The notes under the pieces were generated by a model. It worked only from the letters and a program-made list of their open reading frames with translations. It searched no databases and was not told the origin of the DNA. Both the position numbers and the translations under genes were made by a program. A stretch of 40,279 nt of DNA from a virus, in the IMG/VR virus record IMGVR_UViG_3300046323_000134, positions 1-40,279 of that record, one strand, 5' to 3'. Shown one piece after another: positions 1 to 40,279 of this stretch; position 1 is the stretch's first letter, and each line of letters begins with the position of its first letter.

Positions 1-404
1 CTACCGGCAGTGGAAGCGGCGGCGGTGCTGCTGCTGCTATGGGTACAGGCGCACATGGTATGGCTGCGGGGGCCGCAGGCGCGGCAAATGGTGGCTTGAT
101 GGCCGCTGGTGGTATATCTCACCTTGGCGATTACTCCGATGGTGGCCGACTACTCAAAGGCCCCGGTGACGGCGTGTCTGACTCCATTCCCGCTGTGATT
201 GGCAAAAAGCAACCCGCACGTTTAGCCGACGGTGAATTTGTTGTACCTGCGCGTATCGTTTCTGAGTTGGGCAATGGCTCGACTGAAGCTGGCGCACGTA
301 AGCTGTACGCCATGATGGACCGAATCCAAAAGGCCCGTGGAAGCACAGTGGGCAAAGGTAAGGTAGCCAAGAACAGCCGTTCTGAGAAGTACTTGCCCGC
401 ATGA
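1..404 (+). CDS. Partial Gly/Ala-rich phage structural protein (5' end missing)
   Basis: The reading frame is open from base 3, so the true start lies upstream of the window. The visible part opens with a Gly/Ala-rich, flexible stretch. A compact region follows, with GPGDGVSDSIPA, a PARLADGEFVVPA motif and a helix ending LYAMMDRIQKAR. From memory, this GDG-SDSIPA / ARLADGEFVVP pattern recurs in structural proteins of podovirus-like phages encoded near the tail and internal-virion genes; I cannot name a function. The basic C-terminus overlaps the next gene by an ATGA, so the two are translationally coupled. It is probably a virion component of a late operon running to 8915. Confidence 0.7.
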   Translation, partial: TGSGSGGGAAAAMGTGAHGMAAGAAGAANGGLMAAGGISHLGDYSDGGRLLKGPGDGVSDSIPAVIGKKQPARLADGEFVVPARIVSELGNGSTEAGARKLYAMMDRIQKARGSTVGKGKVAKNSRSEKYLPA

Positions 405-829
405 GAATGTCGTTGATTCCGCCCGGAACGGTAGCAGGGGTCATCCCTTCTTTACTGCCTTACTTGGTGAAATCGCAGGAGTGGACACGGGGACGTGCCA
501 CAGTCGATGATATTTTGCGGTTTGTATTGAACGGACAGATGCAATTGTGGGTGGGACACGACGATAATGAGATTTATGGTCATGTCATAACTGAGGTTAA
601 AGACTACCCACGACGCAAAATGCTTGTTGTGCAGTACTGCGCGGGTGAGCCAAACCACATGCAGTATGTGGAAGATGAGATGTACGACCTGCTTGACAGG
701 TTTGCCAAGGACGCCGGATGCTCCGGCATTGAATTTATTGGACGCCCGGGCTGGAGGAAATCCGCTGGCTCTCATGGGTATGAGGTACAGAGTGTGACGT
801 ACCAAAAGTTTTTTAAGGATGAATCATGA
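401..829 (+). CDS. GNAT-like phage protein, possible virion-associated acetyltransferase fold
   Basis: This 142-aa protein starts within an ATGA overlap with the previous gene and ends in an ATGA overlap with the next. Its layout resembles small GNAT-fold proteins found in podovirus structural operons: a strand segment IYGHVITEVKDYP, a second strand KMLVVQYCAGEP, a helix VEDEMYDLLDRFAKDAG, then GIEFIGRPGWRKSAGSHGYE and a terminal strand. I see no clear R/Q-x-x-G-x-G/A acetyl-CoA loop, so catalytic activity is uncertain. Its position among virion genes suggests a structural or assembly role. An alternative start is Met3 at 407. Confidence 0.6.
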   Translation: MRMSLIPPGTVAGVIPSLLPYLVKSQEWTRGRATVDDILRFVLNGQMQLWVGHDDNEIYGHVITEVKDYPRRKMLVVQYCAGEPNHMQYVEDEMYDLLDRFAKDAGCSGIEFIGRPGWRKSAGSHGYEVQSVTYQKFFKDES

Positions 830-3147
830 GCTATTCACGTCGCCAACTTTATGCTTTGGGCGAGCCTTTGGGCGATTCAGTAACCCGGGCTGAAGGCGGG
901 CGTATTGTCTATGGTGACGGCGGTGGTTCTGGCCCTGCGCAAACCCAAACCACAACAACCGATTTGCCTGAATGGGCTCGCGGTTACGCCAAGGATATTC
1001 TGGCTAAGGGCGAAGCCCTAACTGACACAAATAAAAACCCATACCAGCAATACGACAAAGACCGCATTGCTGGCTTTCAACCTTTGCAGCAGCAAGCTAT
1101 GACCGGCGCGGGAACAATGGGTCCAGCGTCTCAGTTGGGTATGGGTACGGGCTTGGCTGGTGCGGCGGGCCTTGGCGCTATGAATACAAACTACCAAGCC
1201 GGTCGCTTCTCGGGCGGTCAGTTTGGAAACCGTGCCGCTGAGCAATACATGAACCCCTACATGCAGAATGTGGTGGATGTTCAGCAACGTGAAGCACAAC
1301 GTCAAGCGGATATTGCTGGCACACAACGCAACGCTCAAGCGGTCAGGTCCGGCGCATTTGGCGGTAGCCGCCAAGCGATCACAGATGCTGAAGCTGCGCG
1401 TAATCTGGCAACTCAAAAGGGCGACATCCAAGCGCAGGGTTTGAACACTTCGTTCCAACAAGCTCAGCAACAATTCAATGCCGATCAAGCTCGCCGACTG
1501 CAAGCCCAACAACTGGGTGAACAGTCTCGTCAATACGGCGCAGGCTTGGGGTTGCAAGGACTTCAGACTGGTCTGCAAGCAGCAGGTACTCTTGGCCAGT
1601 TGGGTGGTCAGCAGTTCCAACAAGGCATGGACATCAATAAGCTTCAGTCGGCTTATGGTGGTATGCAGCAAGCTCAAGCGCAAAAAGGTTTGGACGTGGG
1701 TTATCAGGACTTCCTGAACCAACAGAACTACCCTTACAAACAATTGGGCTTCATGTCCGACTTGCTGCGCGGTACACCTACTGGCTCTTCAAGCGTGACC
1801 AACATGTATCAACCCGCTGGTTCTGGTTTGCAAGACTTGGCTGGTATTGGCATGGGCGCATATGGCCTGAGCAAGTTCATGGCTGAAGGCGGCGTGACCA
1901 GTCAAGGCAACGTGGAAAGCATCATCGACAAACTTGGCCCAGAGCAGTTACAGCAAGCTCGTGAAAATGCGTTGAACCGCAGGGACATGGACACTGTAGA
2001 CGCAATCGACGAACGTCTGGCTGAGCTTGCCCAGTCCAAATCTTTGACCGCAGGGCTTGGCAGTGCGTTCGATCAGATTGCCCCTGAGCAACAAGAACAA
2101 ATGATGGCGGATGGCGGCATCGTTGCAATGGCTGGTGGCGGTTCATACAGACAAAAAACCGACGAGTCCCTCAAAGGCTTGTCTAGCCTAGTCGATGAAT
2201 ACAAACCTCAGACTGCCGAGCAGTACCAAGCTGGTGTTGAGAAGCAGTTGCCGTTTGTTCAAAAGCTGTACGGCCCGGATGCCACTGCCGGTTACTTGGA
2301 AGAAGTAAAAGCTGAGCGTGCTGGCTTGGGTAAAAACATGGACGAGGCCAAGGGTCTCGGTGCTCTGCTTGCCGCTGCCGAAATGATCGGCGCTAAAAAC
2401 TTCCGCGAGGGAGCCAGCAAGTCTGTTAAAGCGTTCACGGGTGAAGTGGCTCGGGTGGCCAAAGAAACCAAGGAAGCCAAAGATCGACTGCGTCAGTCCG
2501 AGATCACTCTGGCTACTGCGCAACAAGCACGTAAAGAAGGTATGGTTGGCAAGGCCACCTCACTGGAAGACAAAGCCGAAGCGCAAAGACTGGAAGGGCT
2601 CAAGCTCAAAATTGGGGCGGAAGAAAAAGTTGCACAGCTCAACGCAGGTTTGGCCGGTACAGAAATGCAAACGGCTGCAACACTTAAAGCGCAACAAATG
2701 GCCGCGAACAAAGAAACCGATCTTGCGCGTCAAACTCGTATTCGCTACGACTCTTTGATTGAACAAGGTAAACCAGCCAATAAACAAACAATGGCCGAAG
2801 CCGCTTCAATGGCTGCGAGTGATCTTGGCCGTTTCCCCGGTACTGAGAAGCTTGATATTGCTAGAGAAGGCGCGGACGCCAAATTCCAAGCCCGTGTGGA
2901 TAAGGCGCTGGAAAGCAACGTACCTTACTTGAAGGCAGTGCAAAAGGGCAACACCGCAGAAGCCGCCCGTATTCGCCAAGGTGTAGCAACGGAGTTGTCA
3001 AACACAGCCCCCGCTGCCGCCCCTCAAGCTGCGGCCCCTGTTGCTAAACCTTCTATGCAAGCGTTTATGGATGCGGCTAGAAAAGCAAACCCCGGTGTAT
3101 CTGACGCAGACTTAGCTGCCTACTACAATCAAAAATACGGCAAATAA
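826..3147 (+). CDS. Gln/Ala/Gly-rich virion protein (internal or tail-associated)
   Basis: 773 aa, starting in an ATGA overlap. Residues about 1-60 are a Gly/Thr-rich lead. Residues 60-330 are dominated by Gln, Ala and Gly with long predicted helices (QQAQQQFNADQARRLQAQQLGEQ). An acidic helical block follows (IIDKLGPEQLQQAREN, DTVDAIDERLAELAQ). Residues 470-650 form a Lys/Glu/Ala-rich coiled-coil-like region, and an Ala/Pro-rich linker precedes a short C-terminal domain (ANPGVSDADLAAYYNQKYG). Proteins of this composition next to the giant ejected protein are common in podovirus genomes and are probably internal or DNA-ejection components. That assignment comes from context and composition; no catalytic motif is visible. 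Confidence 0.65.
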   Translation: MSYSRRQLYALGEPLGDSVTRAEGGRIVYGDGGGSGPAQTQTTTTDLPEWARGYAKDILAKGEALTDTNKNPYQQYDKDRIAGFQPLQQQAMTGAGTMGPASQLGMGTGLAGAAGLGAMNTNYQAGRFSGGQFGNRAAEQYMNPYMQNVVDVQQREAQRQADIAGTQRNAQAVRSGAFGGSRQAITDAEAARNLATQKGDIQAQGLNTSFQQAQQQFNADQARRLQAQQLGEQSRQYGAGLGLQGLQTGLQAAGTLGQLGGQQFQQGMDINKLQSAYGGMQQAQAQKGLDVGYQDFLNQQNYPYKQLGFMSDLLRGTPTGSSSVTNMYQPAGSGLQDLAGIGMGAYGLSKFMAEGGVTSQGNVESIIDKLGPEQLQQARENALNRRDMDTVDAIDERLAELAQSKSLTAGLGSAFDQIAPEQQEQMMADGGIVAMAGGGSYRQKTDESLKGLSSLVDEYKPQTAEQYQAGVEKQLPFVQKLYGPDATAGYLEEVKAERAGLGKNMDEAKGLGALLAAAEMIGAKNFREGASKSVKAFTGEVARVAKETKEAKDRLRQSEITLATAQQARKEGMVGKATSLEDKAEAQRLEGLKLKIGAEEKVAQLNAGLAGTEMQTAATLKAQQMAANKETDLARQTRIRYDSLIEQGKPANKQTMAEAASMAASDLGRFPGTEKLDIAREGADAKFQARVDKALESNVPYLKAVQKGNTAEAARIRQGVATELSNTAPAAAPQAAAPVAKPSMQAFMDAARKANPGVSDADLAAYYNQKYGK

Positions 3148-3158
3148 AGGGGTTCGGC

Positions 3159-6100
3159 ATGGCCATCATTGATCCGTTTGAGGCGCAACAACCGCAACGG
3201 AGGGGTATCGTTGACCCCTTTGAGGCGCAATCCGCGCCGCAGATCGTTGACCCCTTTGCCCAAACTACGCCCCCGAAAGAGACCACAGCAAACCCCTTCA
3301 CTGGGGCGCTTGGCCGTGTCGCATCCTTGGCTGGTGCGGGTGTTAGCGCAGTGGCAGAGGCTGCCGAGAGGCTCGGTGACAAGCTGGAATTGGCTGTACC
3401 CCTGTCAGGCATAAGCGAAGAAGACATTAAAAACAAAAAGCAGCTTCAGCCCTTGTTTGATTGGGCGAAGTCGTTGAAGGGTTTTGATGAGAGCCTCGGT
3501 TACCAGCCAAGCACGCAGCTCAAAGAGCTGGGCACCAATCCGCTTAAAGCAATTCCGTTTATTGCCGAGCGGGTAATCACGTCTTCCCCCGACATGGTCG
3601 CCGCAGCAGGCGTGTTCCCTGCTTATGTGGCGGCGCGCACAAAAGAAATCTTGGACGAGCGGGTCAAGAACGACAACAAAACACTCGACGAAGCTACCGT
3701 AGGGGATGTAACCGCCGCCGCTTCTGCGGCTGTCATTGAATCCACGCTTGAACGCTTCGCCACCAAAGGCTTGCTCAAACCAACTGCGGGCGGCTCAACT
3801 GCGGGGCGGATTGCAAAAGAGACAGGTATTCAGGCGGGCACTGAGGTTGCTGAAGAAGAAGCAGCGTACCTTGGCGAAGCTGCGGGCACACAAAAAGGTC
3901 TGAGCGCAGAAGAAGCTTTGACTCGCGGTGCTGAAGCCGCAATTGTTGGTGGTGGACTCGGTGCTACGGTGCAGGGCGCAAAAGAACTGCTTGCTCCTAA
4001 AACTGCGCCTACCCAAGAACCTACAACACCCGGACAAGCGCCGTTAGAAGTTGAGAAGATTGCTGCCGACCTGACCAAGCAAGGCATCACTGACATCGAA
4101 CCTGAGCGCGTTGCGCAATTCCAGCAAACTTTCCTAGACATGGGGCTCGACCCCGCGCAGGCAAACATCCGAGCGATTGAAGCCGCGACTTTGGAAGCTG
4201 AAGAGAAAGCCCCTGCAAGTGAGGAAGCTCAAGGAGAACCAGATGCTGGACAGACTATCACCGAGCCAAGTGGAGCAGGCGTTCCAGTGGCTGAACAGCC
4301 CAGTGCAGACATCGCCCCCGGAGGAGTTGGAGTCCCTGAGCCAAGTGGAGTGGTTCCTGCTGGACAGGATGTTGCAGGGGTTGCTACAGGAGAAGCAACA
4401 CAGCCCGTTGCAATAGTTGACCCGTTTGAACAAGGAGACCAAGTTGGCATTGAAACCCCTGAAACCATCCAAGCAGAAACGCAAGGACAAGAAACAGCCC
4501 CCGTTGAGCCCGTTGCCGAACTAGCCGAGCAACCAGAAGAAACTCCAGCCCCGGTCATTGAACCAACCGTTGCCGAGCCGGTAGAAACCGCTGCCGAATT
4601 AGCCGAGCAGTCAGACGAAGTAATTGCTGAAGAAGCTGCGATCCCAGACGACGTTGCTGAGGCCGTTGGCGATTTGGCTACTCTGCCTACTGAAGAAGTG
4701 GCGGAAGAAGTGTCGGTCAAGACTAAGCGTGGCCGTAAACCCCTGAGCCCAGAAGCAAAAGCCGCCAGCGATGCACGTCGGGCACAACAAACTGCAAACT
4801 GGAAAGAAAACGAGAAGGCTGTTAACACTGCTGAGGAGGCGCTCAATGAAGCGCTCACTCCCATTGATGAAGACAAGATTACTTCCGATGAAAATTTAGC
4901 CGCCGCTGAAAGAGACAAGCGCATCGGCAAAATCCAAGCGATCAAGTCTTTGATGTTGCTAGCGCGTTCCCTCAAGGGTACTAAGCCGGGTGACCGAGCA
5001 GAAGCACTGCTGAAGAACCCCGCCATTACTCGCATGGAGTTGGAGAATGTGAGAAAGGGTATTGCTGCCCAAGTATCCAAGGCTGTGACCGAGGTCAAAG
5101 CGGGCCGTGCTGACTCCAGATTCAGCAAGATGACCACTGGCCAGCAAGCACTGCGGCACGTCATCAAGACTGGTAATGCGTTCCAAAGATTCTTGGCCGC
5201 TCGCCTGTTGCCGTTTGTAAAAGACGTCAAGTTCATGGTCATCGAGGAAGACGCGCAGTTGCCACCTCAGATCATTGAAGGAAAAGTAGAGGCCGACTGG
5301 AACGAATCCCGTGGCATGTTCTTGCGGGTTGTGTCTACTGGCGAACGCTTTGTCTTTGTTCGCGGCGTAACTGGAGGCCCTAACCAAGGCGTGAACAATG
5401 TCACCGTGCTGCACGAGATGCTGCACGCCGCGCTGAATGAAAAAATAACTGCGGCATACGGGGCGTACAACGCAGGTAAAGAACTCAACGCTAATTTGGT
5501 AAAAGCGTTTGATGCCTTGCAAGGCACTATGGACATGACTTTGAAGCGTGTGAAAGAAATGCACGCCGCAGGCACGTTGCCAGAATTTATGGGGGAACTG
5601 GTGGTCTCCGACATCTTTGGTGACCCCCGCGAGTTTGTTGCTTATGCAATGTCCCACCCACGTTTCCAGAAGTTCTTGATGGAGACCGAGGGCGTTACCA
5701 AGCAGTCGCTGTTCACTCGGTTCGTCAACAACGTGCGTCAGTTCTTCAACATGGGGCCAATGCACACCAGCGCCCTTGCAGATGTAATCGCCGTTACCAA
5801 TTCAATGCTCAGTTCCCGTCTGACCGCCGATATGCGGGCGGAGATTGCTGCGGAACGAGCCAGTGCAGATGCCACGGAAGTTTCTTCTGAACTTAAAAAG
5901 AAGAAGATCAAGACCAACAAGATGGTTGAGCGCATGGAGAAATCCAGCTTTGCCGACACCATCCGTGAGTTGCCCGGCCTTGTGAATATCCGCAGTATGG
6001 AGGACTTGACCGATGCGTTGTCTTCTATGTACGCTGGCTTTGATAACTTCAAGATGCGTCAGGTACTGCCTACATTGCAAACAGAAGCCGTGGTTCAATG

Positions 6101-8915
6101 GTCTGAGCGCAGTGGTGTTGTCGGCATCAGAGAAGCTTGGCAGTATCTCACTGACATGGCCGCAATGCGCAACAAACTCACGCTGGACATGGTGCCCGTC
6201 TCTGAAGCTCTGGCTAAGTTAGCACGCAGTGCGCCTGACCAAATGCGGCGCTTGGCCAATGTGATGCACTACTCTACGTTGCTGTACCGTGACCCGACTG
6301 TGGCTGGCAACCTGAGCAAAGACGCGGACCTGAAGAAGATGTGGGATGGTCTGACCGACGCAAACAAGAAGCTGTACGAGCAGGTGCGCGACTTCTACAA
6401 AGCCAACCATGAGCAGTACCATGTGTTGCTAGAAGAGCAAATCGCAAACTCAAAGCTGGCTGGCACTGCTAAAGATGGCAAGTCCCCCAAAGGCAAGCTG
6501 ATTGCACAGATCAAACAAATCTACGAAGACGGCAAGAAGCTGTATCCGTACTTCCCGTTGATGCGTTACGGCCAATACTGGCTGCGAATTGGCAAGGGCG
6601 TGAACCGCGAGTTCTACATGTTTGAGAACGCCTTTGATCGCAACATGTTCTTGCGTAAGCGCATCCGTCAAATACAAGAGGCTGGCACTACTGAATCCTT
6701 GCGCGAGATGCAGGAATCTGGAGTGATTGACATGGGCAATGACTTGTCCGACGCACGCAAGCGGGACTTGGACGCCAGCGGCATGTTGAAGGAAATCTTC
6801 AACTCAATCGACAACGGTGTAAAAGCGGGCAAAGAGATCGTTGATGATTTCGGTAACGCAGTCTCCACCATGTCCAGCATTGATGCCGAGAAGCTCAAAG
6901 ACGAAATCTACCAGATGTACTTGCAGACTTTGCCTGACCGCAACTTCCGCAGACAGTACATGCACCGCCAAGGCACTACTGGTTTCAGTGGCGACATTGC
7001 TCGTAACTTCGCAGTGACCGGCACAAACATGGCCAACCAACTGGCCCGCATCAAGTACGGCCCCCGCATCATGGGCGAGCTTGAACGCGCAACCGACACG
7101 CTTGCAGGTAACCCAGACAAAGCCCGCCTCGGCGAGTTTGTTACCGAGATGCGTATGCGTGCCGAGCAGCAAGTGCGCCCCGACCCAGAAGACAGCCTCG
7201 GCTACAAAACTTCTGCGCTGTTGAATTCTTCGGCCTACTTGTGGTTGATGACCTCGGTCAAAACTGCCGCTACTCAGTTGACGGCGCTTCCAATCTTTGT
7301 TGGCCCAGTGCTTACATCCAACCACGGGTTCAATCCTGTCAAGGTAGGCGCGGCCCTTGCCAAGTCAATGGCTATCTTTGGTACAAGCGGTATTCGCCGC
7401 CAAGCTGAAGACGGCTCGTCCACGTTTGAGTTCCCCTCATACCTGAACAACGGTTTGGTGAAGTTGACCGAGAACCAAAAGCTGGCTGCGCAATACATGG
7501 CAGACAGAGGCATCAGCGACAACACACTGGCCTACGACCTTGGCAACCGTAGAGATACGCCGACAAACCAACTTGAGGGCGGGGTACGCCGCACTATGCG
7601 CACCGTCAGCAATGTGATGACCAGCTTGTTCCACCACACTGAGCGCATGATTCGTGAAGTGACTTTCATGACCTCCTACGATCTGTACTCCCAGCAGACC
7701 AACAAGGAAACCGGCAAAAAGTACACCCACGAAGAAGCCCTGCGTGCAGCCGAAGCCGAGACTCACGAAGCCTTGGGCAACTACCACGCATCCAACCGCC
7801 CTCGCGGTTTGTTGGCCGACTCTGAACGCCAAGTCTTAATTAACGCGCAAAAGCCCGTGGGCCGCACAATTCTTCAGTTCAAGATGTTCCCCGCGTTTGT
7901 GACTACGTTCTTTGTCCGTAACGCTTACCGCGCGCTGGCTGGGATCGACGCAAAAGATCGCGCCAAGGCCATGACTCAGTTGGTCGGCACATTGACCATG
8001 TCCACTGCGCTTGCTGGCTACGTTGGTATCCCCGGTGCAACAATGGCTATGGGCGCAATCCAAGGCATGATGAACGCAATCCGCGACGAGGACGATGAAG
8101 ACCCGTTGGAAGAGCGCGACTTGGAGTTCTGGTTCCGCAACAAGTGGCTCCCCCAGACTTTTGGCAACATCAAGATCGGCGACCACACACTCGACGAAAT
8201 TCTGGACAAAGGCTTGATTGCCTCCATGACGGGCTACGACATCTCCGGTAGCTTGTCCATGAACAACATGTGGGTGCCCGACGTAAAAGAGCAGGCGACT
8301 TCTGCTGCGGCTATGCAGGAATACCTTATGTCCTTACTCGGCCCCAGTGCGTCAATCACGTTCAAACAAATCCCCAACGCTATCGACTTCTTCAACAAAG
8401 GCGAAATTGCACGGGGTATCGAGCAGTTGGCCCCAGCTTTTGCTCGTGGCTCACTCACCGCTTATCGGTACGGCAAAGAAGGCGCAACCACCACTTCGGG
8501 TGCGGTTATCAAGGAAGCCGAGGAGTTCACTCAAGGGCAGTTGCTGGCTCAGTCTATGGGCTTTGCCACCGAAGGGCTCGTGGCCCGGCGGGAAGCAATC
8601 TTCCACTTGCAAGGTGAGATTCTGAAGGTGAAGCGGGAACGCACCAAGCTGCTCGATCGTTTGGAGCGGGAGCTGGATAAAGGCTCAGATGAGGACGTTG
8701 AGAAAGCTTTTAACAACGTGTTCACGTTCAACAGCCGGAACCCCTATGACGCAATCGGTGGGGACAACATCAAGCAATCCATCAAGAAGCAGATTGAGCG
8801 CAAGATGAAGTCTGACCGTGGTATGCCCATCGACAAGAAATACTACCCGCAACTGCTTGACTTGTTGGAACCATCAGAGAAGAAGCTGGAGCGTGAGCGG
8901 CTGATGGCCCAATAA
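3159..8915 (+). CDS. Giant internal virion/ejection-type protein with HEMLH metalloprotease motif
   Basis: 1918 aa, with a start preceded by AAAGGGGTTCGGC. The N-terminus carries short repeats (IDPFEAQ, IVDPFEAQ, IVDPFAQ, and a later IVDPFEQ near residue 420). Hydrophobic helices and an acidic, Pro/Glu-rich linker (about 290-520) follow. Residues 752-756 read HEMLH, the HExxH zinc-protease signature, within VTVLHEMLHAALNE. The rest is largely helical. The C-terminal third has Gly/Ala/Met-rich, membrane-like segments near 1605-1650 and the element NIKIGDHTLDEILDKGL, reminiscent of the large polyvalent protein domains of phage and plasmid giants. By family logic it is carried in the virion and injected with DNA, like T7 gp16, acting on cell wall or host proteins. 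The protease motif is seen directly; the ejection role is inferred from size and position as the last late gene before the terminator. Confidence 0.7.
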   Translation: MAIIDPFEAQQPQRRGIVDPFEAQSAPQIVDPFAQTTPPKETTANPFTGALGRVASLAGAGVSAVAEAAERLGDKLELAVPLSGISEEDIKNKKQLQPLFDWAKSLKGFDESLGYQPSTQLKELGTNPLKAIPFIAERVITSSPDMVAAAGVFPAYVAARTKEILDERVKNDNKTLDEATVGDVTAAASAAVIESTLERFATKGLLKPTAGGSTAGRIAKETGIQAGTEVAEEEAAYLGEAAGTQKGLSAEEALTRGAEAAIVGGGLGATVQGAKELLAPKTAPTQEPTTPGQAPLEVEKIAADLTKQGITDIEPERVAQFQQTFLDMGLDPAQANIRAIEAATLEAEEKAPASEEAQGEPDAGQTITEPSGAGVPVAEQPSADIAPGGVGVPEPSGVVPAGQDVAGVATGEATQPVAIVDPFEQGDQVGIETPETIQAETQGQETAPVEPVAELAEQPEETPAPVIEPTVAEPVETAAELAEQSDEVIAEEAAIPDDVAEAVGDLATLPTEEVAEEVSVKTKRGRKPLSPEAKAASDARRAQQTANWKENEKAVNTAEEALNEALTPIDEDKITSDENLAAAERDKRIGKIQAIKSLMLLARSLKGTKPGDRAEALLKNPAITRMELENVRKGIAAQVSKAVTEVKAGRADSRFSKMTTGQQALRHVIKTGNAFQRFLAARLLPFVKDVKFMVIEEDAQLPPQIIEGKVEADWNESRGMFLRVVSTGERFVFVRGVTGGPNQGVNNVTVLHEMLHAALNEKITAAYGAYNAGKELNANLVKAFDALQGTMDMTLKRVKEMHAAGTLPEFMGELVVSDIFGDPREFVAYAMSHPRFQKFLMETEGVTKQSLFTRFVNNVRQFFNMGPMHTSALADVIAVTNSMLSSRLTADMRAEIAAERASADATEVSSELKKKKIKTNKMVERMEKSSFADTIRELPGLVNIRSMEDLTDALSSMYAGFDNFKMRQVLPTLQTEAVVQWSERSGVVGIREAWQYLTDMAAMRNKLTLDMVPVSEALAKLARSAPDQMRRLANVMHYSTLLYRDPTVAGNLSKDADLKKMWDGLTDANKKLYEQVRDFYKANHEQYHVLLEEQIANSKLAGTAKDGKSPKGKLIAQIKQIYEDGKKLYPYFPLMRYGQYWLRIGKGVNREFYMFENAFDRNMFLRKRIRQIQEAGTTESLREMQESGVIDMGNDLSDARKRDLDASGMLKEIFNSIDNGVKAGKEIVDDFGNAVSTMSSIDAEKLKDEIYQMYLQTLPDRNFRRQYMHRQGTTGFSGDIARNFAVTGTNMANQLARIKYGPRIMGELERATDTLAGNPDKARLGEFVTEMRMRAEQQVRPDPEDSLGYKTSALLNSSAYLWLMTSVKTAATQLTALPIFVGPVLTSNHGFNPVKVGAALAKSMAIFGTSGIRRQAEDGSSTFEFPSYLNNGLVKLTENQKLAAQYMADRGISDNTLAYDLGNRRDTPTNQLEGGVRRTMRTVSNVMTSLFHHTERMIREVTFMTSYDLYSQQTNKETGKKYTHEEALRAAEAETHEALGNYHASNRPRGLLADSERQVLINAQKPVGRTILQFKMFPAFVTTFFVRNAYRALAGIDAKDRAKAMTQLVGTLTMSTALAGYVGIPGATMAMGAIQGMMNAIRDEDDEDPLEERDLEFWFRNKWLPQTFGNIKIGDHTLDEILDKGLIASMTGYDISGSLSMNNMWVPDVKEQATSAAAMQEYLMSLLGPSASITFKQIPNAIDFFNKGEIARGIEQLAPAFARGSLTAYRYGKEGATTTSGAVIKEAEEFTQGQLLAQSMGFATEGLVARREAIFHLQGEILKVKRERTKLLDRLERELDKGSDEDVEKAFNNVFTFNSRNPYDAIGGDNIKQSIKKQIERKMKSDRGMPIDKKYYPQLLDLLEPSEKKLERERLMAQ

Positions 8916-8940
8916 AAAACCCCCGCACAAGGCGGGGGGT
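8914..8940 (-). terminator. Rho-independent terminator of the minus-strand replication operon
   Basis: A 7-bp GC stem (CCCCCGC with GCGGGGG) and a 5-base loop are followed, on the minus strand, by six T residues (complement of A at 8914-8919). It lies just after the convergent stop codons at 8915 (+) and 8987 (-). The T-tract points to the minus strand as the terminated one, although the hairpin could also slow plus-strand transcription. Confidence 0.85.
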
Positions 8941-8944
8941 CAAA

Positions 8945-8976
8945 GGAGTATCGGAAGGAGCTAACTCTTCCACTCC
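8945..8976. other. Second inverted repeat in the convergent intergenic space
   Basis: Two 5-bp arms, GGAGT/ACTCC and GGAAG/CTTCC, form a 10-bp stem with a 3-base bulge and a 9-base loop. It lies between the two convergent genes and may help stop plus-strand late transcripts, but no strong T-tract follows it on either strand. Confidence 0.4.
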
Positions 8977-8986
8977 AAAGTTTATC

Positions 8987-9181
8987 TCAGACCCGCCAGA
9001 CGCGCAGTCCTTTGACGCCGTCTGCGATCACAACTTTCGTAACAATCTCAATTTTCAGCCGTTTTGCAACAGCCGCTAGGGTTTTCCTTGCCGCCTTCTC
9101 GTCTATGCAGGGTACAAAAAACGAATAGCCGACTCGGAACTTAGACCAATCAAGCTGGTACGTTACTGTCTCGATCTTCAT
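8987..9181 (-). CDS. Small conserved phage protein of unknown function
   Basis: 64 aa from the ATG at 9181, chosen because it gives the compact product MKIETVTYQLDWSKF...GLRVWRV. A longer version from 9244 would add residues that merely overlap the primase gene. It overlaps the end of the primase-helicase gene by 32 bases and is the last gene of the operon before the terminator. A beta-rich start (TVTYQLDWSKFRVGYSFFVPC), a basic helix (EKAARKTLAAVAKRLK) and a final strand suggest a small alpha/beta fold. I recognise the look from other phages but know no function. Confidence 0.7.
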   Translation of the reverse strand: MKIETVTYQLDWSKFRVGYSFFVPCIDEKAARKTLAAVAKRLKIEIVTKVVIADGVKGLRVWRV

Positions 9182-11999
9182 TGGCGGGCAGTATCTCATC
9201 CATGCGCAAGAACTCAGAATTGGCGGCGTTGAACATGAGCGCACGTACAGGGGGAGCCACGACTTTCATGCCTTTGGACATGCGCTTGTTGACGGTCTCA
9301 AGGTAAATCTTGTGTTCGCCCAACTGTTTGAGCATGTTGCGGTAGTTGATCTGCTGTTTGACGCAGAAGTCTTTGAACTGCTTTGCCGCCACGTACAGGC
9401 ATTTAGTATCTGGCTCGTAGCGTATCAGCAGCTCTCCACGGGGTTCCAGTAATGGAAGTGCCCCCAGATTGCTCCTTGCGTCTACCTCGCCGTTGACCAC
9501 CAGCGCGTTGTTGATGTGGGCGTTGATGAACTCACCCAAGGAAGTGGCAGGGGAATCCTGTGCAGGTTTGATCTCGTGGCGCATCTCAGCCAACATCTGC
9601 TTGAGCCATGCGTAGACCCGCTTCATATCAAAGTCGTGCAGACCAAGGCTGTGGGCAATGATGCCTCCGGCGATGTTGCAAGCGGCGGTCGCGGACCAAT
9701 AGCGTTCGCGTGAAGTGAACTGGATTTCTTTGTCGAGGCGGGCCTGAATCTTAAGCACCAGCGCCTTGGCTTCTTCCAAGTTGTTCACCAGCCATGACAG
9801 GTAGATTTCCCCAGCGTGGCCGTAGTTGGCGTTCAGTTGGTGGTCAAACATCTCCTTGCCCCGAGATACGCCAATCACGTCGTTGGGCTCAATCTTGTAC
9901 TCCAGCAAACGGACGGACTCACCATCGGGGGATTTCTTTGCGGAGGCAAGTTTCTCGTGGAAGCTGGCGTTGGCCGAGCACAGGGTCATGTTCTGCCAAG
10001 ATGTGTTGTTAACTCGTAAAGCGTTGGACTGGCTCTTGACTCGGTTCTTGCCCCGGCCTTGGCTGATGCTGTACGCCATGTCAGAGAACTCATCGCCTGA
10101 CATGTTGGTGATCTCATCCATCGTATTGGGCAGGTTGTTCATCACGCCAAGCTGTTGCATCTTTGCGTTGAACGTGTCCTTCTCAATCGCCATCAGTTCT
10201 TCGGGCATCCCATAGACGCTGTTGCACATACGCAAGATGGTGGACTTTCCTGAGCCCGCGTATTCATAAATCACGTTGATGATTGCGCCCTTCAAGCCGG
10301 TGAACTTCATGAGCGGCGAGCCAAAAGCTGTCAGTGCGCCAAATGCGTGGGGCTCCATGCCCTCCAACCCATACAGATTGAACACCTCTTTCCATGCCTG
10401 CATGTCACCCTTGGGGTGAATCTTCTCGGCGAACGCCTCGGTGGTAGATGACGGTGGGCTGTAAAACGTGCCGTCCTTGGTGATCTCTTTGTCACCCATG
10501 ATAAATTTGCTGTCTCCCTCGACCCATCCAAATTGTGTTCTCATTGTTTCTGCCTTCTTTGTGTACTGCAAGTTCTTAACTGATGTGATGACGTAGGTGG
10601 CAAGGTTCTCGTACTGTTTGTGGTGTGCCATCACGCCCTGTTGCGCAAGCTGTTTGCGTAGCTCGTCTTTTGCGGAGATTGCCGCAGTGGTGATTGAAAA
10701 TTCTTTTACGCCGTCGTGGGGCAGGTGCAGCCTGAACAGCGCAATCTCGCCCAACTCTTTGTCTCTCATGCGCTTGACCACGTACAGGTCATGCTCATAG
10801 ACCATCTTGGGTTCTTCTTCGGTGTCCTCTGGTGGGCGCACATAGATGCCGCCTTTCTTGCCACGGAAGAATGGGAATGGGTACTCAGGAATCTGATACT
10901 TGGTTTCGCCAACTTCGGTCTCTACAACAACCTCGTTGTCTTCATCGTCGGCTTCTTGAATCTCTGTGCCGAGCACAATAGGTGAAGTGATCTTGCCTTT
11001 GTGTGGGCATCCATCGCAACCACCGGGGTTACGCTCTTCAAATGTCGTGCAGTGGTGCGGGCCACCGCGCTTGCGGATATTCCTGAGTTTGTTGTCCACC
11101 TCATCGGGGTCGTACTCGGGGTGCTGGTCTGACAGCTTGTGCGCCGCTCTGTCTCCATCTACGCAGAAAGCAGGAATCGACAGGGCTGATACCCACAGCG
11201 GCTCATCTACTTCGGTTTGGTTCTGGAACACGTAGTTCAGTTGGGCGCAGCCGTTATCGCCCTTCATCATGATGGTCTTGAACTTCTTGACCTTGTTGCC
11301 CATCAATGCTTCCATCATGGGGCTCATGGCAGATGGCACGAAGTCGGGCTTGTCTTCCTCGACCTTTGGCTCGGGTGCGCCAAGCAATGCTCTCCACTGC
11401 TCATACGTCAGCGGGGTGGTGTGTTCGTTCCAAACCTCAACAGGCTTTGGCTCGTCGGCTTTGAAATTGAATGTGCCCAGTGGACGCAGTACACGCGATG
11501 CTTCAAACACCTTCTCGTCAACGATCAGGTTCTGTTCTTTGCACAGTTGCTTCAACCGCTTGGCAAGAGGCTCCCACTGATTGCGGGTCAGCGTCTCTTC
11601 AATCAGCCAGTACGCATGTATTCCGTTGCCGGAGTTGATTAGGATGGGCTTTGGTAGGCCGACTGCTTTGCAAAACTTTTGGAACTCGGCCAGCCCTGTT
11701 TGCTGGTCGATGTAGCCTTCGATCTTCCCCTTGGAATTCGGTACGCCCTTGGTGGGGCCGCAGTCTATGTCCATCCACAGTGCGCGGACAGATACTACGT
11801 TCTCGTGAGTCCTGTCATTCAGGGGGCCAAACTTGGCGCACCCAAAGAACGCATTGACTTTCTGAGATACAAAATTCTGAATGAGTGTCTCGGCTTCTTC
11901 CCTTGTGTCTGCGAATCGTTGATCTACGTACTTCCCAATCCCGATAATGCAGTACCGCCCATCCGTAGGCAGTACGGTATCGAGTAGGTCGAATGACAT
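9150..11999 (-). CDS. DNA primase-helicase (AEP-like primase plus DUF927-type ATPase)
   Basis: 949 aa. The N-terminal part looks like an archaeo-eukaryotic primase: ALWMDIDCG at about 74-81 supplies the acidic metal-binding pair, SGNGIHAYW at about 123-131 the conserved Gly/His motif, and RVLRPLGTFNFK a later basic motif. A Cys/His cluster near 310-335 (HHCTTFEERNPGGCDGCPHKG) probably binds zinc. The C-terminal half is a P-loop ATPase with Walker A YEYAGSGKST near 580 and an acidic NTMDEIT Walker B-like motif, resembling DUF927 helicase modules. It would unwind DNA and lay primers for the phage polymerase encoded upstream in the same block. Its start follows the HTH gene stop by two bases. 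Confidence 0.85.
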   Translation of the reverse strand: MSFDLLDTVLPTDGRYCIIGIGKYVDQRFADTREEAETLIQNFVSQKVNAFFGCAKFGPLNDRTHENVVSVRALWMDIDCGPTKGVPNSKGKIEGYIDQQTGLAEFQKFCKAVGLPKPILINSGNGIHAYWLIEETLTRNQWEPLAKRLKQLCKEQNLIVDEKVFEASRVLRPLGTFNFKADEPKPVEVWNEHTTPLTYEQWRALLGAPEPKVEEDKPDFVPSAMSPMMEALMGNKVKKFKTIMMKGDNGCAQLNYVFQNQTEVDEPLWVSALSIPAFCVDGDRAAHKLSDQHPEYDPDEVDNKLRNIRKRGGPHHCTTFEERNPGGCDGCPHKGKITSPIVLGTEIQEADDEDNEVVVETEVGETKYQIPEYPFPFFRGKKGGIYVRPPEDTEEEPKMVYEHDLYVVKRMRDKELGEIALFRLHLPHDGVKEFSITTAAISAKDELRKQLAQQGVMAHHKQYENLATYVITSVKNLQYTKKAETMRTQFGWVEGDSKFIMGDKEITKDGTFYSPPSSTTEAFAEKIHPKGDMQAWKEVFNLYGLEGMEPHAFGALTAFGSPLMKFTGLKGAIINVIYEYAGSGKSTILRMCNSVYGMPEELMAIEKDTFNAKMQQLGVMNNLPNTMDEITNMSGDEFSDMAYSISQGRGKNRVKSQSNALRVNNTSWQNMTLCSANASFHEKLASAKKSPDGESVRLLEYKIEPNDVIGVSRGKEMFDHQLNANYGHAGEIYLSWLVNNLEEAKALVLKIQARLDKEIQFTSRERYWSATAACNIAGGIIAHSLGLHDFDMKRVYAWLKQMLAEMRHEIKPAQDSPATSLGEFINAHINNALVVNGEVDARSNLGALPLLEPRGELLIRYEPDTKCLYVAAKQFKDFCVKQQINYRNMLKQLGEHKIYLETVNKRMSKGMKVVAPPVRALMFNAANSEFLRMDEILPANEDRDSNVPA

Positions 12000-12001
12000 T
12001 T

Positions 12002-12247
12002 TTACCCCAGTTTGCGCTTTTTGTGACGTGCGATGAATCGTTCAATGAGTTCGTTGTGGCTTCGGTTTGGCGTGACCTGCCCCCAAAACCAGTTGTAGAC
12101 CGTTGCTCGGCTTACTTTGAATACCCCTGCCACCTCAGTGACAGGGATACCACGTTCGATACATAAACGACCCAAGGCTACGCCAAGAGATGTGGCATCA
12201 GCGCGTTTATTCGCCTCAACCAAACTTTGGCTGTAACCGTAGCTCAT
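12002..12247 (-). CDS. Small helix-turn-helix DNA-binding protein (XRE-like)
   Basis: 81 aa. Residues 20-60 form a classic HTH: GVALGRLCIERGIPVTEVAGVFKVSRATVYNWFWGQVTP, in which the VTEVAGVFKVS and RATVYNWFWG helices match Cro/cI-type folds. The tail is basic (RHKKRKLG). It sits between the SSB-like and primase-helicase genes, so it could be a regulator or a replication accessory protein. It is one candidate for recognising the repeated palindrome described below, though its site is unknown. Confidence 0.75.
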   Translation of the reverse strand: MSYGYSQSLVEANKRADATSLGVALGRLCIERGIPVTEVAGVFKVSRATVYNWFWGQVTPNRSHNELIERFIARHKKRKLG

Positions 12248-12249
12248 GT

Positions 12250-13158
12250 TCAGTCCTCGTCAGTCCATGCGGCCACGACTGAGCCCAAGTCCTTCTTACC
12301 AGCGGGTGCTGGCTCGGCGGCTTTCTTAGACTCGCGCTTCTTGGGTTCCTCCACTGCGTCAGCGGCAGGTGCGGCGGCTTTGGGCGTTTCAGCTTTTGGG
12401 GCTTCCAGCTTAGGCGCACGACCTGATACATCGGCTTGGTACGGTGTCATCACAACCATCTTCTGCACTTCGGGAAGAACAGCAGCTTTGTTGGTGATCT
12501 CGTACTCGCCCTTGTTGATGAAACGCACAGGGGTGAACAGGATGGATTGGTTGTCATTGTCCTCGTTGAAGCTCAACTGGGTAACAACGTAGTCCAAGCT
12601 CTTGCCGTTGTTGGACAAGTACTTGGTGTAGCTCTCAAACGGATGGGTGTTGTCACCAACGCTATCGCCGAACAGTGACTTAGAAGCCAAGTTCAGTTGG
12701 TAGACCTCACCTTGCAGAGAAGTACCGAAGTCCTCTTCCAGCACCATAGCGATACGGCGGCTGTAACGGCAAGCCTTTGAGTTGCCCATGCCTGAACCTT
12801 TGATGTTCTGTGCGCATGTGTCGCAACGGTCGGATTGCTTGTTGGCTGACCCCGCATCAGGCGAAGCGCCGTCATTGGAGAAGCAGTCAGGTGCAGTTGG
12901 CTCGGCATCAGGGCTCCACTGTTTAGCGTAGAAGATGCGACCGACTTTGGGAGAGGCGTTCACAATGACAACATTCAAGTTGCCTTTGACCTTGCCCATC
13001 TCTTCACCGCCCACGACCTTACGGAAGATTCCGTTTTTGGGGACGATTCGTTTTACGCCAGTCTTGCCAGCGAGTTGCTTTGTAAGATCACTGACCCCAG
13101 CGGTTTGCAGGAAGTCGGGGAGGTCTTGGTTCAACAATGTGATGTTGCTCATTTTCAT
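12250..13158 (-). CDS. Probable single-stranded DNA-binding protein with zinc-binding insert
   Basis: 302 aa. A beta-rich core (KGNLNVVIVNASPKVGRIFYAKQW, GEVYQLNLASKSLFG, YVVTQLSFNEDNDNQSILFTPVRFI) contains four cysteines spaced C-x(18)-C-x2-C-x9-C within PTAPDCFSND...DRCDTCAQN...SKACRYSRR, fit to hold zinc. The C-terminal 70 residues are Ala/Pro/Lys-rich and flexible, ending in the acidic, aromatic AAWTDED. That acidic tip is typical of bacterial SSB and T7 gp2.5-like proteins, which dock replication partners. The function is inferred from the tail and from neighbours (primase-helicase, helicase, polymerase). It starts in an ATGA overlap with the next gene upstream; Met3 is an alternative start. 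Confidence 0.6.
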   Translation of the reverse strand: MKMSNITLLNQDLPDFLQTAGVSDLTKQLAGKTGVKRIVPKNGIFRKVVGGEEMGKVKGNLNVVIVNASPKVGRIFYAKQWSPDAEPTAPDCFSNDGASPDAGSANKQSDRCDTCAQNIKGSGMGNSKACRYSRRIAMVLEEDFGTSLQGEVYQLNLASKSLFGDSVGDNTHPFESYTKYLSNNGKSLDYVVTQLSFNEDNDNQSILFTPVRFINKGEYEITNKAAVLPEVQKMVVMTPYQADVSGRAPKLEAPKAETPKAAAPAADAVEEPKKRESKKAAEPAPAGKKDLGSVVAAWTDED

Positions 13159-13583
13159 TTTTCCTTAGAACGTCTAACTACCACGGTGTATTGATTTTCG
13201 ACATTCAAGCCTCTCGGCAGAACGTCTGGATTCTCAGCAAGAAAGTCCTTCATGTTTGTTTGATGAAGTCGTTTCTCTAACAGGCCAAATGCACCGTGCT
13301 CCTTAATGAAGTCGTACATCGAATCCCAATCATTCGTCCAGTACCGTGACTTAACCGAACGGATGATCGTGCCGTGTTTTGTGCGGATGCTGTCAATGCC
13401 CTGCTCTTTACAGGTGTCCAGCATCTGTGTCTCAAGTACGCCCATCTGCTCATCGAGATCAGCGACTTTTGATTTGTAGGTTTGAGTGAGATCGTCCTTG
13501 GCATCACGAATCTTGATGTAGATCGCGGCAAGTTGATCGAGTGGAATAGCGGGATGTTCTCCCTGAACTTCATCGTCCATCAT
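13155..13583 (-). CDS. Conserved phage protein, coiled-coil N-terminus, unknown function
   Basis: 142 aa, preceded by a strong ribosome-binding site (AAGGAGCTAACG then ATG). Residues 12-55 form an amphipathic helix (DQLAAIYIKIRDAKDDLTQTYKSKVADLDEQMGVLE), followed by DSIRTKHGTIIRSVKSRYWTNDWDSMYDFIKEHGAFGLLEKRLHQTNMKDFLAENPD. I recognise this arrangement from many phage replication blocks but know no biochemical role. It is the first gene after the promoter at 13610-13637 and is ATGA-coupled to the SSB-like gene, which suggests a job in DNA replication or recombination. Confidence 0.75.
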   Translation of the reverse strand: MMDDEVQGEHPAIPLDQLAAIYIKIRDAKDDLTQTYKSKVADLDEQMGVLETQMLDTCKEQGIDSIRTKHGTIIRSVKSRYWTNDWDSMYDFIKEHGAFGLLEKRLHQTNMKDFLAENPDVLPRGLNVENQYTVVVRRSKEK

Positions 13584-13609
13584 CGTTAGCTCCTTGTGGT
13601 TTTTGAATT

Positions 13610-13637
13610 AGTCTATCACAGAATTGTACATTGTCAA
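13610..13637 (-). promoter_or_regulatory. Sigma70-like promoter of the primase/SSB operon
   Basis: On the minus strand, TTGACA (13637-13632) is followed after 16 bases by TAGACT (13615-13610). It overlaps the stop codon of the upstream helicase gene and lies about 30 bases before the start at 13583. It shares the TTGACAATGT start and 16-base spacing with the promoter at 20688-20715. Confidence 0.7.
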
Positions 13638-15022
13638 GTGGTCTCGGAAGAAATTTCTTGACGGTACAAATCAATCACTTTGTTGTGGTTGGTGATGTTG
13701 CCTTGCAACATTCCATACATCTTGGCCTCTACTGGGCTACCTGTGATATGCACGATGGTCATTGGGTTGACTTGACCGGGGCGGTCAATTCGTGCGTTGG
13801 CTTGCAAGTATGTTTCTACGCTGGTACAAGGAGCGTACCAAATAATTGTGTCGGCGGCGGTTAGGGTAAGTCCGTGGGAGGCCGCTTGCGGTTGGATGAT
13901 GAGAACTTTGGGATGCGGTTGCTCTTGGAAGTCCTTGACAATCTCTGACCTGCGGTTGACAGGCACTGAGCCATTGATGACTTCGCAAAGAATGCCAGCC
14001 TTCTCTAAATGCTTTTGGAGTAGCTCAATCGTATGCGTGAACGGAACGAACACCAGCACCTTTTGGCTTGACTCGTCGATGACTTCCTGCACCACGTTGA
14101 GCCGACTGGATACATCGAACTCCAGTACCTCTCCGGTGTCTGTGTATACGGCACCACCTGCAATCTGCAACAGCTTGTTGATCTGCACAGCGGCGTTGAC
14201 CGCCGATATTTCTTCGCCGTCGGCCTCGATCAGCATTTGCTTCTTGAGCACGTTGTAGTACTTGATCTGCTGGGGGGTCATCGGCGCATCACGACTGACA
14301 AACGTCAGGGGCGGCAGGTCAAGGCACTGCTTCTTCTCAAACCGAATGGCGGGTTGCAATGCGGTGTGTACGATGTTCTGTGCGTTGGACTTGGGCAGCC
14401 AACGGTACATGCTGACCTTGGTCATGACTTGATCTCGGAACTGCCCATAGAACAGGGGCACATTCTTGGGGTTGACCAGCTTTGCCAATCCGTAAGCATC
14501 CGTAGGCGCTTGAGCCGCCGGTGTACCGGTGAGCATCCACAAGCCTTTGATCTGTTTGGTCAGGTCACGCAAGTCTTTCCAGCGTTCGGTCTGCGCGTTC
14601 TTGTAAGCCGAGGCTTCGTCCACCACGATTAGGTCAAAGCCGCCAGCCAAGATTTCTTTCTTGACGATACCCACGCCATCAAAGTTGATGACGACAAACT
14701 CTGAACCGGCGTTGATGATCTCTTTGCGTTTCTTCGCCGCGCCATGCGCAACGGATACTGTGCGATGGATTGCAAACTTGAACAAGTCCTGTTGCCATGC
14801 CGACTTCATGATCGACAACGGACAAATCACTAACACTCGTTTGACGAGCCCGACTTCCATGAGGTAGTCAACTGCCCAAATCACTGATGCTGTTTTGCCT
14901 GTACCCTGCTCGTTGAAGCAAAATGCTTTGCGGTTGCTTACAAGGAAATCGGCGGTAATCTTCTGATGATCGAACGGCGTGAACCCGTGAGGACGAGGCC
15001 ACGAATACTCTGATAGATTCAT
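13634..15022 (-). CDS. SNF2/DEAD-like superfamily 2 DNA helicase
   Basis: 462 aa with the SF2 motifs in order: Walker A NEQGTGKTAS near residue 38-47, Ib-like VLVICPLSIMKSAW, the Walker B-type box LIVVDEAS near 135, motif III LTGTPAA, and in the second RecA lobe VLVFVPFTHTIELL, SHGLTLTAADTIIWY and QANARIDRPGQ (motif VI with the arginine finger). The short length and the RIDRPGQ box match phage SNF2-type helicases that remodel or anneal DNA in replication and recombination. It starts within an ATGA overlap with the HNH-like gene. Confidence 0.85.
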   Translation of the reverse strand: MNLSEYSWPRPHGFTPFDHQKITADFLVSNRKAFCFNEQGTGKTASVIWAVDYLMEVGLVKRVLVICPLSIMKSAWQQDLFKFAIHRTVSVAHGAAKKRKEIINAGSEFVVINFDGVGIVKKEILAGGFDLIVVDEASAYKNAQTERWKDLRDLTKQIKGLWMLTGTPAAQAPTDAYGLAKLVNPKNVPLFYGQFRDQVMTKVSMYRWLPKSNAQNIVHTALQPAIRFEKKQCLDLPPLTFVSRDAPMTPQQIKYYNVLKKQMLIEADGEEISAVNAAVQINKLLQIAGGAVYTDTGEVLEFDVSSRLNVVQEVIDESSQKVLVFVPFTHTIELLQKHLEKAGILCEVINGSVPVNRRSEIVKDFQEQPHPKVLIIQPQAASHGLTLTAADTIIWYAPCTSVETYLQANARIDRPGQVNPMTIVHITGSPVEAKMYGMLQGNITNHNKVIDLYRQEISSETT

Positions 15023-15333
15023 TTTTTCTTTCGTTCTTTGGTACTGACTTCTGATACTACTTTGTGATCTGAGCCGCGCTTGAATGAGCGGTTGGCCGAT
15101 GGTGATTGAAGCTTGACCCCATTCTTGTTGGAGCCACCTTTAGATAGAGCTTTGATGTGTGCAACATCTTTTCCTTCGCGCACGTCAGCGCGTCCATCTT
15201 TGTTTCGGTCGGCGCTTTTCTTGTCGATTGCTTCTCTTGCACGTTGGCGTTCGAGCCGTTCATCGGCTTCTCCTCTTGCTTTTTGTTGTTCATATTCTTT
15301 TTTGTAGGGTCGGGGTTTGTTCACGTACGGCAT
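15019..15333 (-). CDS. Small basic HNH-nuclease-like protein
   Basis: 104 aa, very basic, with a good ribosome-binding site (AGGAGGCATC then ATG). The C-terminal half reads DVAHIKALSKGGSNKNGVKLQSPSANRSFKRG: a histidine, a Gly-Gly turn, then asparagines spaced as in HNH nucleases (HIKxxSKGGSN...N...NRS). A classic second His is not obvious at the end, though DHK lies downstream. The N-terminal 50 residues are charged and probably helical. Likely a phage HNH-fold nuclease or a binding derivative acting with the neighbouring helicase and nuclease; catalytic competence is uncertain. Confidence 0.6.
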   Translation of the reverse strand: MPYVNKPRPYKKEYEQQKARGEADERLERQRAREAIDKKSADRNKDGRADVREGKDVAHIKALSKGGSNKNGVKLQSPSANRSFKRGSDHKVVSEVSTKERKKK

Positions 15334-15342
15334 GATGCCTCC

Positions 15343-15546
15343 TTAGTATTTCTGCATTTGGTTTCTTACAATGTCTTTGACCCTTTGTTCCATTTCAGGG
15401 CTAATCAGTACTGCGGTTTTAACTTGATTTTGTATTAGACCCCCATAAGTTTGCAGTTCTTTGTAGACCGTATCCACAATCAACTGCCGCACATCATCAT
15501 GCAACTTGATGTACGCCTCTGCCGCTTGTTTTTCTTCGTCTGTCAT
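15343..15546 (-). CDS. Small acidic-helical hypothetical protein
   Basis: 67 aa from the ATG at 15546, preceded by AGGAGCTAACG, the same initiation cassette used by four other genes here. The product (MTDEEKQAAEAYIKLHDDVRQLIVDTVYKELQTYGG...) looks all-helical. No function is recognised. It lies between the nuclease and HNH-like genes in the same operon. Confidence 0.65.
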   Translation of the reverse strand: MTDEEKQAAEAYIKLHDDVRQLIVDTVYKELQTYGGLIQNQVKTAVLISPEMEQRVKDIVRNQMQKY

Positions 15547-15548
15547 CG

Positions 15549-16211
15549 TTAGCTCCTGTTGTACTCGCACTGCTTGACTGCGCAGAACTTGCACAGTGGC
15601 CCACTGCTGGGATTCCACACCCCATTCTCCAATGCCGCCTCGATTCTTGCAACATCTTGGGCGGGTTTTTGTATGTACTTCGGCACCATCTCTCTGTGGT
15701 GCTCAGCTTTTACAAACTCTTTACTTACCGTGAAGATCAGAGCTGACTTCACCCTAACAATGTTAGGGAACTTGGCGAACAAACCCACCGCCACAAGGTC
15801 AAGTTGCTTGGTATCGGCGTACCGTGCGCTCTTGCTGGTCTTGTAGTCGGCAGAGTAGGCAAGACCCTTTTCCTCGTTGAGCACAACCAAGTCGGCGATG
15901 CCATGCCACCACACATCGGGGGCACTGAAATCGCAAGCCTCCAAGTCCTTGGTCAAGCCCAGCTTCACCTCGCACAGCTTGTCACCCTCCAGTTGGTTCA
16001 GCGCATCCAGTGTGCCCTGCATGTACTCGAACTGGGGCGGGATTGGCTTGCCGTCACGGATGTATTCCTCTGCTACGGTATGAGCAGTCTTGCCGTACAG
16101 CGTTGCCGTTGTGTCAGGCTCAACAACGTCCTTGGCTATCTTGGTGTGATAGTACTTCTTGGGGCACTGCTGAAATGTTTTCAGGCTACTGAACGACCAG
16201 ACGATACTCAT
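15549..16211 (-). CDS. PD-(D/E)XK nuclease (Cas4/RecB-like exonuclease)
   Basis: 220 aa from the ATG at 16211, chosen for its ribosome-binding site (AAAGGACTCAC) and an ATGA overlap with the upstream gene. It opens with WSFSSLKTFQQCPKKYYH, the typical RecB/Cas4 lead. It then has GKTAHTVAEEYI, the acidic GIADLVV and the core DYKTSK, where D and K complete the nuclease site. The C-terminus holds CKFCAVKQCEY; with the first Cys (QQCPKKY) this gives the four cysteines that bind an iron-sulfur cluster in Cas4/AddB-type enzymes. Expected to resect DNA ends during phage recombination or replication. One copy of the repeated palindrome (15755-15765) lies inside the gene and encodes Pro-Asn-Ile-Val. 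Confidence 0.8.
   Translation of the reverse strand: MSIVWSFSSLKTFQQCPKKYYHTKIAKDVVEPDTTATLYGKTAHTVAEEYIRDGKPIPPQFEYMQGTLDALNQLEGDKLCEVKLGLTKDLEACDFSAPDVWWHGIADLVVLNEEKGLAYSADYKTSKSARYADTKQLDLVAVGLFAKFPNIVRVKSALIFTVSKEFVKAEHHREMVPKYIQKPAQDVARIEAALENGVWNPSSGPLCKFCAVKQCEYNRS
15755..15765. repeat. TAACAWTGTTA palindrome, copy 1 (extended to 17 bp, CCCTAACA-A-TGTTAGGG)
   Basis: The most symmetric copy: 8-bp arms around a single central base. It lies inside the nuclease gene. The other core copies begin at 20761, 23547, 24706, 25868, 27351, 28585, 29297, 30046, 30894, 31721, 32290, 32714, 33264, 33667, 33848, 34405 and 34583. Confidence 0.9.
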
Positions 16212-16486
16212 GTGAGTCCTTTGACGGTTAGGATTGTTGTGATGCACTGAGCAAGCGTTTGGTCTTCGGGGACGATAAACAACTCAGCCGTCCAGTCAGG
16301 GCCGTGGGGATTGCGCTTGTACGTGGACATTTCCAAGATACGTCCATTTGATGCGGCAATCACACCAAGTCGAAACGCAGGTTGGGAAGGATTGTGGGAA
16401 TCTTCAATCGAAATAGGCCCCGTTGTAATTTCTTCTCTGTCTGCCGCCATCACCCATTGCAAAAATTTTTTAAGCATTCTTCTCAT
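16208..16486 (-). CDS. Hypothetical protein between polymerase and nuclease
   Basis: 92 aa from the ATG at 16486, which overlaps the polymerase stop codon as TAATG. It starts MRRMLKKFLQWVMAADREEITTGPIS; later strands FRLGVIAASNGRILEMSTYKRN and WTAELFIVPEDQ suggest a small beta domain. The end is ATGA-coupled to the nuclease. No family recognised. Confidence 0.65.
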   Translation of the reverse strand: MRRMLKKFLQWVMAADREEITTGPISIEDSHNPSQPAFRLGVIAASNGRILEMSTYKRNPHGPDWTAELFIVPEDQTLAQCITTILTVKGLT

Positions 16487-19149
16487 TAACAGTCTCCATA
16501 AGATTTGCCATACCCTGCTTCGCAGTTCAGCGGTAGCTCGGGTGCCCACGACGGGCGGATACGCATACACAATTCAACGTACTCCTTAGCTGTTTCAGCC
16601 TCGGCCTCGGGTGCTATCACCCCCACACTATCATGCACAGTCATCACCACACGGTACTTCTTGGCGATCATCAGCATCTGCTCGCCTATCACGATACGTG
16701 CAAGGGCTTGGCATACGTTCTCAATCACCTTGCCGCCATAGATTCGGTTGGGGATGATGGCTTTGCCTTTCTTGGTGTCGTACACAAGCTCGACCTTGCC
16801 GCTTTCCTCGTCCACCTTTTGGCGCAGGTTGGGGTACTTCAAGCGCAGTCCGTTGGGTAGCAGGATGCCGTCCTTGCCATCTACCTTGAGGATGTCGTCC
16901 CGCCCAAACGCCGTCGTTTGCTCGCTGATAATTGCGGGGAGGACGTTCGCCGCAGCTTTCCATAGTGCAGTAATTTTCGGGTAAGTACTTCGATACGTAT
17001 CAATGATTCGCTTCGCTTCTTCAAGCGACACTTCAACACCAAAATTCTTAAGTTGCGCCATAAACTTTGCCGCGCCCATGCCGTAGCCGCAGTTATGAAC
17101 AATCATCGGCCCTTGTGCTGTTAACACCATGTAACGATTCCTCGGCCCTGCGTAAGCGAGATCGTAAGTCTGTAATTTGCGCCTCAAGGTTGGCGACTCG
17201 ACGTTTGTTTTTAAGGTTGTCACTTCGAGAAACGAATCGGATGTTGTCTGGCTCGTAGTTGCCGTTAACGTCAATACTGTCCATTTCAAAACTCGGGACA
17301 TCCCAGCCTTCAAGCGTTTGCACATATCGAAGAAACGAAGCTCGATCTTCTCTCCATTTGGGCCACACCGATATGCCACGCCCCCCATAGTGAGAATATG
17401 CTTTGTTGGTTGCGGTGTGACACCTTGTGATGGCAGCAGCCAGTCGATTGAGTAGTCTGGTTCTGTGCCCGTCGTCGGCCATTGCGTGCGAATACACCCA
17501 GTACCGTTTTTGGTTTGAAGCAGCTTTGGCACAAAGCGGACAGCGCGTGCTTTTGAAATACTTGAAATTATGCACGTCCACGCTGTACTCATCGGGTCGG
17601 CACTCACACCTGACGACAAGCGAAGCAACGCCTCCCCTCTGTCCGCAAAGGTAGCCTGTAACGGTAAGTTTTCCACTGCGGTGTCCAATACTTGGGAGAG
17701 GGTACTTGCGTCTTGCACCAGAGATTGCGCTTCCAACCACTGTGTCCCTGACCACACTTTGTGGTCTGGTGTTAACCACATCCCGCAAAGATTCAATGTT
17801 TCCTTGATGCCGCTGTTCTGTAATCCTTGATGGCATACCCATTCCTCCCCGTCCCACAACTTGTCGTCCAAGGAAACCTGCTCGATAGGCTTCCACCCTG
17901 AGTCGGATAATACCAGCGTTCCCTCGGAAATACAACCTAAGATTGTCGTCTTACCGACAAACCTCTCGTCTTTGGTAATCGCTTCAACAGCCTTGCCATA
18001 GATAGCCGATGCCATGATCTTGTATACATCCTCACCCCTATCAAATGCTTCCACCAAGTCGTCCTGTCCAGCCAGCCATGCCAGCGTCCGCGCTTCAATC
18101 TGCGATGAGTCTGAGTCAATCATCACGTCACCATAGGGCGCAAGGATTGCCATCTTCAAAGGCGATGTGCGTTGCAAGTTCTGTAAGTTGATCTTGTCGT
18201 CACCACCCCAGCGTCCAGTGTGGGCGGCGTAATAGCGTAGGGGAACTGGCATTGGCCCTCGGGAGGCAATCCCAATGAACCGCTCGGTGCGGGTCTCTTC
18301 AATCGTGGACTTCGTTCCCAGCCGCGCCGCGACCACTGCTTGCACTGCTGTATTTTCATGTTCGAGCAGGGCCTTGAACTCCTCATCCGTCTTAGAGAAC
18401 GCAAAGGTCTGTTTGCCAGTGGTTGGGCTCTTTTTCATTGGGGGCTGTACACCAAGCGATACCAGCAGGTCAGCAAACTGTGGGTTGCTCATCAAGGTGT
18501 CTTTGTCAAAAGTTTTCAACAACTGGGCTTTACGTTCTTTCTCCGCCTCCAAATGCACTTCCAGCAATTCTGTATCCAACTGCAACACTGGCTCGGTGAA
18601 CATGCGCACAGTCAGGTCAATCAGCCGTAGCTCAATCTTCGGGAACCCTTGGCTCATGTGTCCGAACAAATCCCACGTCAGCTTCACATCGTTCTTACAG
18701 TACTCGCCGTACCGTGCCAAGTCTTCCTTGTTGAAGTCCTTGCGGAACTTATTGATGGCGTTGAGCACCTCAGTGCCCTTCTCCCCAATGCCGTAGTGTT
18801 GGGCCAGAACCGCGAGGCTCCCGCCTACGTTCGTACCATGAAGCGCCCGACCCATACTCAGCGTGTCCAGCCAACCCTTGGGGGTCATGCCAAACTTCCA
18901 ATTCAGGATGGCTCCGTCGAACGGCGCGTTGTGCGCAAGCGCAAGGGAGTTTTTCCAGTCGTACTTGTTCAGGAAGTCCCACATCTTTTGATGTGTACCG
19001 CTGAACCACACCGGCTCGCCATCGTTTACCTGTACCGCAACACCAATAACCTCAAAGCGTGGGTCACGGATGTACTCCTCCGTGGTCTGCTTGGCAAACC
19101 CAAGGTCACCGCCATAGGCTGTCTCAAAGTCAATCGTGATGATGTTCAT
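16486..19149 (-). CDS. Family A DNA polymerase with 3'-5' exonuclease domain, interrupted by an intein
   Basis: 887 aa precursor. Residues 1-175 are a DnaQ-like proofreading exonuclease (IDFETA with D7/E9, AHNAPFDGAILNW, YCKNDVKLTWDLF). The polymerase part has RYYAAHTGRWGGDDKINLQNLQR, motif A DSDSSQIEARTLAW near 345, motif B split by the intein (RFVGKTTILG / CGYGMG), and motif C MTVHDSVG near 840. Without the 281-residue intein the mature enzyme is about 606 aa, normal for a phage T7-type polymerase. It starts in an ATGA overlap with the upstream paralogue gene. It would replicate the phage genome together with the primase-helicase. The intein must splice out to restore the O-helix, so activity depends on protein splicing. 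Confidence 0.93.
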   Translation of the reverse strand: MNIITIDFETAYGGDLGFAKQTTEEYIRDPRFEVIGVAVQVNDGEPVWFSGTHQKMWDFLNKYDWKNSLALAHNAPFDGAILNWKFGMTPKGWLDTLSMGRALHGTNVGGSLAVLAQHYGIGEKGTEVLNAINKFRKDFNKEDLARYGEYCKNDVKLTWDLFGHMSQGFPKIELRLIDLTVRMFTEPVLQLDTELLEVHLEAEKERKAQLLKTFDKDTLMSNPQFADLLVSLGVQPPMKKSPTTGKQTFAFSKTDEEFKALLEHENTAVQAVVAARLGTKSTIEETRTERFIGIASRGPMPVPLRYYAAHTGRWGGDDKINLQNLQRTSPLKMAILAPYGDVMIDSDSSQIEARTLAWLAGQDDLVEAFDRGEDVYKIMASAIYGKAVEAITKDERFVGKTTILGCISEGTLVLSDSGWKPIEQVSLDDKLWDGEEWVCHQGLQNSGIKETLNLCGMWLTPDHKVWSGTQWLEAQSLVQDASTLSQVLDTAVENLPLQATFADRGEALLRLSSGVSADPMSTAWTCIISSISKARAVRFVPKLLQTKNGTGCIRTQWPTTGTEPDYSIDWLLPSQGVTPQPTKHILTMGGVAYRCGPNGEKIELRFFDMCKRLKAGMSRVLKWTVLTLTATTSQTTSDSFLEVTTLKTNVESPTLRRKLQTYDLAYAGPRNRYMVLTAQGPMIVHNCGYGMGAAKFMAQLKNFGVEVSLEEAKRIIDTYRSTYPKITALWKAAANVLPAIISEQTTAFGRDDILKVDGKDGILLPNGLRLKYPNLRQKVDEESGKVELVYDTKKGKAIIPNRIYGGKVIENVCQALARIVIGEQMLMIAKKYRVVMTVHDSVGVIAPEAEAETAKEYVELCMRIRPSWAPELPLNCEAGYGKSYGDC
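17092..17934 (-). mobile_element. Intein in polymerase motif B (polymerase residues 406-686)
   Basis: The precursor runs ...KTTILG then CISEGTLVLSDSGWKPIEQV, a typical Hint block A with Cys1. Block B follows (ETLNLCGMWLTPDHKVW, with T-x-x-H as TPDH). The end is block F (TYDLAYAGPRNRYMVL) and block G (GPMIVHN followed by Cys687), the classic His-Asn-Cys junction. The 281 residues lack an in-frame LAGLIDADG or HNH domain. The 190 residues between blocks B and F are Ser/Thr/Leu-rich and odd in composition. They are encoded by DNA that in another frame specifies an HNH endonuclease. Insertion in the most conserved polymerase motif is typical of inteins, since loss must be precise. Confidence 0.93.
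17093..17836 (-). CDS. HNH homing endonuclease nested out of frame inside the intein
   Basis: 247 aa from the ATG at 17836, chosen because GGGAGG lies 7 bases upstream. The frame is one base out of phase with the polymerase codons and stays open from 17935 (TTG) to a TAA that overlaps the intein's last Asn codon, so it matches the intein almost exactly. Residues include a Cys pair module (CECRPDEYSVDVHNFKYFKSTRCPLC) and the HNH-type core AYSHYGGRGISVWPKW...FLRYVQTLEGWDVPSFEMDSIDVNGNYEPDNIRFVSRSDNLKNKR. This matches, in order and spacing, the free-standing endonuclease at 27589-28197 (NYGGRGISVCDRW...[28 protein letters not shown]). A C-terminal coiled coil (LEAQITDLRSRLRRAEES) follows. Family similarity strongly argues the frame is real. 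It would cut intein-free polymerase alleles and drive intein spread. Confidence 0.85.
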   Translation of the reverse strand: MPSRITEQRHQGNIESLRDVVNTRPQSVVRDTVVGSAISGARRKYPLPSIGHRSGKLTVTGYLCGQRGGVASLVVRCECRPDEYSVDVHNFKYFKSTRCPLCAKAASNQKRYWVYSHAMADDGHRTRLLNRLAAAITRCHTATNKAYSHYGGRGISVWPKWREDRASFLRYVQTLEGWDVPSFEMDSIDVNGNYEPDNIRFVSRSDNLKNKRRVANLEAQITDLRSRLRRAEESLHGVNSTRADDCS

Positions 19150-19613
19150 TTGAAAATGCCCCCAAGACCAAGAGAACCTAAAAACGTCCCGCTTGTGTTG
19201 TCGGTTGTAGTTACGAAAGTACCCTGCTGTAACGGGTGAACTGGCGGTGGTTGATGTGAGGGGTGGTAATACATAGGTTGTCTAGCTTTTTGTAGTTCCT
19301 CATGTTGACGGTCAATGTATTTCTCATCAAATACTCGCTCCATGATTCCCTTGTCAAACTTGGCTCGCTTCATTTCCTTGAACCCAGCAATCAAAGCTTG
19401 GCGTTCCTCCTCGGTAAAGTACTGCCAGTCTTTCCACGGCCTGTCTTTGTCGGTTTTACCCAAGATTATTCCCTCAACAGCTTGAGCAAATTCGTAGAAC
19501 CTGCCTTTGATGCCGTGCATTAAAGACGCATCGTATTCAAGCAATTCAAAGTCCTCGGGGTTGGACTTCATGCGCTCTAGTAGGATTTTTACCCCCGCAC
19601 AGAACTCGCTCAT
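19146..19613 (-). CDS. Hypothetical protein, paralogue of its upstream neighbour
   Basis: 155 aa from the ATG at 19613 (ATGA overlap with the upstream gene). The start MSEFCAGVKILLERMKSNPEDFELL is similar to the neighbour's MAELSAGVRALVGRMESNPSEFYG. The helix EERQALIAGFKEMKRAKFDKGIMERVF matches the neighbour's PEKGALHEALKEVRRKEFDEKVMRELL. A Pro/Gln/His-rich linker leads to a Gly-rich tail ending GLGGIFK. No known domain. The gene just upstream of the polymerase gene, so possibly a replication accessory protein. Confidence 0.7.
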   Translation of the reverse strand: MSEFCAGVKILLERMKSNPEDFELLEYDASLMHGIKGRFYEFAQAVEGIILGKTDKDRPWKDWQYFTEEERQALIAGFKEMKRAKFDKGIMERVFDEKYIDRQHEELQKARQPMYYHPSHQPPPVHPLQQGTFVTTTDNTSGTFLGSLGLGGIFK

Positions 19614-19993
19614 TTGAAAAGACTCGGTGATGCGGTTGCCGCCTTGAAGCTGTCGGTATCGTGGGCATACCCAACAGCAGTCGCAGTCACACTTGACCCG
19701 CTCATACCTATCCCACCGTTGCCAATCTGCACATTGGTGAAGTAAGGGGTGTTTTTCAACAACTGCTCTTCCATGTTGTCCTTCAAAAGCTCGCGCATGA
19801 CTTTCTCGTCGAACTCTTTGCGTCGGACTTCTTTCAGCGCCTCGTGCAGTGCGCCCTTCTCGGGCTCGGTCAACACATCGCGGAAGTTGGCAGAGAACAT
19901 GAAATGCCATTTGTCTGCACTGCCATAGAACTCACTGGGGTTGGACTCCATTCGCCCTACCAGCGCACGTACACCTGCGGATAATTCAGCCAT
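19610..19993 (-). CDS. Hypothetical protein, tandem paralogue of the downstream gene
   Basis: 127 aa from the ATG at 19993, preceded by GAAGGAGCTAACG, a strong site that favours it over the ATG 15 bases upstream. It shares the N-terminal SAGV(R/K)-L---RM-SNP-(D/E)F pattern and the central Glu/Lys helix with its neighbour. The tail is Gly/Ser/Thr-rich and ends SPSLFK. The pair looks like an old tandem duplication with diverged linkers. Function unknown. Confidence 0.7.
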   Translation of the reverse strand: MAELSAGVRALVGRMESNPSEFYGSADKWHFMFSANFRDVLTEPEKGALHEALKEVRRKEFDEKVMRELLKDNMEEQLLKNTPYFTNVQIGNGGIGMSGSSVTATAVGYAHDTDSFKAATASPSLFK

Positions 19994-20004
19994 CGTTAGC
20001 TCCT

Positions 20005-20301
20005 TCATTGTTTCATCAGTTGGATAAGTTGCTCAAGGTATTCGAGTTGGGCTTCGGCGATCACAGCGGCTGTGCCACCTGCCTCTTTTATTTCTCGAAG
20101 ATTCTTTTCTTGCAATGCTGTGGTCGTGCCCTTGCCTGCCTTGGCTTCAATCGCAAGGAAGTTTCCGTTTACACAGCAAAGAAAGTCGGGGACTCCTGAA
20201 TTGCCATAGCCTGTACCAATAGGCATGGCGTAGTACACGCCGTTGTCTTTCAGGATTTTTTTGATCTTGGCCTTGACCTTGGACTCAGGGGTGGTTGCCA
20301 T
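20005..20301 (-). CDS. VRR-NUC domain nuclease
   Basis: 98 aa from the ATG at 20301, which overlaps the previous stop as TAATG. The sequence ESKVKAKIKKILKDNG, YYAMPIGTGYGNSGVPDFLCCVNGNFLAIEAKAGKGTTTALQEKNLREIKEAGGTAAVI carries the VRR-NUC hallmarks: the G-x-PD segment, the E-x-K active core (IEAKAG) and the Q---L--I downstream helix. This is the minimal phage form, a PD-(D/E)XK-like nuclease that may resolve branched DNA in recombination. Confidence 0.85.
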   Translation of the reverse strand: MATTPESKVKAKIKKILKDNGVYYAMPIGTGYGNSGVPDFLCCVNGNFLAIEAKAGKGTTTALQEKNLREIKEAGGTAAVIAEAQLEYLEQLIQLMKQ

Positions 20302-20654
20302 TATTTCCAACCCATGAAGGTTATTCCCTTGTGCTGGAATATGGCTAAGACGGGTTTGTTTTCGCAAGTCTCGCACCAAAAATCTATGGTCAAGCCTTGG
20401 CGCTCTGGGCTCGGGTTGCTTGTAGCATCTGCATCAACCGTTGTAGTAGTCACCGTGCCGTTGGTCAACACATGCGTAACTTGTGTTTGGGTAGTGATTT
20501 TGCTTTTCTCGGTGTTGACTTGCCACTCAACTCGCGCGTTGGCGGGGTTGTATACGGATACGTCTGATTGGTGTAAGTTGTTGCCCTTGCAGTATGGGCA
20601 TTCGTTAAGCCAATCACCATCGTTCAAAACGATTGGGGTCAAATGAAAAGTCAT
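20301..20654 (-). CDS. Hypothetical protein with zinc-ribbon cysteine pairs
   Basis: 117 aa from the ATG at 20654, with GGAGG nine bases upstream. Two CxxC pairs (CPYC near residue 20 and CETC near 95) frame a Thr/Val-rich beta stretch (KSKITTQTQVTHVLTNGTVTTTTVD), consistent with a zinc ribbon split by a beta hairpin. It is the first gene after the promoter at 20688-20715. The family is familiar from phages but I know no function. Confidence 0.7.
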   Translation of the reverse strand: MTFHLTPIVLNDGDWLNECPYCKGNNLHQSDVSVYNPANARVEWQVNTEKSKITTQTQVTHVLTNGTVTTTTVDADATSNPSPERQGLTIDFWCETCENKPVLAIFQHKGITFMGWK

Positions 20655-20687
20655 GCCGCTAATCCTCCAGTTGTTTTTCAAGCCATC

Positions 20688-20715
20688 ACTATAACACACC
20701 GTTGGACATTGTCAA
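20688..20715 (-). promoter_or_regulatory. Sigma70-like promoter of the polymerase/nuclease operon
   Basis: On the minus strand TTGACA (20715-20710) is followed after 16 bases by TATAGT (20693-20688). It lies directly downstream of a strong terminator and about 35 bases before the start at 20654, so it restarts transcription for the replication block. Confidence 0.75.
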
Positions 20716-20723
20716 GTACAGAC

Positions 20724-20748
20724 GAAAAAAAGCCACCCGCAGGTGGCT
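20724..20748 (-). terminator. Rho-independent terminator ending the early small-gene operon
   Basis: Stem AGCCACC/GGTGGCT (7 bp) with a 4-base loop, followed on the minus strand by seven T residues (complement of A at 20725-20731). It ends the operon whose last gene stops at 20917. Confidence 0.9.
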
Positions 20749-20916
20749 CAGGATTTACCCTAACAATGTTAAGGGTGGAGGGTTGGCAGATTACGTGCCC
20801 TCCGTCACGTCAGGGGATTGAGTGGGGCTTAATACTCTAGGGGGGAACCCCACCCACAAAGACACCATCACATCTGCCAGCTAGGTCGTCCTCAATCTAT
20901 GCTTACCCCCCTCAGA
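20749..20916. other. Intergenic stretch with a palindrome copy and a weak hairpin
   Basis: Holds one copy of the 11-bp palindrome (20761-20771, flanked by CCC and AGGG) and a GTGGGG/CCCCAC inverted repeat at 20822-20853 with a long loop. No tRNA-like fold or convincing small gene is visible. It could be the 3' untranslated part of the upstream operon. Confidence 0.5.
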
Positions 20917-21417
20917 TTACAGTTGTTGGATACTTTGTGTGGCCAATTTCTCGCTCAAGTTGCCGATCTCCCGATCAAGATACCAACGGGCTTTCTCCAA
21001 GTCTTGCAGTCGATTGCCTTTGTGGTCGGCGCGAGTGATGTACTTCACGGCATTGCCCAAATGATACGTCAAGCCCTTGGCCTCGATGAAGTCGATGGTC
21101 TCGATTCCACCTACTTTGTAATGAGTAGGATGATTTACCGGGTCAGGTCGCGGCTCAACCATTGTGATGTAGGTTGGGGTTCCACTGATAAGCGCAAGTT
21201 TTTGTTTGGGTTGCTTGCGCCCCTTGCCAATTTCGTAGATACGCTCAGCGTCCTTCACTGCGTTCTCTACCATCCCTTTCTTGCACATGTACGCGATCTG
21301 GTACGTGGTCTTGAACTTCTTGGCTACGGCTGTCACAGTAGCTGTTGGGTTGGCGGTGAAGTACTCGCGCATCTTTGCGGCGCGGGTGAGTTTACGAACT
21401 TTACTTGCTGTTGCCAT
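20917..21417 (-). CDS. DUF3310 protein with N-terminal HTH-like segment
   Basis: 166 aa; ribosome-binding site AAGGAGCTAACA before ATG. Residues 95-155 match DUF3310: VNHPTHYKVGGIETIDFIEAKGLTYHLGNAVKYITRADHKGNRLQDLEKARWYLDREI. This family is common in phages and sometimes annotated as nucleotide kinase-like, without firm proof. The basic N-terminus (TRAAKMREYFTANPTATVTAVAKKFKTTYQIAYMCKKG) looks like a helix-turn-helix, so the protein may bind DNA. It overlaps the upstream gene by 17 bases. Confidence 0.8.
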   Translation of the reverse strand: MATASKVRKLTRAAKMREYFTANPTATVTAVAKKFKTTYQIAYMCKKGMVENAVKDAERIYEIGKGRKQPKQKLALISGTPTYITMVEPRPDPVNHPTHYKVGGIETIDFIEAKGLTYHLGNAVKYITRADHKGNRLQDLEKARWYLDREIGNLSEKLATQSIQQL

Positions 21418-21676
21418 TGTTAGCTCCTTGCTGTTGGCTGTTTACATACTCGGTCAGAATTTCACGAATCTTGGCTTGCTTTGTATACGGATGGTGGGTG
21501 TTGAAGTAATCCATCACCTCCTTCGATAGACGCAAGCTCGTATTGAAAAGGCTGGGCTTCTTACCAAGACCCCGCCCTTTCCGTTTTTGTTTTGGCTCTT
21601 CAACCTGTGACGCACCGCAGAACTTGCAGTTGTCGCCGCTCAGGATTGGGGCTCCACACCCTTTACATACTTGCAT
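21401..21676 (-). CDS. Zinc-ribbon plus ribbon-helix-helix-like small protein
   Basis: 91 aa from the ATG at 21676 (GAGGAC upstream). The N-terminus is a zinc ribbon, CKGCGAPILSGDNCKFCG. A basic linker (KQKRKGRGLGKK) leads to FNTSLRLSKEVMDYFNTHHPYTKQAKIREILTEYVNSQ, which resembles the BrnA/CopG ribbon-helix-helix pattern: a strand, then two helices. Likely a small DNA-binding regulator; the target is unknown. Confidence 0.65.
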   Translation of the reverse strand: MQVCKGCGAPILSGDNCKFCGASQVEEPKQKRKGRGLGKKPSLFNTSLRLSKEVMDYFNTHHPYTKQAKIREILTEYVNSQQQGANNGNSK

Positions 21677-21824
21677 TTTTTGTCCTCTTGTCTTTGCTTT
21701 CTCGTAAAAGCTTTCGCACCCATTTGCTCTTGCCAAGTTTTACGTACTCCTCATACTCGCTCGGAGTTAAACGAACGCCTATGGTTTTGCCGTTTTTAGT
21801 CAGCTCGCTTTTTGGTCTTGGCAC
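21663..21824 (-). CDS. Small ribbon-helix-helix-like protein, GTG start
   Basis: 53 aa, starting with GTG at 21824, which has GGAG seven bases upstream. The sequence reads MPRPKSELTKNGKTIGVRLTPSEYEEYVKLGKSKWVRKLLRES: a strand KTIGVRLT and two helices (PSEYEEYVKLG, SKWVRKLLRES) exactly as in CopG/Arc-type proteins. It overlaps both neighbours by a few bases, in line with the local gene packing. Probably a DNA-binding regulator. Confidence 0.6.
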   Translation of the reverse strand: MPRPKSELTKNGKTIGVRLTPSEYEEYVKLGKSKWVRKLLRESKDKRTKNASM

Positions 21825-22044
21825 GTTTCTTCTCCATCATGTCCGGTGCTCTGGTGCTTATGTTCTTCTCTGTTATGCCGAAGATCGTGCCGTGGCTTGG
21901 GTTTGTTTTGCGAATCTTGTTCAAGCCCTCGGTCATGTTGGCACTGATGGCCGCATTGCGTTTGATGTCCTTGAATGGGTCGCCTCTACGTGCGATCTCT
22001 TGATCGGTGTACTCTTTCCAATTAAACGCGCTCACTGCACTCAT
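21796..22044 (-). CDS. Hypothetical basic protein
   Basis: 82 aa with ribosome-binding site GGGGAGCAAC before ATG. Sequence MSAVSAFNWKEYTDQEIARRGDPFKDIKRNAAISANMTEGLNKIRKTNPSHG ends with a strongly basic tail (MMEKKRAKTKKRAD). It is probably helical and may bind nucleic acid. No family recognised. Confidence 0.65.
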   Translation of the reverse strand: MSAVSAFNWKEYTDQEIARRGDPFKDIKRNAAISANMTEGLNKIRKTNPSHGTIFGITEKNISTRAPDMMEKKRAKTKKRAD

Positions 22045-22183
22045 GTTGCTCCCCTGCTGATTTGGTTATAAAAATTAACTTGCACTTGGTGCATCGGTAC
22101 AACTCACCCTCAACCACAATGGTCTGTTTCTCTCGGTGTTGCCCACGCACCCTGCCAAAAAATGTTCTGATTGCTTCAAGCAT
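22022..22183 (-). CDS. Small putative zinc-finger protein
   Basis: 53 aa from the ATG at 22183 (AAGGAGAAGAACA upstream). The C-terminal half ELYRCTKCKLIFITKSAGEQHECSERV carries C-x2-C-x12-H-x-C, a possible single zinc finger. The N-terminal half is basic. Function unknown. Confidence 0.6.
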   Translation of the reverse strand: MLEAIRTFFGRVRGQHREKQTIVVEGELYRCTKCKLIFITKSAGEQHECSERV

Positions 22184-22439
22184 TGTTCTTCTCCTTGAGT
22201 TTGGCTTCCACCATATCAATCAAATTACTAGGTGTTCGGCAGTTGTCGTAAAGCCATTGCGCTTCTTTATCCGTCAGCCCTACCCATGTGCGCTGTTGTT
22301 TATCACCAAGTAAATACAGGATTGTTTCTTTGTCGTCTTGTGTCAACAACCATCGAACAACGTCTGCGGTCGAGTGTGCGTCCGTAATGGTGTAGCTACC
22401 ATCTGTGTTGCGTTTTATTTCTGTTTTAATTTCGCTCAT
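22176..22439 (-). CDS. Hypothetical protein with RTWVGLTDEE-type module
   Basis: 87 aa. Its second half, QQRTWVGLTDKEAQWLYDNC...VEAKLKEKN, matches the end of the next upstream gene (QRTWVGLTDEEIDKTH...IEAKLKQKN). The module recurs in small phage proteins from memory. It is ATGA-coupled to the upstream gene. No function known. Confidence 0.65.
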   Translation of the reverse strand: MSEIKTEIKRNTDGSYTITDAHSTADVVRWLLTQDDKETILYLLGDKQQRTWVGLTDKEAQWLYDNCRTPSNLIDMVEAKLKEKNNA

Positions 22440-22822
22440 GTGTTCTTCTCCTCGGCAAAGCCGTTCTTTTGCTTGAGTTTGGCTTCAATGGCTCGGGCGT
22501 AGCTTCGCCTTGCATCCCAAACCTGTGTTTCGTGTGTCTTGTCAATTTCCTCATCCGTCAGCCCTACCCATGTGCGCTGTGGTGGGTGGGTGAGCTTTAA
22601 ATGACAATCATCTTCTGCCGCAACCAAAGCAACCCATCGACCACCAAGTTCTTTTTGATTCCAAAAACAGTTGACCTTTCCTTCGCTATCAAAACTCAGT
22701 TTGAAACGCATAGCGTTTGCAAGAAACGCCACAGGCTCTTGGCTTTTCAACTCTGCAATGGCTCGATGATGGTCTGATGCTTTTATCCACAACTCACCAT
22801 CAATTTCTCTTGCTTCAATCAT
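22436..22822 (-). CDS. Hypothetical protein sharing a C-terminal module with its neighbour
   Basis: 128 aa from the ATG at 22822 (GGGAGGAACAAGC upstream). The N-terminus MIEAREIDGELWIKASDHHRAIAELKSQEP is followed by a beta-rich middle and the QRTWVGLTDEE...EAKLKQKN module shared with the downstream gene. The shared ends point to domain duplication or recombination between the two. Function unknown. Confidence 0.65.
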   Translation of the reverse strand: MIEAREIDGELWIKASDHHRAIAELKSQEPVAFLANAMRFKLSFDSEGKVNCFWNQKELGGRWVALVAAEDDCHLKLTHPPQRTWVGLTDEEIDKTHETQVWDARRSYARAIEAKLKQKNGFAEEKNT

Positions 22823-23025
22823 GCTTGTTCCTCCCAGCGTCTGCACATCTCTTTAACTGTCTTGCTTTTCCTCTTGCCCTTGCACACATTGCTCACTGAC
22901 TTTTGTTTGGCCTTGGCTTGCAACTGCGCTGAAGTCAAAGGCTTTATAGGTTCCGCAGTAGCGGGTAGCAGGTTAATACCACTCCACCCAACCACCGCGC
23001 TCAAAAGAATGATTCTGCTAATCAC
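22819..23025 (-). CDS. Small exported basic protein with signal peptide
   Basis: 68 aa from a GTG at 23025 with GGAG six bases upstream; the ATG at 23031 is an alternative but has almost no gap to the GGAG. The first 25 residues (ISRIILLSAVVGWSGINLLPATAEP) look like a signal peptide with an ATA cleavage site. The mature part is basic with two cysteines (NVCKGKRKSKTVKEMC) that could pair in the periplasm. Coupled to both neighbours by short overlaps. A role in the cell envelope is inferred; no family recognised. Confidence 0.55.
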   Translation of the reverse strand: MISRIILLSAVVGWSGINLLPATAEPIKPLTSAQLQAKAKQKSVSNVCKGKRKSKTVKEMCRRWEEQA

Positions 23026-23239
23026 GTCCATCTCCATCTGAATGTTCATACAGCCGCTTCTCCAGCCGCTCAATACGTTGCTGGTTGTAGGTCACGATTG
23101 ACCTTGCGTATTCCACAGCACTCTCAGCTTCCAACTTTTTGATGATGGCCTCGCGCATTTCTTTCTCGATGATCTCGCTGATTGGCTTTGGCTTCATCAG
23201 CTCTTTGATGTATTTAACCGTCAAATCTTTCCAGCTCAT
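23018..23239 (-). CDS. Hypothetical helical protein
   Basis: 73 aa, charged and helical: MSWKDLTVKYIKELMKPKPISEIIEKEMREAIIKKLEAESAVEYARSIVTYNQQRIERLEKRLYEHSDGDGRD. The last 40 residues could form a coiled coil. It starts in an ATGA overlap with the upstream gene. Function unknown. Confidence 0.65.
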   Translation of the reverse strand: MSWKDLTVKYIKELMKPKPISEIIEKEMREAIIKKLEAESAVEYARSIVTYNQQRIERLEKRLYEHSDGDGRD

Positions 23240-23439
23240 TTCATTCCCCTGATATAAATCGCAAAACTGTCAACTGTGTCCTTACCAAACACCGTCATCT
23301 TCTCGATGTGCTGTGCCACTTCCTCGATGACTTGGGCTCGGTATGGGTTAAGGGATACTGAGGCCTTCACAGCTTCCTTGCGTTGCTGTGCTTGTCGTTC
23401 AATCTCGTTGAACGCTTCGTCTTCTGGGTCGAGAATCAT
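23236..23439 (-). CDS. Hypothetical protein
   Basis: 67 aa (MILDPEDEAFNEIERQAQQRKEAVKASVSLNPYRAQVIEEVAQHIEKM...YIRGMK), mostly helical. Its start lies in an ATGA overlap with the small membrane protein gene upstream, preceded by GGAGGTAGGAA. No family recognised. Confidence 0.65.
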   Translation of the reverse strand: MILDPEDEAFNEIERQAQQRKEAVKASVSLNPYRAQVIEEVAQHIEKMTVFGKDTVDSFAIYIRGMK

Positions 23440-23552
23440 TTCCTACCTCCGTTTTGCATCTTGTCAAGTGCATACAAGAACACTGCTATCACCACACCGC
23501 CAAGGCCAAGGCCAATGAACAGCACCGCAATCAAAGCCATCACATCTAACAT
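23436..23552 (-). CDS. 38-residue single-pass membrane protein
   Basis: MLDVMALIAVLFIGLGLGGVVIAVFLYALDKMQNGGRK: one transmembrane helix with a short basic tail that should face the cytoplasm. The ATG lies exactly in the centre of a TAACAATGTTA palindrome, preceded by GAGGAGGTC. Coupled downstream by ATGA. It may be a membrane-acting early phage peptide; function unknown. Confidence 0.6.
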   Translation of the reverse strand: MLDVMALIAVLFIGLGLGGVVIAVFLYALDKMQNGGRK

Positions 23553-23554
23553 TG

Positions 23555-24424
23555 TTAGACCTCCTCGTTCATCAACAACACAAACACTTCATCTGAGATA
23601 CGGCAACCGATGTTCGTGATAAAGTGCTCGGCCTCCACTAGCTTGAGCATACCTAGCTTGCCCTTCATCTCATCGGGGAGCGTAGTATCGTCATACAACT
23701 GTACACTGTCAAGTAGTCGCACAAGATATTTTCCACCGTCGCGCACTACCAATGCCGCCTTGCTGTCGCCGTACTTCTTCCTTACGTCTTCTATCGTAAT
23801 CAGTTCATCGGACAGGCGTGCCATTTCATTCATCGACTTGTGGATCGGCGCTTGCTGGCTCCCCGTCAATGTCTTGACCCAGCCTACGAACGCCAACATG
23901 CCCTCGTCAGTGGATATGAATTCCAACGCCACATCCCGCAGTCTCGACGTGTGGTCACGCTTATCTCTGTTCTTGCGATGTACTTGGTTGTCAATGACTG
24001 TCTGCGCCTTAGACATGGCATCCTTCATTCGCTCGTCGGGCTTGAGTTTGTAGAACAGCTTCTTGGCTTTCAAGACAGCCTTGTCCGCATCCGCAGTCAT
24101 GTACGCATTTGCGCGTGTACGCTGGTTACTGATACGGTCGTTGGAGATAGCGATAACTTCTGTTTGGCCACGATGGGTACGACCGATGCGCCCGATCTCC
24201 TCGCCTTGGTCATACACACGGAATGCACTTGCAAGGCAGTTACCCCCGAAGCGGTAGTGGTAGTCAAACACTACGAATCGCCACAATGGATTGAGTGTTG
24301 CCAAGCGCAATACAACCGGCTCAAGTATGGATATGACACCCGCCATCTTAAAGTCGGGCTCATTTGCCACGCGCTTTGTCAGCTTCTCGTCAAGTTCCAA
24401 GTTGTTCATTTCTAATACGTTCAT
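23555..24424 (-). CDS. Hypothetical early protein, 289 aa
   Basis: Alpha/beta protein with WRFVVFDYHYRFGGNCLASAFRVYDQGEEIGRIGRTHRGQTEVIAISNDRISNQRTR near residues 48-105 (beta-rich), then a Lys-rich helical middle and a C-terminal domain ending EVFVLLMNEEV. The ribosome-binding site is AAGGAGAAAACTAA. I recognise no catalytic motif. An internal TTGACA-17-GATACT promoter-like string (about 23710-23690, minus strand) may be chance. Confidence 0.7.
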   Translation of the reverse strand: MNVLEMNNLELDEKLTKRVANEPDFKMAGVISILEPVVLRLATLNPLWRFVVFDYHYRFGGNCLASAFRVYDQGEEIGRIGRTHRGQTEVIAISNDRISNQRTRANAYMTADADKAVLKAKKLFYKLKPDERMKDAMSKAQTVIDNQVHRKNRDKRDHTSRLRDVALEFISTDEGMLAFVGWVKTLTGSQQAPIHKSMNEMARLSDELITIEDVRKKYGDSKAALVVRDGGKYLVRLLDSVQLYDDTTLPDEMKGKLGMLKLVEAEHFITNIGCRISDEVFVLLMNEEV

Positions 24425-24603
24425 TTAGTTTTCTCCTTGATTCCAACTTCCAATTTAATTAACTCCCGCAGTTCAGCAATCCGCTTCATATACTTGATCG
24501 CCTGTTTGTTACCCTGCAACTCAGCTCCTACGATTGCGTTAGCTTGGATAAAGTGCAAATCCATTAAGAATTTGCTGGTGTCATGCAGGTCTTGTGTTGT
24601 CAT
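24421..24603 (-). CDS. Hypothetical helical protein
   Basis: 60 aa, MTTQDLHDTSKFLMDLHFIQANAIVGAELQGNKQAIKYMKRIAELRELIKLEVGIKEKTK; ribosome-binding site GGGGGAAAC. All-helical and ATGA-coupled to the downstream gene. Function unknown. Confidence 0.65.
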   Translation of the reverse strand: MTTQDLHDTSKFLMDLHFIQANAIVGAELQGNKQAIKYMKRIAELRELIKLEVGIKEKTK

Positions 24604-24612
24604 GTTTCCCCC

Positions 24613-25467
24613 TTACCATGTAAATTTGTCAAGAATTGCATCCACCTTGGACTTCAATTCGCTACGAGAGTCTGCGTACTCTTTGATGTTCTCGATGTCA
24701 GCCCCTAACATTGTTAGCTCTAACTGCCTACGTGCTTCCTCCAACTTGGGGTCGTTGGTTACATTCAGCTTGGTCAACAGCTCACACAGCTCAATAGGGT
24801 TGCTGATAAGAGAGTCGTGGTAACGCTTCTTGGCCTCGTCGCCATCCACGTCGGTCAGCTTCTCCGACATGTCGGTCAACACTTTGTGCAGTCGCTTCCA
24901 AGGCTCACGCATGGCATCGGCCAGTCGCTCGTTGGACTTCACCTCGAACTCGCTGCGCATCTCCTCCAAGTCATTCGCTGGAATGTCTAAGCGAAAGTCG
25001 CCAGACTCAGGCATGGGGTTGACCGCTCGACGGAACCCGAACTTCAACTTCACATCCTCAAGGTCGGGATAGTCCTCGGGCTTGTACATCGTGCCCAAGT
25101 TGGTAGGGGCTTCGGCAACAAGGCGTGGGTACTCCAAGAAGAAGTTCTGACACATCATGTTGAACGTCTGCTCGAACCCATTCATGGTCTGCTTGTACTC
25201 CATGAACAACTTGGTCGGCAACATGCGCTCACCCTTGTCAGCCCACGGCAACGTGTGCTGGTTGTGATACAGGCGAACCCGCGCCGCAAACTTCTCGATG
25301 TCTTTGCGTAGTGACGTACCCGCAAACAGATTCTTCTTGGTCTGCGATGCACCACGTACCGCTGATGCGTCCGTGTTCACCTTGTCGGTAACCTCCCGAT
25401 CAATCTTCGATGCAGGCCACACACTGATGTTCAATTCCACTAACACTGCTGATGCACTGATACTCAT
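24613..25467 (-). CDS. DUF3150-like protein, partner of the AAA+/VWA module
   Basis: 284 aa, largely helical. The early NISVWPASKIDREVTDKVNTDASAVRGASQTKKNLFAGT and middle helices resemble the DUF3150 proteins that sit between CobS-like AAA+ ATPases and CobT/VWA-like proteins in phages and integrative elements. The same trio is present here (25647-26861 and 28211-29275). Inferred to be an accessory or substrate of that chaperone-like system. One palindrome copy (24706-24716) lies inside the gene. It starts in an ATGA overlap with the 59-aa gene upstream. Confidence 0.6.
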   Translation of the reverse strand: MSISASAVLVELNISVWPASKIDREVTDKVNTDASAVRGASQTKKNLFAGTSLRKDIEKFAARVRLYHNQHTLPWADKGERMLPTKLFMEYKQTMNGFEQTFNMMCQNFFLEYPRLVAEAPTNLGTMYKPEDYPDLEDVKLKFGFRRAVNPMPESGDFRLDIPANDLEEMRSEFEVKSNERLADAMREPWKRLHKVLTDMSEKLTDVDGDEAKKRYHDSLISNPIELCELLTKLNVTNDPKLEEARRQLELTMLGADIENIKEYADSRSELKSKVDAILDKFTW

Positions 25468-25643
25468 TTTGATTCCCCTTGGTTAAAAACTTTTCCAAAT
25501 TGCTCGTCGTAGATGTCTTGCAGTTCTACTATCCAGTCTTGTAGTACGTCCAACATGACTACGCCTGTTGGCATAACTTCCCAGTTGATCTTCACAAAGC
25601 CTTCCTCTCTGCTTACGGAATAGTCCAGCTTCCCCAGTTTCAT
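25464..25643 (-). CDS. Small hypothetical protein between DUF3150-like and VWA genes
   Basis: 59 aa (MKLGKLDYSVSREEGFVKINWEVMPTGVVMLDVLQDWIVELQDIYDEQFGKVFNQGESK) with AAGGAGTGAACA before ATG. Beta start, helical end. It lies between the DUF3150-like and VWA genes and is ATGA-coupled downstream, so it may belong to that module. Confidence 0.6.
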   Translation of the reverse strand: MKLGKLDYSVSREEGFVKINWEVMPTGVVMLDVLQDWIVELQDIYDEQFGKVFNQGESK

Positions 25644-25646
25644 TGT

Positions 25647-26861
25647 TCACTCCTTGATGTGAATGGTCTTGCCGTTGTCGGCCTCGCCATCGAAGTAGTC
25701 ACCGACAATGCACCACAGCGTAGGTGCAGTCCACTCGCTACCCCAGTCACCGCCCACCATGCCATCGGTCAAGATGATGACGCACTCGGGTGCAATGTTC
25801 TTCTCCTTGAGATACTCAGAGATACAGCTTGGGCTTGTGCCACCGCCGCCTACTGGTCGAGTTGAGCTAACAATGTTAGATGCCTCTCCATCGCCATAGG
25901 TTTCATGCGCCACCACACTGCTACCCCAGTACAACAAGTCCACACAGGCAGGGTTGACCTCCTCCGCGATACCTTTGACCTCGGATAGAAACTCAGCCAA
26001 CTCATCGTTGCCTACACTGCCGGACGTATCCACAGCCACGACCAAGTGCCCGACCTTTTCACCGATCAGCGACGGCATGTACGTGCCTGTCGATAAGAAC
26101 CGACGGTTAACCTTGCGCCATGACGATGCGTCCTTGGCATTGCATGTGGCTTTCACGAAGTCACGCAACACCTCACGCCAATTAACTTTTGGCTCAAGCA
26201 ATTCGGCAAGCTCGCGGTCTGCGCCATCTGCACCAGTTCCCGCGACTTTGTTACGCGCCATGATGCCTTGACGGATGGCTTGGTCAATCTCCCGCGCCAA
26301 CTCCTTCTTCTCCTCCTCGGGCATATCCTTGGCACTGTCCCAGTCGTGGTCGTCAAACCCACCATCGCCTTCACCATCGCCATTGCCACCACCGCCTTCC
26401 TCCTTCTCCTGCTTGAGAATGTCGAAGACCTGCTTGGCATTCATGCCACGGAACCGCTCATCAACCAAGCCCATGCCTTTACCCTTCATCTCGCCATCGG
26501 TGTAGCGGGGCATTGCAATGACTTGCTCGTTGGGGTCTAAGTCTTTAAGGCTCAGGTTAATAACGTAGTCACAAGCGGCGTTAGCCAAGCTCGCATCCTC
26601 GTCATGCAACTTTCTCCATGTGGTCAAGTGTCGATACATCTTGTGGTAGTTCTCATGCGCCACCACGAAGTTCAACTCTTGGTCGCGCAACTTCTTCACG
26701 AACCCACGTCCGTAGATTTCATCGCGCCCATTGGTACACGCAGTCGGAATACCATCCATGACCTTGGTCTTGCCCACCATCAATATGCCCGACAGCAATG
26801 CGAACTTGGGGTTACGCATCAACGTGATCTTGGCCTTCTGTACTTTACGTTCTTCAACCAT
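25647..26861 (-). CDS. Metallopeptidase-like plus VWA domain protein
   Basis: 404 aa. Residues about 55-85 carry HENYHK (HExxH) inside LNFVVAHENYHKMYRHL, the signature of the DUF2201 N-terminal metallopeptidase-like domain. An acidic Gly-rich linker (GGGGNGDGEGDGG) follows. The C-terminal VWA domain has the MIDAS motif DTSGS within HLVVAVDTSGSVGNDELAEFLSEV, the Thr loop GGGTSPS and the ILTDGMVGG strand. These proteins pair with MoxR-type AAA+ ATPases such as the one at 28211-29275, probably to remodel or load metal into a target protein. Start: GGAGCTAACA before ATG. One palindrome copy (25868-25878) lies in the gene. Confidence 0.8.
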   Translation of the reverse strand: MVEERKVQKAKITLMRNPKFALLSGILMVGKTKVMDGIPTACTNGRDEIYGRGFVKKLRDQELNFVVAHENYHKMYRHLTTWRKLHDEDASLANAACDYVINLSLKDLDPNEQVIAMPRYTDGEMKGKGMGLVDERFRGMNAKQVFDILKQEKEEGGGGNGDGEGDGGFDDHDWDSAKDMPEEEKKELAREIDQAIRQGIMARNKVAGTGADGADRELAELLEPKVNWREVLRDFVKATCNAKDASSWRKVNRRFLSTGTYMPSLIGEKVGHLVVAVDTSGSVGNDELAEFLSEVKGIAEEVNPACVDLLYWGSSVVAHETYGDGEASNIVSSTRPVGGGGTSPSCISEYLKEKNIAPECVIILTDGMVGGDWGSEWTAPTLWCIVGDYFDGEADNGKTIHIKE

Positions 26862-26863
26862 TG

Positions 26864-27076
26864 TTAGCTCCCTTCATTTAACATGTCACATACTTTCCTA
26901 CACACAGTCTCGCTCTCGTGTGTAAACACGGTCTCCCATGTTTTGTGTCTACGCACACAGAAACCCACCACTTCCAAGTTCCCTTTGGTAGAGTCGAACG
27001 TGGTCACCCACTGCACAAAGTATGGGTCGTCCAACATCTTCCGCAGTTCTTTATAGGTAATGTTCTTTGTGCTCAT
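26864..27076 (-). CDS. Hypothetical protein
   Basis: 70 aa, MSTKNITYKELRKMLDDPYFVQWVTTFDSTKGNLEVVGFCVRRHKTWETVFTHESETVCRKVCDMLNEGS. Alpha/beta with the strands LEVVGFCVRR and WETVFTHE. Its TAA stop lies inside the next gene's ribosome-binding cassette. It overlaps the upstream gene by 26 bases. Function unknown. Confidence 0.65.
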   Translation of the reverse strand: MSTKNITYKELRKMLDDPYFVQWVTTFDSTKGNLEVVGFCVRRHKTWETVFTHESETVCRKVCDMLNEGS

Positions 27077-27356
27077 CGTCGTCCTCGATACTTATCAGCA
27101 TCTTCAACACCGATGCCATGTGTTGCACATCGTGGGTCACAAGCACCTCCTCGCGTTTCTTCTCAAAGGTGTTTGGGTCACGGTTCCACTTCATCAAGAC
27201 AAACCGATACTGAGGATGGTCTCCGAATGCAAACATCCGTTGCTCTGCGCCTAGTTGGTAGTTGGCGTTGATTCGTCTGAGTTCCTTCTCAAGATACTCA
27301 ATCTCCCCCCACGCCAGCATCCACATCGCTCGCTTGCTCACAGGTGCGTATAACAT
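27051..27356 (-). CDS. Hypothetical protein
   Basis: 101 aa. The ATG sits in the centre of a TAACAATGTTA palindrome, preceded by GGAGTAC. The order of elements (helix EIEYLEKELRRINANYQ, strands MFAFGDHPQYRFVLMKWN, VLVTHDVQHMASVLKML) resembles the 70-aa neighbour and the 77-aa gene upstream, so the three may be distant relatives. No function recognised. Confidence 0.65.
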   Translation of the reverse strand: MLYAPVSKRAMWMLAWGEIEYLEKELRRINANYQLGAEQRMFAFGDHPQYRFVLMKWNRDPNTFEKKREEVLVTHDVQHMASVLKMLISIEDDDEHKEHYL

Positions 27357-27358
27357 TG

Positions 27359-27592
27359 TTAGTACTCCGGTGGTATCAATAACTTCACTGTGCGTTGCAA
27401 CTCCTCCTCGGAATCGAACTCATGCACTCGCTCGAACTTAACTCCTGCCTCTCCGAGTCTCCGATACAACACATAGTGCGGCACACCTTTGTCGATGTAC
27501 CCGCCTACGCTGTACCCAAGCGCATGGAGTCTGCGGTTGGTGTCACTTTGCACAACCCAACCGTTATCCAATTCGATGTCTCTGTCTTTCAC
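27359..27592 (-). CDS. Hypothetical protein, GTG start coupled to the endonuclease
   Basis: 77 aa from a GTG at 27592 that overlaps the endonuclease TGA as GTGA; no better start exists because further upstream the frame runs into endonuclease coding sequence. The body (WVVQSDTNRRLHALGYSVGGYIDKGVPHYVLYRRLGEAGVKFERVHEFDSEEELQRTVKLL) is alpha/beta like the two downstream genes. The lack of its own Shine-Dalgarno site suggests the endonuclease insertion replaced its original start. Confidence 0.6.
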   Translation of the reverse strand: MKDRDIELDNGWVVQSDTNRRLHALGYSVGGYIDKGVPHYVLYRRLGEAGVKFERVHEFDSEEELQRTVKLLIPPEY

Positions 27593-28197
27593 AGCAACGG
27601 CTTGTTGTGTTGGATTCGATACGCCACCCCTTCGGGGGTGATACCGATATCTCGTGCCCATGCCGCCAATGTTTTAGTCTGCCCATTGTGTGTAATCCTC
27701 ACGTTGTTTCTCCTGTTGTTGGCCTGTTCTTGCCGTGTAGCCCATCTAACATTTGTTGGTTCGTAGTTTCCATCGTTGTCAATCCGATCAAGGGTGTGTT
27801 CGGGTGTGGGTCTCTCCCCCACGTCCTCGACGAACGCCTCAAAACTTTTATTCCAGCGGTCACATACAGAGATGCCTCTACCACCGTAGTTTTGAAACGC
27901 ATGATGGCTTGGATGCTGACAACGCAACTTCATACTGAGCCAACGAAAGTACTCTGGTGTGTTGTGCCGCCCGTGTTTACGTGCAGTGTTCCCAAGGTTC
28001 TTCGCCGCCAGCTCCCTCTGAAAGCATCCACAACTCGTGGACTCACCCATGCGCAGGGCGCTACCCGCCACAACACTCGTGCTACCGCAGTCGCACAGGC
28101 AAACCCACGCAGGCTTACCGTACTTCCCTTTCGGGTCTCTATATTGCACAAGCCACCTGCCAAAACGCTGGTTGGTTAAGTCCACGAATCTTCCCAT
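27589..28197 (-). CDS. Free-standing HNH homing endonuclease
   Basis: 202 aa from the ATG at 28197 (AAGGATTACAA upstream). The N-terminus MGRFVDLTNQRFGRWLVQYRDP and a Cys module (CLCDCGSTSVVAGSALRMGESTSCGC) precede the HNH-like core NYGGRGISVCDRWNKSFEAFVEDVGERPTPEHTLDRIDNDGNYEPTNVRWATRQEQANNRR. The C-terminus (HNGQTKTLAAWARDIGITPEGVAYRIQHNKPLL) is a helix-turn-helix-like DNA-binding module of the NUMOD/IENR type. It is a mobile selfish gene wedged between the AAA+ gene and a small gene, and a relative of the endonuclease nested in the polymerase intein. Confidence 0.85.
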   Translation of the reverse strand: MGRFVDLTNQRFGRWLVQYRDPKGKYGKPAWVCLCDCGSTSVVAGSALRMGESTSCGCFQRELAAKNLGNTARKHGRHNTPEYFRWLSMKLRCQHPSHHAFQNYGGRGISVCDRWNKSFEAFVEDVGERPTPEHTLDRIDNDGNYEPTNVRWATRQEQANNRRNNVRITHNGQTKTLAAWARDIGITPEGVAYRIQHNKPLL

Positions 28198-28210
28198 TTG
28201 TAATCCTTTC

Positions 28211-29275
28211 TTACAACAAATCTTGGTTTTTTGCAACCCAATCGGCGAACGCCTTGCAACTGAACGCGATGGACTGCTTGCTCGGTGTTTTCGCTATGTT
28301 AATGGCAAATACAGCTTGCCACTCGGCATCGAACCGCTCAAGGTATTCCATGAAAGGCGTAATGCTCGCCTTGTCCATACGTGCAATCGCGCCAAACACC
28401 ACAATGGCACACGCGCCGGGGCTTGTTGGTACTTTCGTAGTCTTAGGGCTTGCAATGGTCGCTTCCCATGTTGGCAACTGATCTGAGAACTCGATGTACG
28501 CTTGCATGTCACGCGCACCTGATTCACCGATAGCGCCAGTCAACGCCGCAATCACTGAGTCGGTGTCGTTCTCCTTGCGAGTCCTAACAATGTTAGAGGC
28601 GGTCTCAAGCGAACGTGGAGATACGAACGCAGTCTGTGGCTTCTTGGGGTTGTAGATGTATGGGTTGTCGTTCTGGCCACCATCGGTGTAGCTTGCCAAC
28701 ACATGAGGGAAACGATTCACCCACGCAATCACCTCGGGCTCGATGCCTTTGTTCATGGCCCACTCAATCCATTGCTCAGCGTCTGGCTTGCTGATGGTTA
28801 CGGATACCAAGCGATTCAGAGAGTGCGCTTTCAACGAGTCACCAACACCGTCGGTCGTCAAGTTACCGGTCAAGAACACGATGTTCTGCTTGTGCAGTGC
28901 AATGTCACCGAGTCGGGGGTTGGCCTTCTCGAACATGGGGTGAAGCATGTTCTTCACTGGGTCTGCGCCCTTGGTGTACTCGTCGAGCATGATGACGATG
29001 GGCTTGTTCTCATGCAACTTGAACCGAGCGTTCGGGTAATACCGTGTGGTCTTGGTATCGTGGTCAATCACAGGCATTGCAATGTCGCCCAAGTCGAGAT
29101 TGGGTACGTCAATATACGCATGGTCATAGCCCAACTCGCCAGCGATGTTCTCCAGCAGGGATGACTTACCGATGCCGGGCTCGCCGCGCAACAAGAACCG
29201 AGTCTCGGGGTTGCTACGGATAAGCGAAGCGGCTTGCTTCAATGTGATGGTCTTACCGAATTTAACTTCTGACAT
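28211..29275 (-). CDS. MoxR/CobS-like AAA+ ATPase
   Basis: 354 aa from the ATG at 29275, chosen because CAGGAG lies upstream while the earlier in-frame ATG at 29302 lacks a ribosome-binding site. Walker A is RGEPGIGKSS; the downstream DVPNLDLGDIAMPVID loop is typical of MoxR proteins. Walker B is IVIMLDEYTKG, sensor 1 is IVFLTGNLTTDG and the arginine finger region is AHSLNRLVSV. It should form a ring that works with the VWA protein at 25647-26861. A palindrome copy lies within (28585-28595) and another in its leader (29297-29307). Confidence 0.85.
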   Translation of the reverse strand: MSEVKFGKTITLKQAASLIRSNPETRFLLRGEPGIGKSSLLENIAGELGYDHAYIDVPNLDLGDIAMPVIDHDTKTTRYYPNARFKLHENKPIVIMLDEYTKGADPVKNMLHPMFEKANPRLGDIALHKQNIVFLTGNLTTDGVGDSLKAHSLNRLVSVTISKPDAEQWIEWAMNKGIEPEVIAWVNRFPHVLASYTDGGQNDNPYIYNPKKPQTAFVSPRSLETASNIVRTRKENDTDSVIAALTGAIGESGARDMQAYIEFSDQLPTWEATIASPKTTKVPTSPGACAIVVFGAIARMDKASITPFMEYLERFDAEWQAVFAINIAKTPSKQSIAFSCKAFADWVAKNQDLL

Positions 29276-29355
29276 TTCTGATACTCCTGATGTGCCTAAC
29301 ATTGTTATGGCTGATTGAAAAAACTAACACACGAAAAATTTCTGACTGAACATAT

Positions 29356-29384
29356 AGTATACCACAATGTTACATATATGTCAA
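29356..29384 (-). promoter_or_regulatory. Sigma70-like promoter with palindrome-like half-site in the spacer
   Basis: On the minus strand TTGACA (29384-29379), a 17-base spacer and TATACT (29361-29356): near-consensus. The spacer contains TGTAACATTGTGG, close to a half of the repeated palindrome and almost identical to the spacer of the promoter at 32773-32801. A full palindrome copy lies in the leader. It drives the AAA+/VWA/early gene operon. Confidence 0.85.
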
Positions 29385-29395
29385 GACATCTAGTC

Positions 29396-29581
29396 CTACC
29401 CAATGTGCGAGTTGAACTCCTCCCACCGCGCAACCAAGTCGTCGCGCACCTTCTTGTCCTCAATGACTTTGCGCAGTACGAACTCAGCCATCTTGGTTTC
29501 ATGCTTGTACTTAAGCGCGTAGCCAGTAGCTATCGCGGCCCAGACAAACAATGCAATCTCTCCAATAGATAACTCAATCAT
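29396..29581 (-). CDS. Small membrane-anchored hypothetical protein
   Basis: 61 aa, MIELSIGEIALFVWAAIATGYALKYKHETKMAEFVLRKVIEDKKVRDDLVARWEEFNSHIG: an N-terminal transmembrane helix and a charged cytoplasmic helix. Ribosome-binding site AAGGAGTAAGAC. Function unknown. Confidence 0.65.
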   Translation of the reverse strand: MIELSIGEIALFVWAAIATGYALKYKHETKMAEFVLRKVIEDKKVRDDLVARWEEFNSHIG

Positions 29582-29584
29582 GTC

Positions 29585-30511
29585 TTACTCCTTGTTGACC
29601 CAATTCTTGTACTTGCCCTTCGGTAGCTTGCCCTCGGGCATCTCCACCTTGTCGAACACCTCGTCCGAATGGTATTTGTACAGCACCTCGTTCAGCCTGT
29701 CGTCCACTCTGCTCTCCAGTGTGCGAACGACTCGCCCGCTGACAATGTTCATCTGCCCACCACCTGCTGTCGCAAACAGAATCAACGACGCCTTGTAAAA
29801 GTCATCGTGCGCCCCGCTTGTGATGAGCTTGAAGAACGCATTGGTTGCTTCTTCGTAGGTGATGTCGTCCCGCACCCACTGCCCACCTCTCTTGTACGTG
29901 TCGTTGCCCCAGTAGTTCTTCTTCTCCTGCTCTCCGAACGCCTCGGCATACTCGGCGTAGGCAACATCAATACCACCGTCCTCCACATCCTTGCGTAGGC
30001 GCATGATGACATCCAAGTAGCCGATGAATTTCGCATACCGAGCCCTAACATTGTTAGCGGCCTTACGGTTTAGTTTCCAATCAAAATGGGTTTGCACAGC
30101 AGACGTTAAACACCATTGGTCTTTGTCGTTCATGCGCACAGTCATGCACTCGTTCCCGCTTGGCAGGATGTGCTTGCGCCCACCGATGGTCACGATGCTC
30201 TCGCCAATCTCTCCATGCGTGCCTATGCCTAACACTCGGCTGATGAACTGCCTTGTGCTTACAGTACTCCACCCCGCAGTGCGTAGCTCTACGGTGTTAT
30301 CGGGTTTGAACGTCACCACGGGAGTCTTGTACAAGACCAGCTCAACATCATCCCCATTCATACGTATTTGGTACGTGTCGGCATCGCGCCTGTTGCCCAA
30401 TGGTCGAACCTCTGGCGAGCGCCCGCGAATCGGCTTGACCACCTCGTATACCTGCTTGGCGTGCCTGTGATTCATTATCCTTGGCACATTCATTACTGTT
30501 GCGTATCCCAT
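29585..30511 (-). CDS. Hypothetical early protein, 308 aa
   Basis: Starts at the ATG at 30511, which overlaps the upstream stop as TGATG. The N-terminal half is beta-rich (DADTYQIRMNGDDVELVLYKTPVVTFKPDNTVELRTAGW...FISRVLGI), and the rest mixes helices with YWGNDTYKRGGQWVRDD and FATAGGGQMN. I recognise the general look from phage early regions but not a domain. A palindrome copy (30046-30056) lies inside and encodes Asn-Asn-Val-Arg. Confidence 0.7.
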   Translation of the reverse strand: MGYATVMNVPRIMNHRHAKQVYEVVKPIRGRSPEVRPLGNRRDADTYQIRMNGDDVELVLYKTPVVTFKPDNTVELRTAGWSTVSTRQFISRVLGIGTHGEIGESIVTIGGRKHILPSGNECMTVRMNDKDQWCLTSAVQTHFDWKLNRKAANNVRARYAKFIGYLDVIMRLRKDVEDGGIDVAYAEYAEAFGEQEKKNYWGNDTYKRGGQWVRDDITYEEATNAFFKLITSGAHDDFYKASLILFATAGGGQMNIVSGRVVRTLESRVDDRLNEVLYKYHSDEVFDKVEMPEGKLPKGKYKNWVNKE

Positions 30512-30738
30512 CACACCACCTTGTTAAGTTTGTCCAACATGTACTCACGCAGGATTGCGTAAGCCTCGTCCTTGCGTCCCTCTCGGTCAGCCAGCCATGC
30601 TTTGGTCAGCACTTCGTTGTCCGCAAAGGTCAGCCCTTCCTTGCCTCGTTCCTTCAGTTCTTCAAGCAAGTCAGAGGTATCAAACTGTGACAAGTCCACA
30701 TCGACCTCGGCCTCTACCGTTACTGTTGCATATGTCAT
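30511..30738 (-). CDS. Hypothetical acidic protein
   Basis: 75 aa from the ATG at 30738 (GGGAGGTGTGTG upstream; TGATG overlap). MTYATVTVEAEVDVDLSQFDTSDLLEELKERGKEG... begins with an acidic beta strand and continues with helices (NEVLTKAWLADREGRKDEAYAILREYMLDKL). Function unknown. Confidence 0.65.
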   Translation of the reverse strand: MTYATVTVEAEVDVDLSQFDTSDLLEELKERGKEGLTFADNEVLTKAWLADREGRKDEAYAILREYMLDKLNKVV

Positions 30739-30899
30739 CACACACCTCCCAATGTTTTGTATGCCTTGATTTTCTTAAGCGATGGATTGGCAGTCTTGAA
30801 CCTCTCCTTTGCCAGCTTCATGTTGTTCGCTACGATGCTCTCGGCAACCCACTGGCTGAACCTGTCGCACCATCCTGTTACGTAATACCTAGCTAACAT
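30738..30899 (-). CDS. Small hypothetical protein starting in a palindrome
   Basis: 53 aa (MLARYYVTGWCDRFSQWVAESIVANNMKLAKERFKTANPSLKKIKAYKTLGGV). The ATG is centred in TAACAATGTTA, preceded by GGAGGG. Helical and basic. Function unknown. Confidence 0.65.
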   Translation of the reverse strand: MLARYYVTGWCDRFSQWVAESIVANNMKLAKERFKTANPSLKKIKAYKTLGGV

Positions 30900-31074
30900 T
30901 GTTACCCTCCAATTCACGTTGGTCATTCACGAGATTTTTTATCTTGTGCAAGTCCCACCATTCACCACGCGCGATGATTTCCGCATCTTTCCAACAATCG
31001 TGGGTGTTGAAGGACTCCTCGCTTGGCATCCATAACCTGCCATCCTTGCCTCTCACAAGAATTCCTTCGCTCAT
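30889..31074 (-). CDS. Hypothetical protein
   Basis: 61 aa, MSEGILVRGKDGRLWMPSEESFNTHDCWKDAEIIARGEWWDLHKIKNLVNDQRELEGNNVS; ribosome-binding site GAGGTGAACAA. It overlaps the next gene start by 11 bases. No family recognised. Confidence 0.65.
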   Translation of the reverse strand: MSEGILVRGKDGRLWMPSEESFNTHDCWKDAEIIARGEWWDLHKIKNLVNDQRELEGNNVS

Positions 31075-31083
31075 TTGTTCACC

Positions 31084-31191
31084 TCACAGTATTTCATTCA
31101 TCCATGCCAAGAAGGTCAGCACAGATACAACTACTGGGGTCTCAGCACCCAGCGAAAAAATCCACGCAAAGAAACAAAGCCAGCCAGTCAT
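31084..31191 (-). CDS. 35-residue membrane peptide
   Basis: MTGWLCFFAWIFSLGAETPVVVSVLTFLAWMNEIL: hydrophobic throughout, probably one or two short membrane helices. It starts in an ATGA overlap with the NinX-like gene and has no strong Shine-Dalgarno site of its own. Translational coupling and hydrophobicity are the only evidence. Confidence 0.45.
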   Translation of the reverse strand: MTGWLCFFAWIFSLGAETPVVVSVLTFLAWMNEIL

Positions 31192-31541
31192 AAGCTCAAC
31201 TCCTCTGGTATCTCGACTTCATCGCCGAGCTTGCTTGCCACATAGCACCGCATGGCGGCTTCGAGTGGTGTCTTTCCTGCGCAAACTACATTTGGGTGTC
31301 TATCTCCTGTGCTTGCATCCCATACAACACCTGAACAAAACACATCAATCTTCTCCCGCTCAATAATCGGCCCACCTTGCGCCCAGTCGGTTGATGGTTG
31401 ATATAAATCACCATGTTTGCGCCGCACCCAGTTTGCTTTGTACGCAGGGTTGTTATCTCGCGGCCCTGAATACAACTCAACGCCCTCACACTTTGCCACC
31501 GCCCAGTTAAGGGCGTGTCTTGTCAGTTCATTTGTTTTCAT
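31188..31541 (-). CDS. NinX-like (DUF2591) phage protein
   Basis: 117 aa from the ATG at 31541 (ATGA overlap with the upstream gene). The sequence MKTNELTRHALNWAVAKCEGVE...YQPSTDWAQGGPIIEREKI...GKTPLEAAMRCYVASKLGDEVEIPEEL matches the DUF2591/NinX pattern: an opening L--ALNWAVAKCEG helix, the STDWAQGGPIIE segment and a closing TPL-AAMRC-V---LG---EIP helix. NinX belongs to lambdoid nin regions and its role is unknown. Confidence 0.85.
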   Translation of the reverse strand: MKTNELTRHALNWAVAKCEGVELYSGPRDNNPAYKANWVRRKHGDLYQPSTDWAQGGPIIEREKIDVFCSGVVWDASTGDRHPNVVCAGKTPLEAAMRCYVASKLGDEVEIPEELSL

Positions 31542-31726
31542 ACGCTCAACTCCCGTGGTTTGATTGCTACCTTGTACCCAAGTAGCTGGATACGCTCGAT
31601 GTCCGGTGGTAGCAGAGTCTTTGTCCCTGCGATGCCTGCGAATATCTTGGCTCGGTCGCATACTGGGTAGACCTTGGCCTGTCCGTACACGTCCTTGATT
31701 TCGATGGTTATGGTTTGGTCTAACAT
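31538..31726 (-). CDS. Hypothetical protein starting in a palindrome
   Basis: 62 aa, MLDQTITIEIKDVYGQAKVYPVCDRAKIFAGIAGTKTLLPPDIERIQLLGYKVAIKPRELSV. Beta start, helix, beta end. The ATG is centred in TAACAATGTTA with GGAGGCA upstream; coupled downstream by ATGA. Function unknown. Confidence 0.65.
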   Translation of the reverse strand: MLDQTITIEIKDVYGQAKVYPVCDRAKIFAGIAGTKTLLPPDIERIQLLGYKVAIKPRELSV

Positions 31727-31728
31727 TG

Positions 31729-31902
31729 TTATGCCTCCTCGGTTGGCTCGACATTCAACAAGCTCATCGCCTCGGTGATACAGGCGTGGGTGTCTTCCAA
31801 GTACTCTGCTTGGTACTCGGATGGGCGCATCAAGAATCGGCGCAGGTCAATCTCCACCGCCGCAATCAGCTTCAATGCTTTCTCGTAGTCGTGCTCAGTC
31901 AT
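31729..31902 (-). CDS. Hypothetical helical protein
   Basis: 57 aa from the ATG at 31902 (GGAGAGCAACG upstream), MTEHDYEKALKLIAAVEIDLRRFLMRPSEYQAEYLEDTHACITEAMSLLNVEPTEEA. Two helices. Overlaps the upstream gene by eight bases. Function unknown. Confidence 0.65.
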   Translation of the reverse strand: MTEHDYEKALKLIAAVEIDLRRFLMRPSEYQAEYLEDTHACITEAMSLLNVEPTEEA

Positions 31903-32059
31903 CGTTGCTCTCCTCAACTTCAATGAACCCCTCACACTCGGCCATGTCTTTCACATCGGCCTCGCTCATATACACAAGGCAAGCCTTGGCGATGGTCTCC
32001 CACGACAACACTCCCTCCTCGGCAAGCTCGCACAGTTTGTTTGTTGTTTGTCTTGTCAT
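31895..32059 (-). CDS. Small hypothetical protein
   Basis: 54 aa, MTRQTTNKLCELAEEGVLSWETIAKACLVYMSEADVKDMAECEGFIEVEESNDD; ribosome-binding site GGAGAGATGAC, ATGA overlap with the zinc-ribbon gene upstream. Its helical pattern resembles small phage proteins that modulate host processes, but no family is recognised. Confidence 0.65.
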   Translation of the reverse strand: MTRQTTNKLCELAEEGVLSWETIAKACLVYMSEADVKDMAECEGFIEVEESNDD

Positions 32060-32295
32060 GTCATCTCTCCTCGGGTGTGCTTCTGGTTAGTGTTCTTGAG
32101 TGTTGCGAATGCGTTAGTAGGTGTAACGAACTGATAATTACCCTTGCCGTATTCTTGAATCACAGTCCAGCTCATGCGCTCGGTCTTGGCGCGGTCTTCG
32201 CCGCAGAATAGGCAGACTCGGTAGCCAAGTGACCAGCGTTCGATGTGGACGTCATCGCCGCAGTCGGTGCATTCTCTCCAGTTGCTGTCTAACAT
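32056..32295 (-). CDS. Zinc-ribbon-like small protein starting in a palindrome
   Basis: 79 aa. Two CxxC pairs (CTDCGDDVHIERWSLGYRVCLFC) form a zinc ribbon at the N-terminus; the tail is basic. The ATG is centred in TAACAATGTTA with AAGGGGA upstream. Possibly a nucleic-acid or transcription-machinery binder. Confidence 0.7.
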   Translation of the reverse strand: MLDSNWRECTDCGDDVHIERWSLGYRVCLFCGEDRAKTERMSWTVIQEYGKGNYQFVTPTNAFATLKNTNQKHTRGEMT

Positions 32296-32310
32296 TGTTA
32301 TCCCCTTGTG

Positions 32311-32472
32311 TTATTTGGTTTCGTCATAGTTGAGGGCTTCGGTGATGATGAAGCCGAAGTACAGGCCCCCCAAGATGAGGAGGAGTTTGTGAACGATGCC
32401 GTCGCCACCCCAACCGAACAGGGTGAAAGTAATGGCAAGCGCAGTGCCGATGATGTAAAGAAATGGTGTCAT
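32311..32472 (-). CDS. Two-helix small membrane protein
   Basis: 53 aa, MTPFLYIIGTALAITFTLFGWGGDGIVHKLLLILGGLYFGFIITEALNYDETK: two hydrophobic helices separated by a short loop and an acidic end. Ribosome-binding site GGAGGGCTGAGCC. The topology would suit a small holin-like or envelope-acting peptide, but position among early genes argues against a lysis role. Confidence 0.65.
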   Translation of the reverse strand: MTPFLYIIGTALAITFTLFGWGGDGIVHKLLLILGGLYFGFIITEALNYDETK

Positions 32473-32475
32473 GGC

Positions 32476-32679
32476 TCAGCCCTCCAAGCATTCAAAGTGT
32501 TGGTCAAGGGCACAGGTGTCCTCGAAGTTGGCGGTGTCGGTGCGCAGTTGGTCTGCGTCATGGTCTTGGAACCACAGGCTTTCGTTGGTGGCATTGTGGA
32601 TAACCTCGTATGCCCAACCGTTGCCGAATGAACGGATGGTGTACTTGTCGTCGTGCGTGTCGAACTCATTGGTAATCAT
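32476..32679 (-). CDS. Hypothetical protein, first gene after an early promoter
   Basis: 67 aa, MITNEFDTHDDKYTIRSFGNGWAYEVIHNATNESLWFQDHDADQLRTDTANFEDTCALDQHFECLEG. Acidic, beta start and helical end. Ribosome-binding site AAGGTTAGAAG. Its long leader contains a palindrome copy (32714-32724) and two TGTTAC elements. Function unknown. Confidence 0.65.
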   Translation of the reverse strand: MITNEFDTHDDKYTIRSFGNGWAYEVIHNATNESLWFQDHDADQLRTDTANFEDTCALDQHFECLEG

Positions 32680-32772
32680 CTTCTAACCTTTTGCTTTGTT
32701 ACATTTTGAGCCATAACATTGTTATGGGCGGGTTTGAAGGGGCTTTGTTACGTTTTTTCCCCTCCAACCTAT

Positions 32773-32801
32773 ATTGTACCACGATGTTACATGTAAGTCA
32801 A
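32773..32801 (-). promoter_or_regulatory. Sigma70-like early promoter with operator-like spacer
   Basis: On the minus strand TTGACT (32801-32796), a 17-base spacer and TACAAT (32778-32773). The spacer contains TGTAACATCGTGG, nearly the same as in the promoter at 29356-29384. Both end in GTGGTA before the -10, so the two are likely controlled by the same factor. Confidence 0.85.
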
Positions 32802-32805
32802 GCGA

Positions 32806-33228
32806 TCAAGTCTTGGGCAAAGTGCGAGGCTGGTCTCCCCATGCGTCAACAGTTGTAAGCGGGTCGATTGGTGTAGCGCCATCGGGTTTGGTGTATTCAT
32901 ACAGTGCGCGGCGCATGAGCGCGGATACTGTGTGGCCTTGTTCTTGGGCTAGGGCTTCGAGCGCAGTGCGAGCGGACTCGTGTTTCATGGCGGCGACGAG
33001 GGCGTGGTCTCGCTTGGGTACTTGGTTGTCGGTGGCTTTGAGCATCTCGCGGATGTCGGGTGTGCGCAGATAGGTGCGGGTGTCGAGGTATTCGAGCAGG
33101 GCTTGGTTGAACACGGACGAAACTGAGAGGCGGCGCAGTTGGGCAAATGTTACGACTTGCGCGTGGAGTTTTGCGGATACGGTGACAGAGACGGTTTTGG
33201 AGGTGCGAACGGATTGGACTGGTTTCAT
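32806..33228 (-). CDS. Tandem ribbon-helix-helix-like DNA-binding protein
   Basis: 140 aa from the ATG at 33228 (CAGGAGTTCACC upstream). The N-terminal unit SKTVSVTVSAKLHAQVVTFAQLRRLSVSSVFNQALLEYLDTR has the strand, helix, helix order of Arc/CopG/MetJ proteins. A second helical unit, HESARTALEALAQEQGHTVSALMRRALYEYTK, has similar spacing, hence a possible tandem arrangement. Its own promoter spacer contains the repeated palindrome, which suggests autoregulation, and the gene lies beside the candidate origin. It is the best candidate in the window for a regulator binding that palindrome, but this is inference. Confidence 0.7.
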   Translation of the reverse strand: MKPVQSVRTSKTVSVTVSAKLHAQVVTFAQLRRLSVSSVFNQALLEYLDTRTYLRTPDIREMLKATDNQVPKRDHALVAAMKHESARTALEALAQEQGHTVSALMRRALYEYTKPDGATPIDPLTTVDAWGDQPRTLPKT

Positions 33229-33254
33229 GGTGAACTCCTGATGATTGGACATGT

Positions 33255-33283
33255 ATTGTAACATAACATTGTTATGGGTGCAA
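33255..33283 (-). promoter_or_regulatory. Promoter of the ribbon-helix-helix gene with palindrome in its spacer
   Basis: On the minus strand TTGCAC (33283-33278), a 17-base spacer and TACAAT (33260-33255). The spacer is almost entirely the palindrome CATAACAATGTTATG (core 33264-33274), where a bound protein would block RNA polymerase. Confidence 0.75.
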
Positions 33284-33293
33284 GCGTTTTGCT

Positions 33294-33318
33294 TTGTTAC
33301 GTTTTTTGGCTTTGTTAC
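33294..33318 (+). repeat. Left arm of a perfect 25-bp inverted repeat
   Basis: Reads TTGTTACG, a run of T, then GGCTTTGTTAC. Its exact reverse complement is at 33626-33650, 307 bases away. Each arm contains two TGTTAC/GTAACA elements spaced 18 bases apart. Confidence 0.9.
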
Positions 33319-33625
33319 AAAAAAAGGGCCATTTGTTACGTTTTTTTGGACAGTGGCGTAACATAAGGGAGTCCAACAAATATAGGGGTTGGAAAGGAAA
33401 AAAGATAGAGAAAGATATGTATTGTAGTAAAGTTATGAAATAATTAAAAAAAGAGTGCGGGGGGAAAATTTTGGTTTTTGCGCAGACCACGTTTGTTTCG
33501 CACTTGGTGAGCCTTCCGCTACTTGACAGGTTTTCATATTTTTCCCGAAAAAAACGTAACATGTAACATTGCTTATGAATCAAGGACTTACAGCGATGTG
33601 TGGTATAACAAAGACACCCGAAAAC

Positions 33626-33650
33626 GTAACAAAGCCAAAAAACGTAACAA
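33626..33650 (-). repeat. Right arm of the perfect 25-bp inverted repeat
   Basis: Reads GTAACAAAGCC, a run of A, then CGTAACAA, the exact reverse complement of 33294-33318. Such spaced inverted repeats suggest two binding arrays facing each other across the AT-rich core. Confidence 0.9.
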
Positions 33651-33686
33651 TACAAGCCCGAAACCATAACAATGTTAGGCTTGGTC

Positions 33687-33713
33687 GCTACGCCCACCCG
33701 AAGAACTGGTGCA
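33687..33713 (+). repeat. Copy A of a 27-bp direct repeat
   Basis: GCTACG, then CCACCCGAAGAACTGGTGCA; matches 33772-33798 with two mismatches, 85 bases apart. A weaker third relative (CTGCCCGAACAAGTTCGTGCA) is at about 33871-33891. It is not part of a recognisable gene. Confidence 0.75.
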
Positions 33714-33721
33714 TGAAGGGC

Positions 33722-33750
33722 TTGACAAGCGGCGAAAAAACTGATAGACT
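33722..33750 (+). promoter_or_regulatory. Plus-strand sigma70-like promoter in the control region
   Basis: TTGACA (33722-33727), a 17-base spacer and TAGACT (33745-33750). The -10 sits in a 10-bp-armed inverted repeat (GATAGACTGC / GCAGTCTATC, 33743-33764). No plus-strand gene follows for more than 1 kb; a transcript would run antisense to the 33965-34438 gene toward the terminase genes or make a small RNA. Confidence 0.7.
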
Positions 33751-33764
33751 GCGTGCAGTCTATC
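33743..33764. promoter_or_regulatory. Perfect inverted repeat overlapping the -10 of the plus-strand promoter
   Basis: Arms GATAGACTGC and GCAGTCTATC separated by two bases. It covers the -10 element and the likely transcription start, a classic operator position. Its sequence is unrelated to the TAACAWTGTTA palindrome, so a different regulator would be involved. Confidence 0.7.
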
Positions 33765-33771
33765 ACCGGTG

Positions 33772-33798
33772 GCTACGTCCGCCCGAAGAACTGGTGCA
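33772..33798 (+). repeat. Copy B of the 27-bp direct repeat
   Basis: GCTACG, then CCGCCCGAAGAACTGGTGCA; see copy A at 33687-33713. It lies just downstream of the plus-strand promoter at 33722-33750, so it would be part of that promoter's transcript. Confidence 0.75.
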
Positions 33799-33896
33799 GG
33801 TCCCGACTTCGCACTGAAACGTAACATTACCGAAACGTAACAAAGCCTAACAATGTTAGGCAAGGTTCGACTGCCCGAACAAGTTCGTGCAGACGC

Positions 33897-33920
33897 AAAA
33901 AAGCCCGCACGAAGCGGGCT
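33897..33920 (-). terminator. Rho-independent terminator (distal) of the 33965-34438 gene
   Basis: Stem AGCCCGC/GCGGGCT (7 bp) with a 5-base loop, followed on the minus strand by six T residues. Confidence 0.9.
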
Positions 33921-33935
33921 ACGGGTACGAGAGAA

Positions 33936-33958
33936 AGCCTAGGGGTTTACCCTAGGCT
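33936..33958 (-). terminator. Hairpin (proximal) just after the 33965-34438 gene
   Basis: A 9-bp stem AGCCTAGGG/CCCTAGGCT with a 5-base loop, 6 bases after the stop codon; the minus-strand sequence continues TTCTCTCG, a weak T-tract. Works in tandem with the terminator at 33897-33920 to insulate the control region. Confidence 0.65.
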
Positions 33959-33964
33959 CTTGGA

Positions 33965-34438
33965 TTACTTAACAATCATGCTCAGGTCAACATTAAGAGC
34001 AGTTAACGCAGAGGCAATATGGGTCATGGCGTTTGCTTGGGCAGTGCTGAGACCTTCCTCACGTTTACCCGCACGATAGAGCTTAGTCAAGTCAGTTATC
34101 ATTCTGAGCTGAATCGAAGTCTTGGCATTCGCGCCCTTTTCCGGTGCACCTTCGATGTGTGTTCGTGCCTCATTGCGAACGCGCGTCCACATGACCGACG
34201 GGTTAGAGTGTCCCGCTTCTTTGAGTGCCGCGCGAAACGCGGTTGCTTCTGCTAACGTGGGCTTTGCTTCGTCGGTGACGTCACTGTGCTCTACCTCATA
34301 CCATCCAAGGGGCAATTCATCGCAGAGGCGGATGGCGTAAGCCTTGATCGCACCATATTGTCGTTTCGTTGTGTCTGCCACATCGGAACGCAGTTGGGCG
34401 AGTGTAACAATGTTAGGAGTGATAACTAAGTTTGTCAT
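33965..34438 (-). CDS. Hypothetical protein, separately transcribed
   Basis: 157 aa: LRSDVADTTKRQYGAIKAYAIRLCDELPLGWYEVEHSDVTDEAKPTLAEATAFRAALKEAGHSNPSVMWTRVRNEARTHIEGAP then a basic region and a helical end (LSTAQANAMTHIASALTALNVDLSMIVK). It has its own promoter (34515-34544) and tandem terminators, which is unusual here and suggests a gene expressed on its own, perhaps a first-expressed or regulatory protein. The middle has no clear DNA-binding motif. A palindrome copy (34405-34415) lies at codons 9-12 of the gene and encodes Pro-Asn-Ile-Val. Confidence 0.75.
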   Translation of the reverse strand: MTNLVITPNIVTLAQLRSDVADTTKRQYGAIKAYAIRLCDELPLGWYEVEHSDVTDEAKPTLAEATAFRAALKEAGHSNPSVMWTRVRNEARTHIEGAPEKGANAKTSIQLRMITDLTKLYRAGKREEGLSTAQANAMTHIASALTALNVDLSMIVK

Positions 34439-34514
34439 TTTGAAATACCTTCTGATTTTCTAACTACTAGCAAACCCGCTAGCGGGATGCAACCTTGTTT
34501 GTTTGCATGGTTAT

Positions 34515-34544
34515 ATTGTACCACCAAATAAGGGTATAATGCAA
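34515..34544 (-). promoter_or_regulatory. Sigma70-like promoter of the 33965-34438 gene
   Basis: On the minus strand TTGCAT (34544-34539), an 18-base spacer and TACAAT (34520-34515), preceded by GGTGG as in the two other early promoters. The leader contains a 12-bp perfect palindrome CCCGCTAGCGGG at 34475-34486. Confidence 0.65.
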
Positions 34545-34824
34545 GTTTTGGGGAAACAAAAATTAAATATGGGGGAATGGCCTAACAATGTTAGACCGAG
34601 CGCCGAGACAGACCCCATGCACCCCGATTCTCAGCAAGGGGAGGTGGGGACCCCATACACACTGTGTCGCACACCCGATCCGCATTTTTCAACTTTACCC
34701 CCCTACCCCTATTACTTTTTTCTACACCCCCGGTGTATTTCCATTTTCCAAAACACCCCCCGTCAAGGGACCCAAAAGGTGTCGTATAAAAATTTTGCAA
34801 TTTTCTATACATGAGGGAGTTGTC
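34545..34824. other. Intergenic region before the terminase genes
   Basis: Contains a palindrome copy (34583-34593), C-rich stretches and an AT-rich inverted repeat (GTATA...TATAC, 34784-34810) just before the small terminase gene. No sigma70-like promoter in the plus direction is clear, so the packaging genes may need a different late promoter or read-through. An open frame continuing upstream of 34825 has no ribosome-binding site and looks non-coding. Confidence 0.5.
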
Positions 34825-35481
34825 ATGTATAAATTTTTTCTGCTACATTTCGCCCACTCCCAATTTACTTTGGTGCCTATGATTCAAATTGAGCCTACGA
34901 CGGAACACCCTGTTCCCTTTGACCTGACCGATGAGCAACCCAAGACTCATGCGGATAGCATAGCCATCGCTGTCAACACCGTAGACCTCATTGATGCACT
35001 CGGCCCAAGCATAGATTTCGGCGAAGGCGACCTGACTAAAGCTGCTGATCTCATCACAGGCGCAGGCAAACCCCAGACACCCAAGACTATTTCTAAGTCA
35101 GCAGAAGCTGCGGCGGCTCACCATTTGGTCAAGCGCTTTGACTTCCAAGCGTTCTCGGATGCGCTCCAAGCCCGCAATTTCATAACAAACAAGCTCATTG
35201 AGCTGGCCGACAACGGCGACCCGAAGATTGAATTGAAGGCGCTCGAACTGCTGGGCAAGCACTCAGACATCGGCCTTTTCACCGAACGCAGCGAGATCAC
35301 GGTTCACCACACAACCTCCAGTGCGCTGGAAGACTCTATTAAAGAGCGGGTCAAGCGGCTGCTCAATGCGGAAGTCATTGATGTCAAACCCATTGATGAT
35401 CTGGAAATGCAGTTGGGGCCAGTCGAGCCAGTGGAACAAACAAAACGTACCTCGGATTCCGAGGTAGAAACCGATGAGTGA
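34825..35481 (+). CDS. terS: Probable terminase small subunit
   Basis: 218 aa from the ATG at 34825 (GAGGGAGTTGTC upstream); the ATG at 34879 is an alternative with a weaker site. The middle KAADLITGAGKPQTPKTISKSAEAAAAHHLVKRFDFQAFSDALQARNFITNKLIELADNGDPKIELKALELLGKHSDIGLFTERSEITVHH matches small terminase proteins that end in the K-ELLGK--DIGLFTER element. The tail is acidic and Thr/Glu-rich. It overlaps the large terminase start by eight bases. Expected to select phage DNA for packaging. Confidence 0.8.
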   Translation: MYKFFLLHFAHSQFTLVPMIQIEPTTEHPVPFDLTDEQPKTHADSIAIAVNTVDLIDALGPSIDFGEGDLTKAADLITGAGKPQTPKTISKSAEAAAAHHLVKRFDFQAFSDALQARNFITNKLIELADNGDPKIELKALELLGKHSDIGLFTERSEITVHHTTSSALEDSIKERVKRLLNAEVIDVKPIDDLEMQLGPVEPVEQTKRTSDSEVETDE

Positions 35482-36994
35482 CGTCTCACTCAAGGACATC
35501 GAGACCCTGATTAACTCGGGGAAGCTGACAGACTCCGATCTTCGTACTCTTGAAGCACAGCTAACCAAGTTGGAGAAGCTCAAAGACCGTGAGCTTTGCC
35601 AGACGAGGTTCATCAAGTTCGTGGAAAAGGTCTGGCCGACCTTCATTTCAGGCCGTCACCACAAGAGAATGGCTGAAGCGTTCGAGCGAGTGGCCAGAGG
35701 TGAGTGCAAACGGCTCATCATCAACATGCCACCCCGCCATACGAAGTCAGAATTCGCGTCCTACCTGCTCCCGGCTTGGTTTTTGGGCCAATTTCCACAC
35801 AAAAAAGTGATTCAGGCGTCCCACACTGCTGAATTGGCGGTGGGTTTCGGTCGAAAAGTGCGAAATTTGGTCGATTCCGAGGTCTATCACGACATTTTCC
35901 CCGACCTGAACCTGCAAAGTGACTCAAAAGCGGCTGGCCGGTGGAACACATCCAAGGGCGGCGACTATTTCGCTATTGGTGTGGGCGGTGCGGTGACCGG
36001 TAAAGGTGCGGACGTGCTGATTATTGATGACCCGCACTCGGAACAAGAGGCTGCGATGGCGGCTACCAACCCCGATGTGTATGACAAGGTGTATGAATGG
36101 TACACATCCGGACCCCGGCAGCGTTTGCAGCCGGGTGGGGCGATTGTGATCGTGATGACGCGCTGGGCTCAGCGCGATCTGACCGGCCAAGTGATTAAAG
36201 CAGCGGCTGCACGCAGTGGCGAGGAGTGGGAGGTCATTGAGTTCCCGGCCATCCTGCCTAGTGGCAACCCCCTGTGGCCAGAGTTCTGGTCGTTCGACGA
36301 ATTGGAAGCCCTGCGGGAGGAACTGCCTAATAGTAAGTGGCAAGCCCAGTACCAGCAGAACCCAGTGGGCAACGAGTCAGCGATTGTCAAGCGCGATTGG
36401 TGGCAGTGGTGGGAAGAGGACGACCCGCCCCAGTGCGAATACATCCTCCAGACATGGGACACGGCCTTTGAGAAAAACCAACGGGCCGACTACTCCGCTG
36501 GGACGACGTGGGGCATCTTCACGCATCACAAAGACCAGACCAAGAACATCATCTTGCTCAACACGTACAAGAAGCGGGTCGAGTGGGTGGAGCTGAAGCG
36601 CGACGTGCTCAAGGAGTACAACATGTACGAGCCCGACGGACTGTTGATCGAGAAGAAGGCGACCGGTGCGCCGCTGATCTATGAACTACGTGCGATGGGC
36701 ATACCCGTGCAGGACTACACCCCGTCAAAAGGTCAGGACAAAATCGCCCGCTTGAACTCAGTCTCGGACATAATTGCGTCTGGAAAAGTATGGGTTCCCC
36801 GTACACGATGGGCTGAAGAGTTAGTGGACGAGATTGCTGCGTTCCCGTCAGGCGAGCACGATGACTTGGTTGACGCAACAACTCTGGCCCTCATGAGATT
36901 CCGGGCTGGGGGCTTTTTACGTCTGCCCACCGACGAGCCCGAAGAGATTCAATGGTTCAAAAGCCACCGCAAAGAGCGGTACTACACAGTGTAA
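35474..36994 (+). CDS. terL: Terminase large subunit
   Basis: 506 aa. The ATPase part has IINMPPRHTKSEFAS (a Walker A-like P-loop), VLIIDDPHSEQ (Walker B) and VMTRWAQRDLTGQ (coupling motif). The nuclease part has LQTWDTAFEKN, IEKKATG and HDDLVDATTLAL, the acidic residues that bind metal. Length and motifs are normal for a headful or cos-type phage motor of the Terminase_6 group. It pumps DNA into the prohead through the portal encoded next. Confidence 0.95.
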   Translation: MSDVSLKDIETLINSGKLTDSDLRTLEAQLTKLEKLKDRELCQTRFIKFVEKVWPTFISGRHHKRMAEAFERVARGECKRLIINMPPRHTKSEFASYLLPAWFLGQFPHKKVIQASHTAELAVGFGRKVRNLVDSEVYHDIFPDLNLQSDSKAAGRWNTSKGGDYFAIGVGGAVTGKGADVLIIDDPHSEQEAAMAATNPDVYDKVYEWYTSGPRQRLQPGGAIVIVMTRWAQRDLTGQVIKAAAARSGEEWEVIEFPAILPSGNPLWPEFWSFDELEALREELPNSKWQAQYQQNPVGNESAIVKRDWWQWWEEDDPPQCEYILQTWDTAFEKNQRADYSAGTTWGIFTHHKDQTKNIILLNTYKKRVEWVELKRDVLKEYNMYEPDGLLIEKKATGAPLIYELRAMGIPVQDYTPSKGQDKIARLNSVSDIIASGKVWVPRTRWAEELVDEIAAFPSGEHDDLVDATTLALMRFRAGGFLRLPTDEPEEIQWFKSHRKERYYTV

Positions 36995-37003
36995 GGACAC
37001 ATC

Positions 37004-39475
37004 ATGGAAAAAGGTTTATACGCAGCCCCCGTTGGCATCTCCGACTTGACCCAAGAACCCGAGATCGAAATCGAGTTGGAGCTGGAGCCCGAGGACGATG
37101 GCGAGGTGGTGGAGGAAGAGACCAAGGGCACAGCCGAGGAGTTCGATGCTAACTTGGCCGAGTTCATGGACGACGGTGACTTGCAGTCACTGGGTATGGA
37201 CCTAGTTGAAGATTTTGGTAAGGACACCCAAGACCGACGCGACTGGATTCAGACGTATGTAGACGGGCTGAAGCTGCTGGGCTTGAAGTACGAAGATCGG
37301 ACTGAGCCTTGGCAGGGTGCGTGTGGCGTGTTCCACCCGATGCTCACCGAGTCAGTTGTGCGCTTCCAGTCAGAGGCGATGATGGAGACGTTCCCAGCAA
37401 TGGGGCCAGTCAAGACCCAGATCGTTGGGGCCATCGACGTGCTGCGTGAAGAAGCCGCCGCTCGCGTGCGCGAGGACATGAACTATCAACTGACTGAAGT
37501 GATGGTCGAGTACCGGCCAGAGCACGAGAAGATGTTGTGGAACCTGCCCATCACGGGCTCAGCGTTCAAGAAGGTTTACTACGACCCAAGCAAAGGACGC
37601 CAAGCTGCTGTATTTATTCCAGCCGAGGACATCGTCGTTCCCTATGGCGCGTCCAATCTGGAGTCTGCGGAGCGGGTCACGCATGTCATGCGTAAGACCG
37701 AGAACGAGATGACCAAGCTGATGGAGGCTGGGTTCTACATGGACGTAGAGCTGGGCGAGCCATCCTACGAGTTGGACGACGTTGAGAAGCAAAAGGCCGA
37801 GGAGATGGGCCTGAGCGCACTCCAAGATGATCGCTACCGAGTGCTTGAGATGCACGTTGACTTGGACCTGAGTGGGTTCGAGCACACAGATAAAAAGGGC
37901 CGTCTGACAGGTATCGCCCTGCCATACGTTGTGACAATCGAGAAGGGCACACGCAAGGTGCTGGCTATACGGAGAAATTGGTATGAAGGAGATGTGCTTC
38001 ACACTAAACGACAACACTTTGTTCACTACCAATACATCCCCGGTTTTGGCTTCTATGGCTACGGTCTTATCCACCTTATCGGCGGGTACGCGAAGAGCGC
38101 GACGATGCTCATCCGTCAACTCGTGGATGCAGGAACACTTTCGAACTTACCCGGGGGTCTCAAATCTCGTGGTCTCCGCGTCAAAGGTGACGATACACCT
38201 ATCCAGCCCGGAGAGTTCCGAGATGTAGACGTCCCAAGCGGTTCAATCCGCGACAACATCCTGCCCCTACCGTACAAAGAGCCATCACAAGTGCTGTTCG
38301 CGCTGTTCCAGAACATTGTGTCTGAAGGCCGTCAGTTCGCCTCAAGCGGTGATATGAATGTGTCCGACATGTCAGCCCAAGCCCCAGTGGGCACCACATT
38401 GGCCCTGTTGGAGCGCACATTGAAGGTGATGACAGCGGTGCAAGCGCGTCTGCACTACACCATGAAGCAAGAGTTCAAATTGCTCAAGGTCATCATCGCC
38501 GACTATACGCCCGAGGAGTATGAATACGAGCCAGAAGAAGCTGGCCGCAAGGCGAAGAAAGCTGACTACGACTCTGTGGACGTGATCCCAGTGAGCGACC
38601 CCAACGCTGCAACGATGGCGCAGAAGATCGTGCAGTATCAGGCCGTCCTCCAGTTGGCCCAGTCAGCGCCTCAGTTGTATGACCTGCCCTTGTTGCACCG
38701 TCAGATGATTGAAGTTCTGGGTATCAAGAACGCAGCCAAGCTTGTGCCTACTGAAGATGATGCAGTACCAACAGACCCAGTGCAGGAGAACCAAGACCTG
38801 TTGACCATGAAGCCAGTCAAGGCGTTCGTTGAGCAGAACCATGAAGCCCACATTCAGGCGCACATGGCCGCAATCCAGAACCCCAAGATTCAGCAGTTGA
38901 TGCAGATGAATCCGATGGCGCAGCAGATCATGGCCGCAGCAATGGCTCACATCAATGAGCACATGGCGTTCGAGTACCGCAAGCAGATCGAGATGGCACT
39001 GGGCACAACTCTGCCAAGCAAAGAGCAGAACAAGCAGATGTCTCCAGAGATGGCCGACCAAGTAGCCATGATGGTGGCGCAGGCGTCCGCTCAGATCACA
39101 CAACGCGATCAGCAACAGGCTCAGCAACAGCAAGCCCAGCAGCAGATGCAGGACCCCATCGTCCAGATGCAGATGCAAGAACTCCAGATCAAGATGGAGG
39201 AGCTGAAGCTCAAGCAACAGAAGCAAACCATCGAGGCGGCTGCCAAGGCAGACCAGCTTCGTATCGAGGAATCTCGAATCGCGGCTCAAAAAGAGATCGC
39301 TGCAATGCAGGTCGCGGCTACATCAGCCGCTGCAAAAGACAAACTGAAACACTCGCAAGAGTCCGAAGGTGCTCGTTTGGGCGTGGACATTGCGAAACAC
39401 CGGGCACAAATGGCCGTGCAAAACGCGCAACGGGCAGCGCAACGAAACCCGCCCAGCAAAAAGGAGAGTAAGTGA
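37004..39475 (+). CDS. Portal protein (P22/podovirus-like)
   Basis: 823 aa with an AAGGACACATC site before ATG. After an acidic N-terminus (EIEIELELEPEDDGEVVEEE), the core has the portal look: DWIQTYVDGLKLLGLKYEDRTEPWQGACGVFHPMLTESVVRFQSEAMMETFPAMGPVKTQIVG, YYDPSKGRQAAVFIPAEDIVVPYGA and GGYAKSATMLIRQLVDAGTLSNLPGG. The last 200 residues are Gln/Met/Ala-rich and helical, as in the barrel or core-tip domain of large podovirus portals. It forms the dodecameric DNA channel of the head. Confidence 0.92.
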   Translation: MEKGLYAAPVGISDLTQEPEIEIELELEPEDDGEVVEEETKGTAEEFDANLAEFMDDGDLQSLGMDLVEDFGKDTQDRRDWIQTYVDGLKLLGLKYEDRTEPWQGACGVFHPMLTESVVRFQSEAMMETFPAMGPVKTQIVGAIDVLREEAAARVREDMNYQLTEVMVEYRPEHEKMLWNLPITGSAFKKVYYDPSKGRQAAVFIPAEDIVVPYGASNLESAERVTHVMRKTENEMTKLMEAGFYMDVELGEPSYELDDVEKQKAEEMGLSALQDDRYRVLEMHVDLDLSGFEHTDKKGRLTGIALPYVVTIEKGTRKVLAIRRNWYEGDVLHTKRQHFVHYQYIPGFGFYGYGLIHLIGGYAKSATMLIRQLVDAGTLSNLPGGLKSRGLRVKGDDTPIQPGEFRDVDVPSGSIRDNILPLPYKEPSQVLFALFQNIVSEGRQFASSGDMNVSDMSAQAPVGTTLALLERTLKVMTAVQARLHYTMKQEFKLLKVIIADYTPEEYEYEPEEAGRKAKKADYDSVDVIPVSDPNAATMAQKIVQYQAVLQLAQSAPQLYDLPLLHRQMIEVLGIKNAAKLVPTEDDAVPTDPVQENQDLLTMKPVKAFVEQNHEAHIQAHMAAIQNPKIQQLMQMNPMAQQIMAAAMAHINEHMAFEYRKQIEMALGTTLPSKEQNKQMSPEMADQVAMMVAQASAQITQRDQQQAQQQQAQQQMQDPIVQMQMQELQIKMEELKLKQQKQTIEAAAKADQLRIEESRIAAQKEIAAMQVAATSAAAKDKLKHSQESEGARLGVDIAKHRAQMAVQNAQRAAQRNPPSKKESK

Positions 39476-39663
39476 GCGACAAACTAATCACTGTAATCTT
39501 CAATGAAATCAACAAGTTAAAGCAGGAACGTGAAGCTTACGTTGCTGCAAACCGGGCTGAGAACATTGAGGACTACAGAAAAGTATGCGGAGTCATCCTA
39601 GGTCTGAACTACGCAGAAAACATCATCAACGAGCTAGTGCAAAGGAACCACAATGACGACTGA
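39472..39663 (+). CDS. Small hypothetical protein, GTG start
   Basis: 63 aa. GTG at 39472 overlaps the portal stop (GTGA) with AAAGGAGAGTAA upstream. MSDKLITVIFNEINKLKQEREAYVAANRAENIEDYRKVCGVILGLNYAENIINELVQRNHNDD is helical, a common small gene between portal and scaffold in such phages. Function unknown. Confidence 0.7.
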   Translation: MSDKLITVIFNEINKLKQEREAYVAANRAENIEDYRKVCGVILGLNYAENIINELVQRNHNDD

Positions 39664-40066
39664 ATTTGACGTTGCGGCAGTTGACCTGTCCGGTATTTTG
39701 AATACCACCGCAGAGCAAAAAGCCAAGCAATTGCCTGACCCCAAGACTTTCCACATCTTGACCGTTGTCCCCGAGGCGATGGAAGAGTTCTCCGACAGCG
39801 AGATTGGTCTTGTTAAATCCGGTCAAACCATGCACTACGAAGAGGTGCTGACCCCCGTGTTGTTTGTGGTCAAGCTAGGCCCCGACGCCTACAAAGACAC
39901 TACCCGGTTCCCCAGCGGACCGAGCTGCAAGGAAGGTGACTTCGTCATCGTCCGCCCCAATTCAGGCACCCGCCTGAAGATTCATGGCCGTGAATTTCGC
40001 ATCATCAACGATGACTCGATTGAAGCAGTTGTGGAAGACCCCCGTGGCATCACACGAGCTGCATAA
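39653..40066 (+). CDS. GroES-like co-chaperonin fold protein
   Basis: 137 aa. Residues 60-130 have the Cpn10 beta pattern: EEVLTPVLFVVKLGPDAYKDTTRFPSGPSCKEGDFVIVRPNSGTRLKIHGREFRIINDDSIEAVVED, with the turn CKEGDFVIV, the GTRLKIHGREFRII strand pair and the closing DDSIEAVV, as in GroES. The SDSEIGLVKSGQTMHYEEV part is in the position of the mobile loop. Phage GroES-like proteins (T4 gp31 type) help fold the capsid protein with host GroEL. It lies between portal and scaffold genes, a fitting location. Confidence 0.75.
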   Translation: MTTEFDVAAVDLSGILNTTAEQKAKQLPDPKTFHILTVVPEAMEEFSDSEIGLVKSGQTMHYEEVLTPVLFVVKLGPDAYKDTTRFPSGPSCKEGDFVIVRPNSGTRLKIHGREFRIINDDSIEAVVEDPRGITRAA

Positions 40067-40076
40067 GGAGTAACAC

Positions 40077-40279
40077 ATGGCAACACAACGATTTGAAGAA
40101 GAAGCTTACGAGTTTCCTGACGAAAAGGACGCCAAGGCTGCTGCTAAAGACAAGTTTGAAGTAGAGATCGAGGACGATACTCCCCCCGAAGATCGTGGCC
40201 GCAAGCCCATGAAAGAGCCGGTGGAAGACCCAACCGACGACGAACTCTCCTCGTACGACGAGAAAGTACAGCAACGGAT
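40077..40279 (+). CDS. Probable scaffold protein, 3' end beyond the window
   Basis: The first 67 codons are visible, starting at ATG 40077 with AAGGAGTAACAC upstream. The sequence is acidic and flexible (EVEIEDDTPPEDRGRKPMKEPVEDPTDDELSSYDEKVQQR). The EDDTPPEDRGR---...DDEL--Y-EKVQ-R pattern is typical of scaffold proteins in podovirus-like genomes. It would guide capsid assembly; the capsid gene is expected next. Confidence 0.7.
   Translation, partial: MATQRFEEEAYEFPDEKDAKAAAKDKFEVEIEDDTPPEDRGRKPMKEPVEDPTDDELSSYDEKVQQR

Follow-up and report, generated by a model that had tools for sequence, protein, structure and literature searches.

A candidate HNH endonuclease gene in the -1 frame of a mini-intein in a phage family A DNA polymerase

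Canonical full-length inteins contain an in-frame LAGLIDADG or HNH endonuclease. A polymerase gene on an IMG/VR virus record (IMGVR_UViG_3300046323_000134; the whole stretch that was analysed, 40,279 nucleotides, is referred to as the window) raised the question of whether an intein can instead harbour its endonuclease as a separate gene in another reading frame, and how two proteins would then share one stretch of DNA. Our analysis indicates that the locus is very probably a mini-intein in a phage family A DNA polymerase whose loop also encodes, in the -1 frame, an independent HNH endonuclease, the two products having putative roles in splicing and homing. The original prediction had described a second frame of this kind, and the open reading frames, coordinates and reading frames of the polymerase, the intein and the second frame were recovered as it gave them. 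The second frame is real, but its offset, described as one base, is that of the -1 frame (offset 2). The features are listed below.

16486..19149, minus strand: family A phage DNA polymerase gene (Pfam DNA_pol_A, E = 4e-28; phrog_17, E = 7e-86)
17092..17934, minus strand: intein, 281 codons in the splicing frame, with C1, T55/H58 of block B, H280-N281 and Cys+1 (invariant residues in 36 relatives; Foldseek)
17650..17934, minus strand: N-terminal splicing half, blocks A and B, codons 1-95 (pLDDT ~93; splicing-frame dN/dS ~0.10-0.12)
17194..17649, minus strand: linker, codons 96-247, an unfolded passenger in the splicing frame and the HNH core in the other (pLDDT ~30; dN/dS)
17092..17193, minus strand: C-terminal splicing half, blocks F and G, codons 248-281 (pLDDT ~92; splicing-frame dN/dS 0.13)
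17844..17850, minus strand: Shine-Dalgarno sequence GGGGAGG of the hidden gene, within Gly-Glu-Glu codons, 7 nt before the ATG (conservation in relatives)
17093..17836, minus strand: hidden HNH gene, 247 aa, frame -1 of the polymerase, ATG at 17836 and TAA at 17095-17093 (phrog_374, E = 2e-28; conserved ATG; AlphaFold mean pLDDT 81.6)
17531..17608, minus strand: zinc-ribbon-like CxC...CxxC motif of the HNH protein, C77, C79, C99 and C102 (all four Cys invariant in 32 sequences)
17207..17389, minus strand: HNH-type core YGGRGI...MD.ID.NGNYEP.N.RF...N..N, with R187S at 17276 in the window (invariant alignment columns)
27589..28236, minus strand: free-standing HNH gene of the same broad family but a different clade (blastp 36% over 89 aa, E = 2e-16; tree)

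Two proteins encoded by one intein

The insert interrupts motif B of the polymerase at the junction KTTILG^CGYGMG and has TPDH in block B, HN in block G and Cys at the +1 position. C1, T55, H58, H280 and N281 were invariant over 36 relatives, with Cys at +1 in all flanks listed. Structure predictions covered the window and the IMG/VR loci. AlphaFold modelled the splicing-frame intein with a pLDDT of about 92 at residues 1-95 and 248-281 and about 30 at residues 96-247, and Foldseek matched this model to the RecA, DnaX and DnaB mini-inteins (probability up to 1.0, E ~0.01); a PDB sequence search with the same frame returned nothing useful. The signature residues and the predicted HINT fold argue that the insert is an intein. 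No endonuclease domain was matched in its splicing frame by Pfam or NCBIfam. From intein residue 20 onward this frame did match phrog_93, which PHROGs names 'endonuclease'; we read this as a match to other splicing-frame intein sequences.

The second frame of the intein DNA is open over 279 codons, a length reached in none of 20,000 codon permutations and none of 20,000 synonymous redraws. Its match to the PHROGs HNH endonuclease family phrog_374 and its own start at ATG 17836 bear out the predicted endonuclease gene, although Pfam and NCBIfam models gave no significant match to this hidden HNH type. The sequence match and the invariant signature columns point to membership of a phrog_374-type HNH family. 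In the AlphaFold model the core exceeded a pLDDT of 90 and a long C-terminal helix was predicted; comparison with solved structures gave no PDB match by sequence or, with Foldseek, by fold. A single base at 17276 separates the window from the near-identical locus L011 and changes the nearly invariant R187 to Ser, which may weaken the window's own enzyme. In ten aligned members including the window, the near-identical L011 aside, the HNH frame ends at the TAA created where CAT and AAC, the codons of the intein's terminal His-Asn, meet; in all other aligned members the stop lies earlier, always within the intein.

The predicted kinship to the free-standing HNH gene at 27589 was also found. A recent copy of that gene as the source of the hidden one was rejected, because the two fall in different HNH clades on a tree from a short, non-bootstrapped search. 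The window contains a second free-standing HNH gene (25647-26861; phrog_1314, E = 1e-87), unrelated by family to the hidden one. A 1918-aa protein is encoded at 3159-8915, and its C-terminal half resembles DarB-like antirestriction proteins (phrog_10089).

Constraint and translation start of the two frames

Changes were counted by codon position in an alignment of 39 full-length inteins. The fastest position was the third base of the splicing frame in codons 1-65 and 258-281; over codons from about 75 to 250 it was the second base of the splicing frame, which is the third base of the HNH frame. Medians of dN/dS over 13 pairs of relatives, calculated by simple NG86 rather than an overlap model, followed the same division. 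In the splicing frame they were 0.10 (codons 1-32), 0.12 (codons 34-68), 1.30 (codons 76-245) and 0.13 (codons 258-280); in the HNH frame the linker median was 0.16, with values of about 1 or higher outside it. Stop codons were counted in 25 representatives less than 80% identical. Before the start codon the HNH frame contained 36 stops compared with 39 expected; in the 36 codons after it there were 0 compared with 31 expected, and in the linker 1 compared with 149 expected. In the reverse test, in which the HNH protein was kept and its codons redrawn, 104 splicing-frame stops were expected in the linker and 0 were observed. Both frames are thus open beyond chance when tested in either direction.

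The linker is constrained in the HNH frame and drifts in the splicing frame, and the splicing blocks show the opposite pattern. The dN/dS values, codon-position changes and stop counts show that most of the region encodes one constrained protein and one passenger that needs only to avoid stops. The original prediction had held that one DNA sequence constrains both products throughout, and this is not supported, since the splicing frame is a passenger over codons ~75-250 (dN/dS ~1.3, pLDDT ~30). Double constraint is mainly limited to some 35 codons at block B, apart from stop avoidance. The constrained part of the HNH frame is found largely between blocks B and F rather than over F and G; in block A this frame is a passenger, as it mostly is in blocks F and G. 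The proposed check for synonymous-site suppression did reveal a reduced rate of change at four-fold sites of the splicing frame over the block B overlap (0.23 compared with 0.35, P = 0.009). The proposed check for purifying selection in both frames found each constrained in its own segments; selection on both proteins together was seen in parts of the overlap and not along all of it. The two proteins therefore mostly alternate along the DNA rather than share all of it.

These counts also bear on the alternative of an RNA intron that encodes the HNH protein, as in SPO1-type phage polymerase introns, the open splicing frame being incidental. Phage polymerase introns commonly carry HNH enzymes (PMC3428280), but the polymerase frame was open in every relative, its linker lacked all of the stops expected in the reverse test, the intein residues were invariant and the ends fold as an intein in the models. 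We reject an RNA intron because the host frame is open everywhere, and set its probability close to nil.

The start of the hidden gene was conserved in relatives. The internal ATG is formed within Trp-Val-Cys codons, from the Val codon GTA and the following TG. Val was encoded by GTA in 38 of the 39 inteins with Trp-Val-Cys, compared with a background of 73/193 (P = 6e-13), and the HNH core is gone from the sole exception (L046). It is likewise gone from L025, where an altered Cys codon changes the ATG to ATA. The predicted ribosome-binding site upstream of ATG 17836 was confirmed as the GGGGAGG listed above, and a 5- or 6-nt Shine-Dalgarno core preceded the ATG in 33/40 inteins. The Glu30 codon that supplies it was GAG in 33/37 cases, compared with a background of 49/87 (P = 3e-4). 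Start codon and Shine-Dalgarno sequence are therefore conserved beyond codon usage. The Jerseyvirus, MR14, Vibrio and EBPR members described below keep the ATG but lack an evident Shine-Dalgarno sequence there, so their HNH start may differ.

A different route to the HNH protein would be programmed -1 ribosomal frameshifting from the polymerase frame, yielding a fusion of N-extein, intein-N and HNH and no separate protein. The HNH frame is the -1 frame that such frameshifting requires. However, none of the 40 inteins contained a slippery heptamer X-XXY-YYZ in the region, HNH-frame stops occurred at chance frequency before the ATG and were absent directly after it, the ATG and Shine-Dalgarno sequence were conserved, and the Streptococcus, APSE and helicase cases described below sit in the +1 frame. 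Frameshifting was rejected as the expression route on the absence of slippery heptamers, and we regard it as quite unlikely.

The two frames, the constraint on each, the conserved start and Shine-Dalgarno sequence, and the deleted derivatives and empty alleles described below were all established by computation; from them we infer that the intein splices and that the HNH protein is made and cuts DNA. In the model we propose, the polymerase frame would be translated straight through as a long precursor, from which the two folded intein halves would splice out the insert, the loop being a mere stop-free passenger in this frame. Ribosomes initiating internally at the ATG in the Trp-Val-Cys codons, directed by the Shine-Dalgarno sequence in the Glu-Glu codons, would produce a separate HNH protein. 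This protein would most likely cut intein-less polymerase genes at or near motif B, and repair would copy the intein in (homing).

Conservation, mobility and recurrence

The frame arrangement was kept in about 40 aligned relatives and in 46/46 further loci. Fifty-one loci with the splicing frame were taken from IMG/VR, and in every full-length member the HNH gene occupied the same -1 frame, with a premature stop in L029. The 46 further loci came from a profile search, and their third frame was rich in stops. Searches of phage records by tblastn with each frame identified relatives with the same polymerase location in Salmonella Jerseyviruses, MR14, Vibrio 97.13 and EBPR siphovirus 2; in the Jerseyviruses identity was about 47% over 201 aa for the HNH frame and about 30% over 281 aa for the splicing frame. 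The same arrangement was present in six bacterial genome contigs, which are probably prophages. In a non-exhaustive search of viral and genome contigs, the HNH was never seen in the splicing frame of a relative. The original prediction had named a broken second frame or a lost HNH signature in relatives as evidence against it, and the relatives retain both the open frame and the signature. In the record of vB_SenS-Ent1 (NC_019539) the polymerase intein is described only as 'encoding splicing domains' and the hidden HNH is absent from the annotation.

These comparisons make it very improbable that the HNH frame is a relic, that is, an endonuclease once fused in frame, whose frame was shifted by indels and whose translation has ceased. 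Such a history would start from the textbook in-frame arrangement, and deleted and broken copies do exist (L025, L029, L043-L047). A relic is contradicted by the HNH-frame dN/dS in the linker, by the single stop where 149 were expected among the divergent representatives, by the shared frame in all 46 further loci and by the failure of the non-exhaustive contig search to find the HNH in the splicing frame of any relative.

The distribution of the intein is sporadic and mobile. Intein-less polymerases were common, with extein identity of up to 90%, and the window polymerase fell in a well-supported clade together with 12 empty polymerases. The extein tree required between 4 (forced by well-supported branches) and 7 changes between empty and occupied states. 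Some inteins resembled one another much more closely than did their exteins; in the pair L030/L038 the inteins were 88% identical compared with 61% for the exteins, although pairs were chosen for high intein identity and dual constraint may slow change in intein DNA and inflate this contrast. Two insertion sites, four codons apart, were used; members of the same intein family (L014, L018, L023, L024 and others) occupy the second site, four codons upstream (KT^CILGLGYG). Mini-inteins of 405-546 nt had kept the splicing halves and lost the HNH core. Among 36 empty alleles (extein junctions L289-L368) the +1 position was Ala in 24 and Cys in 12, and those with Cys may mark sites that an intein has left, or may be more favourable targets. 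The distribution fits a cycle of invasion, decay and loss, in which homing would be the means of invasion.

The HNH protein might also be made and serve the phage in another way, in packaging, host takeover or competitor exclusion. HNH proteins do act in phage packaging (PMC12613952), and the cleavage site is so far only putative. We nevertheless consider such a use unlikely, since homing fits the location within a mobile intein, the sporadic presence among close relatives, the repeated HNH loss that leaves mini-inteins and the several independent HNH captures in inteins.

These captures extend beyond the -1 family. In the polymerases of APSE-2, Caulobacter GB2A and Streptococcus Javan255 the inteins harbour different HNH genes, which lie in the +1 frame. 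Searches recovered about 18 loci of the APSE/Caulobacter type, at a second polymerase site and in SNF2-type helicases, together with 11 loci of the Streptococcus type, and in these +1-frame cases the HNH third position likewise changed fastest. On an HNH tree from a short, non-bootstrapped search, the hidden groups formed separate clades; free-standing genes were the closest neighbours of the Streptococcus type and also fell among those of the APSE/helicase types. In one APSE-2 record, P46, an ORF inside polymerase gene P45, appears as a conserved hypothetical protein. Two polymerases (L190 and L133) have two inteins each, at motif B and before C-ENI(C/V)QA, and both appear to be of the hidden-HNH kind; the HNH frame was verified for one intein in each, and the assignment of the other follows from position and blocks. 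On two contigs (L020/L205 and L022/L216) the polymerase has a -1 hidden-HNH intein and an SNF2-type helicase close by has a +1 one. In L121 an ordinary in-frame LAGLIDADG domain sits beside a hidden-HNH intein.

The arrangement was also seen with another nuclease. The first intein of an SNF2-type helicase (L202, IMGVR_UViG_3300032605_000734; about bases 837-1706) matched Pfam Intein_splicing and concealed a DUF559 / PD-(D/E)XK-like nuclease in the +1 frame (Pfam E = 1e-6). By this match the DUF559 type is a candidate second nuclease family with an out-of-frame arrangement. The HNH captures comprise the -1 polymerases, the +1 Streptococcus phage polymerases, and the +1 second polymerase site with the SNF2 helicases. 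Inteins with out-of-frame endonucleases thus probably form a widespread and recurrent class in phage replication genes, in which splicing is by protein and the endonuclease is translated separately as in introns, with at least three independent captures of HNH and at least one of a DUF559-type nuclease. The out-of-frame arrangement turns out to be old.

Significance and relation to known systems

In these inteins the two jobs of splicing and spreading would be separated at the level of translation, so that the gain, retention and loss of endonucleases in inteins could be tested directly. A substitution that is synonymous in the splicing frame can abolish the endonuclease start without affecting the intein, and the deleted copies provide a natural example. 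Inteins listed as mini-inteins or as splicing domains only may hide nucleases, so surveys of the host frame alone would undercount them. The locus also offers a clear natural case of nested genes with one passenger frame, useful for calibrating overlapping-gene tests.

As in canonical full-length inteins, the splicing halves flank the endonuclease, which lies between blocks B and F; unlike in those inteins, it occupies another frame, has its own start and is outside the spliced-out protein. Some phage DNA polymerase genes contain group I introns that carry an HNH gene, for example I-PfoP3I, and these introns resemble the present elements in having the endonuclease as a separate ORF in a self-splicing element of the same host gene (PMC3428280). 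Here, in contrast, it is the protein that would be spliced, which requires an uninterrupted host frame across the endonuclease gene.

The nearest published parallels, the ShiLan domain and the Pacc40 insertion, are cases of an HNH gene placed out of frame within mycobacteriophage DNA methylases (Arsenault, Gosselin and Gogarten 2025, PMC11855218); such methylase insertions are also described in PMC12613952. The two systems share an insertion with an open host frame, an HNH gene in a second frame of it, and spread between phages. The authors found neither an intein or intron splicing domain nor a ribosome-binding site in ShiLan and Pacc40 (PMC11855218), unlike the present families, which have a clear mini-intein, a Shine-Dalgarno sequence and a conserved ATG and occur in polymerase and helicase genes. 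Asn is the final residue of the ShiLan insertion, whose sequence finishes in TAAC (PMC11855218), as does that of the polymerase intein; the insertion may therefore be a relic of a hidden-HNH intein.

The 'intein-containing DNA polymerase precursor' annotated in the Jerseyvirus vB_SenS-Ent1 belongs to the same intein family, and the neighbouring helicase intein in that phage is annotated with an in-frame LAGLIDADG enzyme. We found no published report of an out-of-frame endonuclease in an intein in the literature covered, outside which lay subscription journals and a preprint on Actinobacteriophage inteins. To judge from its title, which speaks of 'non-canonical architecture', and from its citation for overlapping frames in PMC11855218, that preprint (Gosselin, Arsenault and Gogarten, bioRxiv 2025.01.02.630785) may report similar inteins. 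Unlike the Actinobacteriophage inteins of the preprint, the families described here occur in phages of Salmonella, Pseudomonas, Vibrio, Caulobacter and Streptococcus and in uncultured phages.
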